A DNA stretch of 64,000 nt, taken from Bacteroidales bacterium. Lineage in GTDB: Bacteria > Bacteroidota > Bacteroidia > Bacteroidales > B18-G4. The notes under the pieces were generated by a model, which saw only the letters and a program-made list of their open reading frames with translations, had not been told where the DNA came from and searched no databases. The stretch covers positions 104,581-168,580 of the forward strand of contig JAGYMZ010000002.1 of the NCBI GenBank assembly GCA_018400295.1. Direction: 5' to 3'. Shown here piece after piece: positions 1 to 64,000 of the stretch. Both the position numbers and the translations under genes were made by a program. Position 1 is the stretch's first letter, and every line of letters starts with the position of its first letter.

Positions 1-729
1 GATGGTACCGTATCCCGTTTGAGCGTCGAAGCGGGAGAACGGGTAACGGGTGCCAGCCAGTTTTCAAGCGGCACGGAGATCATGCGCATAGCAAACCTGA
101 ATGCCATGGAAGCCGATGTGGAAGTGAATGAAAACGATATCGTACGTGTTTCATTGGGGGATACCTGTGAGATAGAAGTAGATGCTTATCTGAACAAGAA
201 ATTCCTTGGGGAAGTGGTTGAAATTGCTACCTCCGCTAACACAGAAGGGGTGAGTGCGGATCAGGTGACCAATTTTGATGTTAAGATCAAGGTATTCCCT
301 GGATCATATGCTGATCTTATTCCTGAAGGGAAACGAAATTTTTCCCCGCTTCGTCCGGGCATGTCCGCCACAGTGGAAATCCAAACGGAAACGGCCAGTA
401 ATAAACTCACGGTTCCCATTCAGGCAGTGACTACAAGGAAAGACACCTCTGAAAGCAGGGAATTTTCTGCCCCTCAGGAAGAAGGGGATGAAAATGCCCT
501 TATCGACGAGGATATGCAGGAGGTTGTTTTTTTATTCGTCGACGGGAAAGCTACATTGCAGGCTGTGACAACGGGAATCCAGGATGATAAATATATTGTG
601 GTTACGGAGGGCCTGGAGCATGGACAGGAGATCATTACCGGACCATACCGCGCAGTTTCCAAGCAGCTTAAGGATGGCGATGAGGTAAAAGCGGTGAAAA
701 AAGAAGATCTTTTTGAGGGCCGGAACTAA
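1..729 (+). CDS. Efflux RND transporter periplasmic adaptor subunit (HlyD/MFP family), 5' truncated by window edge
   Basis: Frame 1 is open from base 1. The translation (…DGTVSRLSVEAGERVTGASQFSSGTEIMRIANLNAMEADVEVNENDIV…) matches the barrel-sandwich/beta-barrel of MFP adaptors, with a C-terminal VTEGLEHGQEIITGPYRAVSKQLKDGDEV segment. Confidence 0.85.
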   Translation, partial: DGTVSRLSVEAGERVTGASQFSSGTEIMRIANLNAMEADVEVNENDIVRVSLGDTCEIEVDAYLNKKFLGEVVEIATSANTEGVSADQVTNFDVKIKVFPGSYADLIPEGKRNFSPLRPGMSATVEIQTETASNKLTVPIQAVTTRKDTSESREFSAPQEEGDENALIDEDMQEVVFLFVDGKATLQAVTTGIQDDKYIVVTEGLEHGQEIITGPYRAVSKQLKDGDEVKAVKKEDLFEGRN

Positions 730-758
730 GGCATCCCCTTTTTTCATAAATCAGTCAA

Positions 759-1466
759 ATGCTAATCTTACATATTGAAACGGCCACGCAGGTTTGTTCG
801 GTTTCGCTTTCGGAAGGCGACGATCTCATATCCATACGCGAAAGTACGGAACCCAATATTCATGCAAAAAAGGTAGCTCCGTTTATTGACGAGGTCTTAA
901 GGGAAGCCAACCGGCCGGCCCGTGATCTATCTGCTGTTGCCGTGAGTGGCGGGCCCGGTTCCTATACCGGTTTGCGCATCGGGGTTTCTTCCGCAAAAGG
1001 TATGTGTTATGCCCTGGATATCCCCCTGATCAGTATTCCCACGCTTATGGCTATGGCCCGGGGATTCCTGATGACAAACCGGAATGTCCTTCAGGGCCTG
1101 GCTTTGCCTCCTGTTCTTTGCCCAATGATTGACGCCCGGCGCATGGAAGTGTACACGGCAATGTATGATCCCGGTCTTGCTGTCATGAAGAAAATTCACG
1201 CGGAAATTATTCATGAACGTTCCTTTGAGGATTACACAGGGAATAATGTGCTGTTTATATTCGGTTCCGGTGCCGGAAAATGCAAACCCCTGCTTGAACA
1301 GAGACAAAATGTGGTTTTCATGGATGTTGCCGTTTCCTCAAAATTCATGATCCCTCTGGCTGTGGATAAATACAGACACGGATCTTTTGAAGACACCGCT
1401 TATTATGAGCCTTTCTATCTGAAGGAATTCCTTGCCGGTAAGCCGCGGGTTAAGGGTCTGGACTGA
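759..1466 (+). CDS. tsaB: tRNA threonylcarbamoyladenosine biosynthesis protein TsaB
   Basis: MLILHIETATQVCSVSLSEG start and AVSGGPGSYTGLRIGVSSAKGMCYALDIPL motif typical of TsaB; length 235 aa. Confidence 0.95.
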   Translation: MLILHIETATQVCSVSLSEGDDLISIRESTEPNIHAKKVAPFIDEVLREANRPARDLSAVAVSGGPGSYTGLRIGVSSAKGMCYALDIPLISIPTLMAMARGFLMTNRNVLQGLALPPVLCPMIDARRMEVYTAMYDPGLAVMKKIHAEIIHERSFEDYTGNNVLFIFGSGAGKCKPLLEQRQNVVFMDVAVSSKFMIPLAVDKYRHGSFEDTAYYEPFYLKEFLAGKPRVKGLD

Positions 1467-1478
1467 TCCTGGCTTTCT

Positions 1479-2381
1479 TTATTCCTGATGGATCGCTGTT
1501 TCTTTGTCATCACATGTATTGAATTCGAACTGAACGGTAATGTGCCTGATGTTGAACCTATCCCTGAGCGTATGCTCAATTTTCTTTAAAACCGGCCCTG
1601 TTTCTGATACCCGGATATCCTTTGCCAGTTTTGCATGGCATTCAAAATGAATGATGCGGTCGCTCAGGTTCCAGATGTGCACATGATGGATGTTTTCCAC
1701 TTCCGGCGTTCTTTCCAGTTCCAGTTTTATTTGGGATACGTCTATACTTTCCGGAACTCCCTGCATGAGTATGTCTACTGTTTTTTTCAGGATATGCCAG
1801 GTTTCTTTCATTATGTATAAACCGATCAGGATGGTGATGACCGGATCAACCCAGTAAATTTGATAAAAGTAAATGAGCACACCTCCAATGATGACTGCCA
1901 CCGAGGAAAGGGTATCACCGATAAGATGAAGATATGCGGATTTTATATTCAGGTTTCCCCTTGAACTTTTCCTGAGGAGCAGAACTGAAAATAGATTGGC
2001 CAGCAACCCGATCCCTGCAACAATGAACATGATCTGCCCTTTTATTGGTTCGGGATCCTGAAAGCGCTTTACGGCCTCAACAAAGAGAAATATGGAGATC
2101 ACGATAAGGACCAGGGAGTTCAGGAATGCAGCCAGTATCTCAATTCGTTTATAGCCAAAGGTTTTTCGTTTATTGGACGCTTTTTTGGCAATGCGGTTTG
2201 CTATGTAGGCAAGTAGGATCGCAAGGGTATCGCTGAGATTATGAAGTGCGTCGGATAATAATGCCAGGCTGTTGGATAGCAGGCCACCTATAAACTCAGC
2301 AATGGTTATGGCCAGGTTCAGAACTGTGGTGACCAGCAGGTTCCTGCTGCTGACGAATTCATGTCCCTCTCGTTCAGGCAT
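1479..2381 (-). CDS. Cation diffusion facilitator family transporter (CzcD-like)
   Basis: GGLLSNSLALLSDALHNLSDTLAILLAYIANRIAKK and HxxxD transmembrane motifs, plus a C-terminal cytoplasmic domain with HHVHIWNLSD. Confidence 0.93.
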   Translation of the reverse strand: MPEREGHEFVSSRNLLVTTVLNLAITIAEFIGGLLSNSLALLSDALHNLSDTLAILLAYIANRIAKKASNKRKTFGYKRIEILAAFLNSLVLIVISIFLFVEAVKRFQDPEPIKGQIMFIVAGIGLLANLFSVLLLRKSSRGNLNIKSAYLHLIGDTLSSVAVIIGGVLIYFYQIYWVDPVITILIGLYIMKETWHILKKTVDILMQGVPESIDVSQIKLELERTPEVENIHHVHIWNLSDRIIHFECHAKLAKDIRVSETGPVLKKIEHTLRDRFNIRHITVQFEFNTCDDKETAIHQE

Positions 2382-2571
2382 CAGATAAAATTAAATAATT
2401 ATCAGCAATCATCATTGCATGCACACAACAATTTCCCATTTTCCTTTGCAAATGCTTCACTGCTTTCCCTGAAAGCAAACCAGTCCGGCGGCCAGGAGGA
2501 AAAAACCCCAGGCCTGTGATCTTCAATGCTGTCCGTTCAAATTTTTTGCGGTTTTCAGGGCCGGAGCCAGA

Positions 2572-2841
2572 TCATTTCATTCTGCCTATGGCGCAACTCA
2601 CGTAACTTCTGACCCTGCTCTTCAGGTTTTTGTCCCCTTTTTCAGGGTATCCGAGTTTTGCCAGCTTTCCGGTGAAAAGGTCTTTCATTTCCTCATCGGC
2701 TTCATAATCTATGGAGACATTCCCTTCATCCGGGTTTACTTTTACGTTCTTTACTTCGGGGTATTTTGAAAGCTCATGACGAATGGTATTGGCACATCCG
2801 TGGCATTTAATATTTTCGATGTTCAGATTTAGTGATTTCAT
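2572..2841 (-). CDS. Heavy-metal-associated (HMA) domain copper chaperone-like protein
   Basis: MKSLNLNIENIKCHGCANTIRHELSKYPEVKNVKVNPDEGNVSIDY: HMA fold with CxxC metal site. Confidence 0.85.
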   Translation of the reverse strand: MKSLNLNIENIKCHGCANTIRHELSKYPEVKNVKVNPDEGNVSIDYEADEEMKDLFTGKLAKLGYPEKGDKNLKSRVRSYVSCAIGRMK

Positions 2842-2875
2842 AGGATATTTTTGTTTAAATATGGCATGAACAATA

Positions 2876-4675
2876 TCATTTTTTCAGTGTTTCGGTCACT
2901 TCACCGCAACGAAGCATCATGTCGCCATAGTATGGATTGGCTATGATATTTTCCTGGCTGAGCCAATATGCCCCGCGGTCGTTGTCTGCCATAGGGCAGA
3001 ACTGGACATAAACTTTTTCCTGACCGGTGCTGAATGTTCTTGCGGCTTGTATCATCGCATTGGAGAAGGATTTGAAGTGCTTCCGCTGAATATCAATGCT
3101 GGGGGCGCTTTGTATTTTCTGCCCCTCTTCTTCAAGTGTAGCATATACATGCGACCAGTGGTCGCGGTGCTCTTTTTCCAGTGAGGTTTTGAGCCGGCCG
3201 GCTCCTTCGAGGGCTTGAAGAAACGCTTCTGCCTTTTTTGATGCCGCCGGCTTGTCTGCACGAATCAGGGCGTTTTTCAATTGGTAATAGTGGTCCTGGA
3301 TCTTGTTGAACTGTCTGGAAAATTTATCCGGCACCATTAAGGTATCTTCTTTATGCGCAGTATGTTCTGTATGGTCTTCTGTTCCATCTTCCACGTGATT
3401 GTGCATGCCCGCCGGCTTCCCGGAGGGCGCCGGATTCATCATGCTTTTCTTGTTTTGCAACTGGGCAGCGGCATCCAATGTGAATGAACCGTTTGTGACC
3501 ACGTATTCTCCTTCCTGAAGTCCTTCAAGAATGACGTAAGATTTTCCAAGATCCTGACCAATTGTTACTTCCCTGTATTCGAACATATTGCTGTCCCCGT
3601 TTCCGGGTGCCACATATACCACCGAACGGGTACCGGTCCACATGACTGCCGATGCGGGTATTGCAAGGACCTTTTCCTGTGTTTCAGGGGATGTTGTCAA
3701 TTCCCCGGTGACGAACATTTCCGGTTTGAGCATGCCGCCGGTGTTGGGTATTTCCGCCCTGACCCTGGCGGTCCTTTTTTTTGCATCGATCAACGGATCT
3801 ATATAAGTGATCTCAGAGGAAAATACCTTACCCGGAAGGGATCGCATGCGTATTTCAACCTGGTCGCCCGGATGTATGAACGGGAGTTCCTCTTCATATG
3901 CGTCGAATATTACCCACAATTTATCGAGGTTGGCGATGGTGTAAAGGACGGCCCCACCGGTCACATAACTTCCTTCTGATATGTTTTTATCCAGAACGTA
4001 TCCTGTGATTTCGGCTTTGATATCAATGGTTTCGTGAACCCTGCCACTTTCCAGGATCTCAGAGATCTGCTCACCGGAAAGTTTCCAGTTGGTCATTTTT
4101 TGTTTTGCCGCTTGCAGAAGGGCCGGGTTGGATTTTCTGACCTTGTATCCTTCCAGCAATTCTTTTTGTGCAGATATGAAGTCCGGGGAATATACCGAAG
4201 CCAGTGTTTGTCCTTTCAATACTTTTTCTCCTTCATATTCAACGAAAAGTTTTTCTATACGGCCTGAGAAATGAATGGCCTGTGATTTTACCTCACGCTC
4301 ATCCGGCTGGATCTTTCCCTGCAACCGTAATGTAGTTTCCGGATCCACGTATTGAACGCGCTGTGTTTGAATACCGGCCAGTTTTATTGCCTGGTCTGAC
4401 AAGGTCAATTGCGTATCGTTTTCACGGGTTGATCCTGACTCCAGTGGTATCAGTTCCATACCGCAAATGGGGCAGTCGCCGGGTTCCGGTTGCTGGATTT
4501 GAGGGTGCATGGAACATGTCCAGGTGGTTGGGGCTTCCGCCCGGAATTCCTCTGTTTTTATCTCCCCGCTATCCTGGCCTTTTGTGCCTCCGAACAGGAT
4601 CCAGCCCAAAAAAATACCGGCGGCCAGGATCAATGCATAACCAAGGATGTTTCTATATTTTTTAATGATTTTCAT
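2876..4675 (-). CDS. Heavy-metal efflux RND periplasmic adaptor (CusB-like) with N-terminal heavy-metal-binding domain and C-terminal DUF3347-like domain
   Basis: TWTCSMHPQIQQPEPGDCPICGMELIPL (metal-binding domain), MFP core, C-terminal helical HYYQLKNALIRADKPAASKKAEAFLQAL region. Confidence 0.9.
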   Translation of the reverse strand: MKIIKKYRNILGYALILAAGIFLGWILFGGTKGQDSGEIKTEEFRAEAPTTWTCSMHPQIQQPEPGDCPICGMELIPLESGSTRENDTQLTLSDQAIKLAGIQTQRVQYVDPETTLRLQGKIQPDEREVKSQAIHFSGRIEKLFVEYEGEKVLKGQTLASVYSPDFISAQKELLEGYKVRKSNPALLQAAKQKMTNWKLSGEQISEILESGRVHETIDIKAEITGYVLDKNISEGSYVTGGAVLYTIANLDKLWVIFDAYEEELPFIHPGDQVEIRMRSLPGKVFSSEITYIDPLIDAKKRTARVRAEIPNTGGMLKPEMFVTGELTTSPETQEKVLAIPASAVMWTGTRSVVYVAPGNGDSNMFEYREVTIGQDLGKSYVILEGLQEGEYVVTNGSFTLDAAAQLQNKKSMMNPAPSGKPAGMHNHVEDGTEDHTEHTAHKEDTLMVPDKFSRQFNKIQDHYYQLKNALIRADKPAASKKAEAFLQALEGAGRLKTSLEKEHRDHWSHVYATLEEEGQKIQSAPSIDIQRKHFKSFSNAMIQAARTFSTGQEKVYVQFCPMADNDRGAYWLSQENIIANPYYGDMMLRCGEVTETLKK

Positions 4676-5942
4676 GGTGTTGGCTTTTTATAGGTTCAAT
4701 ATCCGGATTGCCCGATATATATTCGAAATATGCAATGGCGGAATGGTAACCGGTCAGGGCTTTTTCAAGCTTCAATGCATAGCGGTAAAGGACCTGTTGG
4801 ATCTCCATCACTTCATCATATTTTTTCCCGGTAGCTGAATATTCCGACAAAAGCAATTGCATCACCTGGTCTGCTTTATGGTATTGCGCTGAATAAAGAT
4901 CAAGGTCCCGCCTGGATCTTTTGTAGTTTGATAAAAAACGCTCATATTCCGATCGCAGGTTGTTTGTTGTGGCATTGATCCGGAGCTGTGCCCTGTTTTC
5001 ATTGAGTTCGCTTTTTTTGATCCCGGATGTGTATTTTTTCTGAAACACCGGTAATTTTATACTGAGCATCGGCATGATCGCATCGTTCCCGTTCCCGGCC
5101 GGGTCAGCATCCGGTCTTTTACCAATGATCACATAATCCAGTCCCAGTCCTATATCCGGGAATGCCCGCTTCTTTGCCAACCGTGTTTTTTCGGTGGATA
5201 CTTGCAGATCGAGGCGCCTGGCCTTTAGCTGCGGGTTGTTGTTTGTTCTGTGATGGAAGTCCTGACCCTCAATGGCATATTCCAGGGTATCGGGGGTATG
5301 CAGGGATATATCAGTGTCGCGGTTCAGCAAAAGATTAAACGCTGCGGTGAGCTGTGTGCTGTCGTCCCTTAAGGTTTCCAGCCTCGCCTGCTTGTCTTGT
5401 TGCTCCATTTGTATCCTGAGGATATCCGCCATTCCGGTTTCCCCGGTCTCGTATTTTTTGACAGCGATCTGTTCCAGGATGTTCAGGGTATGGATCATTT
5501 TTTCGGTGATCCCGATCTCCTTTTGGTTCAGGTATAATTCAAACCATCGCTTTTTTATCTGGTACACAAGCCTGTTTCTGGCCTCCATATAGTCTTCATA
5601 ACGGGAAGATGCAAGCAGGGATGTTATCTCCTTACGCAATTTCAGGCTTCCGAACCAGGGGAACATCTGGGATAATGAAAATCTTGCCCGTTGCGGACCT
5701 GTGCGTGTTTCCACGGGGCTGACGAAGATACCCGCCGATAATTGCGGATCCGGAAGGGAGGCCGAACCCCTGATCTCCCGGAGGGCCATTTCATATTCTT
5801 TATAGGTTGCGTTCAGTCCCGGATTATTCGCAATACCCGTTTCGATGTATTTATCCAATGCGGTTTCCTGGGCAGCGGTAAAAAGCGGCAGCAGAACGGC
5901 CATGTAAAACCCCATGTGTTTTAAAATATTGAATGTTTTCAT
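4662..5942 (-). CDS. TolC family outer membrane efflux protein
   Basis: Signal peptide, long helical repeats, located between the CusB and CusA homologues; overlaps the adaptor gene by 14 bp. Confidence 0.88.
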   Translation of the reverse strand: MKTFNILKHMGFYMAVLLPLFTAAQETALDKYIETGIANNPGLNATYKEYEMALREIRGSASLPDPQLSAGIFVSPVETRTGPQRARFSLSQMFPWFGSLKLRKEITSLLASSRYEDYMEARNRLVYQIKKRWFELYLNQKEIGITEKMIHTLNILEQIAVKKYETGETGMADILRIQMEQQDKQARLETLRDDSTQLTAAFNLLLNRDTDISLHTPDTLEYAIEGQDFHHRTNNNPQLKARRLDLQVSTEKTRLAKKRAFPDIGLGLDYVIIGKRPDADPAGNGNDAIMPMLSIKLPVFQKKYTSGIKKSELNENRAQLRINATTNNLRSEYERFLSNYKRSRRDLDLYSAQYHKADQVMQLLLSEYSATGKKYDEVMEIQQVLYRYALKLEKALTGYHSAIAYFEYISGNPDIEPIKSQHHENH

Positions 5943-8900
5943 GCTGAACCTCCTTTCGTCAATGTTTTTTCTTTCCAGGCAGAAAAAACAACCGGGATCA
6001 CAAAAAGTGTGATGATCTCTATGGCCATGCCACCGAAAATCGGGATGGCCATGGGAATCATGACATCCGATCCTTTACCGGTTGAGCTCAGTATGGGCAA
6101 CAGGGCCAGTATGGTTGTGGCCGTGGTCATCAGGCAGGGGCGTACCCGTTTTGATCCGGCCTCGATCACGGATTTGCGGACATTTTCTATGGTGGTTGGT
6201 TTGTTTTTTTTGAAAACCTGACGAAGGTATGTTGTCATGATCACCCCATCATCTGTGGCTATTCCAAACAAAGCAATAAAGCCGACCCACACGGCCACAC
6301 TCAGGTATACCGTTTCCATCCGGAACAGCTCCCGCAAATTTTTCCCGAACATTGAAAAATCCATAAACCAGTTCTGGCCAAAGAACCAAATCATAATGAA
6401 GCCACCGGCGAAGGCGACTATTACACCGCTGAAAACGAGAAATGTAGAGGGAAGGTTTCTGAACTGAAAATACAAGATAAGGATCACAATGCAAAAAACG
6501 AGCGGGATAATATACAGCAGCCTTTTTTCCGCCCTGACCTGATTTTCATAATTGCCTGTAAACTGATAGCTAATGCCCTGCGGTAACCGGATATTTCCTG
6601 TCCGGAGCTCTTCATCGATCCATGCCCTGGCATTTTCGACAATTTCAATCTCTGAAAACCCTTTTTGTTTATCAAAGATGACGTAGGAGATCAGAAATGT
6701 GTTTTCGCTTTTTATTACCTGGGGCCCGCGTACATATTTCAGATGGGCGATTTCAGAAAGGGGAACGGAAATCCCTTTACTTACAGGTATTAAGATCTTT
6801 TCCAGTGCATCCGGACTGTTTCTCAGTTCCCGCGGATACCTGACCCGGATGGGATAACGTTCCCTTCCTTCAACGGTCATACCAAGCGTTTTGCCACCGA
6901 TGGCCACCTCAATGTATTGTTGTACTTTACCGATGGACAGTCCGTACCGGCCGATTTGCTTCCTGTCGATGTGTATTTCTATGTAGGGTTTTCCGACAAC
7001 CCGTTCGGCGAACACCGATTTTTCCTTTATTCCAGGCAGGTTTTTCAGGGATCCTTCCAGGGCGATGCCGAATTTTTCAAGCGAATCCAGGTTGTTACCC
7101 ATCAACCGGATGCCCATGGGTGCCCTCATGCCGGTTTGCAGCATAACCAGCCGTGTTTCAATGGGCTGCAGTTTTGGTGCAGAGGTCACCCCTGGCAGGT
7201 TGGTTGTCCGGACGATCTCATCCCAGATATCATCGGGCGACCGGATCTCATCCCGCCACTGACGGAAATATTTCCCGTTACGGTCGGGGATAAGATCGCC
7301 CTGGCTGTCCCTGGCAAATTCCCCGGATCCATCGACCCTGAAACGGATCCTGCGGCCATTTTCATCGAGCTTGTATTCGCTTTTATAGTTTATCACATTT
7401 TCGTACATGGAGAGCGGTGCAGGATCAAGGGAAGAGCTAACGCGGCCGGCCTTTCCGACAACCATTTCCACTTCCGGAATGGATGCCACCGCCATGTCCA
7501 GTTGCTGCAACACTCGCTTGTTTTCCTCTATTCCGGAATGAGGCATGGAAGTGGGCATCAGGAGGAATGATCCTTCATCCAGTGACGGCATGAATTCTTT
7601 AGGGGTGCCGGGGAATTCATGATATAAGGTAGTCCATGCTGTGGTGTTTCTCACATTCAAACCCGCATATTCAAGTCCGTCGGCCACGAACCCAAAAACC
7701 CTGCCGAATCCCAGCCAAATGACCAGTCCCCAGATAACCAGCAAAGCCGGTACAGCAATGAACAGGGGTTTGTTTCGCAGGGCCCAATGCAAAATCTTCT
7801 TGTAATATCTTATGAATATCAAAAAGACGGAAAGAAGCAGGCCAATGAGGATGAAAATAAAGAAATAATTGCTGAAATAAGGGCTGGAAACACCCAGGGG
7901 CATCCATTCATAGGTTAGTATGTATAATATACCCAGCGCGATGAGCAGCATATTGATCATGGAGGTCCTGCCTATCAGGCCTGGCTTGATTAACGAGATC
8001 AGGTTGAATACTCCGAGCGCGGTGATGATCAATCCACCCCAGGGGTTGACCATGATCAGTGTAAAAATTCCGAGGCCGATCAGTGCACCGTTCAGAATTT
8101 TCCTCATGGACTTTTTGGTGACCCTGACCGAAAAAAGGATGTGTGCCAGGGCAGGAAGAATAATGATGGCCACAATGATGGACGCGAACAGGACAAAGGT
8201 TTTGGTGAAGGCCAGCGGCCTGAAAAGTTTTCCTTCGGCACCTTCGAGTGCAAAAACAGGGATAAAGCTGATGATCGTGGTGGCAATGGCAGTGAGCACG
8301 GCCGGGGCCACCTCAATACTTGCCTCATAAACCTTCTGCCGCACAGTTTTCTTCTTGTCCCCGGTTTTTATATGCCGTATCATATTTTCCGTAAGAACGA
8401 TGCCAACGTCGACGATCGTCCCGATAGCGATAGCGATCCCGGAGAGTGCCACAATATTTGCATCCACATGGAAATATTTCATGGCGATAAAGCTCATAAG
8501 TATGGCCACCGGGATAAGGAATGAAATAAGCAGGGAAGCCCTGAGGTTCATTACCATTATTATGATGACGATGATGGTGATGATGATCTCGAGGCTGAGC
8601 GCTTTTTCCAGTGTTCCGAGTGTCTCTTTGATCAGGGCAGTGCGGTCGTAAAACGGTACGATCCTTACGCTTGATTTTTTACCGTTTTCAAGTGTTTTGG
8701 AAGGCAAGCCCGGCGTGATCTCTTGTATTTTTTCCTTGACGTTGTTGATAACTTCCAGCGGATTGGCGCCATACCTTGCCACAACAACACCGCCTGCTGT
8801 TTCAGCCCCCATTTTATCCAGGATGCCTCTTCTTTCCGCAGGGCCATAGGATACCATAGCAATGTCCCTGACCCTGACCGGGGTATTGTCCGTAACTTGA

Positions 8901-9697
8901 ACCACGGTCTGTTCAAGATCCTCCAGGTTCTTGACATATCCGATCCCGCGGATGAAGTATTCGGCTTTATTGATCTCCATTGTCCGGGCGCCGACATCCA
9001 GGTTTGATTGCTGTACTGCATTGATCAGCTGGTCCAGGGAAATATTATATGCACTCATGGCATCGGGGTTCACATCGATCTGGTATTCCTTTACATAACC
9101 TCCGATGGAAGCCACTTCAGCCACTCCTTTGGATGAACTGAGCGCATATTTTACGTAAAAATCCTGGATGCTCCTTAACTCGTGGAGATCCCATCCACCG
9201 GTCAGGTTCCCGTCTTCGTCCCTGCCCTCCAGGGTATACCAGAATATTTGCCCCAGGGCAGTTGCATCCGGACCGAGGGAAGGCCGGACCCCTTCAGGCA
9301 ACAGATTTCCGGGCAGGGAACTGAGCTTTTCCAGTATGCGGGTCCGGCTCCAGTAAAAATCAATGCGCTCTTCAAAGATCACGTAAATGCTTGAGAAACC
9401 GAACATAGAGGAACTCCGGATGGTTTTAACACCGGAGATGCCCAAAAGCGCGGTTGTCAGAGGGTACGTTATCTGGTCTTCAATATCCTGTGGGGAGCGC
9501 CCCCGCCAGGGAGTAAATACGATCTGTTGGTTTTCTCCAAGGTCAGGTATGGCATCCACGGGTACCGGGTTGCGGGGAAAAGGGTCCAGGTCCCAGTTAA
9601 ATGGTGCCGTTGCTATCCCCCCAACGATAAAGAATACTAATATTATAGCCGTTACCAGCTTATTGTCAAGAAAAAAGCGTATGATCCTGGTCAACAT
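5939..9697 (-). CDS. CusA/CzcA family heavy-metal efflux RND permease (1252 aa)
   Basis: DAIPDLGENQQIVFTPWRGRSPQDIEDQITYPLTTALLGISGVKTIRSSSMFGFSSIYVIFEE, GIAIAIGTIVDVGIVLTENMIRH, GIATDDGVIMTTYL motifs; 4-bp overlap with the TolC gene. Confidence 0.95.
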   Translation of the reverse strand: MLTRIIRFFLDNKLVTAIILVFFIVGGIATAPFNWDLDPFPRNPVPVDAIPDLGENQQIVFTPWRGRSPQDIEDQITYPLTTALLGISGVKTIRSSSMFGFSSIYVIFEERIDFYWSRTRILEKLSSLPGNLLPEGVRPSLGPDATALGQIFWYTLEGRDEDGNLTGGWDLHELRSIQDFYVKYALSSSKGVAEVASIGGYVKEYQIDVNPDAMSAYNISLDQLINAVQQSNLDVGARTMEINKAEYFIRGIGYVKNLEDLEQTVVQVTDNTPVRVRDIAMVSYGPAERRGILDKMGAETAGGVVVARYGANPLEVINNVKEKIQEITPGLPSKTLENGKKSSVRIVPFYDRTALIKETLGTLEKALSLEIIITIIVIIIMVMNLRASLLISFLIPVAILMSFIAMKYFHVDANIVALSGIAIAIGTIVDVGIVLTENMIRHIKTGDKKKTVRQKVYEASIEVAPAVLTAIATTIISFIPVFALEGAEGKLFRPLAFTKTFVLFASIIVAIIILPALAHILFSVRVTKKSMRKILNGALIGLGIFTLIMVNPWGGLIITALGVFNLISLIKPGLIGRTSMINMLLIALGILYILTYEWMPLGVSSPYFSNYFFIFILIGLLLSVFLIFIRYYKKILHWALRNKPLFIAVPALLVIWGLVIWLGFGRVFGFVADGLEYAGLNVRNTTAWTTLYHEFPGTPKEFMPSLDEGSFLLMPTSMPHSGIEENKRVLQQLDMAVASIPEVEMVVGKAGRVSSSLDPAPLSMYENVINYKSEYKLDENGRRIRFRVDGSGEFARDSQGDLIPDRNGKYFRQWRDEIRSPDDIWDEIVRTTNLPGVTSAPKLQPIETRLVMLQTGMRAPMGIRLMGNNLDSLEKFGIALEGSLKNLPGIKEKSVFAERVVGKPYIEIHIDRKQIGRYGLSIGKVQQYIEVAIGGKTLGMTVEGRERYPIRVRYPRELRNSPDALEKILIPVSKGISVPLSEIAHLKYVRGPQVIKSENTFLISYVIFDKQKGFSEIEIVENARAWIDEELRTGNIRLPQGISYQFTGNYENQVRAEKRLLYIIPLVFCIVILILYFQFRNLPSTFLVFSGVIVAFAGGFIMIWFFGQNWFMDFSMFGKNLRELFRMETVYLSVAVWVGFIALFGIATDDGVIMTTYLRQVFKKNKPTTIENVRKSVIEAGSKRVRPCLMTTATTILALLPILSSTGKGSDVMIPMAIPIFGGMAIEIITLFVIPVVFSAWKEKTLTKGGSA

Positions 9698-9792
9698 TTC
9701 TGAACATCATTTGGTATTCATACAATGAATTTTCAAGCTGCACGTCACAGGAGTACCTGTGCATATCAGCTTCTGAGCTTATGAAATACCAA

Positions 9793-10302
9793 TCAAAGCC
9801 GGAATGACTGAAAAAACAGCTGTATATTTTTGATGGTCGCGGGCAGGGCATCAACCAACCTGACCGTTTTTCCCGGAGCCTTGTGAAAAGGATCAACAGA
9901 GATCGAAAGTAGTCCCGGTTCAACATTAAAACAGGTGGCGGGTTGGATGGTAACGGATGGGGGTGAAATAAAATCCGATTCCACTTTAAAACTCAGGGTT
10001 TCGTCGTGGCAGCAATCGCAGGTTGATCCGCAGCAACTGCCGGCGTTCCCGAAAAGGGCAACATCATGGAGGGAATTTCCGGAATAATGTTTATTGATGG
10101 TTATTCCGGAAGTAGCTATGGTCAGCAACAAAGCCATAAAAACAAATTTTCCTTTTCTGATGTTGTTTTTCATAGGTTTAACCGAAGCAGAACATCCGGG
10201 AACCGAATGCAATAGCGGTTCATTTTTATTGTTTTTACCTTCTTTAAAAAACAATTCGCATTTATTATTGTTCAGTGTCCGGGAGGATTTGAAGTCTTTC
10301 AT
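9793..10302 (-). CDS. Small Cys-rich secreted/membrane protein, HYC_CC_PP-like
   Basis: ATG at 10302 (MKDFKSSRTLNNN…) overlaps the TonB receptor stop by 4 bp. Signal/TM segment FVFMALLLTIATSGITI followed by GNAGSCCGSTCDCCHDETLSFKVESDFISPP. Confidence 0.6.
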   Translation of the reverse strand: MKDFKSSRTLNNNKCELFFKEGKNNKNEPLLHSVPGCSASVKPMKNNIRKGKFVFMALLLTIATSGITINKHYSGNSLHDVALFGNAGSCCGSTCDCCHDETLSFKVESDFISPPSVTIQPATCFNVEPGLLSISVDPFHKAPGKTVRLVDALPATIKNIQLFFQSFRL

Positions 10303-12578
10303 TCTTCGTGGTGATGTTCGTGTTCCGTGGTATTGATACGATGGATCGTGTATCGCAATCCTGCGTAGACACGAATACCGGTTACCGGTCCCCATACCAA
10401 AGATGAGTCAAAATAACCCCCGAACGGGTTATCGTAAGCAATGACCGGATCATCCTGACGAAATCCGGTCAGATTATCCCCGCCTATGTATACATCCCAC
10501 TTTTTCAGTTTTTTGGTGACCTGTGCATTGATGATGGTGTAGACCGGTGATTGCTTCTGGCGTTGATATCTTGCAGGGTTTTTGTCTGTGTCCGGTATCC
10601 GGGCATCCCCGTTGATATGTGTGGTGAGGTTAAATTGCCATGCATCGTTTTTGGTGGCATAGGAAAGGTTCAGCAATCCTTTGAACCGGTTTACAAAAGG
10701 TTGCCGGCGCAGCTCTTTATTGATGGTCATTTTAACGAAATTGTACCGGTATGCCAGGAGCAGGTCCAGTCCTTCGAACACTTCATAATTCACTTCCAGC
10801 TGGGCGCTGTTGGAATATGATTTTCCGTTTAAATTATATATATAAATGCTTTGCGGATCGGCATCCCGGTCAATAATGAGCCTGTCCTGGAAATCTGTCC
10901 TGTAAAACTCAGCATGGATAGACAATTCCCTGCCCAGCGGGTAAAGGAATTGGGTGAAATTCATGCCATAATTCGCTGCTTTTTCAATGTTGGGTTCTTC
11001 CCGGATGATAAGTTTCCTGGAAGTTGCCAGGATATAATTATTTTCCGCGATCACATTGGGAGAACGGTAGCCTTTGCCGGCTGAGACACGCATAATGAGC
11101 CCATTGGTGATGTCATATTTGAAGTGAAACCGGGGTGTATAAAGCATCCCGAAGATGTTATGGCGGTCGGCCCGTATCCCTGCCAGAACCGTCAGTTTTC
11201 CGGAGGGCTTGAAGGTATATTCGGCAAAAATTCCCGGAACGGTTTCTTTCCTGATAAAAGTGCTGTCGTTCAGAACTTCGTCATAATTATCGATCATCAG
11301 CCCCATCCCTGATGTGATCTGATGTTTTTGTTCCCTGAAGCCGGCCTGATAGATCAAAGAACCGAAATAATTGTTTTCTGACGCGTCATAGGTGTTCAAC
11401 CCAAAAAAGGATCCCTGGTTATGGTAAACATAGGTGTGCAGGAATGCGAGCGAGCCCTGCTCTCCAAGCAGCACGGCTCCTTTGGCAAAGGCTTCATAAC
11501 GGATCGTTTCTATGCCAATGCCGTAGGGGTTCGTTGTATTTCTTTCCTGGTTGCGTTCAAAATCCCATTGTCCTCCGCTGCGGTCCTCATAAAGCCCCTT
11601 GATGCCAAGTTGCAGATGAAAATTCGTATGGTTTTCATATTTCCACCTGTTAAAGAGCTGGTATTGTTTCGTGAGGGGCTGGTCAAGGAAGGAGTCCCCG
11701 TTGATATCGGTTTTATTGGACATATTTTCCGCGTGTCCGAAAAGCATGGTGCTCCAGGATCCGTTCAGATTGGTACCGGCATTGAAATTCGCTTCCAGTT
11801 TTTGTTCATGGTCGGCATACAGGTTAAGGAAAAACAATTCATCGTTGTCCGGTTTTTTATATTCTACGTTTATATGCCCTGTAATGGATTCATAGCCGTT
11901 CCGGACCGAGGCGGCACCTTTGGAGACCTGGATGGATTCCATCCATTGACCGGGGATGTAGCTCATGCCGTATGCAGAGGCCAGGCCCCGGATGTTTGGA
12001 AGGTTTTCCGTTTGTATTTGGCTGTATTTGCCGGCAAGTCCGAGCAAACGGATGTGTTTGGCCCCGGAAACGGCATCCGGGTAGGATACATCCACCGATG
12101 CATTGGTCTGAAAACTCTCGGCCAGATTACAGCATGCTCCTTTGTGGAGCTCATCCCGGGTAATATGAAATGTATTGACCGGGTCGATCCTGGATACAAA
12201 TCCGTCCGGAGATCTGTTCATGATAACGATCTCTTTGAGTTCATTGTGGATCTTCAGGTCGATCTCTATAAAATCCTGGCCGTGGGATATGGGAACTGTA
12301 TCCCTTTTAAAGCCTATATAGCTTATTATTAGCAGGGAATCGGTGTGCGGGTCACGGGGCAGGTGGAAATGCCCGTCAGGCCCCGTGACGGTTCCGTGTT
12401 GGGATCCTGCAAAATACACATGGGCTCCCGGGATGCTTTCCTCTTCCGGGTGCTCACCAGGATCATGGTCGTGATGGCCTTCTGTATGGTGATATATGAC
12501 GCCTTGTAATTCATTGACCTGGCCTTGTGCTGAAATACCCATGGCCAGGATAAGCGGCAATAAGATACATTTTTTCAT
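10299..12578 (-). CDS. TonB-dependent receptor with carboxypeptidase-like regulatory domain and His-rich N-terminus
   Basis: Plug/barrel features (ADRHNIFGMLYTPRFHFKYDITNGLIMRVSAGKGYRSPNVIAENN), CarbopepD_reg-like SIPGAHVYFAGSQHGTVTGPDGHFHLP, His-rich HHTEGHHDHDPGEHPEEE. Confidence 0.93.
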   Translation of the reverse strand: MKKCILLPLILAMGISAQGQVNELQGVIYHHTEGHHDHDPGEHPEEESIPGAHVYFAGSQHGTVTGPDGHFHLPRDPHTDSLLIISYIGFKRDTVPISHGQDFIEIDLKIHNELKEIVIMNRSPDGFVSRIDPVNTFHITRDELHKGACCNLAESFQTNASVDVSYPDAVSGAKHIRLLGLAGKYSQIQTENLPNIRGLASAYGMSYIPGQWMESIQVSKGAASVRNGYESITGHINVEYKKPDNDELFFLNLYADHEQKLEANFNAGTNLNGSWSTMLFGHAENMSNKTDINGDSFLDQPLTKQYQLFNRWKYENHTNFHLQLGIKGLYEDRSGGQWDFERNQERNTTNPYGIGIETIRYEAFAKGAVLLGEQGSLAFLHTYVYHNQGSFFGLNTYDASENNYFGSLIYQAGFREQKHQITSGMGLMIDNYDEVLNDSTFIRKETVPGIFAEYTFKPSGKLTVLAGIRADRHNIFGMLYTPRFHFKYDITNGLIMRVSAGKGYRSPNVIAENNYILATSRKLIIREEPNIEKAANYGMNFTQFLYPLGRELSIHAEFYRTDFQDRLIIDRDADPQSIYIYNLNGKSYSNSAQLEVNYEVFEGLDLLLAYRYNFVKMTINKELRRQPFVNRFKGLLNLSYATKNDAWQFNLTTHINGDARIPDTDKNPARYQRQKQSPVYTIINAQVTKKLKKWDVYIGGDNLTGFRQDDPVIAYDNPFGGYFDSSLVWGPVTGIRVYAGLRYTIHRINTTEHEHHHEE

Positions 12579-12688
12579 AGGGGTTGATTATGTATGATCT
12601 GCTTCATGTCCTCAGGGGAATGGAGAGGACCGGTCAAAAAATTTCAGTAATTTCCCGGAATGGTTCAGGAAAGCGGATGATCCGGTGT

Positions 12689-13120
12689 TTACGGGGCCGG
12701 GATCTTTTGCTTATGGTAAAGGATCACGATGTCTTTGCCCGTGATGGACTGAAAATGAACATAAAAGCCTGTTTTTCCGGACGGTTCGCGGAATTTTTTC
12801 ACAGGATCCGGAAAAACCGCTGCATGCAGTGACCCGGGCAAGGGATGGAGGAATGTGCTTTTTTCCGCTGTGTGATTTTCCAGCTGTATATTTTGTATGA
12901 TGGTCCGGCAACTGTGCAAATGTTCAACCATATTTTTATCATCCTGCTCCTGCTTATCATGGTGCGGGTTTTCGCAGCAGTCAAGACTTTTCTCCGGAAG
13001 GATCAGTTTTGCATGCGGATGCACATCACATATGTGTATCCGTACACTCATACCGGCCGTACCCGTGAGGTAAGCCAGGATAAGAAAAATGATGGTTATG
13101 TTACGAATGATGGTGTTCAT
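12689..13120 (-). CDS. Small secreted Cys/His-containing protein, HYC_CC_PP-like
   Basis: From ATG 13120: MNTIIRNITIIFLILAYLTGTAGMSVRIHICDVHPHAKLILPEKSLDCCENPHHDKQEQDDKN: signal peptide, HIC, CC, poly-His/acidic pattern; first gene of the metal operon. Confidence 0.6.
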   Translation of the reverse strand: MNTIIRNITIIFLILAYLTGTAGMSVRIHICDVHPHAKLILPEKSLDCCENPHHDKQEQDDKNMVEHLHSCRTIIQNIQLENHTAEKSTFLHPLPGSLHAAVFPDPVKKFREPSGKTGFYVHFQSITGKDIVILYHKQKIPAP

Positions 13121-13290
13121 TTTTCGGAAAACGTATGCAAAACTACCCAAAACCCATGGATCAACAAACATTTTCATAGATAAATTTATATATCTGTGAG
13201 CCGGATCAGCCCTTTTCACCCCAGGCTCCTTGCTTTGATCCTTATCCGTTTATCCTTTTACCGTTGGATTTGTGCCCGTTTAAAAACCGG

Positions 13291-13323
13291 TTTGATGACT
13301 TTATCAATAATTTACTATATTTG
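13291..13323 (+). promoter_or_regulatory. Putative Bacteroidota-type promoter (-33 TTTG, -7 TAnnTTTG) upstream of the enoyl-CoA hydratase gene
   Basis: TTTG at 13291-13294, 21-nt spacer, TATATTTG at 13316-13323, 26 bp before the ATG at 13349. Confidence 0.55.
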
Positions 13324-13348
13324 AAAACAACCAAAACAACGTATAAAC

Positions 13349-14116
13349 ATGGATTATAAAAACTTGGATGTTACAATCTCAGAAGGCATTGCACTTGTGA
13401 AGATAAGCAGGCCTGAAGCACTTAATGCCCTGAATACCAATTTTTTTCTCGAGATGGATGATGTGATCTCATCGGTCTCCAATAATGTTGATGTTCAGGT
13501 AATGGTCATTACCGGAGAAGGCAAGGCATTTGTTGCCGGTGCGGATATTTCCGAAATGGTTGACAAATCGCCGGGGGAGGGGGAAGATTTTTCCCGTCTG
13601 GGGCAAAATACGTTCAGGGGACTGGAGCTCATGGAAAAACCGGTGATTGCTGCCGTCAACGGCTTTGCCCTTGGAGGCGGACTGGAACTGGCCATGGGCT
13701 GCGATTTTCGTATTGCCAGTACCAAAGCCAAATTCGGACAACCCGAGGTAAACCTTGGGATGATCCCCGGTTATGCCGGCACCCAGCGGCTCTCCCGGCT
13801 GGTTGGACTGGGGGATGCCCTGTATTTGCTCATGAGCGGTGAGATGATCGATGCACAGGATGCCCTGCGGATCGGATTGGTTCAGAAACTTGTTGAACCG
13901 GATGATCTTATGGAGGAGGTCATGAAAATCGCAAAGACGATTGCTTCAAAAGGCCCCAAGGCTGTCAGGAAAGTTAAGTTCGTAACCCGTGATGGTTTCC
14001 TGAGCACTTTCCGTGAAGGATGCGCGCTGGAATCAAAGTATTTCGGCTCCCAGTTCAAAGATGAAGGGGAAGAAGGCATGAGAGCCTTCCTGGAAAAGCG
14101 GAAACCCAATTGGTAA
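13349..14116 (+). CDS. Enoyl-CoA hydratase/isomerase family protein (crotonase)
   Basis: ARPEALNALN-type start, ITGEGKAFVAGADISEM, EKPVIAAVNGFALGGGLELAMGCDFRIAS crotonase signature. Confidence 0.95.
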   Translation: MDYKNLDVTISEGIALVKISRPEALNALNTNFFLEMDDVISSVSNNVDVQVMVITGEGKAFVAGADISEMVDKSPGEGEDFSRLGQNTFRGLELMEKPVIAAVNGFALGGGLELAMGCDFRIASTKAKFGQPEVNLGMIPGYAGTQRLSRLVGLGDALYLLMSGEMIDAQDALRIGLVQKLVEPDDLMEEVMKIAKTIASKGPKAVRKVKFVTRDGFLSTFREGCALESKYFGSQFKDEGEEGMRAFLEKRKPNW

Positions 14117-14162
14117 TACACGCATAAAATCATATCCAAACAACTTAAATAAAATTTTATTT

Positions 14163-15500
14163 ATGAATTACGAAGATAGATTACAAAACGTTACTGTTCT
14201 GGGTGCGGCCGGTAAAATGGGAAGTGGTATCCTGTTGTTGACCGCCCTGGAAATGGCTGATCTTGGTCTGAAACCGGAGAACAGGTCTAAGTCCTTTGTC
14301 CTGAACGCCGTAGATATTTCCAATGATGCACTGAAAGGTGTGATGAAATATTTGCGTAAACAGGTGCTCAAGGCGGCAGAAAAGAAAACGGTACTTTTGC
14401 GAAAGATGTATCAGGACAGGGAGGACCTGATCGAAAACTCAGACATAATCCATCAATACGTAGAAGATGTTTTGAGCATCGTCCATCCCACCCTGAGGAT
14501 CGAATCAGCGTATGATTCCCGGCTGATCTTTGAAGCTGTCAATGAAAACAAGGATTTGAAAGTCAAACTGTTCAGCCAGATCGATAAACACAATCCGGAA
14601 GACCCATGGTTTTTTACCAACACGTCCTCGGTCCCAATCGGGATCATTGATCAGGAAGCCAATCTGGGCGGGCGCATCCTGGGTTTCCATTTTTACAACC
14701 CCCCTGCCGTTCAGAAACTGGTTGAATTGATCCTTTCGGATAATACCCTGGAGGAAGTCAGAAAATTTGCGCTTGCGTATGCCGGAAAATTAAGAAAAGT
14801 AGTGGTGCCTTCTAACGATGTTGCCGGTTTTATCGGTAACGGACATTTTATGAGGGATGCGCTTTATGGTATCCGGGAGGCGGAAAGGCTCGCCAAGGAT
14901 ATGCCGTATATTACTGCAATATATTTGGTCAATAAGGTCACACAGGACTTTCTGGTCCGGCCTATGGGTATTTTCCAGCTCATCGATTATGTCGGGATCG
15001 ATGTCGTCCGTTTCATTATGCAGGTCATGGATCCGCATATGAAAGATGAGGAATTGCATAGCCCGCTCCTTGACATGTATGTTGAACAGGGCATCAGGGG
15101 CGGTCAGAATCCCGACGGTTCCCAGAAAGACGGGTTTTTTAGGTATGAGAAAGGAAAGATCGCTGCGATATACGGGCCCTACGTTAAAAAGTACATACCT
15201 GTGGATGAGATACAGGAAACGGCGGAAGAGCGTTTTGGAGAAATACCCGGGTCCTATATACCGTGGAAGGCCACCCTTAAAATGAAGGATAAAGACGCTG
15301 CCCTGAAAGCGTTTTTCGATGAGCTGAAAACCATGGATACACTCGGGGCAAAACTGGCCGTGAGGTATGGCAGGCGATCCAAAGAGATCGGGGAAAAGCT
15401 AGTCCGCGATAATGTAGCCCGCAGCGCTGAAGATGTGAACACGGTGTTGCTGACAGGGTTTTTCCATGCTTATGGACCCATCAATGAGTATTTTGATTAA
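14163..15500 (+). CDS. 3-hydroxyacyl-CoA dehydrogenase family protein (445 aa, long form)
   Basis: VTVLGAAGKMGSGI Rossmann motif, NTSSVPIGIIDQEANLGGRILGFHFYNPPAVQKLVELI, VVVPSNDVAGFIGNGHFMRDAL. Confidence 0.9.
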   Translation: MNYEDRLQNVTVLGAAGKMGSGILLLTALEMADLGLKPENRSKSFVLNAVDISNDALKGVMKYLRKQVLKAAEKKTVLLRKMYQDREDLIENSDIIHQYVEDVLSIVHPTLRIESAYDSRLIFEAVNENKDLKVKLFSQIDKHNPEDPWFFTNTSSVPIGIIDQEANLGGRILGFHFYNPPAVQKLVELILSDNTLEEVRKFALAYAGKLRKVVVPSNDVAGFIGNGHFMRDALYGIREAERLAKDMPYITAIYLVNKVTQDFLVRPMGIFQLIDYVGIDVVRFIMQVMDPHMKDEELHSPLLDMYVEQGIRGGQNPDGSQKDGFFRYEKGKIAAIYGPYVKKYIPVDEIQETAEERFGEIPGSYIPWKATLKMKDKDAALKAFFDELKTMDTLGAKLAVRYGRRSKEIGEKLVRDNVARSAEDVNTVLLTGFFHAYGPINEYFD

Positions 15501-16762
15501 TGCAAAACAAAAAACAACTTATGAAACTGAGAAAAAAGATATATATGACCGCCGGTTACAATACCATATCGCTGGGTACCGGCAGAAGTGAATTCAACCC
15601 TAAAAAGTCCCGCCCAGGTATAGAGCATTACATTAAAGAGGCGGGCCAGGGCACCCTGAAAAAGATCGGAGGTGCGAAAAATATTGACGAAGGGGTTATA
15701 GGAAATTTTATGGCAGCCCGTTTCAACAAACAGGGCAATTTGCCAGGATTTATCCCATACATCGATGAGGAATTGCAGTGGAAGCCATGTTCCAGTGTGG
15801 AAGGCGCCTGTGGTTCGGGGGCACTGGCACTGGTGGCCGGAATGAAGTCTGTGCTTGCTGACACCGCCGGCACCGTACTCACTGTCGGTGTGGAAGTACA
15901 GAATACCGTGAAAGCCATTTACGGTGCCGATATACTTGCGGGTGCCGGTTGGTTTCAAAAAAGAAAGAACGGCCACGCGTATTTCTTTCCGGGCCAGTTC
16001 AGCGACCGGGCCGGTGCATATTATGAAAAGTATGGTTACGAGCGGACACGCAAGGGCTTTGCCCGCTGGTTCCGGAATGCCATTGAGAATGCCCGCTTAT
16101 GCCCGACTGCGCAGGAGCATGAGAACAAGATATCCGACCTGGAGGGGCTGTATTTAAGCCGGGAACCCAACGGGAAATTTTTCGTAGACAACCTGACCGT
16201 TTTCGATTGCTCCAAGGTTTCCGACGGTGCTTCGGCTCTGGTCATCACATCAGAGGAAGGGTTGAAAAAATGCGGGATCGACCCGCAGGATGCTGTGGAG
16301 GTGGTCAGTTTCGCCCAGGTGGAGAGGGACGTGACCAAAGATCCGCCGGATTTGACCGAGTTGACGACCATCAAAAAGGCCGTGCACCGGGCTCTGGACG
16401 ATGCAGGCATCACCATTGACCAGCTGGGGACCATTGAGACGCACGACTGCTTCAGCATTGCGGGCATCCTGGCCGTGGAGGCGCTGGGTTATGCCAAACC
16501 CGGTGAAGGAGCGGATTTCGTGGCGGCCGGCCATACTGCCCGGGACGGCAGGATCCCAATCAACACCACCGGCGGATTGATCGGCTGGGGACACCCAACC
16601 GGCGCTACGGGTGTGCACCAGGCCGTGACCATGTGGGAGCAGCTCACCGGAAAGGCCGGCGAGGCGCAGATCGAAATGCCCGGGGACCGGCCATACGGCT
16701 TGACCATCAATATGGGTGGTGATGACGTAACGGTGGTGGCTACGGTGTATAAAAGGGGATAA
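15500..16762 (+). CDS. Thiolase family protein (SCP-x-like acetyl-CoA acetyltransferase)
   Basis: CSSVEGACGSGALALVAG catalytic Cys region, ETHDCFSIAGILAVEALG, NTTGGLIGWGHPTGATGVHQ; start overlaps the previous stop. Confidence 0.9.
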   Translation: MQNKKQLMKLRKKIYMTAGYNTISLGTGRSEFNPKKSRPGIEHYIKEAGQGTLKKIGGAKNIDEGVIGNFMAARFNKQGNLPGFIPYIDEELQWKPCSSVEGACGSGALALVAGMKSVLADTAGTVLTVGVEVQNTVKAIYGADILAGAGWFQKRKNGHAYFFPGQFSDRAGAYYEKYGYERTRKGFARWFRNAIENARLCPTAQEHENKISDLEGLYLSREPNGKFFVDNLTVFDCSKVSDGASALVITSEEGLKKCGIDPQDAVEVVSFAQVERDVTKDPPDLTELTTIKKAVHRALDDAGITIDQLGTIETHDCFSIAGILAVEALGYAKPGEGADFVAAGHTARDGRIPINTTGGLIGWGHPTGATGVHQAVTMWEQLTGKAGEAQIEMPGDRPYGLTINMGGDDVTVVATVYKRG

Positions 16763-16880
16763 GACTGCAGAGTTGTGCGCAAGCTCGTTTTCGGGTTGCA
16801 TTATGGGCTCCAGTTATGCAATGTGTAATATTATTCATATATTTGAGGAGAACCGAAGTTGAATCATAAATCCTGATATT

Positions 16881-17546
16881 ATGAAAAATTTTGCTGTTGT
16901 ACTGTCCGGATGCGGTGTTTTTGACGGAGCAGAGATCCATGAGGCTACGCTGACCATGTGGGCGATCATGAAGCATGGTGGCACGTACCAGGTCTTTGCG
17001 CCGGACATCGATCAGCACCATGTGATCAATCATATAACGGGGGAAGAAATGGATGAAAAACGGAATGTCCTGGTGGAATCCGCCCGGATCGCCAGGGGTG
17101 TTATCCGGGATCTCAAGGAATACAACCCCGCGGATTTCGATGCCATTATTTTCCCCGGTGGTTTTGGTGCCGCCAAGAATTTATCCACCGTTGCTTTTGA
17201 CGGACCAGATGCCAAGGTTGATCCGGAGGTTGAACGCGCCGTGAAGGAAACCCATCAGGCAGGGAAACCCATCGGGGCTTTATGTATTGCTCCGGCGGTG
17301 ATCGCAAAAATATTGGGTAATGTAACCATTACGGTTGGCCAGGATGAAAGCACGATCGAAGCCATAGAGAAAATGGGGGCATCCCATGCGGAAACCACCC
17401 ACGGGGAAGTGATCGTTGACAAAAAGAACAAGATATATAGCAGCCCCTGTTATATGTTGGATGCCAACATATTGCAAATAGGGCAGGGGGTTGATCAGGT
17501 AGTCGAGAGGATGGTGGCAGATGTCATCCGGATGACATCTGGATGA
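16881..17546 (+). CDS. elbB: Isoprenoid biosynthesis glyoxalase ElbB
   Basis: MKNFAVVLSGCGVFDGAEIHEATLTMWAIMKHGG, FPGGFGAAKNLSTVAFDG, KPIGALCIAPAVIAKILG (DJ-1/PfpI-like). Confidence 0.95.
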   Translation: MKNFAVVLSGCGVFDGAEIHEATLTMWAIMKHGGTYQVFAPDIDQHHVINHITGEEMDEKRNVLVESARIARGVIRDLKEYNPADFDAIIFPGGFGAAKNLSTVAFDGPDAKVDPEVERAVKETHQAGKPIGALCIAPAVIAKILGNVTITVGQDESTIEAIEKMGASHAETTHGEVIVDKKNKIYSSPCYMLDANILQIGQGVDQVVERMVADVIRMTSG

Positions 17547-17554
17547 CATCTGCC
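17516..17554. repeat. Palindromic 11-bp-unit repeat element, copy 1 (GGCAGATGTCATCCGGATGACATCTGGATGACATCTGCC)
   Basis: Perfect 14-bp outer inverted arms 17516-17529/17541-17554 with an 11-bp GGATGACATCT unit between them; overlaps the elbB stop codon. Near-identical to 57464-57510 on the opposite strand. Confidence 0.9.
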
Positions 17555-17596
17555 ATCATTTTTCCTATATTTGTTTCATTCATTAACCTGTATACC

Positions 17597-18739
17597 ATGA
17601 ACTTTGAATTTTCTGAGGAGCACAAGATGATCCGTCAGGCGGCGCGGGATTATGCCCAGCGGGAGCTGCTGAAGGATGTTCTGGAAAGGGATGCGAAAGC
17701 TGAAATACCCTGGGACCATATTAAAAATCTGACCGAACTGGGATTTTTCGGCATGATGGTGAGCCCCGAATGGGGCGGCGGGGGAATGGATACAATATCG
17801 TATGTGCTCGCAATGGAAGAGCTGTCAAAGGTGGATTCGGCTACTGCCGTTATCCTGTCTGTTCACAATTCACTGGTGTGCTGGGGTGTTGAAAAGTACG
17901 GAACTCCAGAGCAGAAAGAAAAATTCCTCAGGCCTATGGGATCCGGGGAAAAAATCGGCGCATTTCTGCTGTCCGAACCTGAAGCGGGATCCGATGCCAC
18001 CCATCAGAGAACCGTTGCGGAAGACAAAGGTGATTATTACCTGCTCAACGGGACAAAAAACTGGATATCTAATGCCAACAGCGGCCAGATATATATTGTA
18101 ATAGCTCAGACACATCCGGAAAAAGGACATCATGGGATCAATGCTTTTATTGTGGATAAGGATACTCCCGGGATAACACTTGCACCCCATGAGGATAAAA
18201 TGGGTATGCGCAGTTCGGATACCCATTCGGTTATGTTCAGTGAAGCAAAAGTGCCCAGGGAAAACAGGATCGGAGAGGATGGCTTCGGATTCAAATTTGC
18301 CATGAAAGCCCTGGAAGGCGGACGTATCGGTATTGCTGCCCAGGCCCTGGGCATCGCTGCAGGTGCCATGGAACGTGCCGTTCAATATTCCAAAGAGCGA
18401 AAGGCTTTTGGTAAGTACCTTTCCCACCACCAGGCCATTGCTTTTAAATTGGCAGATATGGGCCTGAAGGTTGAAAATGCCCGGAACCTGATACTGAAAT
18501 CAGCATGGCATAAAGATAATGGACTGTCGTACGGAACCCTGAGTGCCATGGCCAAGCTGTATGCTGCCGACATGGCCATGGAGGTTACAACGGAAGCTGT
18601 TCAAATACTTGGAGGGTATGGATATGTAAAGGAGTATCATGTTGAAAGGCTGATGCGCGAAGCCAAACTTACCCAGATCTATGAGGGTACCTCGGAGATC
18701 CAAAAAATCATAATATCCAGGGAAATGTTGAGGGATTGA
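17597..18739 (+). CDS. Acyl-CoA dehydrogenase
   Basis: From ATG 17597: MNFEFSEEHKMIRQAARDYAQREL; LLSEPEAGSDATHQRTVAEDKGDYYLLNGTKNWISNA; YKLTQIYEGTSEIQ-type C-terminus. Confidence 0.96.
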   Translation: MNFEFSEEHKMIRQAARDYAQRELLKDVLERDAKAEIPWDHIKNLTELGFFGMMVSPEWGGGGMDTISYVLAMEELSKVDSATAVILSVHNSLVCWGVEKYGTPEQKEKFLRPMGSGEKIGAFLLSEPEAGSDATHQRTVAEDKGDYYLLNGTKNWISNANSGQIYIVIAQTHPEKGHHGINAFIVDKDTPGITLAPHEDKMGMRSSDTHSVMFSEAKVPRENRIGEDGFGFKFAMKALEGGRIGIAAQALGIAAGAMERAVQYSKERKAFGKYLSHHQAIAFKLADMGLKVENARNLILKSAWHKDNGLSYGTLSAMAKLYAADMAMEVTTEAVQILGGYGYVKEYHVERLMREAKLTQIYEGTSEIQKIIISREMLRD

Positions 18740-18850
18740 TCTTACTGACCCCCTCGGATGCTGCGCTGTGAGAAAACTTCATTTTATGATCAATGAATTT
18801 CTATCTTTGTGCCAAAATATCATGAACCATACCATAAAATTTCTTAAAAA

Positions 18851-19600
18851 ATGAAAATTTTAGTCTGTATCAGTAATGTACCGGATACAACTACCAAGAT
18901 CCGTTTTACAGATGACGATACCCGCTTCGATACTGCCAGTGTCCAGTGGATCATTAATCCCTGGGATGAACTGGCACTCACAAGGGCATTGGAACTGAAG
19001 GAGGGTTCCGGCGGGTCGATCGAAAAAGTTACGGTGGTTAATGTTGGGCCCAAAGAGTCCGAACCAACCATTCGGAAAGCCCTGGCCATTGGTGCTGATG
19101 ATGCTGTGCGCATAGATGCTGAACCTTTGGATGCCCATGTGGTGGCCGGGGAGCTTGCCGGGCATATCCGGAATAATCCTTACGATATCGTATTATGCGG
19201 TATTGATTCCAGTGATTATAACGGTTCGCTGGTGGGTGGAATGCTGGCTGAGTTGCTGGACCTGCCCTCGGTTTCTTCGGTATCAAAGCTGAATATTGAA
19301 AATGATGAAATTACAATAAACCGGGAAATTGACGGGGGCTCTGAAATTCTTTCCACGGAAACGCCATTCGTAGCCATTGTTCAAAAAGGAATTGCCCTGG
19401 AACCCAGAATACCTTCTATGAGAGGGATCATGATGGCAAGAAAGAAACCCCTGAATGTGGTTGAAGCGGCTGGTGCCGAACCCCTCACTGAATTTGTGAG
19501 ATTTGAACTGCCTCCTCCGAAGGCTGCCTGTAAAATGGTGGATGAGGAAAATATCAGAGAACTGGTAGCGCTTCTTCACAATGAGGCCAAAGTATTGTAA
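18851..19600 (+). CDS. etfB: Electron transfer flavoprotein subunit beta/FixA family
   Basis: MKILVCISNVPDTTTKIRFTDDDT…NPWDELALTRALELKE; adjacent to etfA. Confidence 0.95.
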   Translation: MKILVCISNVPDTTTKIRFTDDDTRFDTASVQWIINPWDELALTRALELKEGSGGSIEKVTVVNVGPKESEPTIRKALAIGADDAVRIDAEPLDAHVVAGELAGHIRNNPYDIVLCGIDSSDYNGSLVGGMLAELLDLPSVSSVSKLNIENDEITINREIDGGSEILSTETPFVAIVQKGIALEPRIPSMRGIMMARKKPLNVVEAAGAEPLTEFVRFELPPPKAACKMVDEENIRELVALLHNEAKVL

Positions 19601-19633
19601 ATAAAAATCGGTAAAAAATTAATACTAAATAGT

Positions 19634-20605
19634 ATGTCAGTAATCGTTTTTGTTGAAAACTGGGACGGGAAATTTAAAAAGCTGAGTTTTGAACTTATTT
19701 CCTATGCCCGGCAAATCGCGGATAAATCCGGTTCCCGGGTCATTGCACTTTCCATTGGTACAGTGGAAGATGATGAACTGCATAAACTGGGGAATTATGG
19801 CGCCGATAAGATCCTGAAAGTAGAGGACGAACGCTTGAATTCATTAATTAATAAAGCCTATGCATCGGTGATCACCCAAGCTGCTGAGAAAGAAAGTTCT
19901 GATACGGTATTGTTTTCTCACAATGCTACCGGTAAAGCCCTTGCCCCGCGGGTGGCCGTGCGCCTGAAAGCAGGTGCCGTAACCGGGGTTACGGAAATAC
20001 CATCCAGTCTGGACCCTTTCGAAGTGAAAAAGAAAGTATTTACCAATAAGGCTTTTGCCAATGTTCGGGTGAGATCTGTAAAGAACGTCCTCACACTCTT
20101 TCAGAATTCCGTGGAAATCAAGGAAACGGAAAATAATGCGGAAATTGAAGCCTTTGATGCGGAGATCCGTGATCAGGATTTTAAAACCAGGGTGTTGGAG
20201 GTGAATAAAATTACCGGTAAGGTCTTATTGACCGATGCTGAGATCGTGGTTTCCGGTGGCCGCGGAATGAAAGGCCCTGAAAAATGGCAGCCGCTGGAGG
20301 ATCTGGCGGCTGAACTCGGAGCCGCCATTGCATGTTCCAGGCCCGTATCCGATGAAGGTTGGCGCCCGCATGAAGAACATGTTGGCCAGACCGGGAAGAT
20401 CATTGCACCAAACCTGTATTTTGCCCTGGGTATTTCCGGAGCCATTCAGCACCTTGGGGGGGTGAGCTCATCCAAATATATTGTGGCTGTGAATACGGAT
20501 AAGGATGCACCTATTTTTGAAGCGGCCGATTACGGCATCGTGGGAGATGTTCATAAGATCCTTCCTGAACTTACCGGCGAGATCAAAAAGATGAAGGACG
20601 CATAG
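19634..20605 (+). CDS. etfA: Electron transfer flavoprotein subunit alpha/FixB family
   Basis: VVSGGRGMKGPEKWQPLEDLAAELGAAIACSRPVSDEGWRPHEEHVGQTGKIIAPNLYFALGISGAIQHLGG FAD-binding signature. Confidence 0.96.
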   Translation: MSVIVFVENWDGKFKKLSFELISYARQIADKSGSRVIALSIGTVEDDELHKLGNYGADKILKVEDERLNSLINKAYASVITQAAEKESSDTVLFSHNATGKALAPRVAVRLKAGAVTGVTEIPSSLDPFEVKKKVFTNKAFANVRVRSVKNVLTLFQNSVEIKETENNAEIEAFDAEIRDQDFKTRVLEVNKITGKVLLTDAEIVVSGGRGMKGPEKWQPLEDLAAELGAAIACSRPVSDEGWRPHEEHVGQTGKIIAPNLYFALGISGAIQHLGGVSSSKYIVAVNTDKDAPIFEAADYGIVGDVHKILPELTGEIKKMKDA

Positions 20606-20630
20606 TAAAACCATAAAACAACCGTTTGAC

Positions 20631-20665
20631 AGGGAATCCGGCGTATTGCAGGATTCCCTTTTTTT
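20631..20665 (+). terminator. Rho-independent terminator after etfA
   Basis: AGGGAATCC … GGATTCCCT stem followed by a T-run. Confidence 0.8.
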
Positions 20666-20889
20666 ATGGTGCGTTCCGGATGGAATATACGGGGACTGTG
20701 CAGTGAAAGCAACAAACGGCTGAACGGATCCCCATGTTGCTATCTCCGTGTCTGTTACTGAACAACCTGTCCTTCATAATAAATATCTCCCAAACATGAT
20801 AAATCAGTAAAAATACTTATGTAAATAATAGATATACTATATATTTTTTTATAAATTGCACATCTTTTTGTTTAACCAAGCCAAAAATC

Positions 20890-22911
20890 ATGAAAATAGG
20901 ACTATGCAAGCACGCTGCCCTGTGGCTGGTTTTGTTTGCATTTACCCTTGTGGTTTCCTGTAAGAAGGAAGAACAGCCATCCGAACCTGCGCCCACCGTT
21001 TCCGACGAATTGATCCTTTCAGAAAATGTGATCGTCATAGATACCCTGCAGATGGGATCTCCATCTATCCAGGGGGATAATTACACCTTTGATAAAAGCC
21101 ATAATTTACCACACTTTGAAATTGGTGATATCATCGTTGGTCAGACAGGATATGGTTACATGAGAAAGATCATCGACATTAACGAACAGGGGAATGAGAT
21201 GACCCTTGTTACCAGTCAGGCGGTCCTGGAGGAAGTGATCGAAAACTGCATGATCAAAGATTCCATCAAGCTTACACTTCAAAAGGCCGTTTACAAGGGC
21301 CGGGAATATCCCGCAAGAATGGTTTATCTTGCGGAAGGTGTCAGTATTGCGGACAGGGGAGGGATAGACCTTACCGGGTTGACATTGTTCTCCGGTGTAT
21401 ACAATGGCGTTAATGTTACGGCACAAATTGATCAGGGGGCCATAGATTTTGAACCTGTTTTTACACGCGAACTTGAGATCAGGTTTTTTAAATTGAAACA
21501 TTTAAAACTGTCCGCGGGCGGTGACCTGGATTTTACCTGTGATGCATCCATCAGTGTTGATTCCCCTGTTTCGCTTGACAAAGAGCAGACGATCGCACAG
21601 GTTTATTTTGGCCCGTTTCCACTCGGACCGGTCCCGGTGTTCATTGTTTTATCTTTTAAGGCAGGGTTTAACACCAGTCTCGATATTACCGGTTCCATAG
21701 GAAGCGGCTACGATACCAGGGCATACCTTGAATATGGCGCCGAATATACCAATTCCCAGTGGTACCCTATATGGGAAAAATCCTTTATAAGCAATAGCCG
21801 TGGAATTGCCTGGGATCTGTCCGGTGATATTTCTTCAAAGGTTTATGTCAGTCCGGAAATTGGCGTCTTGGTTGCCAGTGTTGCCGGACCTTATATGGAG
21901 GCTGTCCCGTATTTTGGATTTGATGGATCCGTTGATGCTGCCGATCAGACATGGCAATGGTATTTGGCTGCGGGGGCAGAAGGGAATGTTGGGTTTACCG
22001 TTCAGGTATTCGGACACACCATAGCCAATTATTCAACAACCCTTGCTTCATGGGAAGCGATCATTGATCAGGATAACGGCGTATTTGGTTCGAACACGCC
22101 CCCAACCGCGGTGCTTTCGGTGAATCCCGGTTACGGTAGTACGGCAACGATCTTTGAACTTGATGGCAGCGGAAGTTATGATGATGAAGATCCGTTAAGT
22201 GCGCTGATGCTCCGATGGGATTTTGATGGAGATGGGACCTGGGATACGGGATGGGATCTCCAAAAAACCGTAGATCATCAATATAGTGTAGAAGGTACGT
22301 ATAATGTTAAAATGGAAATTAAAGATACGGAAGGGCTAACGGATGATGTTGTTCAAAGTATTTCCGTTTCTGCCAGCGGCGGTTCGGGTTGCGATGGAAT
22401 TACTTCTGTAAGTTATGGCGGACAGGATTACCCGACGGTTGAAATGGGTGACCAGTGCTGGATGAAAGAAAATCTGAATCATGATATGGGGAATTCCTGG
22501 TGTTATGGGAATGATTCTTCCAATTGCCTGCAGTACGGGAAATTATACGATTGGAACACAGCCTTGCAGGTATGCCCTCCGGGATGGCATCTTCCTTCCG
22601 ATGATGAGTGGATGGAACTGGAAATGTTCCTGGGGATGTCTCAAAGCCAGGTTAATGAAACCGGATGGCGGGGGACCGATGAGGGGACACAGCTGAAATC
22701 CGGTGGCAATTCCGGTTTTGATGCATTGCTGGGCGGTGAATACAGCCTGGGCATGTTCACGAATTTGGAGAATCATGGATATTTCTGGACATCTTCCGGT
22801 GATGCCATGAGTGCATATATTCGCTATCTTTACGAAAGCAAACCGCAAATTGCGCGGGAACAAGCCCTGCAGTCCAATGGATATTCAGTCCGATGCTTGA
22901 AAGATGAATAG
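20890..22911 (+). CDS. Lipoprotein with PKD domain and C-terminal Fibrobacter succinogenes paralogous (FISUMP) domain
   Basis: Lipobox LVVSCKKEEQPSEP; PKD PTAVLSVNPGYGSTATIFELDGSGSYDDEDP; FISUMP GQDYPTVEMGDQCWMKENLNHD…YGKLYDWNTALQVCPPGWHLPSDDEWMELE…SVRCLKD. Confidence 0.85.
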   Translation: MKIGLCKHAALWLVLFAFTLVVSCKKEEQPSEPAPTVSDELILSENVIVIDTLQMGSPSIQGDNYTFDKSHNLPHFEIGDIIVGQTGYGYMRKIIDINEQGNEMTLVTSQAVLEEVIENCMIKDSIKLTLQKAVYKGREYPARMVYLAEGVSIADRGGIDLTGLTLFSGVYNGVNVTAQIDQGAIDFEPVFTRELEIRFFKLKHLKLSAGGDLDFTCDASISVDSPVSLDKEQTIAQVYFGPFPLGPVPVFIVLSFKAGFNTSLDITGSIGSGYDTRAYLEYGAEYTNSQWYPIWEKSFISNSRGIAWDLSGDISSKVYVSPEIGVLVASVAGPYMEAVPYFGFDGSVDAADQTWQWYLAAGAEGNVGFTVQVFGHTIANYSTTLASWEAIIDQDNGVFGSNTPPTAVLSVNPGYGSTATIFELDGSGSYDDEDPLSALMLRWDFDGDGTWDTGWDLQKTVDHQYSVEGTYNVKMEIKDTEGLTDDVVQSISVSASGGSGCDGITSVSYGGQDYPTVEMGDQCWMKENLNHDMGNSWCYGNDSSNCLQYGKLYDWNTALQVCPPGWHLPSDDEWMELEMFLGMSQSQVNETGWRGTDEGTQLKSGGNSGFDALLGGEYSLGMFTNLENHGYFWTSSGDAMSAYIRYLYESKPQIAREQALQSNGYSVRCLKDE

Positions 22912-22956
22912 TAATTATGTAATTTTACCCTCACGTTTAACTAAAAATTAAAAATC

Positions 22957-23970
22957 ATGAAAAAGAACAATGCAATTTTAATCTTGATTATGTTTCTGGC
23001 GGGAATTATGGTCGTTACTTCCTGTAAAAAAGATGACGATGATGATGAACCCGAAAATACCACGGTTCCTCATTCTGATATGAATGATGATTCCACCACT
23101 TCCATAAAGGTCACCATACCAAGAATTGAAGTCAATCCGGCCAGAGCTTCTGAAATCACGGTTTTCTTGTCTGTTACCGATCAGGACGGAAACCCGCTGA
23201 AAAATTTCAACCAGTATAATTTTTTGATCAAGCAGGCATGCGCCGGCGATACGGATAGCACCATTGTGGGCTCTCTTGATTTCTCAACCCTCAACCAGGA
23301 AGGTAGCGATATCGCTGCTGCCATGACGCTGGATTATTCCGGAAGTATGAGCTCACAGAACATTACCGATATGGAGGATGCGGTTACGTATTTTATCAAC
23401 CTTAAAGATCCCAGCGATATGGCGGAGATCATCAAATTTGCCTCCGATATCGATGTGGTTACACCTTTTACCAATAATGCCCAGACCCTGATCGATGGTG
23501 TCAATACTTCTGTCAGCATCGGTATTTACACCTCCTTTTTTGATGCGATTGATGTCGGACTTGATGATGCAGATTCCCTGTTAAATACCGGCGGTGATTA
23601 TTTGCCCGCCATTGTTGCTTTTACCGATGGAGGAGACAATGATTCGCATGTCACCCTGTCGGAGGTAATTACCAAGGCAAACAATTTCCAGGTCCCTATT
23701 TATACCCTGGGATTCGGTTCCGTTGATGAACAGGTAATGAATGAACTGGCGGATGAATCCGGCGGAAGGTATTATTATTCACCAAATTCTGCGCAGATAC
23801 AGGATCTTTATACCCTGATCAGCGGACAGCTAAAGAATATGTATGTGGTTACCTGGACCTATGACGATCCCACATGTACAGAAGTCGTTGTAGTTGTACG
23901 TTCAAGTTATACATGTGCCAATGGGACCTTCCATTCCTTTGCCACGAAATATTTCACGCCGCTAAAATAA
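22957..23970 (+). CDS. VWA domain-containing lipoprotein
   Basis: Lipobox VVTSCKKDDDDDEPE; MIDAS AAAMTLDYSGSMS; LADESGGRYYYSPNSAQIQDLYTLISGQLKN. Confidence 0.88.
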   Translation: MKKNNAILILIMFLAGIMVVTSCKKDDDDDEPENTTVPHSDMNDDSTTSIKVTIPRIEVNPARASEITVFLSVTDQDGNPLKNFNQYNFLIKQACAGDTDSTIVGSLDFSTLNQEGSDIAAAMTLDYSGSMSSQNITDMEDAVTYFINLKDPSDMAEIIKFASDIDVVTPFTNNAQTLIDGVNTSVSIGIYTSFFDAIDVGLDDADSLLNTGGDYLPAIVAFTDGGDNDSHVTLSEVITKANNFQVPIYTLGFGSVDEQVMNELADESGGRYYYSPNSAQIQDLYTLISGQLKNMYVVTWTYDDPTCTEVVVVVRSSYTCANGTFHSFATKYFTPLK

Positions 23971-23999
23971 CAGCGGACCCGGCGGACGAACATTTTTTT

Positions 24000-24028
24000 G
24001 GGGGCAGGGAGATCTGCCCCCTTTTTTT
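24000..24028 (+). terminator. Rho-independent terminator after the VWA lipoprotein gene
   Basis: GGGGGCAG GGAGAT CTGCCCCC TTTTTTT. Confidence 0.85.
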
Positions 24029-24095
24029 ATGCCCCGGGGTCTTACGATACACAGGTTTGATTATTTTTGTCGCATAATCTTTAAACATACAAGCC

Positions 24096-25145
24096 ATGAA
24101 AAGAATATGCATCCTGCTTTTTGTTTTGACCACCCTGGCTTCTTATAGCCAGATAACCATTACCAGCAACAATATCGGATCTGTTGGTGATGAATATGTT
24201 ATGGCCTATGTTGAAGATATCCCCGACCATATAGAACCCGGCCCCCCTGGCCCGGGACAGCTATGGGATTACTCCTCCCTTGTTCATGATTACCTGGATA
24301 CGGTGCGGTTCCTGAATCCCGATTCCACTCCGTACGCCGGCATATTCCCGGCCAGCAATCTTGCCATTTCACAGGATGATGAAACCCTGTGGGGATTTAT
24401 GATCAAAAATTCATTTGAGCTTTCGATTAAAGGAGCGGTCCTTCCGGTTCCTGAACTGGGAATAATTCCGGCCGAACTGATCCCCAAGGATGTCCTGGCC
24501 AATTTCCCGCTGAATTACCTGGATTCGGCCGACCGGACTTTTTATGCGGATATCCGGATGGAAAGCCCCGAACCGGCTGTTGATTCCATAAGGTATAAAA
24601 GCACGACCTATAAAACTTCCAAAGTGGATGCATGGGGGGATATGAAACTTCCTGCCGGCACCTTAGAAACCTTGAGGCTTAAGGAGGAACGGGTAATGGT
24701 TGACAGTGTCTGGACCAAATTTATCGGTTTCTGGGTTTTTGTTTCCCGTACCGTTGATTCTTCACATGTGTATTATTGGCTGACCGATGTGCCGGGCAAT
24801 GGCTATTTTCTGGTGAATATGGAGGTGGATCCTTCCAGCCAGCAGATCAGTACCCTGGGATATATGTACGATCCGGTGGTTGGAATGGCTGAACCCGGCG
24901 AACCCCTGGCTTCGGTTTATCCGAACCCGGCAACGGACAGGATTACCTTCCGTACCCGGAATGATTTTACCGGTACCATTTCCATCATTGATGCCCAAGG
25001 CCGTTTGCTTTGTTCCCGGCGGATACCGGGCCGCAATCACTGGAACATGGATATATCCGGCCTGGATCCCGGGATGTACCTTTTCCGGGTTGTTTCGGAT
25101 GATAAACGCCGCGTCTCTGTGGGTAAGGTGCTGAAGATTAGGTGA
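24096..25145 (+). CDS. Secreted protein with T9SS type A C-terminal sorting domain
   Basis: Signal peptide MKRICILLFVLTTLASYSQ; C-terminal ASVYPNPATDRITFRTRNDFTGTISIIDAQGRLL…GMYLFRVVSDDKRRVSVGKVLKIR. Confidence 0.85.
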   Translation: MKRICILLFVLTTLASYSQITITSNNIGSVGDEYVMAYVEDIPDHIEPGPPGPGQLWDYSSLVHDYLDTVRFLNPDSTPYAGIFPASNLAISQDDETLWGFMIKNSFELSIKGAVLPVPELGIIPAELIPKDVLANFPLNYLDSADRTFYADIRMESPEPAVDSIRYKSTTYKTSKVDAWGDMKLPAGTLETLRLKEERVMVDSVWTKFIGFWVFVSRTVDSSHVYYWLTDVPGNGYFLVNMEVDPSSQQISTLGYMYDPVVGMAEPGEPLASVYPNPATDRITFRTRNDFTGTISIIDAQGRLLCSRRIPGRNHWNMDISGLDPGMYLFRVVSDDKRRVSVGKVLKIR

Positions 25146-25246
25146 TAGACCTGTGTCAGGATGCAAATATTTAACGTCCGTTCATCGATGGGTTTATCTA
25201 AAATCCTGAATTGAAAACAGGGACATCAAATTTTGGATGAACGGAT

Positions 25247-27337
25247 TTACAATCCCATCCCCATCGCCACCAGCTCGGCGATGTCGTAATTCTTCATCTC
25301 TTCTTCCTTATTTTTGTATTTGATCCCATCAGTCATCATAACCATGCAGAACGGACAGGCGGTGGCAACAATATTGGCACCGGTATCAATGGCTTCTTCA
25401 ATGCGTTCCAGGAAGACTTCCTTATTCCCATTTTCTGCTTCCTTGAACATTTGTCCGCCACCGGCCCCGCAACATAGGGCATGACTTTTCGTTCTGGGCA
25501 TTTCCTTGGTTGTTGAATTCAGCGAATCAAGCACCATCCTGGGCGCATCGTATTCGCCATTGGCCCTTCCCAGATAACAGGGGTCATGGAATGTGATGGT
25601 ATCTTTTTTGAATGCTCCGTTGGGAAAGGCTATCGAGCCATTCTCTATAAGTTCCCGCAGGAACTGGCTGTGGTGAATGACTTCATAATTCCCGCCGAAA
25701 TCCGGGAATTCATTTTTAAAGCTGTTGAAATCATGCGGGCAACAAGTGAGGATCTTTTTTACACCATAATTATTCATGGTTTCGATGACCATCAGGGCCT
25801 GCATCTGGAAGAGCATTTCATTTCCGGCCCTGCGTGCAATATCTCCGCTGTCGGTCTCTTCCATACCCAGTACGGCATAATCAATGTTGAGGTGATTCAA
25901 TATTTTGACGAATTCCCTGCTCACTTTTTTATACCTGTCGTCAAAGGCACCTGCCGACCCTACCCAGAAAAGGTATTCCGGATCTTTTCCGGCAGCTTTC
26001 ACATCGGCCATGACGGGTACTTCGAGCCCGGCATCCTCAGCCCACTTCAGCCTGTCTTCCGGAGAAAACTGCCAGGGGGCACCGTTGTTTTCAATATTGG
26101 TAAATACGGTGTTCAGTTCACCGGGCCCGGCCGATTCCTCCATGACCAGGTATCTTCGCATGTCCACGATGAGGGTGGGATGGTTGATGTTCACCGGGCA
26201 TTCGTTGGCACATGCATTGCAGGTCGTGCAGGCCCAGAGTTCCTCCGGTGTGACAAGATCTTTCAGGAGAGACCTGTTGTCTGAAAATTCCCGGTTTTTA
26301 ACGAGTCCCGGTCCTTTTTCTTTCATCCTGGCCCTTACATCCATAATGATTTTCCTGGGGGATAATAATTTACCGGTGATGTTGGCCGGACAGGCATCGG
26401 TGCACCTTCCACATTCCGTGCATGCCAGTGAATCCAGGTAGTTTTTCCAGGTCACATCTTCAATGTCTTTTACGCCAAACCTTTGTATTTCTTCTTCCTC
26501 CGGTGTATCGGAAAAGGCAGCGTCAGGATCCATCATGCGCTTGACCTCATCGGTTATTTCGGGCATATTCGGCAGATAACCCAGGGGTTCCAGGCGGCTC
26601 AGGAATACATTGGGCACCGACATAAATACGTGAAAATGCTTGGAATAGGGCAGTATGTTGGCAAAAATGAATATCAGGACAATATGTGCCCACCAGTTTA
26701 TTTCATGCCACAGAAAAGCCTTGTGTACCGGAATGGAACCTGCGAGGGCTGCCAGGTGATGACTTACCGGGAAAGACCCGTATAGTTCATGCCCTGCTTC
26801 CCTGGAATACATAATGTAAAAGGTGTTCATCCCCAGAAGCGAAACCATGAGCAGTAAGATCAGGGTCAGGGCCAGGTTGGCATCCATATGCGAAATATGG
26901 CTCATTTCCGTACCGCTGAACCTGCGGATGTTCATAAATATCCTTCGGATAAGAAAAGCCAGGATCATTACCAGGATCAGCAACGCAAAAACATCACCGG
27001 CAGCCGTGATAACATCATAAACGGGCCCGAGGGCATGCAATACCCTGTCGGTCCCGAAAAGGCCATCGATGATCATTTCGATGCTGCCAATAAGTATAAC
27101 CAGGAATCCCCACCATACAAGGGCATGCATCATGCCAACCACCGGTTTGCGCAGGATCTTGGTTTGGCCCAGGGCTACTTTTATGGTGATCCATAAACGC
27201 TTGCCCCAGTTTCTGACCGGGAAAGGCTTGGTTAATTTAAAAAACCGGTAGTATCGGTATGCAGTGACGAAAAAGATCAGCAGGGTCAGGGCAAGCACAA
27301 TGGCGAAGGCAATCTGTTTGATCATGATCAGAAACAA
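25247..27337 (-). CDS. Membrane-bound HdrD-like Fe-S oxidoreductase (heterodisulfide reductase-related; EMO-type ETF:quinone oxidoreductase candidate)
   Basis: N-terminal multi-TM NarI-like region, two 4Fe-4S motifs (CTECGRCTDACP; CTTCNACANECP), CCG domains (HDPCYLGRANGEYDAPR; ALCCGAGGGQMF). Start may be ATG 27325. Confidence 0.88.
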   Translation of the reverse strand: MFLIMIKQIAFAIVLALTLLIFFVTAYRYYRFFKLTKPFPVRNWGKRLWITIKVALGQTKILRKPVVGMMHALVWWGFLVILIGSIEMIIDGLFGTDRVLHALGPVYDVITAAGDVFALLILVMILAFLIRRIFMNIRRFSGTEMSHISHMDANLALTLILLLMVSLLGMNTFYIMYSREAGHELYGSFPVSHHLAALAGSIPVHKAFLWHEINWWAHIVLIFIFANILPYSKHFHVFMSVPNVFLSRLEPLGYLPNMPEITDEVKRMMDPDAAFSDTPEEEEIQRFGVKDIEDVTWKNYLDSLACTECGRCTDACPANITGKLLSPRKIIMDVRARMKEKGPGLVKNREFSDNRSLLKDLVTPEELWACTTCNACANECPVNINHPTLIVDMRRYLVMEESAGPGELNTVFTNIENNGAPWQFSPEDRLKWAEDAGLEVPVMADVKAAGKDPEYLFWVGSAGAFDDRYKKVSREFVKILNHLNIDYAVLGMEETDSGDIARRAGNEMLFQMQALMVIETMNNYGVKKILTCCPHDFNSFKNEFPDFGGNYEVIHHSQFLRELIENGSIAFPNGAFKKDTITFHDPCYLGRANGEYDAPRMVLDSLNSTTKEMPRTKSHALCCGAGGGQMFKEAENGNKEVFLERIEEAIDTGANIVATACPFCMVMMTDGIKYKNKEEEMKNYDIAELVAMGMGL

Positions 27338-27506
27338 TTAATAATGAAACATTTGCAGGGCCTTATCGGAACACAATAATACTAATTATACAATTAAGAA
27401 TAAAGATAAATAACATCGGAGCCTGTGCCAAAACCAATGGTGTATTGCCGGATGCGGTTCAAGATTTATGCATATATTTGTCTTATCAATTTTGATATTG
27501 AAAGTT

Positions 27507-30500
27507 ATGCGCAATCCCAAGATCCACAAGCCGGAAAACCACCTCCGAATTGTCACTGCTGCTTCTCTTTTCGATGGTCACGATGCTGCCATCAACATTT
27601 TCAGAAGGATAATACAGTCGACCGGTGCTGAAGTCATACACCTGGGCCATGACCGCTCGGTCAGGGATATCGTTGACACAGCCGTGCAGGAGGATGCCCA
27701 GGCCATTGCTGTTACGTCCTACCAGGGTGGACATATCGAGTATTTTAAATACATGTATGATCTGCTGAAGGAAAAGGGATGTGGTCATATTAAAATATTC
27801 GGGGGTGGCGGCGGCGTGATTCTTCCGGAAGAAATGAAGGAACTCCATGATTATGGCATTGCCCGTGTCTATTCCCCCGATGATGGCAGGGTTATGGGCC
27901 TTCAGGGTATGATCAATGATCTGGTAAGAAAATCGGATTTTCCGACCGGCAAAAATATTCATGTGACCGTGGACGACATTGCCAAAAAGGATATCAATTC
28001 CATTGCGCGCCTGATATCTGCTGCTGAAAATTTCCCGAAGGAAGTCAGGGATGTTTTGGATGAAATACGCAACAAGGAAAAAGGTTCGCCGGTGCTGGGC
28101 ATTACAGGGACGGGCGGTTCGGGAAAATCCTCCCTGGTGGATGAGCTGGTTCGAAGGTATCTGGCGGATTTTCCCAGAAAGACCATTGCCATTATATCGG
28201 TTGACCCGTCGAAACGCCGTACAGGCGGAGCTTTGCTGGGCGACCGTATCCGCATGAATTCCATTCACGATGAAAGGGTCTATATGAGGTCTTTGGCTAC
28301 AAGGCAGTCAAACCTGGCCATGTCGAGGTATGTCAGGGATGCGGAATCCATTCTGCAGGTTGCCGGATACGACCTGATCATTCTGGAGACATCGGGCATC
28401 GGACAGTCGGATACGGAGATCATCGATCACAGCGACCTGTCTATGTATGTTATGACCCCGGACTACGGAGCGGCAACCCAGTTGGAAAAGATCGATATGC
28501 TGGATTTTGCCGACATCATAGCCCTCAATAAATTTGATAAACTGGGCGCCCTGGATGCCTTGCGGGATGTGAAGAAACAATACCAGCGAAACCACCTTCT
28601 CTGGGATGAAGACCCGGATGATATGCCGGTATATGGCACCATAGCTTCACAGTTTAATGATCCCGGCGTGAACGGGTTGTATAAAGCCCTCATGCAAAAA
28701 ATCAATGAAAAAGCTATGGGGGATTTCCGCTCAACCATGGAAATGCCGTACGAGATGTCGGAGAAAATTTTCATCATCCCTCCCAGACGTGTTCGTTACC
28801 TTTCTGAAATAGCGGACACCATACGTGATTATAACGACTGGTCGGATGATCAGGCCACGGTGGCCGATAAGCTCTATTCCATAAAGCATACCCTGGCGGA
28901 AGTTGAAAATGACAAAGCGTCCGGAAAAGAACTTTCGGAAAAACTAAAAACCTTCTATAAGGACTATGAATCCAGACTTGAACCTGCCAACCGGGACATC
29001 CTGAAAAACTGGGACAAGAAGGTCAGCGCCTATAAAAAGGATGAATTTAAGTTCAGGGTCCGGGATAAGGAGCTCAGGGTAAAAACCCATACGGAATCCC
29101 TTTCTCATTTGCGTATTCCCAGGATATCCCTGCCCAAATATAAAAACTGGGGGGATGTATTGAAGTGGAACCTGAGGGAGAATGTGCCGGGTGAATTCCC
29201 GTTTGCAGCCGGTGTGTTCCCGTTTAAAAGGGAAGGGGAAGACCCTACCCGGATGTTTGCAGGGGAAGGGGGACCGGAACGAACCAACAAGAGATTCCAT
29301 TATTTGTCGCAGGATATGCCTGCCCGCCGGTTATCCACTGCTTTCGATTCGGTCACCTTGTACGGACAGGATCCTGATGTAAGGCCGGATATTTATGGTA
29401 AAATTGGCAATTCCGGTGTTTCTGTTTCCTGCCTGGACGATGCCAAACGATTGTATTCCGGATTTAACCTGGCGGATCCCAAAACCTCGGTTTCCATGAC
29501 CATCAACGGGCCGGCACCCACATTGGTGGGTTTTTTCATGAATGCGGCGATCGACCAGCAATGTGAGATTTATATTCATGAAAAAGGGATGGATGAGGAA
29601 GTGCATCAGAAGATTGATGAAATTTACCGGGCGAAGGGAACCCCACGGCCGGAATATCAGGGCAAGCTGCCGCCGGGCAACGATGGACTTGGACTTTTCC
29701 TTCTCGGGGTGACCGGAGATAAGGTATTGCCAAGGGAGACCTATGAAAAGATCAAGGCAGATACGATCTGCCGCGTCCGGGGTACTGTGCAGGCGGATAT
29801 CCTGAAGGAGGACCAGGCACAAAATACATGCATTTTTTCCACGGATTTTGCCCTGAAAATGATGGGCGATGTCCAGCAATATTTTTCCCTGAACAATGTG
29901 CGGAATTTTTATTCGGTATCCATTTCCGGCTATCATATTGCCGAAGCAGGTGCCAATCCCGTCACACAGCTTGCTTTCACGCTGGCCAACGGCTTTACTT
30001 ATGTGGAGTATTATCTTTCCAGGGGCATGAACATCAACGAATTTGGCCCCAACCTTTCCTTTTTCTTTTCCAACGGACTTGATCCGGAATACAGCGTTAT
30101 CGGGAGGGTTGCCCGCCTGATATGGTCAAAGGCAATGAAACTGAAATATGGTGCCAACGAACGCTCCCAAAAGCTCAAGTATCACATCCAGACCTCGGGC
30201 CGGTCATTGCATTCGCAGGAAATAGAATTCAATGACATACGTACTACGCTGCAGGGATTGTATGCCATTTACGACAATTGCAATTCATTGCATACCAATG
30301 CCTATGATGAAGCCATAACCACTCCTACGGAAGCGTCTGTCCGCCGGGCCGTGGCCATACAGCTGATCATCAACCACGAGTTGGGCCTGGCCAAAAACCA
30401 GAACCCGCTCCAGGGCGCTTTTATCATCGAGGAGTTGACCGAGCTTGTTGAGGAAGCAGTTCTGTCGGAATTCGACCGCATCACAGAACGCGGTGGCGTG

Positions 30501-30878
30501 CTGGGTGCTATGGAGTCCATGTATCAGCGCGGAAAGATCCAGGAAGAATCCATGTTCTACGAATCGATGAAGCATTCCGGCAAATTGCCCATTATGGGTG
30601 TGAACACCTACCTGTCGAAAGACGGTTCACCAACAACCATCCCAGGGGAAGTCATACGGGCCACAACACAGGAAAAGGAAAATCAGATCAATACCATTAG
30701 AACGCTCCATAAGACCTGGGTAGATGAGTCGGAAGCGGCACTTGCAGCGCTGAAAGAAAAGGCTGTGAACAATGAGAATGTTTTTGAGGGCATTCTGGAG
30801 GCGTCTAAGGTATGTTCGATCGGACAAATATCCAGGGCCATTTTTGAAGTGGGCGGTCAATACCGGAGAAACATGTAA
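27507..30878 (+). CDS. icmF: Fused isobutyryl-CoA mutase (IcmF): B12-binding domain, MeaB-like G-domain and mutase domain in one chain
   Basis: [32 protein letters not shown] (B12 domain), [17 protein letters not shown] (P-loop), [59 protein letters not shown] (mutase). Probable start ATG 27507. Confidence 0.92.
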
Positions 30879-30995
30879 CGAACCTTCTAACAGGGCATTG
30901 GAGGCAGGCAGCCGGAAACCTTGTTTGTGGAGGTGCCAAGAAACATCCGGCAAGCGGCCTGCAAAAAATGCCAACAGTTCAGGTAGTGTTTCCCG

Positions 30996-32225
30996 TTAAT
31001 TATTCTGCAAACGGATCAGTTCTTCCACATCCCTATACAACAGGTTGTCATAAGGCCACCGGCTGAGATGGATCTCCTTGATTTTCCGGTACAGGAGAAT
31101 TTTTAATGCTTCAATATTGGTCTTTTCCCTGGCGGAAATAAAGATGCAATGGGCATGATCTTTTGCCATCCATGTTTGTTTGAGCGCTTCAAGGCTGATG
31201 TTTTCTTTGGTTTTGGGCATCAGGTCATCCGGGTCTTTTTCTTTGTGATTGTATGCATCGATCTTATTAAATACGATGAAGGTTGGTTTATCAACGACAC
31301 CGATCTCATAAAGGGTTTCATTGGCTATCTTTAAATGATCTTCAAAATCGGGGTGGGAAATATCCACAACATGCAGGATGAGGTCGGCCTCTCTGACTTC
31401 ATCCAGTGTTGACTTGAATGATTCGATCAGGCTATGGGGAAGCTTGCGTATGAATCCCACGGTATCGGAAAGTAAGAAGGGAAGGTTTCCGATCACCATC
31501 TTACGCACGGTGGTGTCAAGGGTGGCGAAAAGCTTGTTTTCTGCAAAAACTTCGGATTTGCTCAATAAATTCATCAGGGTGGATTTCCCCGCATTGGTAT
31601 ATCCTACCAGGGAAACCCTGACAAGGCTTTTACGGTTTTTGCGCTGGGTGCTTTTTTGCTTGTCTATTTTCTCCAGCTTGGATTTCAACAAGGTAATTCT
31701 TTCCCGTATGATCCTCCGGTCGGTCTCGATCTCTTTTTCCCCCGGGCCTTTTAATCCGATGCCTCCCTTTTGCTTTTCCAGGTGCGTCCACATCCCGGCA
31801 AGGCGGGGCAGCAGGTATTCGTATTGTGCCAGTTCCACCTGGGTTTTGGCTGTGGAGGTGCGGGCCCGGCTGGCAAAAATATCCAGAATGAGATGATTGC
31901 GGTCTAAAACCTTGGATTTTAACTCTTTTTCAATGTTCCTGAGTTGGGTCGGACTAAGTTCATCGTCAAAAATGGCAATGTCGATATTGTTTTGGCTGAT
32001 GTAATTTTTGATCTCCTGCAGTTTGCCTGAACCGATGAATGAGCGCGGGTCCGGTGCGGGAAGAGACTGGGTAAAGCGAGATACGGCTTCGGCCCCGGCA
32101 GTTTCGGTAAGAAATGTCAGTTCATCCAGGTATTCATCCAGCTTTTTCCGGCTGGTCTTATTGGTGGATAATCCGATAAGGATCGCTTTTTCCTTTTTCT
32201 TGAAAGTGTCTGAAAATTCTGCCAC
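30996..32225 (-). CDS. hflX: GTPase HflX
   Basis: FIGSGKLQEIKNYISQNNIDIAIFDDELSPTQLRNIEKEL…VSLVGYTNAGKSTLMNLLS…ATLDTTVRK. Confidence 0.96.
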   Translation of the reverse strand: MAEFSDTFKKKEKAILIGLSTNKTSRKKLDEYLDELTFLTETAGAEAVSRFTQSLPAPDPRSFIGSGKLQEIKNYISQNNIDIAIFDDELSPTQLRNIEKELKSKVLDRNHLILDIFASRARTSTAKTQVELAQYEYLLPRLAGMWTHLEKQKGGIGLKGPGEKEIETDRRIIRERITLLKSKLEKIDKQKSTQRKNRKSLVRVSLVGYTNAGKSTLMNLLSKSEVFAENKLFATLDTTVRKMVIGNLPFLLSDTVGFIRKLPHSLIESFKSTLDEVREADLILHVVDISHPDFEDHLKIANETLYEIGVVDKPTFIVFNKIDAYNHKEKDPDDLMPKTKENISLEALKQTWMAKDHAHCIFISAREKTNIEALKILLYRKIKEIHLSRWPYDNLLYRDVEELIRLQNN

Positions 32226-32307
32226 GTATTCTGATTCCTCCTGAATTAGCGGGGTTCAATATACTAACGAATGAAACGGTGAATATGTTTCATAAAAGGG
32301 GATACAC

Positions 32308-33303
32308 TTAAAAAGGCTTGAAACCTATGATCTCTCTCACTTCTTTGATCGTTGTGCCGGCACTTTCACGGGCTTTGGCGGCGCCCTTGCGGGTTACTTT
32401 TCTCAGGTAATGATCGTTGGAAAGCAATTCTTTGATCTTTTCCCGGAAAGGTTCTGTAAAACCGATCACATCTTCCGCAAGTTGTTTTTTCATGTCGCCA
32501 TAACGTATTTTGCAAGTGTTGTACTGATCCTCAAAGTATTGCACAGTTTTTGGGGATGATATGACATCCATCAGGGTGAACAGGTTCTGAATGGGTTCGG
32601 GTTTCTTTTGGTTCATTTCCGACGGACCGGCATCGGTTACGGCACGCATTACTTTTTTGCGGATCAGCGCGGGTTCATCAGACAGGAAAATGGCATTGGT
32701 TTCCCCTTCGGATTTGCCCATTTTTCCGCTTCCGTCCAAACCGGGTATCTTCACCAGGGCATCCCCGAAATTATAGGCTTGCGGTATCGGGAAGTATTCA
32801 ATGCCATATATCCGGTTAAAGCGTCTGGCAAAGGTCCGCATCATTTCCAGGTTTTGTTCCTGGTCTTTCCCGACGGGCACCTTGGATGCCTTGTGAATGA
32901 TGACGTCTGCGGCCATCAGCGCAGGGTAGGTGAGCAGACCGGCATTTACATTTTCAGGCTGTTTGCGTACCTTTTCCTTGAAGGAAGTGCATCGTTCCAG
33001 TTCCCCGACATAGGCGTTCATATTGAGCAAAAGGTATAATTCCGTTACTTCATGCAGGTCACTTTGAATGTATAATGTGGCTTTTTCCGGATCCAGGCCG
33101 CAGGCAATGTATTCGGCAAGTACATGTTTTACGTTGCCATGAAGATCTTCAGGGGTGGGATGCGTGGTTAATGAATGGTAATCTGCAATAAAAAAATAGC
33201 AGTTATGCTCATGCTGCATTTTGACAAAATTCCGCACAGCGCCAAAGTAATTGCCCAGGTGCAATTTTCCGGTGGGCCTGATTCCACTGACAACTTTTTC
33301 CAT
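32308..33303 (-). CDS. trpS: Tryptophan--tRNA ligase
   Basis: SGIRPTGKLHLGNYFGAVRNFV class I signature; KMGKSEGETNAIFL (KMSKS-like). Confidence 0.97.
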   Translation of the reverse strand: MEKVVSGIRPTGKLHLGNYFGAVRNFVKMQHEHNCYFFIADYHSLTTHPTPEDLHGNVKHVLAEYIACGLDPEKATLYIQSDLHEVTELYLLLNMNAYVGELERCTSFKEKVRKQPENVNAGLLTYPALMAADVIIHKASKVPVGKDQEQNLEMMRTFARRFNRIYGIEYFPIPQAYNFGDALVKIPGLDGSGKMGKSEGETNAIFLSDEPALIRKKVMRAVTDAGPSEMNQKKPEPIQNLFTLMDVISSPKTVQYFEDQYNTCKIRYGDMKKQLAEDVIGFTEPFREKIKELLSNDHYLRKVTRKGAAKARESAGTTIKEVREIIGFKPF

Positions 33304-33365
33304 GCTACGAAATTAAAAATAAATAAAAACGATACGCCGAAAACCGGGCAGAGTGCCAGAATGTT

Positions 33366-34916
33366 TTACATTTTCAGCTCATCGTGGTTTTTATCATAGA
33401 AATGGTATTCCAGGAAATGATATGAAGGATTTGGCTGGAGCCTGATCCATCTGCCCAGTTGAAAATACCATTTGATCCTTCTCGAAATCAATCCCTTGGT
33501 CAGATAAGCGTAAAGGTACGGGTGCAATTCAATTTTGAGATGCTTTTCGTTTTGATCTTTGATCAGGTACTGAAGCTTGTTTTCTATTTCATCGATCAGG
33601 ATGATGCTGGGTTTGATCTTGCCGGTGCCATTGCATACCGGGCATTTTTCCAGGACCTGCACATCCATTTCCGGGCGGACCCGTTGTCGGGTTATCTGCA
33701 CAAGTCCAAACTTACTGGGCGGAAGAACCGTATGTTTGGCCCTGTCCTTTGCCATTTCATCCTTTAATTTTTGATAGAGGGCCCGGCGGTGTTTTCCCTC
33801 TGTCATATCGATGAAATCCACCACGATGATACCACCCATATCGCGGAGACGCAACTGGCGTGCTATTTCCTCCGCTGCTTCCATGTTGACCTGAAGTGCA
33901 TTGATCTCCTGGGAATTTTTCTTGTTTACACGGTGGCCACTGTTAACATCTATAACGTGCAGGGCCTCTGTGTGTTCTATGATGAGGTAAACACCACTTT
34001 TGATGGTTACTGTCTTACCGAAGGAACTTTTGATCTGCTTGTTTACCCCCTGATGTTCAAAAAGGGGCACCTTGCCTTTGTAGTATTTAACGATGTCTTC
34101 TTTCTCCGGTGCGATCTTGCTGATGAATGCCTTGATATCTTCATAGATGACATGATCGTTCACCAGGATGGAATTAAAGGTATCGTTCAGAATGTCGCGG
34201 AGCAATGCAGTCGTCCGGTTGAGTTCACTGGATATCTTCTGCGGGGGCCGGGCGATCCTGAGCTTCCGGATTGTGGTTTCCCAGCGGTGGACCAGGTTTT
34301 TGAGATCGGCGTCCAGGTCGGCCACCTTTTTATTTTCAGCCACGGTACGGATGATGACACCAAAATTGTTTGGTTTGATGCTCTGGATCAGCCTTTTCAG
34401 CCTGTTCCTTTCTTCTTCGCTTTTGATCTTTTGAGAAATGGAGATACGCTTGGAAAAGGGGACCAGCACGAGGTATCGCCCGGCAAAGGATAATTCGGAC
34501 GAAAGACGCGGTCCTTTGGTGGAAATGGGCTCCTTGACGATCTGTACCATGATGGGCTGATTGCTTTTCAGCACCTGTGTGATCTTGCCCGTTTTTTCAA
34601 TGTCTTTATCAGGATTGAAATTACTGATGTTCGGAGGTGGATTTTTCCCCGAAATGGCGATCTTGGTATACTTCTTAAGCGTATGCACCTGAGGGCCAAG
34701 GTCCAGGTAATGTAAAAATGCATCCCTTTCATATCCTACATCAACAAATGCAGCGTTCAGTCCGGGCATTATTTTTTTAACCTTGCCTAAAAATATGTCA
34801 CCTACGGAATAATGATTACTGGAATGTTCCTTATGTAATTCTACCAGTGCTTTATCTTCAAGTAAGGCTAAATTGACCTCATTTGGTCCGGAGTCGATAA
34901 TTAATTCTTTGTTCAA
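33366..34916 (-). CDS. rng: Rne/Rng family ribonuclease (RNase G/E)
   Basis: S1 domain GDIFLGKVKKIMPGLNAAFVDVGYERDAFLHYLDLG; DMGGIIVVDFIDMTEGKHRRALYQKLKDEMAKDRAKH; CPVCNGTG. Confidence 0.95.
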   Translation of the reverse strand: MNKELIIDSGPNEVNLALLEDKALVELHKEHSSNHYSVGDIFLGKVKKIMPGLNAAFVDVGYERDAFLHYLDLGPQVHTLKKYTKIAISGKNPPPNISNFNPDKDIEKTGKITQVLKSNQPIMVQIVKEPISTKGPRLSSELSFAGRYLVLVPFSKRISISQKIKSEEERNRLKRLIQSIKPNNFGVIIRTVAENKKVADLDADLKNLVHRWETTIRKLRIARPPQKISSELNRTTALLRDILNDTFNSILVNDHVIYEDIKAFISKIAPEKEDIVKYYKGKVPLFEHQGVNKQIKSSFGKTVTIKSGVYLIIEHTEALHVIDVNSGHRVNKKNSQEINALQVNMEAAEEIARQLRLRDMGGIIVVDFIDMTEGKHRRALYQKLKDEMAKDRAKHTVLPPSKFGLVQITRQRVRPEMDVQVLEKCPVCNGTGKIKPSIILIDEIENKLQYLIKDQNEKHLKIELHPYLYAYLTKGLISRRIKWYFQLGRWIRLQPNPSYHFLEYHFYDKNHDELKM

Positions 34917-35050
34917 AATGCATCAAATTTGACAAAACTGCATATCACATGACAGCTGCCGGAGACATGAATGCAAAAAATGAAACGCGAATAAATATAA
35001 AAGGCAAGAAAAACAACTGCATGAAACCTGCCGGCATTATGCAATTGCCA

Positions 35051-35140
35051 TTATTTCTTCTTGTGTCTGTTTTTTCTCAGGCGTTTTTTACGCTTGTGCG
35101 TCGCCATCTTATGTCTTTTCCGTTTTTTCCCGCTTGGCAT
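35051..35140 (-). CDS. 29-aa highly basic small protein, AURKAIP1/COX24 (mS38/bS22)-like, not in the supplied ORF track
   Basis: Hand translation: MPSGKKRKRHKMATHKRKKRLRKNRHKKK* between rng and HU. Lys/Arg-rich pattern resembles the COX24_C/mS38 tail and short Bacteroidota ORFs annotated this way. Confidence 0.75.
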   Translation of the reverse strand: MPSGKKRKRHKMATHKRKKRLRKNRHKKK

Positions 35141-35160
35141 GACTCCCAGGTTTAAGATGA

Positions 35161-35445
35161 TTACTTAACGTTTTTTTTCACGTCATTTACGAATGACTTG
35201 GCAGGCTTAAATGCTGGAATGTTATGTTCCGGAATGATGATGGTTGTATTTTTTGAAATATTCCGCCCCGTTTTCTGAGCCCTCTTTTTAATCGTGAAAC
35301 TGCCGAACCCTCTGAGATATACATTCTCTCCATCAACGAGGGAATTCTTTACGGTGTCCATAAATGACTCAACGGTCGCTTGAACTGCAACTTTTTCGAT
35401 TCCTGTTTTGTTAGCTATTTCAGCTACAATTTCTGCTTTTGTCAT
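35161..35445 (-). CDS. HU family DNA-binding protein
   Basis: From ATG 35445: MTKAEIVAEIANKTGIEKVAVQATVESFMDTVKNSLVDGENVYLRGFGSFTIKKRAQKTGRNISKNTTIIIPEHNIPAFKPAKSF. Confidence 0.96.
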   Translation of the reverse strand: MTKAEIVAEIANKTGIEKVAVQATVESFMDTVKNSLVDGENVYLRGFGSFTIKKRAQKTGRNISKNTTIIIPEHNIPAFKPAKSFVNDVKKNVK

Positions 35446-35579
35446 GGTGATATTTTTTATAATTGCTACAATTAAGTTTCTGATAGTGGGCAGCAAAGAT
35501 ATAAATTTTTTATTTTCACCAAGCCATTTATTAATTATTTTTCTTTTGTAATAAGCTCATAATAAATTTTTTGTCCTGT

Positions 35580-36656
35580 ATGGACTGGAAAAACCGACTA
35601 AGACACTGGTATACTCATCATAAAAGGGATCTCCCCTGGAGGGCAACAAACGATCCATACAAAATCTGGGTTTCTGAGATCATCTTGCAGCAAACACGGG
35701 TCAGTCAGGGCCTTGACTATTATTACCGTTTCATTGATAAGTATCCCGACATTCAGTCGCTTGCGGAAACGGATGAGGATAGTTTGATGAGGGTCTGGCA
35801 GGGGCTTGGATATTATTCAAGGGCCAGGAATATGCACCGGGCTGCCGGACAGGTTGTGCGGGATCACGGAGGGCGGTTTCCCGCCGACATGGACTCAATA
35901 CGGAGTTTAAAAGGTGTTGGGGAATATACTTCGGCCGCCATTGCTTCCATGGCATTCAATATGCCCTGCCCTGTTATCGATGGCAATGTGCTGCGGTTCA
36001 TTACCAGGCTTTATGCCATTGCGGACCCTGTTCACAAAAGCACTACAAGGGCGGCCATTAAACGTATACTGGATGAACATATGGACATTCAGGATCCGGG
36101 CCTGTTCAACCAGGCCCTGATGGAGTTTGGTGCGCTTCATTGTAAGCATGCAAGACCGGAATGCCATACCTGCCCGTTTCAGGATGATTGCCTGGCATTC
36201 CTTACCGGCAGGGTGCCAATGTTCCCGGTTAAAGCACCCAAAGCTCCGAAGCGAAACCGCCATTTTAATTATGTAGTGCTGCTGAAAAAAAACAATGAAG
36301 GCATCTGGTCGCTTATCCGGAAACGTGACCAGCAAGATATATGGAAAGGACTTTACGAGTTTCCCATGTGTGAAACGAAGGCCCCTGCAGGGTTGGACAG
36401 GATCCTTGAATCCGGGCTTATAACATTTGATGATGCGGATTGCAGACCAATATACGAAAGTCATGCATTCCGGCATTTGCTGACTCACCAGGTGATCCTT
36501 GCCCGGTTTTTTGTTTTGCAACTCAAAGAAATGCCTCCCCTGACCAATGCCTGGAAGGCCGTAAATTTGAAATCCCTGGGGACGTATGCTTTTCCCAGAC
36601 TTATTGACCGGTTCCTGGAAGAAGAACTGCAGGAGATCGAAAAAAAAATCAAATAA
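35580..36656 (+). CDS. mutY: A/G-specific adenine glycosylase
   Basis: LPWRATNDPYKIWVSEIILQQTRVSQGLDYYYRFIDKYP; HhH LKGVGEYTSAAIASMAFN; CKHARPECHTCPFQDDC Fe-S loop. Confidence 0.96.
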   Translation: MDWKNRLRHWYTHHKRDLPWRATNDPYKIWVSEIILQQTRVSQGLDYYYRFIDKYPDIQSLAETDEDSLMRVWQGLGYYSRARNMHRAAGQVVRDHGGRFPADMDSIRSLKGVGEYTSAAIASMAFNMPCPVIDGNVLRFITRLYAIADPVHKSTTRAAIKRILDEHMDIQDPGLFNQALMEFGALHCKHARPECHTCPFQDDCLAFLTGRVPMFPVKAPKAPKRNRHFNYVVLLKKNNEGIWSLIRKRDQQDIWKGLYEFPMCETKAPAGLDRILESGLITFDDADCRPIYESHAFRHLLTHQVILARFFVLQLKEMPPLTNAWKAVNLKSLGTYAFPRLIDRFLEEELQEIEKKIK

Positions 36657-36842
36657 GTTGGGTATAAAACGGGATTTCCGGTATTAACCTATAGAGACGG
36701 CATAATGAAAATTATGCCGGTCCATGGCGGCCGGGGGTCATTATGCATGTCAAACTTGTCAAGATCTTCCCAAACGTAAAAAAAGGGGAGATAAATTGAT
36801 TACTTTTGTACAACGATTGTTTTACTTTAAAAACAGAAATTT

Positions 36843-37265
36843 ATGGCTGGAGTTAATAAGGTTATTTTAATTGGCAATCTGGGGAAAGACCCCGAAGTAA
36901 GAACGCTTGAGAGCGGAGCTAAAATGGCTAAATTCCCCCTTGCAACCTCGGAATCCTATAAAAATCGGGACGGACAACGGGTGGATGTTACAGAATGGCA
37001 CAATATTGTACTTTGGCGGGGCCTGGCCGATGTTGCAGAAACCTACCTGAAAAAAGGAAAACAGGTCTATGTGGAGGGAAGGATACGCACAAGATCCTGG
37101 GAGGATAATGAAGGCGTTAAGAAGTATATGACGGAAATCCAGGGGGATAACATGACCATGCTGGGCGGACGCCCACCATCCGGTTCTCAGCCGCAGGAAG
37201 ATACACAAGCTGCTGATAAGGATATCCCTGAGTCCGGGGGAGCGGAGGATGATCTTCCCTTTTAG
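36843..37265 (+). CDS. ssb: Single-stranded DNA-binding protein
   Basis: MAGVNKVILIGNLGKDPEVRTLESGAKMAKFPLATSESYKN; acidic C-terminal tip GAEDDLPF. Confidence 0.97.
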   Translation: MAGVNKVILIGNLGKDPEVRTLESGAKMAKFPLATSESYKNRDGQRVDVTEWHNIVLWRGLADVAETYLKKGKQVYVEGRIRTRSWEDNEGVKKYMTEIQGDNMTMLGGRPPSGSQPQEDTQAADKDIPESGGAEDDLPF

Positions 37266-37380
37266 ATAAATATCCGGTTATCAGCAACATAGTGACAATA
37301 TAATGTTTTGTTCATTACAGGTTATGCAGGATTTTTATAAATTTGCATAAACCAGTTCGCATTGATAAAAATTATTACTC

Positions 37381-38739
37381 TTGGAAGATCCTGATAGTGC
37401 TTCGTTTTTGTTGAATGTGTGCTCTTTCCCGGTCTATGCATGGCTGAAGCCTTTTACCCTGCCGGTTCTTCTGGAATTGATCGCTTTACTTCTGCTTTTG
37501 ACGGGCTCGGCCCTGATATCCGGATCGGAGATTGCCTTTTTTTCCCTGAACCCGCCCCATATGAAGGAATTGAGAGATCAACCAGAAGGGCGGAACAAAC
37601 TGGTCCTTACTTTGCTTGAAAACCCAAAGAAGTTGCTGGCCACCATACTGATATCCAACAATTTCATCAATGTGACACTGGTCATTCTGTCGACATACAT
37701 AGCCAGTGAGCTGTTTGTCATGGGCCCGGTGATTGAATTTGTTGTGCTGGCAATTGTCATCACCACGCTCATACTGTTGTTCGGGGAGGTCCTGCCGAAA
37801 ATGTATGCCACCCGGTTCAGTTTGAAATTTGCTCGTTTTATGTCGCCGGTGATACATTGGCTTTCATGGATTTTCTTTCCTTTGAGCGTCATCCTGGTTC
37901 GGTCTACTTCCTTTATTGATAAGAGGCTGTCGAAGAAAAGGCAGAACATATCCATGAGCGACCTTTCCGATGCCATTGAGATCACTTCGGATGATACCAC
38001 TCCCGAGGATGAGAGGAAAATACTGAAAGGGATCGCGAAATTCGGCGACATCGAAGTAAAGGAGATCATGAAATCCCGGATTGATGTGGTGGCTGTGGAT
38101 ATTCAGACTACTTTTGAAGATCTGCTGAAAGTGATCACCGAATCCGGATATTCCAGGATCCCGGTTTACCAGGAGTCGTTCGACCGGGTCGAGGGCATAC
38201 TGTATGTTAAGGATCTTTTATCCCATCTCGGCAGAGGGGATAAATTCCAGTGGTCCGTGCTTATCCGGGATGCTTTTTTTGTACCGGAAAACAAGAAAAT
38301 TAATGACCTGTTGCAGGAATTCCAGGAGAAGAAGATCCACATGGCTGTTATCGTTGACGAGTACGGGGGCACATCCGGTATCGTAACACTGGAAGATATC
38401 ATTGAAGAGATCGTGGGAGAGATCAGTGATGAGTTTGATACCACAGACGATGAGGTGGCTTTCTCCCGTATCGATGCCCATAATTACATTTTTGAAGGGA
38501 AAACAACCATCAATGATTTTTGTAAGATCGTGGGTATTGAAGGAGATGTTTTTGATGCGGTCAAAGGGGAATCGGATTCCCTCGCCGGACTTATTCTTGA
38601 GATCGAAGGCAAGATCCCTCCCAAGGAAACCGTTGTCAGGTTCCGGAACTTTGATTTTAAGGTTCTGGCAGCAAACGACAGGAGAATTCAAAAGATCAGG
38701 ATAACCATACATGAAGCAAAGGATCAAACGGAACATTAG
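37381..38739 (+). CDS. gldE: Gliding motility-associated CNNM/CBS transmembrane protein GldE
   Basis: ISGSEIAFFSLNPPHMKEL CNNM domain, CBS pair, CorC-like C-terminus; followed by gldD with overlap; TTG start in the track. Confidence 0.9.
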   Translation: MEDPDSASFLLNVCSFPVYAWLKPFTLPVLLELIALLLLLTGSALISGSEIAFFSLNPPHMKELRDQPEGRNKLVLTLLENPKKLLATILISNNFINVTLVILSTYIASELFVMGPVIEFVVLAIVITTLILLFGEVLPKMYATRFSLKFARFMSPVIHWLSWIFFPLSVILVRSTSFIDKRLSKKRQNISMSDLSDAIEITSDDTTPEDERKILKGIAKFGDIEVKEIMKSRIDVVAVDIQTTFEDLLKVITESGYSRIPVYQESFDRVEGILYVKDLLSHLGRGDKFQWSVLIRDAFFVPENKKINDLLQEFQEKKIHMAVIVDEYGGTSGIVTLEDIIEEIVGEISDEFDTTDDEVAFSRIDAHNYIFEGKTTINDFCKIVGIEGDVFDAVKGESDSLAGLILEIEGKIPPKETVVRFRNFDFKVLAANDRRIQKIRITIHEAKDQTEH

Positions 38740-39316
38740 TGCAACCATGGTTGTAATGCTTTTTCTTTCCACGGTTATTTTCTCCTGTGGACGCGATAAC
38801 CCTGTGCCCAAACCCCGGGGATACTTCCGTATAGACCTTCCGGAAAGAAATTACCGTACCTTTGACACGAATTTCCCTTATCGCTTTGAGTATCCGGTAT
38901 ATACACGCATTTCCGGTGATCCGCATGCCCCGGAAGAGCCATACTGGATCAATGTCGATTTCCCACGCTTTGCTGGCAGACTGCATCTTAGCTATAAAGA
39001 AGTAAACGATACCAACCTGGTCCATTACCTGGAGGATTCCAGGAATTTTGTCATGAAACATATTCCCAAAGCCACTTCCATAAACGACAGCCTGATCATG
39101 GACCGGGAAAAGGAAAAATTCGGATTGGTCTATGAGATATACGGGCCCGGCGTGGCTTCACCTTATCAGTTCTTTTTAACCGACAGCGCAAGGCATTTTC
39201 TCAGGGGCGCATTGTATTTCAATGTGGTCCCGAATAACGATTCCCTCCGGCCGGTGATTGATTTTATCCATAAGGATATCATACACCTGATCAGAACATT
39301 CGAATGGACTGAATAA
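38711..39316 (+). CDS. gldD: Gliding motility lipoprotein GldD
   Basis: FSCGRDNPVPKPRGYFRIDLPERNYRTFDTNFPYRFEYPVY motif; synteny with gldE. Confidence 0.93.
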   Translation: MKQRIKRNISATMVVMLFLSTVIFSCGRDNPVPKPRGYFRIDLPERNYRTFDTNFPYRFEYPVYTRISGDPHAPEEPYWINVDFPRFAGRLHLSYKEVNDTNLVHYLEDSRNFVMKHIPKATSINDSLIMDREKEKFGLVYEIYGPGVASPYQFFLTDSARHFLRGALYFNVVPNNDSLRPVIDFIHKDIIHLIRTFEWTE

Positions 39317-39476
39317 GTTTGGTCCCGGTGGCAACCAAATGCATGCTGTTTCTGTCCTCCTTATATACCTCCCGGCCTTGTTACAGGATTGTAAGCGCAC
39401 ATATTGGGTTTATAGAGCCAGTCTGTGCATTTCTTAATATATTTGTGCATCCATAATTTAACCAAACAACATAACA

Positions 39477-41921
39477 ATGAACCTACAAACCTGCTATCCG
39501 AATGATGTGTCCATGGCCCGGGCACCCCGGCTTCAACCAGGGCCGGTTATCCGTAACTGCCTGACGAATTTTTCAATCCGGTTTTTTGGGATATTCATTA
39601 TCCTGATCATGATTGCAGCCGCCGGACATGCACAGGATAATATTTACGCCCGTGTTAAATTTCAGACCAACCCGGCTGAGTTCAATGCGCTTCTTCGCGC
39701 TGGCCTTCCGCTGGATGATGCCAGCATATCCCGGTCCTATGAAGTGATCGCCGAATTGTCCGATCGCGATATTCAGGTCCTTACAGAAAAAGGCATTTCT
39801 CACACGGTCCTTATTTCCGACCTTTCCCGTTTCTATGTGGAACGGAACGAGGCATACCGGAATTATAGTATTGAACGGGATGTTTCCAGCGAATATCCCG
39901 TACCGGAGGATTTTGAACTGGGCAGTATGGGGGGGTTTTGCACCCATGCCGAAATGATCGCCCATCTGGATAATATGTATTCAAAGTATCCCGGCCTCAT
40001 CACGGAAAAGGCCGTTGCAGGAACAACCCTGGAAGGCAGGGAAATATACTGGGTTAAGATCTCCGATAATCCTAACCAGGCGGAAGATGAGCCGGAAATA
40101 TTTTATAATGGCATGCACCATGCCCGCGAACCTATTGGTATGCAGCTGTTGCTTTATTACATGTATTACCTGCTTGAGAATTACGATACCGATGAAGAGG
40201 TTCAGTACCTGGTCAATAACCGGGAGATGTATTTCATCCCGGTTGTCAATGTGGACGGATATATATACAATGAATCCACCAATCCCAACGGGGGCGGTAT
40301 GTGGAGAAAGACACGCCGGGACAACGGCAACGGGTCATACGGTGTGGACGCCAACCGGAATTACGGGTATATGTGGGGATATGATAACTCAGGATCCTCG
40401 CCCGACCCCTGGGATGAAACCTATCGCGGCCCTTATGAATTTTCAGAACCGTGTGTCCAAACGCTCCGGGATTTCTGTATTGACCATGCGTTCGGTATCA
40501 CCTTGAATTATCATTCCTACAGTAATTTGTTACTTTACCCATGGGGATACATACCGGATCCATGTCCCGATGATGAAGTATTCCAAACCTGGTCGGTACA
40601 CATGACCAGGGATAACGGATATACATACGGGCCGGGGAGCACTACCATATATCCGAGCAATGGCGGCTCGGACGATTGGATGTACGGGGAGCAGGAAGAA
40701 AAGGAGCTGATCTATGCCTATACTCCCGAAGTAGGGAACAGCAATGATGGTTTCTGGCCGTCTGTCGGCCGAATTGTCCCGCTGTGCCAGGAAAATATGC
40801 TTGCCAATTTCCTGGCTGCCCATTTTACGGGTGCTTATGCGACCGTGGAAGACCAGTCTCCTCCGGCACTGGAGGAATTGGACGGCAACATTGATTTTAT
40901 GATCCAACGGTTGGGCCTTCAGGATGAGGCAACCTATACCGTATCCCTCGATCCTTTGTCGCCTGAAATCCTTGCCGTTGGTGATCCGGTTGCGTTTGAC
41001 CAGCTGGAATTGCTGGAGGAAAGCAACGGAAGCATATCCTATACGCTCGACCCGGCAATTCAAAGTGGAACGGTTGTTGAATTCCTGCTCAGCCTGGATA
41101 ACGGGACCTATGCTTTTACCGATACTTTGAGAAAAGCATTCGGGGAGCAGGAGATCATTTTCGAAGATGATGGCAACAATATGGAAAACTGGACATCGGT
41201 TCACTGGAACATCACTTCAGAAGCATACCATTCCGCTCCCTTTTCCATCACGGATTCCCCCAATGGGAACTACAACAGCTATACCAATAGCTCGGTGACC
41301 ACCATCCAGGAAATCGACCTGGGGGATGCCGTATCGGCGGTACTGAATTTCTGGGCCCGCTGGGACATAGAAGCCGGATGGGATTATGCACAGGTGAAGG
41401 TTTCCACCAACAACGGGGCCACCTGGACCCCACTGGAAGGGAACTACACAAAAACCGGCAACAGCAACCAGGCACCGGGCCAGCCCCTCTACGATGGTAC
41501 CCAGCTTTCCTGGGTAGAGGAGGAGATCAGCCTGGATGATTTCCTCGGGGAACAGATCCTGCTCCGCTTTACCATTATTACAGATGCCTATGTGAATGAA
41601 GACGGGTTTTATTTTGATGACCTGAGCGTTGGTATAATCCCTGGAGGGGGTGTTGGGATGACAGGTCCAGATAAAGCGGATGCGGTTTTTGACATCTATC
41701 CAAATCCCGCCACCCGGCGCATCAACATCAATACTCTTCCCGGCCATGGAGATCCCTATATCCTCGATGTATTCAATGCCCACGGTCAACACCTGGAACA
41801 ATCACAGATCCCTGCAGGTTCAAGCAAACTGGACATCCGTGGCTGGCATCCCGGTGTCTATTATCTGAGAATGCATGCCCCGGGAATGAAAACCGCGGTT
41901 AATAAGCTGGTGGTTTATTGA
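39477..41921 (+). CDS. M14 family zinc carboxypeptidase with T9SS C-terminal sorting domain
   Basis: YNGMHHAREPIGMQLLLYYMYYLLENY, PVVNVDGYIYNESTNPNGGGMWRKTRRDNGNGSYGVDANRNYGYMWGYDN, C-terminal FDIYPNPATRRININTL…GVYYLRMHAPGMKTAVNKLVVY. Confidence 0.93.
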   Translation: MNLQTCYPNDVSMARAPRLQPGPVIRNCLTNFSIRFFGIFIILIMIAAAGHAQDNIYARVKFQTNPAEFNALLRAGLPLDDASISRSYEVIAELSDRDIQVLTEKGISHTVLISDLSRFYVERNEAYRNYSIERDVSSEYPVPEDFELGSMGGFCTHAEMIAHLDNMYSKYPGLITEKAVAGTTLEGREIYWVKISDNPNQAEDEPEIFYNGMHHAREPIGMQLLLYYMYYLLENYDTDEEVQYLVNNREMYFIPVVNVDGYIYNESTNPNGGGMWRKTRRDNGNGSYGVDANRNYGYMWGYDNSGSSPDPWDETYRGPYEFSEPCVQTLRDFCIDHAFGITLNYHSYSNLLLYPWGYIPDPCPDDEVFQTWSVHMTRDNGYTYGPGSTTIYPSNGGSDDWMYGEQEEKELIYAYTPEVGNSNDGFWPSVGRIVPLCQENMLANFLAAHFTGAYATVEDQSPPALEELDGNIDFMIQRLGLQDEATYTVSLDPLSPEILAVGDPVAFDQLELLEESNGSISYTLDPAIQSGTVVEFLLSLDNGTYAFTDTLRKAFGEQEIIFEDDGNNMENWTSVHWNITSEAYHSAPFSITDSPNGNYNSYTNSSVTTIQEIDLGDAVSAVLNFWARWDIEAGWDYAQVKVSTNNGATWTPLEGNYTKTGNSNQAPGQPLYDGTQLSWVEEEISLDDFLGEQILLRFTIITDAYVNEDGFYFDDLSVGIIPGGGVGMTGPDKADAVFDIYPNPATRRININTLPGHGDPYILDVFNAHGQHLEQSQIPAGSSKLDIRGWHPGVYYLRMHAPGMKTAVNKLVVY

Positions 41922-41999
41922 TCCACGCCAATCTCGCGATTGAATTTTTATTTGGCCCATACAACCCTATCGGGATTTAATTCCCCTGTTAAATGACAG

Positions 42000-42011
42000 G
42001 CCACCGGTGGC
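42000..42011. promoter_or_regulatory. 12-bp perfect palindrome GCCACCGGTGGC upstream of the ECF sigma gene; function unknown
   Basis: Read directly from sequence, 64 bp upstream of the ATG at 42076. Confidence 0.25.
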
Positions 42012-42075
42012 TTGCGGCTTTTGGTATTGTGCAGTGTGGACATCCCCTGTTGGACAGGTTTGTTCGGGCTGTCGT

Positions 42076-42633
42076 ATGAATAATTTATTAATCAAAAAGG
42101 AACTGGATATCTCTGTACCCATATGGACCAACGAGGATTTGATCCGGGGTTGCCTCAGGAATGATCAATGCTGTCAAAAAGCCTTGTATGAAAGGTATTG
42201 CGATATTATGTATTCCAAATCATACCGCATTACCGGGGACCGGCACCTGGCCAGTGATGCCCTGCAGGAAGCTTTTATTCAGGTATTCCGGGATATCGGA
42301 CAGCTGAAGGAACCTGCTTCCCTGGGTGCCTGGATAAAAAGCATCGTTGTGCGGTCTGCGCTGAAGACGGTCAGAAAATACAAGGCATTGAAATTTGAGG
42401 AGCTGAAACCCAGTCATACCCGTATCGTCTGGCAGGTGCCTATGAGCGGGGAAGCGCTGGAAAAGGCCATTCTCAGTTTGCCGCCGGGTTACCAGGTGGT
42501 TTTCCTTCTGGTCGAAGTAGAGGGGTACCGTCATCATGAAGTTGCAGAAATGCTTGATATTTCAATAGGGACATCAAAATCCCAGCTTTTTCATGCCAAA
42601 AAAATGCTGAAGGATATACTTAAAGAACACTGA
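42076..42633 (+). CDS. RNA polymerase sigma-70 family (ECF-type) sigma factor
   Basis: From ATG 42076: NEDLIRGCLRNDQCCQKALYERYCDIMYSKSYRITGDRHLASDALQEAFIQVFRDIGQ; sigma4 LPPGYQVVFLLVEVEGYRHHEVAEMLDISIGTSKSQLFHAKKML. Confidence 0.93.
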   Translation: MNNLLIKKELDISVPIWTNEDLIRGCLRNDQCCQKALYERYCDIMYSKSYRITGDRHLASDALQEAFIQVFRDIGQLKEPASLGAWIKSIVVRSALKTVRKYKALKFEELKPSHTRIVWQVPMSGEALEKAILSLPPGYQVVFLLVEVEGYRHHEVAEMLDISIGTSKSQLFHAKKMLKDILKEH

Positions 42634-42635
42634 TC

Positions 42636-44072
42636 GTGGAGTGGAAAGAAGAAAATAGAAGCATACTTGAACAGGGTATCCGGGATCTTCCCCGGCACAA
42701 TGCCCCGGCGGCTGTATGGAATAACCTGGAAATTGAGCTGTTCACTGTTTCTGAAAAGGACTTGCCCAGCCATACCCCTCCTTATTCCACCTGGCAGGGC
42801 ATAGAGCTGGGATTGGCCGGCTTCCGTGAGAAAAAATCATATCCCAGGAAAAGAAGGGTATGGCTTATCGTACTTCCCCTCGTGATCGCTGCAGGTGTTC
42901 TTCTTTTTCTGCACAGGGAAAACCGGTTTGTTCGGGATGGTCTCCCTGTTCGGGTGGAAGAGGGGAATACCCATATCCCCGGCAAACCGGTTCTGGAAAC
43001 CTCCCCGGGTTGGAGCCGCATGAAGCCGGTATCCGTTGCCCTGATCCAGCGGGAAAATCCATATCCCGGAGAAGCCGGGGCTGCGGCTTTTCCTCCCATT
43101 ATCTCCTCAGGGGAAGGCATGCATCTAAGGAAGGGCAATGCAGCATCGTTTACTGCCATCTTTGCCCATGGACCGGATGCCGGCAGTCTGGAAGACAGGG
43201 CAGGCCTGGTTCCCGTTTTGATGAAAAATCTGCCTGCAAACAAGGTATATGCGAACAGCAGATACCTTTTCCCGGAAGGGGACGCCCGCTTGCTGGCCAA
43301 CCCTGACCCGGACGGCAAGGAGGAAGTTTATCTCTCCGGTAAGGACAAATATGAAACATGCCCCGGTTTTACCAGGAATTCCCATTCATTGGCAGGTTTT
43401 TCTGCCGGCTATGGATTTTTTCCCTCCGGGCAGGAAGAAAGCGGGGGCAGCATGGAATACTGGTATGAGCTCAATGCAGGATATACCTACCAAAAAAGCA
43501 GGTTTTATGCCGGGGCAGGCCTGGGGGTCATTTTTTCAGCGGATGAATCGGAAGGGGAATACAGCTATTTAAAGAATGAGCTTATCAATAGCTATGAATA
43601 CGTAGATTCCATTTACATCGACCCGGTTACAGGGAATGTCCACTATTATACCACAAATGTGAATGTCTATGATTCCGTATTGCATGAGGAAACTGTTCCC
43701 ATTTCAACAAGCTATACCTATCTGCAATTGCCTGTGCATGCAGGCATAAACATATGGTCCCCGGGGAAATTCAGTGTCGGGTTTACTGTGGGGGCATCCT
43801 TTATTGCGGAGATGGGCAGGAACGAAAAGGTCCCTGCTTACGACCTGAACGGGGCCCGTCTGCTGAGCGAGGATCGCAGCAGGGTTAAAAGAAACTCCTT
43901 TTATATCAAGGCATTTGCAGGTCCGGACCTGATGTGGAACATTTCGGAAAGGATGAAAGTGTTTTTGGCATCCCGCTTTTCCCTTTTTCCGGAAGGTGTC
44001 TATGCAGAAAGCGCAAAAGGCCGTTCTTTTTCAGTAGGCATCCACGGAGGCGTACGGTTCAGGATCCCCTGA
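42636..44072 (+). CDS. Putative dual membrane-spanning anti-sigma factor: N-terminal cytosolic segment + single TM + periplasmic linker + C-terminal outer-membrane beta-barrel
   Basis: GTG start 2 bp after the sigma stop. RKRRVWLIVLPLVIAAGVLLFLHREN TM helix, then alternating aromatic barrel strands ending GVYAESAKGRSFSVGIHGGVRFRIP. Confidence 0.7.
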   Translation: MEWKEENRSILEQGIRDLPRHNAPAAVWNNLEIELFTVSEKDLPSHTPPYSTWQGIELGLAGFREKKSYPRKRRVWLIVLPLVIAAGVLLFLHRENRFVRDGLPVRVEEGNTHIPGKPVLETSPGWSRMKPVSVALIQRENPYPGEAGAAAFPPIISSGEGMHLRKGNAASFTAIFAHGPDAGSLEDRAGLVPVLMKNLPANKVYANSRYLFPEGDARLLANPDPDGKEEVYLSGKDKYETCPGFTRNSHSLAGFSAGYGFFPSGQEESGGSMEYWYELNAGYTYQKSRFYAGAGLGVIFSADESEGEYSYLKNELINSYEYVDSIYIDPVTGNVHYYTTNVNVYDSVLHEETVPISTSYTYLQLPVHAGINIWSPGKFSVGFTVGASFIAEMGRNEKVPAYDLNGARLLSEDRSRVKRNSFYIKAFAGPDLMWNISERMKVFLASRFSLFPEGVYAESAKGRSFSVGIHGGVRFRIP

Positions 44073-44139
44073 TGCAACCTTTTCTACATTTGTCGTCCCT
44101 ATCAGTAAAAGACCAAAAAAAAATTTAAAAATTCGCATT

Positions 44140-47100
44140 ATGAGAAATTTACTCCTCACATTATTCGTTTTCACATGCATTTCCGGTATTTTTTCACAGG
44201 AGGCAGGTCCCCGGGATCGTGCTCCGCAAATCAATACTGACCTGGACCCCCTAACGCGGGATGCATGGGATGTGCAATTCAATTTTCCGGTGGATACGGC
44301 ATATACCCAGACCGGAATAGAAACCGACGGCACATATCTATATTGCGTTGGCTGGAACGATGAACGCATTGTTAAATACGACCTTCAGGGGAATGTCATC
44401 GGGGATTTTACCATACCCGGCGCATACAAGCTGAGGGACCTGGCTTACGACGGGCAGTATTTTTACAGTGGTTTGGGCTTTGAAAACCTAATGCTGGTCA
44501 TGGACTTTACCAATGAGGTACTGGTGGATTCCATACCCCTTTCGTTCAGTTTCCGGGCCATGGCTTATGACCATGACCTGGATGTGTTCTATGCCAATAA
44601 CTGGAGTACGGATATCACCATTTTTGAGGCAGACGGAACCATAGTGGGCAGCATAGATATTGGCGATTGGGAATACAAACAATTTTACGGTTTTGCTTAT
44701 GACGGCTGGTCAGATGATGGTCCGTTTCTATGGGGCTTCAGCCAGGATGGACTGAACGGGAACACCCTGGTACAGATCAAGCTCCCGGAAGGCACTGAAA
44801 CCGGCTTTGTGATGGACCTTACTCCAATGGCCATCGGCAGTCCCTATACACCCCTGGCCGGAGGGTTGTTCACACATGAAAACCTGGTGGGCGAAACCGT
44901 TACCCTGGGCGGGTTGATGCAGAACAATGCAGTATTCGGCCTGGAGCTGGGGGATGCTTTTTGGAACCCGCCCGTGGATTCCTGCTATGGGCCGGTATTC
45001 CTGCATGCTGCATTGAAAGACAGCATGAGCACACAACTGACATGGGGTGCACCCCAATTCGCCGTACTCAATGAAAATTTTGAAGGGGCCCAGTTCCCGC
45101 CCCAGGGCTGGTCTGTGCAATCCCAGGGCAATGGCTGGAAAAACGGCGATACGGTTGTCCATGCCGCATGGGAAGTTCCCCGGTGGGATTCGCATTTTGC
45201 TTACACGGACGATATAGAAAACCCCTCCAATGGTTGTTGCGATTACCTGGTCACCCCGGCTTTGATCATCGACCATACCTATGATTTCTACCTGAAATTC
45301 GAAAGCTATTATAACGGGGCCGCCGGGCATGAAGCATACGTCAAATACAGCCTGGATGACGGAACTAACTGGGAGCTTTTACACACATTGAGCCCGCAAA
45401 ACGAATGGGCCAGCCTGAATATTGACCTTTCTCTGATCCAGGGGGCCGATTCGGCCAACCCCATACGGTTCGCCTTCCACTCCGACGACGGGCAAGGCGA
45501 TGGATCGGGCTGGGTCATTGATAATGTCCTGGTCCATTCCGACAATGTGCTCATTGAACCCAACAGTTACCAGGTATTCAGGGACGGTTCCCAGGTAAAT
45601 TACCGGCCGGTGACCGGCTTGAGCTACCTGGATGAGGAGATCATACCGGGGACCTATGAATATGAAGTCTATGCGATCTATGATTCCTGTTCCCAGTATG
45701 GCGGCCCGGTATACATTGAGATCCCTGACCGTCCGGCACCTCCGCCATACACCGGACCTTGTTTGCCCCCGGAAAACCTGCAGGCCGGGACAGAGCTTAC
45801 AGATGTGTTGTTGAGATGGAATTCCCCAATGGGCTCGATCAGGCAATGGAAAAATGCACCCGAAACGGATCCATTTGCCGAGTTTTCCCCGGAAAGCAAA
45901 AGGATATTGCCTAACCGGGCATCCAGGGAATCCTGGGATGTACAGTTCCAGTTTCCCGTGGCTGTGGGGGGCGGTGAGGCCGGTGTGGAAACCGACGGAA
46001 ATTTCATTTATACATCGGAGTGGAACGGCGATAATATTCATAAATATTCTCTTGACGGGACCCACATGGGAACCTTTTCCTTTCCCCTGAGCGATAATAT
46101 CCGGGATATGGCCTATGTAGAAAGTGAGGGGTATTTTTATGGGACCAACGGTAGCAACCAGATCATTATCATGGATTTTGAAACGCTTTCCTTTATCGGA
46201 AACCTGGTCCTTAGCGCTAATGCCCGGGGGATTGCTTATGACAACGACCTGGATGCCTTTTACGTGAACAATTGGTCAACCGATATTATGCTGATCGACA
46301 GGGAAACGGGGAGCTGGATCTCTTCATTCCCCACCGGGTTGTATGGTAGTTATTACGGTTTTGCATACGATCACTGGACAGACGGTGGACCCTATTTGTG
46401 GGGGTTTTCCCAGGATGGTATCGGATATGCCACCCTGGTGCAGATTGCTCTGCCCTCTGGCCTGGAAACCGGTTTTACAATGGATTTGAGCTTTTTGTCA
46501 ACCAGTGGTACCGGTTTGGCCGGGGGTCTGTATACCCAACCGGATATGGTGCCCGGGACGGTTACCCTGGGTGGGGTGATACAGAATGAAACCATATTCG
46601 GCCTTGAACTGGGCGAAGCTGTCTTTGACCAATTTCTTGAAGGGTATAATGTATACCGCGATGCTTCCCTTTTGAACTCCCTGCCCGTACAGGATACTTT
46701 TTATTTGGATGAAGGGCTTGCCCCAGGGACATACAGCTATGAAGCCACGGCTGTTTATGTGGATTCCCTGGGCGTGCCCGTCTGCGAATCCGAACCGGCC
46801 GGGCCGGTGGAAATTGAAATAAGCAACGGGCTGGTCCTGGGTGGAAATGTCTTTGCAGGGACTTCCAAGCTGGAAGAAGGGTTTGCATATGGGTACCAAT
46901 ATACTGAAGGTGAAGTGGTCAGCGAAACCGTGGCTTTGGTTGACGATTTGGGATATTATTTCTTCTTCCCTTTTTCAAGCAACGATTATTATGTTAAAAT
47001 CAAACCCGCACCTGCTTCGGCTTTTTATGATGATTACATCCCCACATACTATGGGGATGTGATCCACTGGGAGGATGCCGGGCTGATCCAGCTGACATCG

Positions 47101-47727
47101 AACATCTACAATGCGGATATCCGGATGTTACCCTTTTCAAGCGGTACTTCCGGCCCCGCATCGATCCAAGGGTTGATCTCCCGGGAGGAGGGCAGCGGCG
47201 TTACCTCCCCGGCCCCGGATGTCCCGGTGATGTTGTTCAATGAAGCGGGCGAATGCGTGGCATTGGATTATTCCGGTGCCCAGGGGGCTTTTGAATTCAA
47301 CGGTATCGGCCACGGAACTTATGGATTGCTTGCAGAAATGGTTGGCAAACGCATGGACCCTGTGCATTTCACCCTGGACGATCAAACCCCGTCGGCCGGT
47401 AACATCCATTTCCTCATCCAGCACGACCAGATCGTATTGGGTATGGACGATCCTTTGCCCGGCCGGGTGGAGTTCATCAGTGAAATATATCCCAACCCTG
47501 CCCGGGAGCATGCTCGGATCCGGATCGACCTGAAGGAAAAAACCCTCATTTCTTTTTCTGTGTATGATGCCCGGGGCAAACAGGTCCGTGGTTTCATCCG
47601 GTCACTGGAGTCCGGGCCAAATACCTTCAGCCTTGATTTATCGGATATGGATAACGGGCTATATTACGTCCTGATCGTTTCGCAAGGGGAAAGGATCGGT
47701 CAACAAAAATTGATCATTTCGAAATAA
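44140..47727 (+). CDS. Large secreted protein with duplicated beta-propeller-like module, choice-of-anchor-J-like domain and T9SS C-terminal sorting domain
   Basis: Two homologous segments (RDAWDVQFNFPVDT… and RESWDVQFQFPVAV…); jelly-roll segment EGAQFPPQGWSVQSQGNGW…GWVIDNVLVHSD; C-terminal SEIYPNPAREHARIRI…NGLYYVLIVSQGERIGQQKLIISK. Confidence 0.85.
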   Translation: MRNLLLTLFVFTCISGIFSQEAGPRDRAPQINTDLDPLTRDAWDVQFNFPVDTAYTQTGIETDGTYLYCVGWNDERIVKYDLQGNVIGDFTIPGAYKLRDLAYDGQYFYSGLGFENLMLVMDFTNEVLVDSIPLSFSFRAMAYDHDLDVFYANNWSTDITIFEADGTIVGSIDIGDWEYKQFYGFAYDGWSDDGPFLWGFSQDGLNGNTLVQIKLPEGTETGFVMDLTPMAIGSPYTPLAGGLFTHENLVGETVTLGGLMQNNAVFGLELGDAFWNPPVDSCYGPVFLHAALKDSMSTQLTWGAPQFAVLNENFEGAQFPPQGWSVQSQGNGWKNGDTVVHAAWEVPRWDSHFAYTDDIENPSNGCCDYLVTPALIIDHTYDFYLKFESYYNGAAGHEAYVKYSLDDGTNWELLHTLSPQNEWASLNIDLSLIQGADSANPIRFAFHSDDGQGDGSGWVIDNVLVHSDNVLIEPNSYQVFRDGSQVNYRPVTGLSYLDEEIIPGTYEYEVYAIYDSCSQYGGPVYIEIPDRPAPPPYTGPCLPPENLQAGTELTDVLLRWNSPMGSIRQWKNAPETDPFAEFSPESKRILPNRASRESWDVQFQFPVAVGGGEAGVETDGNFIYTSEWNGDNIHKYSLDGTHMGTFSFPLSDNIRDMAYVESEGYFYGTNGSNQIIIMDFETLSFIGNLVLSANARGIAYDNDLDAFYVNNWSTDIMLIDRETGSWISSFPTGLYGSYYGFAYDHWTDGGPYLWGFSQDGIGYATLVQIALPSGLETGFTMDLSFLSTSGTGLAGGLYTQPDMVPGTVTLGGVIQNETIFGLELGEAVFDQFLEGYNVYRDASLLNSLPVQDTFYLDEGLAPGTYSYEATAVYVDSLGVPVCESEPAGPVEIEISNGLVLGGNVFAGTSKLEEGFAYGYQYTEGEVVSETVALVDDLGYYFFFPFSSNDYYVKIKPAPASAFYDDYIPTYYGDVIHWEDAGLIQLTSNIYNADIRMLPFSSGTSGPASIQGLISREEGSGVTSPAPDVPVMLFNEAGECVALDYSGAQGAFEFNGIGHGTYGLLAEMVGKRMDPVHFTLDDQTPSAGNIHFLIQHDQIVLGMDDPLPGRVEFISEIYPNPAREHARIRIDLKEKTLISFSVYDARGKQVRGFIRSLESGPNTFSLDLSDMDNGLYYVLIVSQGERIGQQKLIISK

Positions 47728-47747
47728 TACATAGCGACTTATTTGCT

Positions 47748-47785
47748 AAAGGCCGTCCTCAGGCATAAGAGGACGGCCTTTTTTT
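47748..47785 (+). terminator. Rho-independent terminator
   Basis: AAAGGCCGTCCTC AGGCATAA GAGGACGGCCTTT followed by a T-run. Confidence 0.93.
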
Positions 47786-47888
47786 CTGGAAACCGTCAGG
47801 CTTTCTATTTTTTTCTTACTTTTGAAACGTTAAAAGTCAGGCCAATGTAAAAACAAAGGAAGTTATCCACTGCTAAACAGGAGGTCGC

Positions 47889-48800
47889 ATGATTGAAACC
47901 ATCAAAATCGGAACGCTGAAGTGGCATCACATACTCAGCCCTTCGGAAGATGACCTGCAGTTTTTAAGCGATAACTTTCATTTCCACCCGCTTGATCTGG
48001 AAGACTGCCGCAGTAAGCTGAACCAGCGGCCCAAGGTCGATGTTTACGATGATTACTTTTTTCTGATCCTGCATTTCCCGAGTTTTGATGACAAAGGACG
48101 TTTCATCCGCATACGGGAGGTTAAAATGTTCTGGGGCGAGGATTTCCTGATCACCATAGGAAGTACGCACTGGGTTGTTACGGACATGTTCCTGAAAGCA
48201 AAGGAACAAATGGAAAGAAAAGAGGAATTTGAGGTGGGTACCAGCGATGCCTTGCTTTATAAGGTCCTGGAAAGACTGATGCGGGAAACCCTGGTGCTCA
48301 TGCGCAAGGTCGGACAGGAGGTGGAATTCCTGAACAGTCAGCTATTCAGCAAACGGGCGGTATATACCATTGAACGGATATCGATCACCCGGAAGAACAT
48401 CATCCTGCTGAACACCATTTTTAAACCCCAGCTGCCGCTGTTCCATAATTTTGAAACGGGAAAAATCGAGGGATATGCGGAGAACATGGAGGATTACTGG
48501 GGCAATATTCTCGACTATTACCAGCGGATGTGGGATATGATCGAGGATTACCAGGAGCTCATCATAGGGCTTTCAAAAACCTTTGATAGTCTGCAGGCCA
48601 ATAAGACTAATGAGATCATGAAGGTGCTGACTTTCTTCTCAACCATATTGCTTCCCCTGACATTCCTCACGGGTTTGTATGGTATGAATGTGGGCTTGCC
48701 TTTGGAGGATGATCCCAATGCTTTTTTTCTTATTGTCGGCATCATGGTGGTGGTCGTTTTTGTAATGATCCTGTACTTCAAGAAGAGAAAATGGATATAA
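47889..48800 (+). CDS. corA: CorA-like magnesium/divalent cation transporter
   Basis: C-terminal STILLPLTFLTGLYGMNVGLPLEDDPNAF: GMN motif with two TM helices. Confidence 0.95.
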   Translation: MIETIKIGTLKWHHILSPSEDDLQFLSDNFHFHPLDLEDCRSKLNQRPKVDVYDDYFFLILHFPSFDDKGRFIRIREVKMFWGEDFLITIGSTHWVVTDMFLKAKEQMERKEEFEVGTSDALLYKVLERLMRETLVLMRKVGQEVEFLNSQLFSKRAVYTIERISITRKNIILLNTIFKPQLPLFHNFETGKIEGYAENMEDYWGNILDYYQRMWDMIEDYQELIIGLSKTFDSLQANKTNEIMKVLTFFSTILLPLTFLTGLYGMNVGLPLEDDPNAFFLIVGIMVVVVFVMILYFKKRKWI

Positions 48801-48880
48801 GCCCGGCCTGCATGGGGCTGCAACAGACAGATGGCTGATCGTTGCATGCCATAGCAGCCGGGTGCCTTGCCGGAAAGAAT

Positions 48881-49978
48881 TTAACCCGCATCATTTTCCA
48901 GGAAATCGGATTGATTTTTTACGGAATCTCTGTGAATCTGCTCCATAATGGCTTTGACCATGGCCGTATCCAATCCTAAGCGGATGCCTGACCTGACCCT
49001 GTCTTCCAGTACCTTCCTCCACCGTTCCGGCTGAAAGGCCGGCTGATTATATTCCCTTTTGATCCTGGCCACCTGCTTTACGATCTCATGCCTTTCCGAA
49101 AGAATGCGCAACAGGTCTTCATCGGTTTTATCGATCAGGGACCGGAGCTTTTCCAGCTCCTGGAGGCAGTCATCCGGTTTGTCATTATCGCGTACAACAA
49201 GCATTTGCAGCAGGGAGGACAGTTCTGCGGGAGATAGTTGCTGGGCCGCATCGGTACAGGCATCTCCGGGACGAATATGCGATTCGATCATCAGACCGTC
49301 GAAGCCCAGGTTCAGTGCTTTTTGGGCAATTTCCCGGATGCATTCCTTTTTACCGCAAATATGACTGGGATCGCAAACGATGGGCAGGCCGGGGATGCGC
49401 CTCCTGAGTTCGATGGGCATCTCCCACAAGGGGTCGTTCCTGAACCTGCCCGGTTTGTATGTGTAAAATCCACGATGAACCGCAATGATCTTTTTTATTC
49501 CTGCCTCATTGATCCGTTCCATTGCGCCGATCCATAGATCCAGATCTGCATTTACCGGGTTTTTGACCATGACCGGCAGGTCCTGCCCCTTTAATTCTTT
49601 GGCGATATCCTGTATGGCAAAAGGGCTGACCGCTGTCCGTGCCCCGATCCAGATGATGTCGATGCCGTGATCGAGGCAGGCTTTCACATGCTCAGGGAGG
49701 CCTGTTTCAACTGCAGTTTTTAGCCCGGTTTCCCGTGTTGCTTTTTTAAGCCAGGAAAGCGCCTTAAGACCCTGCCCTTCAAAATCCCCCGGTCTGGTCC
49801 TGGGCTTCCATACCCCGGCCCTGAAAACAGATATCCCATGTAATTTCGCCAGGGCCTGTGCTGTTTCCAGGACCTGCTTTTCCGATTCAGCACTGCAAGG
49901 GCCACTGATGATCAGCGGCGGGGAAGCATCGTTCCAATGTTCAAGCTTTTCTGTTTCCATTTCTGATTCCCTCACCAA
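48881..49978 (-). CDS. Bifunctional 3-deoxy-7-phosphoheptulonate synthase/chorismate mutase
   Basis: ISGPCSAESEKQVLETAQALAK…FRAGVWKPRTRPGDFEGQG (DAHPS) and C-terminal LQELEKLRSLIDKTDEDLLRILSERHEIVKQVARIKRE (chorismate mutase). Start may be ATG 49960. Confidence 0.94.
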   Translation of the reverse strand: MVRESEMETEKLEHWNDASPPLIISGPCSAESEKQVLETAQALAKLHGISVFRAGVWKPRTRPGDFEGQGLKALSWLKKATRETGLKTAVETGLPEHVKACLDHGIDIIWIGARTAVSPFAIQDIAKELKGQDLPVMVKNPVNADLDLWIGAMERINEAGIKKIIAVHRGFYTYKPGRFRNDPLWEMPIELRRRIPGLPIVCDPSHICGKKECIREIAQKALNLGFDGLMIESHIRPGDACTDAAQQLSPAELSSLLQMLVVRDNDKPDDCLQELEKLRSLIDKTDEDLLRILSERHEIVKQVARIKREYNQPAFQPERWRKVLEDRVRSGIRLGLDTAMVKAIMEQIHRDSVKNQSDFLENDAG

Positions 49979-50139
49979 CCGGGGCGTTGTATGTCTGAGG
50001 TTTCAATCCCCTGAATATTTCACGGTCCCCGGAAGTCCAAATTTACGAATCATTTCCCTGGCCCTGGTTAAAAAATCCCGGTTTCATTTCCCATACCTCA
50101 AAAAAGGTTTATTTTTGTACCCAATCAAAAGCATTGAAT

Positions 50140-51591
50140 ATGCATAACTTGAAAAGATCAGAAATAAAAGCGCTGGTGAACACAACCGATTATGACAGGG
50201 ATGTGCATGTGAAGGCATGGGTAAGGACCAAAAGGGGAAGCAAGCATGTTGCTTTTGTTGCCCTGAATGACGGGACAACCATTCAGAACCTGCAGGTTGT
50301 GGTCGATTTCGATAAAATTCCGGAAAGCAAGTTGTTGGATGTTCAAACCGGTGCTTCCGTATCCGTTTCGGGTCGGTTGGTTGAATCAAAAGGAAGCAGG
50401 CAGAATGTGGAATTGCTCGCCGAGGAACTGGATGTTTTGGGTAAGGCCGATCCAAATGAATATCCTTTGCAACCCAAGAAGCATTCTCTGGAGTTCCTGC
50501 GTGAAAAAGCCCATCTGCGGTTCCGTACCAATACTTTTGGGGCTGTCACCCGCGTACGGCATGCCATGATCTTTGCCATTCATAAATTTTTCAACGACCG
50601 GGGCTTTTATAATATCCACACACCCATTATCACGGGTTCGGATGCGGAAGGGGCCGGTGAAATGTTCCATGTTACGGCCCTGGATCTTTCAAACCCTCCC
50701 CGGGATGAGAAGGGTGGGATAGATTTTACAAAGGATTTTTTTGGCAAGGAAACCAATCTGACGGTTTCCGGCCAGTTGGAGGCTGAACTGGCTGCTCTGG
50801 CTATGAGCAAGGTCTATACCTTTGGCCCTACCTTCAGGGCTGAGAATTCCAACACTTCACGGCACCTGGCTGAATTCTGGATGGTTGAGCCTGAGATGGC
50901 CTTTTGCGATATTCACGATAATATGGACCTTGCCGAGGAAATGATGCAGTACCTTGTGAGCTATGCACTGGATCATTGCATGGAAGACCTTGAATTCCTG
51001 GACAAGCGTTTTGCCGATGAGGAAAGCAGAAAGAAGAAAGAGGACAGGGCGAGCATGGGTTTGATCGAAAGGCTTAAGTTTGTCACCGGGAATACCTTTG
51101 AGCGGATCACCTATACCGAGGCACAGGATGTTTTGAAAAACTCAAAACCGAATAAAAAAGGGAAATTCACCTATGCGGTGGATGATTGGGGCGTGGATTT
51201 TCAATCCGAACATGAGCGATACCTGGTCGAAAAGCATTATCAAAAACCGGTGATGGTAACCGATTATCCAAGGGACATTAAGGCTTTTTACATGAAGCAG
51301 AATGATGACGGCAAGACGGTCCGGGCCCTGGATGTATTGTTTCCCCAGATCGGCGAGATCATCGGGGGTTCACAGAGGGAAGAGAACTATGATAAGTTGT
51401 ACGGCCGGATCCGGGAAATGGACATACCGGAAGAATCCATGTGGTGGTACCTGGAAACGCGAAAGTTTGGTACTGTAGTCCACAGCGGATATGGCCTCGG
51501 CTTTGAGCGCCTGCTGCTTTTTGTTACAGGAATGGGCAATATCCGCGATGTGATCCCTTTTCCAAGGACTCCGAAGAACGCTGAATTTTAA
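50140..51591 (+). CDS. asnS: Asparagine--tRNA ligase
   Basis: Class II motifs: [58 protein letters not shown]. Confidence 0.96.
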
Positions 51592-51690
51592 TGGCATCTT
51601 TGCATGCATTAATCTTTGCTTTTCAGGATTTCTTTTCGTAATTTCGGGTACATAAATTTACCGTGGGACAATAGGAAGGGAATAACGGTT

Positions 51691-53154
51691 ATGCTAAATC
51701 AAAGATTACAACAAAAGCTATTACAAAAACTTTCTCCTCAGCAGATACTGCTTATGAAACTGCTGCAGGTTCCCTCTGCCGTCCTGGATCAAAGGATCAA
51801 ACAGGAAATTGAGGAAAATCCTGCATTGGAGGAATTCGGCGAGGTTGAGGGCGAGGATGAGGACAGTCGTGAATCCGACACGGATGACAGCATGGATGAA
51901 GATTCTGAACAATCGGAGGAAGAGTTTGATCTTTCTGATTATATGGAGGATGATGAGATCCCTTCTTATAAGCTTAATGCCGGTAACCAATCCCGGGATG
52001 ATGAGCATCGCGAGATCCCTTTTTCGTCAGGGATCAGTTTTCATGATTTCCTTACCGATCAACTGAGTCTGAGAGACCTGGATAAAATGCAACGGATCAT
52101 CGCGGAAACGCTCATTGGAAATCTGGATGATTCTGGATATCTGAACAGGGATATCCGGTCGCTGGTGGACGACCTTGCCTTTACACAGAATATTGAAGTA
52201 AGCACGGATGAGGTTATGGATGTGCTCAGGATCATTCAGGAGCTTGACCCCCCCGGTGTCGGTGCGCGCAGTCTGAAGGAATGCCTGCTGTTGCAATTGC
52301 GCAGGAGGGAGGAACAAAACCCTGTCGTTCAACGGGCCATTCATATTCTCGATAATTATTTTAATGAGTTTACAAAAAAGCATTACGACAAGATCCTGAA
52401 AAGGGCTAAGATCAATGATGCGCAACTGAAAGAAGGGGTCAATGAAATACTTAAGCTCAATCCCAAACCCGGCAATTCCCTGGGGGAAACGGCCCGGACC
52501 AATCATTATGTCATCCCGGATTTCATCATCCATAATAATGACGGCGAACTTGAGCTTACCCTGAGCTCCAGGAATACCCCCGAATTGCGGTTGAGCCGCA
52601 CCTACCTTGACATGATGGCCGCCTATGCTGAGAACAAAAAAGACAAAAAGAACAAAGAAGCATTCCTTTTTGTTAAGCAGAAAATAGATTCTGCCCGGTG
52701 GTTCATGGAGGCCATCAGACAGCGGCAGCATACCTTGTATGTGACCATGAAGGCCATCATGGATTATCAGCGTGAATACTTCCTTACCGGCGATGAGACC
52801 CAGCTGAGGCCCATGATCCTGAAGGATATAGCTGAGATCGTCAGTCTGGACATATCCACCATATCCAGGGTAGCCAACAGCAAATATGTTCAGACGCCAT
52901 ACGGGACGTTTCTTTTGAAGAGCTTCTTTTCCGAGTCGATGCACCGGGAATCAGGGGAGGAGGTGTCGACACGGGAGATCAAAAAGATCCTGTCCGATTG
53001 CGTGGAGAGTGAAGACAAAGAAAAACCCTATACGGACGAACAGCTCACCGCGATGCTGAAAGAAAAGGGATACAATATCGCCCGGAGGACCATTGCAAAG
53101 TACCGGGAACAGTTGAACATTCCTGTGGCGCGGCTCAGAAAAGAACTGAAATAA
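51691..53154 (+). CDS. rpoN: RNA polymerase factor sigma-54
   Basis: From ATG 51691: MLNQRLQQKLLQKLSPQQILLMKLLQVPSAVLDQRIKQEIEENPALEE; RpoN box IARRTIAKYREQLNIP. Confidence 0.97.
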   Translation: MLNQRLQQKLLQKLSPQQILLMKLLQVPSAVLDQRIKQEIEENPALEEFGEVEGEDEDSRESDTDDSMDEDSEQSEEEFDLSDYMEDDEIPSYKLNAGNQSRDDEHREIPFSSGISFHDFLTDQLSLRDLDKMQRIIAETLIGNLDDSGYLNRDIRSLVDDLAFTQNIEVSTDEVMDVLRIIQELDPPGVGARSLKECLLLQLRRREEQNPVVQRAIHILDNYFNEFTKKHYDKILKRAKINDAQLKEGVNEILKLNPKPGNSLGETARTNHYVIPDFIIHNNDGELELTLSSRNTPELRLSRTYLDMMAAYAENKKDKKNKEAFLFVKQKIDSARWFMEAIRQRQHTLYVTMKAIMDYQREYFLTGDETQLRPMILKDIAEIVSLDISTISRVANSKYVQTPYGTFLLKSFFSESMHRESGEEVSTREIKKILSDCVESEDKEKPYTDEQLTAMLKEKGYNIARRTIAKYREQLNIPVARLRKELK

Positions 53155-53203
53155 TTCCGTATCCCCATCCAAAAAATGTATCTTTGCCGCATTGCATTCA
53201 TCC

Positions 53204-53815
53204 ATGGAATCTAAACTGGCAAAGATAATCTCGATCATTTTTCAACCACTTTTGATGCCCACCTATGGTTTCATTGTGTTGTTCAATATCAATGTCTATT
53301 TTACCATGATGATCCCCTGGTCTGCCCGTTGGATTATCCTGGCCATTGTCTTCGTATCCACATTTGTCCTGCCCTTGTTTTTCATCCTGATACTCTACCA
53401 CCGGGGGGTTGTCGGTTCATTGCACCTGGAAAAAAGAAAGGAACGGATACTGCCCCTTATTATAACGGTTGTTTTTTACTACATGTGTTATTACCTGCTA
53501 AAACGATTGCAGATATCTCCCATTTTTTATTATTTTTTGATCGGAACGACGTTCACGCTGGTTATTTCCCTGATCATAAATTTCTTCTGGAAGATCAGCA
53601 TGCATATGATGGCTGCCGGGGGCTTGCTGGGGGTGTTTTTGGGATTGTCTTTTGTTTTAATGATCAACATCCCTTTCATTCTGATGGGTATTATCCTGTC
53701 GGCCGGGTTGATCGGATTTGCCCGGTTAAAACTCAGGGCACACACACCGGGTCAGGTATACGCCGGCTTTCTGACCGGTGCGCTCATAATGTTCATATTG
53801 TTTATATTTATCTGA
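53204..53815 (+). CDS. Integral membrane protein, PAP2-like C-terminus
   Basis: Multiple TM segments; KISMHMMAAGGLLGVFLGL and ARLKLRAHTPGQVYAGFLTG resemble PAP2 motifs. Confidence 0.65.
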   Translation: MESKLAKIISIIFQPLLMPTYGFIVLFNINVYFTMMIPWSARWIILAIVFVSTFVLPLFFILILYHRGVVGSLHLEKRKERILPLIITVVFYYMCYYLLKRLQISPIFYYFLIGTTFTLVISLIINFFWKISMHMMAAGGLLGVFLGLSFVLMINIPFILMGIILSAGLIGFARLKLRAHTPGQVYAGFLTGALIMFILFIFI

Positions 53816-54481
53816 TCACCAGGGAAGGATCACGATGCCGGCCGATACCGGATACATTTGCGGGCCCCTGTCTTCCTGGAATAATTTGGATAACTGGTAA
53901 TACGCGAAGACATTGATCCATTTATAGCCTATTCTGAAAGTGGGCCCATAGCGCAATGTTTCGGTCTGCTCGATATTTTTCCGTTTCTCTTTCACTTCTT
54001 TTGTCCCGGAAGGGAGCAGCTGATCGCCCTTGTATTTTGTATGGCTGTTGATCAGGTATCCTACTTTGAAACCAATGGCTGTCCGGAACCCGCCTTTTGT
54101 TTTAAAACGGAACTCTACGGGCAGGTCCACGTAAGTCAGCGATACTTTGCTTTTCTTATAGTCTTCATCTATATTTATAAACCGGATCGTATCCGCTTTA
54201 ATATCTTCAATTTGATTGTCGCTGTATAAATTATGCATCCCCAGCCCCAGTCCTGCGGAGAGATACACAATGCTTTCCCCAAGCTGGTAATTATACATCC
54301 CGAAGACATTGGCCCCCTGGTTGATCAGCCGGGTGTCCATATCGTCCGGGGGGTCCATCCAGAAATCATTGAAAACCGCCACGCCCAACCCGAATTTTTG
54401 TCTTTGATCGTAATCAACTACCTGGGAAAAAGCGGTTGCGGATATAATAACCGTTGTAAAGAGCAGGATCAAATTTTTCAT
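53816..54481 (-). CDS. Outer membrane beta-barrel protein (PorT-like barrel family)
   Basis: Signal peptide MKNLILLFTTVIISATAFSQ; YVDLPVEFRFKTKGGFRTAIGFKVGYLI; alternating beta pattern. Confidence 0.7.
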   Translation of the reverse strand: MKNLILLFTTVIISATAFSQVVDYDQRQKFGLGVAVFNDFWMDPPDDMDTRLINQGANVFGMYNYQLGESIVYLSAGLGLGMHNLYSDNQIEDIKADTIRFINIDEDYKKSKVSLTYVDLPVEFRFKTKGGFRTAIGFKVGYLINSHTKYKGDQLLPSGTKEVKEKRKNIEQTETLRYGPTFRIGYKWINVFAYYQLSKLFQEDRGPQMYPVSAGIVILPW

Positions 54482-54882
54482 AAGCCGAGATTTTTTTCTT
54501 CAAAACAAAGATACGACATAATTTTGATAATCTTATCTGACGTGCTGGCGGCCTGTCTGTATATAATAAACAGAGGGACGGGAAAAGAATCGAAGCGGGT
54601 GATCTCAGGCTGTCTGATCCCGGGTTCTCGCATGAGCAGGCAAGGCAGGGAATGGATAAAAGGATACTGCTGGGGGAATTCCTCACCTAAGTTGTTGTGT
54701 TTACGTGATTTCCCCACTGGCCGGATTTCAGCATATGTATAAAAAAGGGGTGATTTCCTCCGTTGACACCATGCTGTTTTTGTTGTTTCTTTGAATCCTG
54801 GATCCCCTACCAGGCCCATATATAATTCCCTGCCCCGGATACGAAAGTTTCCGGGGCTGCTTTTTATGTAACGGTCCCCGGC

Positions 54883-55503
54883 TTATGGCTGTTCTTTGAG
54901 GGCTTCCCTGAATGCTTTTCGGAACTTTTCCAATTTCGGTCCGATGACCATTCTGCAATAAGGCTGGTTCTTGTTTTGGTTGTAATAGTTTTTGTGGTAG
55001 TCCTCCGCCTTGTAGAAATTCTTCAACGGAGATATTTCCGTGACGATGGGGCCCTCGAATGCGCCGGATTTGTTTAGTGCCTCCTTATATTTTTCTGCCT
55101 TTTTTTTCTGGTTTTCATCATGGTAGAAGATCACGGACCGGTATTGGGTGCCAACATCGGCCCCCTGCCGGTTCAGTGTTGTGGGGTCATGGGTTTGCCA
55201 GAATACTTCCAGCAGTTTATCATAGGTGATCACGGAGGGATCGTAAGCGATCCGTGCTACTTCGGCATGTCCGGTGGATCCGGTTGTAACCTCACGGTAT
55301 GCGGGGTTTTTGACGTGTCCGCCGGAATATCCCGGGGTTACCGATCCCACCCCTTCCAATTGCTGAAAGATCGCTTCCACACACCAAAAACAACCGGCAC
55401 CGAAGGTGGCTGTATCTTCCTGAGCTGTGGTTGAATTTCCTGCTTTGCTGTTCATGCTTGAAATGATCAATGTTAGAAAAATGAGTAATGGTTTCATTTC
55501 CAT
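54883..55503 (-). CDS. msrA: Peptide-methionine (S)-S-oxide reductase MsrA (secreted form)
   Basis: DTATFGAGCFWCVEAIFQQLEGVGSVTPGYSGGHVKNPAYREVTTGSTGHAEVARIAYDP; N-terminal signal peptide. Confidence 0.96.
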   Translation of the reverse strand: MEMKPLLIFLTLIISSMNSKAGNSTTAQEDTATFGAGCFWCVEAIFQQLEGVGSVTPGYSGGHVKNPAYREVTTGSTGHAEVARIAYDPSVITYDKLLEVFWQTHDPTTLNRQGADVGTQYRSVIFYHDENQKKKAEKYKEALNKSGAFEGPIVTEISPLKNFYKAEDYHKNYYNQNKNQPYCRMVIGPKLEKFRKAFREALKEQP

Positions 55504-55650
55504 GCTCTTTTTTTATGAACACCTATCCGGGTGTTTCTGTTCAGTATGCGGGTGAACGTGTGTATAAAACAATGTTTGTTGCCGGGCACCAGGACACAAC
55601 GATCAGCAATGCCTTCAGCATGTCCCTGGCCGCTAATTGTGATCCTAAGG

Positions 55651-55691
55651 ATCCGCCTTCGCTTCGGCGGACGAGAAGATATGGTTTAATT
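55651..55691. repeat. Dispersed hairpin repeat family B, copy 1 (ATCCGCCTTCGCTTCGGCGGACGAGAAGATATGGTTTAATT)
   Basis: 27-bp core CGGCGGACGAGAAGATATGGTTTAATT (55665-55691) identical at 60835-60861. TCCGCC/GGCGGA hairpin. Contains the TAA stop of the M28 peptidase gene (55686-55688 on minus). Confidence 0.85.
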
Positions 55692-57377
55692 ATTACCGGG
55701 GCCCTGCATTTCACCGGAACCTTGTTTGATGTTGAAGTCATTTGCCAGTCCCCAGGCATTTATGTATCCGAGGGTAATGATCTTTGTCATTTTATCAAAA
55801 TTAACCTTCGATGCTTCATCCGTAGGCTGGTGATAATCCGGGGTAAAGCCGGCTATGAAAAAGGTGAACGGGATCCCTTTCACGGAGAAGGGTGCATGGT
55901 CGCTGCCACCTCGCCCTCCTTCGGAAGCCCAGTAACTCATTTCCAGTCCCAGGTCATACGCCTCATTGTTCTTATCTGACATTTCTTTCAGGCTGGGATG
56001 GGATTTGGTATACCCCATTCGGCATTCAATGCCCAGGGTATCTTCCTTGCCGTCGCGGGAGATCATATCGAAATTCATGTTCAGAATGATGTCTTCCAGG
56101 GGGATCGGGGGGTTATCCACAAAATAGCTGGAACCCAGCAGGCCTTTTTCCTCTCCTGTCCAGGCGGCAAACAGCAGTGTTTTTTCCGGCTGCTGACCGC
56201 TGGCTTGAAAGGCTTTGGCAATGGTCATCACCCCCACAGTTCCGGAAGCATTATCGTCTGCCCCGTTCCAGATGTACCCGTTGTGATATCCAAGGTGGTC
56301 GTAATGGGCACCGAGTACGATGACCGAATCTTCTTGTTTGCCCCCGATCTTACCAATAACATTGCGGGCCCTGATGATCTCCGAAACAACCGTGGTGTGG
56401 ATAAACACATGTTTGTCTTCAATTTCCGCGGGTTCCGGTTTCATTTTCCGGGTCACCCGTTTGCGGTATTCATCCGGATTGATGCCCGAGCCTTCCAGGA
56501 TATAATTCATCACCCGGGGCGTAACCCTGATCTCCAGGAGGGTGTTTTTTAAGGTATCTTTCGTTAAGGAATACCTGTATTCGTAAGGGGATTCTCTTTC
56601 AGTTTCCCCTTCATAATTTTCTGAATTATAGCGGAAAGGGACATTGACAGCCCATTGGTCCTGCAGGCTTGGGCCTCCCTCTTCAATAATTGCAATTGCC
56701 CCTCGTTCCCTGGCTTCTTTGTCCTTGTCACGGTTCAGGTAATAATACCCGTAGCGTCCTTTGGGATGGAATTTTTTATATGCTTCAGAGGCGGTATCCT
56801 CTATTCCGGGGAAACCTGCAAGACGGATGATAACTTTACCATTGATGTCCACTCCGCTGAAATCATCATAGCCTTCTTCTTCATTGACGTAGCCGTAGCC
56901 TGCGAACACCACCGGAGCTTCGCATTGCATCCCGCACGTGGATGCGCCTGTGATGGAGAAGTCGGTTTGATCATTGAATGAAACTTCCCGGACAGCGTTC
57001 TTATGCCGGCTGATCACACGGAATTCCTGGCAATCCCCGGGTTTGCTTTTGATCAGGTTGAATTCCTGAAAAAAGGACCTGTACCGCTCCGGTTTCTTTC
57101 CTGCCCACCGTTCCGACCGGGATACTTCCGTATGCTTATAATCGCCTGCCGGCTCCAATCCATAGATCTTGAAAATGCTGGCAATATAGTCTCCTGCGAT
57201 ATATGCCCCCCTGTGACCTGTTTCCCTTCCTTCGGTCCAGTCTGATGCCAGGAACTCCAGCTGCCCCTGCACCGCTTGCTTTGTAATGGCATCGAGGCCT
57301 TTTTCCAGGGCATTATTCTGGGAAAATGACTCCGTAACAATGAGGGTAAGTACAAGGGCGCAAATAAGATTTTTCAT
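55686..57377 (-). CDS. M28 family metallopeptidase
   Basis: VLGAHYDHLGYHNGYIWNGADDNASGTVGVMTIAKAF, LFAAWTGEEKGLLGSSYFV, NMNFDMISR; signal peptide. Confidence 0.92.
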   Translation of the reverse strand: MKNLICALVLTLIVTESFSQNNALEKGLDAITKQAVQGQLEFLASDWTEGRETGHRGAYIAGDYIASIFKIYGLEPAGDYKHTEVSRSERWAGKKPERYRSFFQEFNLIKSKPGDCQEFRVISRHKNAVREVSFNDQTDFSITGASTCGMQCEAPVVFAGYGYVNEEEGYDDFSGVDINGKVIIRLAGFPGIEDTASEAYKKFHPKGRYGYYYLNRDKDKEARERGAIAIIEEGGPSLQDQWAVNVPFRYNSENYEGETERESPYEYRYSLTKDTLKNTLLEIRVTPRVMNYILEGSGINPDEYRKRVTRKMKPEPAEIEDKHVFIHTTVVSEIIRARNVIGKIGGKQEDSVIVLGAHYDHLGYHNGYIWNGADDNASGTVGVMTIAKAFQASGQQPEKTLLFAAWTGEEKGLLGSSYFVDNPPIPLEDIILNMNFDMISRDGKEDTLGIECRMGYTKSHPSLKEMSDKNNEAYDLGLEMSYWASEGGRGGSDHAPFSVKGIPFTFFIAGFTPDYHQPTDEASKVNFDKMTKIITLGYINAWGLANDFNIKQGSGEMQGPGNN

Positions 57378-57463
57378 GGTTTGGTTTTTTGGTTTTCATG
57401 CAAGTATAACCAAAAGGATTATATGTGGTAGGTGTAAATATACCAATGTGGCTTGTGATTTTA

Positions 57464-57510
57464 CCAGATGTCATCCAGATGTCATCCAGATGTCATCTGG
57501 ATGACATCTG
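57464..57510. repeat. Palindromic 11-bp-unit repeat element, copy 2 (CCAGATGTCAT x3 + inverted unit)
   Basis: Units at 57464-57474, 57475-57485, 57486-57496, then CTGGATGACATCTG. Reverse complement matches 17518-17552 with one mismatch across the shared stretch. Confidence 0.9.
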
Positions 57511-57517
57511 AAAATAC

Positions 57518-58399
57518 CTAATCAAATATTTCCCCCTCCTTCGACAATAATTCCTTTGACTGCTTCTGGAAAAACACATTCCATGGATAAGGATTGCCTG
57601 CTTTGTGGGGGTCTTGTTCCAGCACCCAGTGAAGGTCCTGTTCAAATCCGGCTTTGTTTCCTGTCAGAGAATACAGATACCTCGCTCTGCCCCAGCGGTT
57701 TACGAGATAATCCGGGCCGGTTTCGATGGCTTTTTCGAAATAATCTGCTGCCTTTTCCTTACTCCCTCCAAATTTTTCAGGCACCGCTACATAATAGATA
57801 CCGCGGGAAAAATAATTTCCTCCGCCGGCCCAGTCAGGATCAATCTCATCCATACGGTCCATGATCACTTCGTTATGAATTACCAGGCGGGTATTGAACA
57901 TCCTGCCCAAAGGGGAAAGGCAATCTTTAAAGTAATTAAAAATGGCTGTATACCAGTAGCCCATTGCGTCGATTTCCCGCTGGCCGAGTTCATCGCAGGC
58001 TTCCCATACCGCTTCCCCGCTGTCAACTCTTTTTTTAAAACCTGAATTGGTATACATGGCCCGCTCACAATATTGAATGGCCTTTTTATAGTATTTCTTT
58101 TGTTCTTTCTTTTTGTCTGCATAAGCAGCACCCATCAGTATATTGTAGTTGCCCACTTTCCATAAGGCGTAAATATTGTCAGGATCTTTTTCAAGTACTG
58201 CTTCGTAGGCAACGATCAGTTCTTCCACTTCTTCTTTTGTATCCGCAGTCAATTCAATTTTTTTTGCCGTTGCAAGCATTTCACCGGGGTTGCCTTCTGT
58301 GTTCCCCTGATCAATGACTTCCCATCCGGGCTTCCAGGAAACACAGGAAGCCATGGAGCACATGATCAATGCAAGGGTGAATAATTTAAGCGTTTTCAT
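57518..58399 (-). CDS. TRAP transporter TatT component-like lipoprotein (TPR-like helical repeats)
   Basis: Lipobox MCSMASCVSWKPGWE; LEKDPDNIYALWKVGNYNILMG…YYKKAIQYCERAM…AADYFEKAIETGPDYLVNRWGRARYLYSLTGNKAGFEQDLHWVLEQDP. Confidence 0.7.
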   Translation of the reverse strand: MKTLKLFTLALIMCSMASCVSWKPGWEVIDQGNTEGNPGEMLATAKKIELTADTKEEVEELIVAYEAVLEKDPDNIYALWKVGNYNILMGAAYADKKKEQKKYYKKAIQYCERAMYTNSGFKKRVDSGEAVWEACDELGQREIDAMGYWYTAIFNYFKDCLSPLGRMFNTRLVIHNEVIMDRMDEIDPDWAGGGNYFSRGIYYVAVPEKFGGSKEKAADYFEKAIETGPDYLVNRWGRARYLYSLTGNKAGFEQDLHWVLEQDPHKAGNPYPWNVFFQKQSKELLSKEGEIFD

Positions 58400-58459
58400 A
58401 TGGTTAAGGTTTAATGGTGTCTCTTACATGGGGCCTTGCGGAAATTTTACGGATACCGT

Positions 58460-59491
58460 TCATTTTAGCAAATCATAACCCAGTCCCTCTATATTTATTC
58501 TGAACATTGTTGGGTCTGATACATCAATTCCTTCGCCGTGAAAAAGCGAACGGTAAAATTTCCGGATGTTCGGGACCTCTTCAGGGACTTCCCCGATAAA
58601 ATACGTGTGCGACAGACCGGTGGGAATTTTAAATCCCACGGCTTCGGAAAAGTTGATATAAACAGCAGTCCCTGCCAGCGGCAAATCCAGTCTTTCTCCA
58701 AGCTGCCGGCCGTCTGATGTAAATATCCTGACCCCGTTCAGGTTGAAATCCTTCTTATTGCTAATAACGAACAAACGTTTCTGAAAATTCAGCTTTTCAA
58801 GCCATGCTATGTGGTTTTTAGCGTTTACCGCTGCCGCATTCAGCACCAGGTTGTCGATTAGGTGCCGGTCCAGGTCCAATTCAATATCCGGATCTTCCAC
58901 AAGCCTTTGCAGGAAATAATTGCCCAGGCTATGGTGGAATAAGGTTATGTGGTTGTTATGAAGGGGACTTGACTTTTGTTCCTTGCTTTTTTCAACCAGT
59001 TTGAGAAACCGGTAAAAGCCGGGCGCCGATGTGCGGACATTGCTTTTGGAATTTTTGAAGTTCCTGGCTCCCGTTGCATCCGGCAATTCAGAAGGCCATG
59101 TGAACAGCAGAACACTGACATTGTATTCATCGCTGATCTGCCATCCCCTTTCGGCGGCTTCGTCAAATGTTTTGTGATCCCCATGAACGTTGATGACAAT
59201 GTCCCTGTTCCCTGGCATGTCGCTGAGAAGGGCCGTAAAATCCGGCCGGATCTGGTAAATCCATCTTCCCCCCGGACAATGACATGCCTTGGTATACCTT
59301 AACCTGCCCTCCGGATCCAATGTGCTTCCAAAAAGTGCATCGTTTTCTTTTTCCGGGGCTTTGATCCTGTTGGTTACGATCCATAAGCAGGAATCGGGTT
59401 GTTTTGCGTTTGAGTAATTGCAGAGCAGACTGAAATAAAAAATGAAGGAAACGATCCAAAAAAACCCGGAACAACGGATATGGGGATACAT
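58460..59491 (-). CDS. Alpha/beta hydrolase (DUF900-like, secreted)
   Basis: VTNRIKAPEKENDALFGS…VLLFTWPSE…ITLFHHSLGNYFLQRLVED: nucleophile elbow HHSLGN and DUF900-like layout. Confidence 0.7.
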   Translation of the reverse strand: MYPHIRCSGFFWIVSFIFYFSLLCNYSNAKQPDSCLWIVTNRIKAPEKENDALFGSTLDPEGRLRYTKACHCPGGRWIYQIRPDFTALLSDMPGNRDIVINVHGDHKTFDEAAERGWQISDEYNVSVLLFTWPSELPDATGARNFKNSKSNVRTSAPGFYRFLKLVEKSKEQKSSPLHNNHITLFHHSLGNYFLQRLVEDPDIELDLDRHLIDNLVLNAAAVNAKNHIAWLEKLNFQKRLFVISNKKDFNLNGVRIFTSDGRQLGERLDLPLAGTAVYINFSEAVGFKIPTGLSHTYFIGEVPEEVPNIRKFYRSLFHGEGIDVSDPTMFRINIEGLGYDLLK

Positions 59492-59714
59492 ATGTTAAGT
59501 ATTTTACATAAATATTTCTTAAATGTATGAAAAGTTATCATAAAAGATTCCCTTGAATGTGGAATTTTAACGGGAATATTTTGAATTTAACCCTGCCATT
59601 CGTAAATTTAAAGTCTGAAACCGTAAATATTTTAAACGGGCAACCAAAATATTCAATAAATTGCAGGAAATCTTTTTAAGTTTATTAATCCAGTATTCAT
59701 CAAAATGATCCATT

Positions 59715-60746
59715 ATGAAAAACTTTACTCGTTTTATTGGCATTTCAGCTGCTTTTCTACTCCTTGGTTTTTCTGCGGCTCAGGCACAAAGTGTTTTGTG
59801 TGTTGACCGCGACGGGAGTTTTTATTCTGAAAATTTTACCGATTGCTGGCCTATGTTCCAGGATGCATTGGATGCGTTGGATATCACGTATGATTACATA
59901 GAGATCGAGGACCCGGCGAATAACGGGCCCGATGCAACCACAATGGCAGCATATGATGTTGTGATCTGGTTTACAGGAGAAACATGGCAGGAAAGTCAAA
60001 CCATGACCACCGATGATGAGTTCAATCTTGTATTGTACACAACCATTAATCAGGGCAAGTTGTTCCTGTCTGCCCAGGACTACCTGTACGACAGATACTC
60101 CAATGCCGGTACTTTATCGGCCGGTTCTTTCCCTTATGATGTTTTGGGATTGAGAGAGGTCCTTCAGGATGTCTGGCAAGTTATTTTGCCGGATACCTCG
60201 GTTGTGTATGGCTCTGCCGGCTCACTGGCTGATGGCATGGAATTTGGCGTGCAGGATATTTTTACGACCACCGCCCGTGAGAACCTGTATATTGATCTGT
60301 TCATGGAATTCGAAGGCAATCCCTTATATGAAATGGGATTTGCCGGTTCCGACAGCGTGGCCGGAAATCAATATGATCCCGGAAGCGGTTACCGTACGGT
60401 TTTTTCAACCGTATCCTTTGCTTCCATCATTCAGGAGGATATCCGGACTACCATGATGGACAAGATCATTGCATGGCTGATGGGAACAACGGAAATCAAG
60501 GATCCCGCCATGGATAAAAAGGAGATCCTTGTTTATCCCAATCCTGCCAAAGACTTTGTTACGGTTGGCATTGATGAGAACATCGACCGGCTGGTAATTT
60601 TCAACGGCATGGGTCAGCAAGTGTATAGCCATCAGGTTGGCGATTACAAAACCAGGGTGGATATTTCCAGTCTTGAAACCGGGATGTATATGATCCAGGC
60701 ACACACGGCCAGTGGGATCAAAACCTCCCGTATGATCGTTGAATAG
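59715..60746 (+). CDS. Secreted protein with T9SS type A C-terminal sorting domain
   Basis: Signal peptide; C-terminal ILVYPNPAKDFVTVGIDENIDRLVIFNGMGQQVYSHQVGDYKTRVDISSLETGMYMIQAHTASGIKTSRMIVE. Confidence 0.87.
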   Translation: MKNFTRFIGISAAFLLLGFSAAQAQSVLCVDRDGSFYSENFTDCWPMFQDALDALDITYDYIEIEDPANNGPDATTMAAYDVVIWFTGETWQESQTMTTDDEFNLVLYTTINQGKLFLSAQDYLYDRYSNAGTLSAGSFPYDVLGLREVLQDVWQVILPDTSVVYGSAGSLADGMEFGVQDIFTTTARENLYIDLFMEFEGNPLYEMGFAGSDSVAGNQYDPGSGYRTVFSTVSFASIIQEDIRTTMMDKIIAWLMGTTEIKDPAMDKKEILVYPNPAKDFVTVGIDENIDRLVIFNGMGQQVYSHQVGDYKTRVDISSLETGMYMIQAHTASGIKTSRMIVE

Positions 60747-60775
60747 AATATTGGCTTCTTTCTGAGATGCTTTCG

Positions 60776-60813
60776 AAAGGATCCCAAGCCTCACCGGGAT
60801 TGGGATCCTTTTT
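60776..60813 (+). terminator. Rho-independent terminator
   Basis: AAAGGATCCCA … TGGGATCCTTT followed by TT. Confidence 0.75.
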
Positions 60814-60814
60814 A

Positions 60815-60861
60815 ATCCGCCTTCGCGTTCGCTGCGGCGGACGAGAAGATATGGTTTAATT
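60815..60861. repeat. Dispersed hairpin repeat family B, copy 2
   Basis: ATCCGCCTTCGC + loop + CGGCGGACGAGAAGATATGGTTTAATT; same 27-bp core as 55665-55691, followed by a CCGATGC TCT GCATCGG hairpin. Confidence 0.85.
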
Positions 60862-60898
60862 CCCCGATGCTCTGCATCGGAAAAATGGGTCCAGAGTT

Positions 60899-61042
60899 CT
60901 ACCCTGGGGTTAAATACCGTTTATTGTGCCATGCCTGATCAATGACCTGGTGGATAAAGTCCACTGTGGAGATTGTAGTTGCCAACCATCGGCTAAGGGT
61001 GCCCATCGCGGGGTGGAATCCGGAGGCTGCGGGGGTAGTCAT
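60899..61042 (-). CDS. Possible 47-aa small ORF of unknown function (MTTPAASGFHPAMGTLSRWLATTISTVDFIHQVIDQAWHNKRYLTPG)
   Basis: Hand-translated from the intergenic space, 7 bp downstream of the serine hydrolase stop on the same strand. May be a coding relic or repeat-borne sequence. Confidence 0.3.
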   Translation of the reverse strand: MTTPAASGFHPAMGTLSRWLATTISTVDFIHQVIDQAWHNKRYLTPG

Positions 61043-61049
61043 TGGCTCT

Positions 61050-62597
61050 TCAATTATTGGCAACCTTAAAGAACCTTAGTTCCGTAAAGTCAAAGTCCGG
61101 ATTCGGGATGTCGATCTGCATTTCTTCAACCTCCCCTTCGGCATTGATCAGGAAATTGACGGTTCCGCCGGGTAGTGACGGTACTTTTTCAAATTCAACG
61201 TTCCAGGTGTTGTATTGCCGGTGCTCCAGGTTTCCCAGGAATATTTCCGTGGGAACGAGGTGGAGTTTGAGCTGGTCATTTTCCGGGAAAACGCGGGCAT
61301 CCCCGTACATCTTACAATGATAGGTGCCATGGTAAGCCTCCGGTGGCAGTGTAGGACCGGTATCTCCGGTTTTTGCCCTTTCGTTGCTTTGCGGGGAACC
61401 TTCTTGTTTCTCCCTGCCCTGTTCAATGGTGGCCAGAAAATCCGTGCTCCAGTCCTTATGCTCACCTGTATCCAATAATACATCCAGGGTTTTGAACTTC
61501 AAAGGGTAGTACAGGCTGCTGTTTTTGTTGGTCAGGATGACGAAACCCAGTTTTTCTTCCGGGACAATGGTGGTGTTGGAAATGAAGCCATCGTAACCGC
61601 CCCCGTGACCGATCACTTTGCGGCCGTGATAATCAAAAAGCGCCCAGCCCAGCCCGTAGGATTTAAAATGGGTGGAGGGCCACATGGATTCCGACCAGGG
61701 GCTGACGTACTGGATGGTCTGGGGAGCCCACATCTCACGGAAGCGTTCCGGGCGGATCAGGGTGTCCCCGCCCGGGGTCACGCCCCGGTCCAGCTGGAAG
61801 AACAGCCAGCGGGAAACATCGCTAACCGTGGAGATCAGTCCGCCTGCAGGGGCGATGTTGTCCCAGTTCAGCCAGTCAATGGCGATGATGGTATCCCGGT
61901 AATCGTTGTGGGGTGCCGATACATTTTTGAAACCTGCCAGGTCGTGCGTTGAACTGATGGTCCGGTCCATGCCCAGAGGGTCCAGGATCCGTTCCCGGAT
62001 GAAGGCATCCCAGCTCTTTCCGCTGGCTTTCTCAATGATCAGTCCTGCGGCCAGATACATGATGTTCGAATACCCGTAATGGGCCCGGAAACCGTATTCC
62101 GGCTCCAGGTACCGGGCATTTCTCACCACTTCTTCCCGCGAAAGGTCCGTTCCGTACCAGAGCAGGTCCCCGCTGAAGGTTTTCAACCCGCTGCGGTGGG
62201 TCAGCAGATCGCGGATGGTGAAGTTTTCGGAGACATAGGGGGCATACAGCTCAAACCATGGCAGGTGTTCCCTTACCTTGTCGCTCCAGGATAGTTTCCC
62301 CTGGTCCGCGAGCATGGCCAGGGCAGTACTGGTGAAAGCCTTGGTGTTGGAGGCAATGGCAAAAAGGGTGTTGGTGTCGACAGGCTCCCGGGTGTTGATG
62401 TTCCGTGTCCCGTAGCCTTTGGCGAAGATCAGCTCACCGTCTTTCACAATGGCAATGGCCATCCCGGGGACTTTCCATTCCTTCAGGGCCCGGGCATAAT
62501 AGCGGTCCAGGGAATCCAGGGCCGTATCCAGTGAAGTCTGTGCCGTCAGGGAAAGGGAAATGAGCATTACAGGAAGATATCGCAGCAGTGTAAGCAT
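61050..62597 (-). CDS. Serine hydrolase, beta-lactamase class C-like
   Basis: NTLFAIASNTKAFTSTALAMLADQGKLSWSDKVREHLPWF (SxxK), YGYSNIMYLAAGLIIEKASG (YxN), VIGHGGGYDGFISN. Confidence 0.94.
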   Translation of the reverse strand: MLTLLRYLPVMLISLSLTAQTSLDTALDSLDRYYARALKEWKVPGMAIAIVKDGELIFAKGYGTRNINTREPVDTNTLFAIASNTKAFTSTALAMLADQGKLSWSDKVREHLPWFELYAPYVSENFTIRDLLTHRSGLKTFSGDLLWYGTDLSREEVVRNARYLEPEYGFRAHYGYSNIMYLAAGLIIEKASGKSWDAFIRERILDPLGMDRTISSTHDLAGFKNVSAPHNDYRDTIIAIDWLNWDNIAPAGGLISTVSDVSRWLFFQLDRGVTPGGDTLIRPERFREMWAPQTIQYVSPWSESMWPSTHFKSYGLGWALFDYHGRKVIGHGGGYDGFISNTTIVPEEKLGFVILTNKNSSLYYPLKFKTLDVLLDTGEHKDWSTDFLATIEQGREKQEGSPQSNERAKTGDTGPTLPPEAYHGTYHCKMYGDARVFPENDQLKLHLVPTEIFLGNLEHRQYNTWNVEFEKVPSLPGGTVNFLINAEGEVEEMQIDIPNPDFDFTELRFFKVANN

Positions 62598-62682
62598 GAC
62601 CGCAGGTATTGATTGGGAATAGGTTCACAAAGCTAATGAATTTTCACTAACTTGCATCTTTATTACTGGTTACAGATGCTTT

Positions 62683-64000
62683 ATGTTCAATAAACTGACA
62701 AACATTTTCCTTAGTCCATACATCCTTGCCCTGGTCGTTACCCTTGTCGTTGCTTTGTTCGTTCCCGAAACCGCCAAATATGTGCTGAAGCTTGATCAAT
62801 ATTTCCTGATGGAAAAAAAGCATGGACAATCCTTATTTTCTGACCTGGACGGGGATTCCCTGAGCGAATATCTTATTTCCTTTAATAATATGGCTGGCGT
62901 TCATGCCCTGAAAGTTTCGGACAATAACCGGGAGGTTATTGACCAGTGGAATTTTTCGGGAAAACATCCTGAAAAAACCCATAGAATATTTACAGGGGAT
63001 TATGATCGCAACGGCTATAAAGAAGTATACTTATTTTCTGAATCCAGGGACAGCTTATTGTTGAACATTATCGAGCCTTTGAATGAAGGGGGGATAGACC
63101 GGAGGAATGTATTTATTGACGTTATACGAAGAACCAACCGGAACAGGCCTGATTATTCGATTCATTTCTGTGGTTTGCGCGACATTGATAAGGATGGTTT
63201 TCAGGATCTGGTTTTTGTCGTCCGCACCGGATTTGGACTGAAACCGCGGAAAATATATATTTATAATACCAGGAATAAGCATCTTACAAAATCACCCTAC
63301 AGCGGGGTTGTCCCGGTCAATTTACAGTTTCATGATATCGACGGAGATGGTTTTGACGAAATATTTGGGAGTACTTACACAACAGGAAACATGACGCCCG
63401 AAGATACCATCCCTTTTCCCGACAGTAGCGCATGGTTCATGGTCTATGACCGCAAACTGAAGCATGTGTTTGACCCTGTTGAATTTCCCGGGTTTAAAAC
63501 CAACGTCCGGCCCTACCTGATGAAGCAGGGTGGCAACCTGTATTTTTTGTTGTATACAATGGACAATTATTCCAGTCACAATTCTTTGATGTTGTTCGAT
63601 GTCAAAGGAAACCTTTTGAAGAAAAAGGCAATATCCAAAGAGTGGGAATTCATGGCCCAGAAGCCATTTCCCATATTGGAAGGATGTTTCCCCGGTAGCC
63701 TTGTTTTAATGGATAACTACGGTGATGTGTTTGTTACGGATACTTCCCTGATTTTGAAAAAGGCAAGGGAATCTTCCCTGGGCCGGGTCCAACTGGTTTT
63801 TATCACGGAACTGGGCCTGGAAGAGGGGAAGGAACATGTTTTTTTGGATAAGGGGAAGTCGAACCTATACATAAGCAGTGCATGTTTGAATACCATCCTT
63901 TCCGGCCAACAGGAATTTCCCAAGGCATTCCGGTTCAGTATTTTCAGTGTGAAATTAAACGGTAATCTGCTTCCGCAATTGTTTTTCCAGTTTGATTCCC
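62683..64000 (+). CDS. N-terminal part of a membrane-anchored protein with FG-GAP/VCBS-like Ca-binding repeats; runs off the window (not in ORF track)
   Basis: Open frame from ATG 62683 to 64000 without stop: MFNKLTNIFLSPYILALVVTLVVALFVPETAKYVLK…FTGDYDRNGYKEVYLF…GLRDIDKDGFQDLVFVV…FHDIDGDGFDEIFGS. Confidence 0.8.
   Translation, partial: MFNKLTNIFLSPYILALVVTLVVALFVPETAKYVLKLDQYFLMEKKHGQSLFSDLDGDSLSEYLISFNNMAGVHALKVSDNNREVIDQWNFSGKHPEKTHRIFTGDYDRNGYKEVYLFSESRDSLLLNIIEPLNEGGIDRRNVFIDVIRRTNRNRPDYSIHFCGLRDIDKDGFQDLVFVVRTGFGLKPRKIYIYNTRNKHLTKSPYSGVVPVNLQFHDIDGDGFDEIFGSTYTTGNMTPEDTIPFPDSSAWFMVYDRKLKHVFDPVEFPGFKTNVRPYLMKQGGNLYFLLYTMDNYSSHNSLMLFDVKGNLLKKKAISKEWEFMAQKPFPILEGCFPGSLVLMDNYGDVFVTDTSLILKKARESSLGRVQLVFITELGLEEGKEHVFLDKGKSNLYISSACLNTILSGQQEFPKAFRFSIFSVKLNGNLLPQLFFQFDS

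Follow-up and report, generated by a model that had tools for sequence, protein, structure and literature searches.

A predicted envelope-spanning Dma/Reo-like anti-sigma factor encoded between an ECF sigma factor and a type IX secretion cargo in Bacteroidales: a proposed three-gene sensor and output unit

Known systems and the three-gene locus

In cell-surface signalling of the FecIRA type, an outer-membrane event reaches an ECF sigma factor via a separate TonB-dependent receptor and an anti-sigma factor. Closer to the subject of this study are the dual membrane-spanning anti-sigma factors Dma1 and Dma2 of Bacteroides thetaiotaomicron, which are paired with the sigma factors Das1 and Das2 (ECF21) according to PMC13088901 (and Pardue et al. 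2024, cited therein), where the Dma family is described as Bacteroidota-wide. The Reo protein of Phocaeicola is an anti-sigma factor that spans five compartments and controls surface NigD lipoproteins (PMC13114119, PMC9308784), and in Porphyromonas gingivalis PorA, a protein of type IX secretion (T9SS), passes a signal from the surface on to PorXY-SigP without a known connector (PMC7712824).

The locus analyzed here lies in a stretch of 64,000 nucleotides (the window) of contig JAGYMZ010000002.1 from a Bacteroidales bacterium (GCA_018400295.1), and its gene order, architecture, cargo sorting domain, cargo-Dma linkage and promoter-like motifs were computed. A preliminary description had proposed a two-gene unit; its observations stand for the first two genes listed below, while the T9SS cargo, a shared promoter motif and a duplicated sigma-binding motif lay outside its scope.

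42076-42633, + strand: ECF sigma factor, 185 aa
42636-44072, + strand: Dma/Reo-like anti-sigma factor, predicted to span the envelope, 478 aa (synteny, AlphaFold2, hydropathy)
44140-47727, + strand: T9SS cargo, 1195 aa (PF18962 1.3e-11, TIGR04183, NF038128)

The sigma ORF is matched by Pfam families PF08281 (2.2e-14) and PF04542 (1.7e-10), and its product shares 43-55% identity with the sigma factors of five sister loci. Re-reading of the ORFs reproduced the described gap of 2 bp between the end of the sigma gene (42633) and the GTG start of its partner (42636). The pairing of an ECF sigma factor with a Dma-type partner is found again in most homologous loci, and this repeated two-gene layout argues that the adjacency is not due to chance. 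Shortly upstream of the sigma gene are located a GldD lipoprotein gene (38711-39316) and a gene for an M14 carboxypeptidase with a T9SS sorting domain (39477-41921).

As in Dma1 and Dma2 of B. thetaiotaomicron, the partner combines an N-terminal sigma-binding domain (putative here), one transmembrane (TM) helix, a long disordered tether and a C-terminal barrel with an adjoining ECF sigma factor, a likeness of layout; the B. thetaiotaomicron sigma factors belong to ECF21, and the window sigma is placed as ECF by Pfam. Unlike Dma1 and Dma2, it carries two tandem putative sigma-binding motifs. The three-gene setting recalls that of Dma2, except that the third gene of the Dma2 operon encodes the DUF4943 protein BT_1557, and here the gene codes for a T9SS cargo and has a predicted promoter to itself. 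Similar to EcfO-Reo of Phocaeicola vulgatus and Bacteroides fragilis, the anti-sigma factor is predicted to reach from the cytosol to the surface, and the sigma factor is predicted to drive secreted surface proteins (NigD in EcfO-Reo, one NigD being numbered beside ecfO-reo), but the NigD outputs are surface lipoproteins, in contrast to the T9SS-sorted multidomain protein of this locus. With PorA-PorXY-SigP the locus shares the connection, here predicted, between an ECF sigma factor and a surface protein that bears a T9SS domain, although in P. gingivalis the signal passes via a two-component system and no barrel anti-sigma factor is identified. The proposed transfer of an outer-membrane event to an ECF sigma factor is shared with FecIRA, from which the locus departs by one predicted chain across both membranes and by having no adjoining TonB receptor. 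A dedicated T9SS cargo, a predicted second promoter and a repeated motif are the differences from known Dma/Reo systems.

Predicted architecture of the anti-sigma partner

The 478-aa partner itself has no Pfam or NCBIfam match and no sequence relative in the PDB; the barrel family OMP_b-brl_2 (PF13568) is matched by 15 of its 21 aligned homologues. An AlphaFold2 model (from 23 sequences) comprises, from the N-terminus, helices 5-16, 25-35 and 50-60, a TM helix at 71-94, a disordered region at 95-235 and eight strands, and the following features were assigned:

42663-42746, + strand: putative sigma-binding motif copy 1, aa 10-37, LPRHNAPAAVWNNLEIEL (helices 5-16, 25-35)
42747-42821, + strand: putative sigma-binding motif copy 2, aa 38-62, LPSHTPPYSTWQGIELGL (helix 50-60)
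42846-42917, + strand: TM helix, aa 71-94, basic residues on its N-terminal side (AlphaFold2, hydropathy)
42918-43343, + strand: disordered periplasmic tether, aa 95-236 (142 aa)
43347-44066, + strand: predicted 8-stranded outer-membrane beta-barrel, aa 238-477 (AlphaFold2, Foldseek)
43503-43757, + strand: predicted long protruding hairpin, strands aa 290-328 and 335-374, with YEYVDSIYIDPVTGNVHYYTTNVNVYDS (AlphaFold2, conservation, homologue model)

Several elements of the preliminary description were borne out by these predictions. Consistent with its claim that there is no signal peptide, the best 19-residue hydropathy near the N-terminus is 0.21, and the TM helix that it had placed near residue 70, behind a basic flank, corresponds to the sole TM-like segment (maximum hydropathy 2.57, about residues 74-93), preceded by KKSYPRKRR. 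A C-terminal barrel is likewise predicted, with eight strands over aa 238-477 and pLDDT values mostly between 73 and 96; Foldseek comparison with the PDB returned OmpA, NspA, OmpX, Ail and OmpW, with TM-scores of 0.45-0.61 (by target). The linker, claimed to be of low-complexity Pro/Gly type, is indeed predicted to be disordered (pLDDT mostly 30-45) and is the least conserved part of the protein, but with 21% Pro+Gly and a mixed composition the label "low-complexity" is too strong. The Dma-like reading as such came through two of the three outcomes set beforehand against it, as a barrel is predicted and a cleavable signal peptide is absent; the third concerned sigma binding by the N-terminal segment. 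A homologue with one putative sigma-binding motif (L093) yielded the same AlphaFold2-type layout, including the eight-stranded barrel. With its single TM helix, long disordered tether and C-terminal barrel, the partner is, on predicted layout, best filed as a Dma/Reo-like anti-sigma factor, and the protein alone is a further member of an already known, Bacteroidota-wide kind.

The putative cytosolic sigma-binding segment consists of a conserved helical motif, LPxxxPPxxxWxxI, present in two tandem copies ahead of the TM helix in the window subfamily, the label "sigma-binding" being based on the position and conservation of a short motif, not on a solved complex. Profiles of the two copies (26 proteins) match each other with an hhalign probability of 98.5 (E 2e-15), a match favoured by the choice of profile windows on the tryptophan; the one motif present in other Dma proteins aligns with copy 2. 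Among relatives, the copy number ranges from 1 to 6, with 1-3 being common. Two copies are also present in short TM partners of Saprospiraceae and Dyadobacter, where the nearest sigma factors (L058-L076) are paired with proteins of 190-225 aa without a barrel and followed by a secreted protein of ~300 aa, whose L058 copy, the sole one scanned, has no Pfam match. One Saprospiraceae locus (L076, 5545-6540) encodes six tandem putative motifs before a TM helix, again with no barrel. A Bacteroidota-type sigma/two-motif locus was also observed on a contig filed as Thermoanaerobaculia (Acidobacteriota; L071), a placement that is probably a binning error. In yet other loci (L079, L087, L104, L126, L127, L088, L100, L118, L124), a sigma factor and a short TM partner are accompanied by a secreted protein that is encoded separately and ends in a barrel-like region; barrels beside short sigma-binding TM proteins in Flavobacteriia and Cyclobacteriaceae were considered as a split Dma, but profile comparison gave a probability of 12.6%, and homology is therefore not claimed.

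The protruding hairpin is formed by barrel strands 3 and 4, of ~39 residues each (39 and 43 residues in the L093 model), and is predicted to extend far past the membrane on the outer side. Its conservation is at least that of the rest of the barrel, and the outer part of the two strands matches their membrane part in this respect (mean information 1.85-1.96 vs. 1.15 in strands 1-2). Surface loops of barrels are usually variable, and conservation of this one therefore makes a partner likely. The protein may sense the state of the outer membrane directly, as the preliminary description had suggested.

The T9SS cargo, its linkage to Dma and its promoter

The third gene and its flanking sequence contribute four further features:

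41959-41987, + strand: ECF promoter predicted for the sigma-Dma operon: ATACAACC, with ACAACC at 41961-41966 (-35 like), a 17-base spacer and CCCT at 41984-41987 (-10 like)
44072-44100, + strand: ECF promoter predicted for the cargo gene: ATGCAACC-N17-CCCT, with the -35 element directly against the stop codon of Dma (own-genome pattern search)
46816-47415, + strand: cargo core domain, YIPTYYGDVIHWEDAG..., linked to Dma loci (26-row alignment, 45% mean column identity)
47485-47718, + strand: type IX secretion sorting domain, cargo aa 1116-1193

The cargo is composed of an N-terminal hydrophobic signal-like segment, propeller-like repeats, a choice-of-anchor J domain, the core domain and the sorting domain, the last scoring above the curated cut-offs of both PF18962 (45.1 bits, cut-off 27) and TIGR04183 (39.5 bits, cut-off 23). 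The host genome encodes the T9SS translocon component SprA (2731 bits), and GldD is encoded nearby. The third-gene product would be exported by Sec and T9SS to the surface.

The order sigma-Dma-cargo is maintained throughout the window locus and its relatives, with PF18962 in 26/26 complete third genes. The same order, with a sorting domain (by local HMM) in the third gene, was found in 42 of 42 additional loci that are complete and belong to this Dma clade (HMM E<1e-40), sampled from 60 further stretches of the window's order, these loci representing ~30 genera and >20 families that are kin, so that their effective number is smaller. For comparison, a sorting domain is present in 25 of the 161 remaining ORFs (200 aa or longer) of those stretches, and the whole own genome (2.63 Mb) has 79 sorting-domain matches. 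The frequency declines outside the clade, to 7/11 third genes at Dma E values of 1e-40 to 1e-20 and 0/1 beyond, and there the third gene often differs: its product resembles a lipoprotein or is a serpin, or no secreted protein is encoded; a serpin (PF00079, 3e-105) follows the sigma-Dma pair in Arundinibacter (L119, 10134-11366). In several families, a pair of sigma-Dma-cargo units that differ in type, complete or partial, is arranged in tandem (L139, L142, L143, L150, L152, L155, L157, L159, L161, L164).

Of the 393 genomes belonging to the window's order, 195 have Dma profile matches at E<=1e-10. The earlier characterization of the protein as a divergent member outside gut Bacteroides does not make the protein new, and novelty from mere occurrence outside gut Bacteroides was rejected in view of these 195/393 genomes and of a family already described as Bacteroidota-wide (PMC13088901). 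The strong Dma clade is present in 59/393 genomes, and the cargo core domain (~200 aa, ahead of the sorting domain, common to all cargos of the clade) in 59/59 of them. Among the top 80 places of the core domain, 72 have a same-strand Dma 0-5.5 kb upstream (one Dma position in this count being approximate). The converse is weaker, with the core domain occurring without a strong Dma in 67 genomes, 19 of which lack any Dma (E<=1e-10). In the own genome, two strong core-domain matches are the cargos of its two Dma loci, in addition to one weak partial match, and the four nearest genomes without the core domain gave no Dma match either in a search with the partner sequence. An extra core domain was seen in an ORF right downstream of the cargo gene in several genomes (G003:C99:21502-22086, G004:C139:893-1477, G006:C80:21985-22572). 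Distances between Dma proteins correlate with those between cargos (r 0.41, reached in 0/500 within-genome cargo permutations), for which joint inheritance by linkage is a sufficient explanation. The literature searched, which left most subscription papers outside its reach, yielded no link between Dma and a T9SS cargo.

ECF promoters typically have AAC and GTC elements 16-17 bases apart. The motif CAACC-N17-N[CT]C[TG] precedes the sigma gene in 10/11 loci of the window subfamily (vs. 0.1 expected from shuffles; window copy 41962-41987), with spacing 17 being nearly exclusive (one other case, spacing 10). A spacing-17 motif is also present in the Dma-cargo gaps of the subfamily, in 6/10 by a strict and 10/10 by a relaxed form set after inspecting the gaps (about 0.02 and 0.07 expected), with the reservation, applying to all these counts, that related loci are not fully independent samples. 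Searching the own genome for ATRCAACC-N17-MCCT returned six matches, two of them at this locus (before sigma and at 44072-44100), and none for the reversed control; three of the remaining four overlap predicted ORFs, and this pattern search yielded no genome-wide regulon. In other Dma types, GCAAC[CT]-N15-17-GTC[TA] precedes sigma in 27/71 regions (vs. 0.06 expected), and neither form was found in 33/71 upstream regions searched. A shorter pattern is not enriched in the window (11 matches vs. 9.1 expected), and the case for these promoters is based on position and conservation. The same motif before the sigma gene and before the cargo gene predicts that the sigma factor autoregulates and directly controls the cargo gene.

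Proposed mechanism, alternatives and implications

Overall, we consider it probable that the locus is a three-gene unit in which an envelope-spanning outer-membrane/surface sensor drives its own dedicated surface protein. The ECF sigma factor would be held at the inner membrane by the anti-sigma factor via one or two short helical motifs, with the barrel seated in the outer membrane and its long conserved beta-hairpin exposed on the surface; if the outer membrane or the surface were disturbed, this would be passed on through the tether and the TM helix, freeing the sigma factor. The freed sigma factor would transcribe the operon that encodes it and also, by way of a further promoter of that type, the adjoining cargo gene, whose product would travel via Sec and T9SS to the surface as the main output of the unit. 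Sequestration of sigma, direction and nature of the signal and use of the promoters are what we infer in this scheme, and the surface protein may protect or modify the envelope.

A tentative extension is a closed loop, in which the barrel would in addition have the cargo as its ligand: cargo bound to the hairpin would keep the anti-sigma factor on, and loss of secretion or of the surface layer would leave the hairpin unoccupied and let the sigma factor produce more cargo, so that the unit would monitor one T9SS product. This possibility, which we consider rather doubtful, overlaps with the sensor-plus-output reading, feedback being an addition to it. The near one-to-one pairing of core domain and Dma clade and the pair-specific co-diversification (r 0.41) agree with it, but tight linkage and joint inheritance yield the same pattern without contact; the surface hairpin is conserved like the membrane part, and there is the example of P. 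gingivalis PorA signalling from the surface to PorXY-SigP (PMC7712824), albeit by a different pathway. In its more specific form, a surface homeostat whose hairpin recognises its own T9SS cargo and whose single chain reports this to the cytosolic sigma factor that refills it, the idea appears unlikely; if true, the capacity of each anti-sigma factor for sigma molecules would depend on its number of sigma-binding repeats, which varies from 1 to 6.

That Dma mainly places or anchors the cargo at the surface, with sigma control being secondary, would also accommodate the conserved hairpin and the Dma-cargo linkage, yet a T9SS sorting signal, sufficient elsewhere, is present in the cargo itself, and the sigma gene is kept in most loci along with a conserved promoter motif, rendering this reading highly improbable. 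We give practically no credence to chance neighbourhood of an ordinary sigma factor, a barrel protein without relation to it and a T9SS cargo of a common sort: such cargos are frequent (79 matches in the own genome), but 26/26 and 42/42 complete loci in the same order and matching promoter motifs contradict it.

In the favored reading, of a sensor with its own dedicated output, Dma/Reo, an established type of outer-membrane sensor, is linked with type IX secretion across a large non-gut group of Bacteroidota. In view of PorA, Dma-type proteins are candidates for the kind of mediator that could connect ECF sigma factors with surface proteins of the T9SS. Signals of Dma/Reo proteins and outputs of their sigma factors have so far been studied in gut bacteria, and the outputs known from these are surface lipoproteins; for a large clade of T9SS-bearing relatives, gene order gives a likely answer as to the output, namely one dedicated secreted surface protein per sensor.
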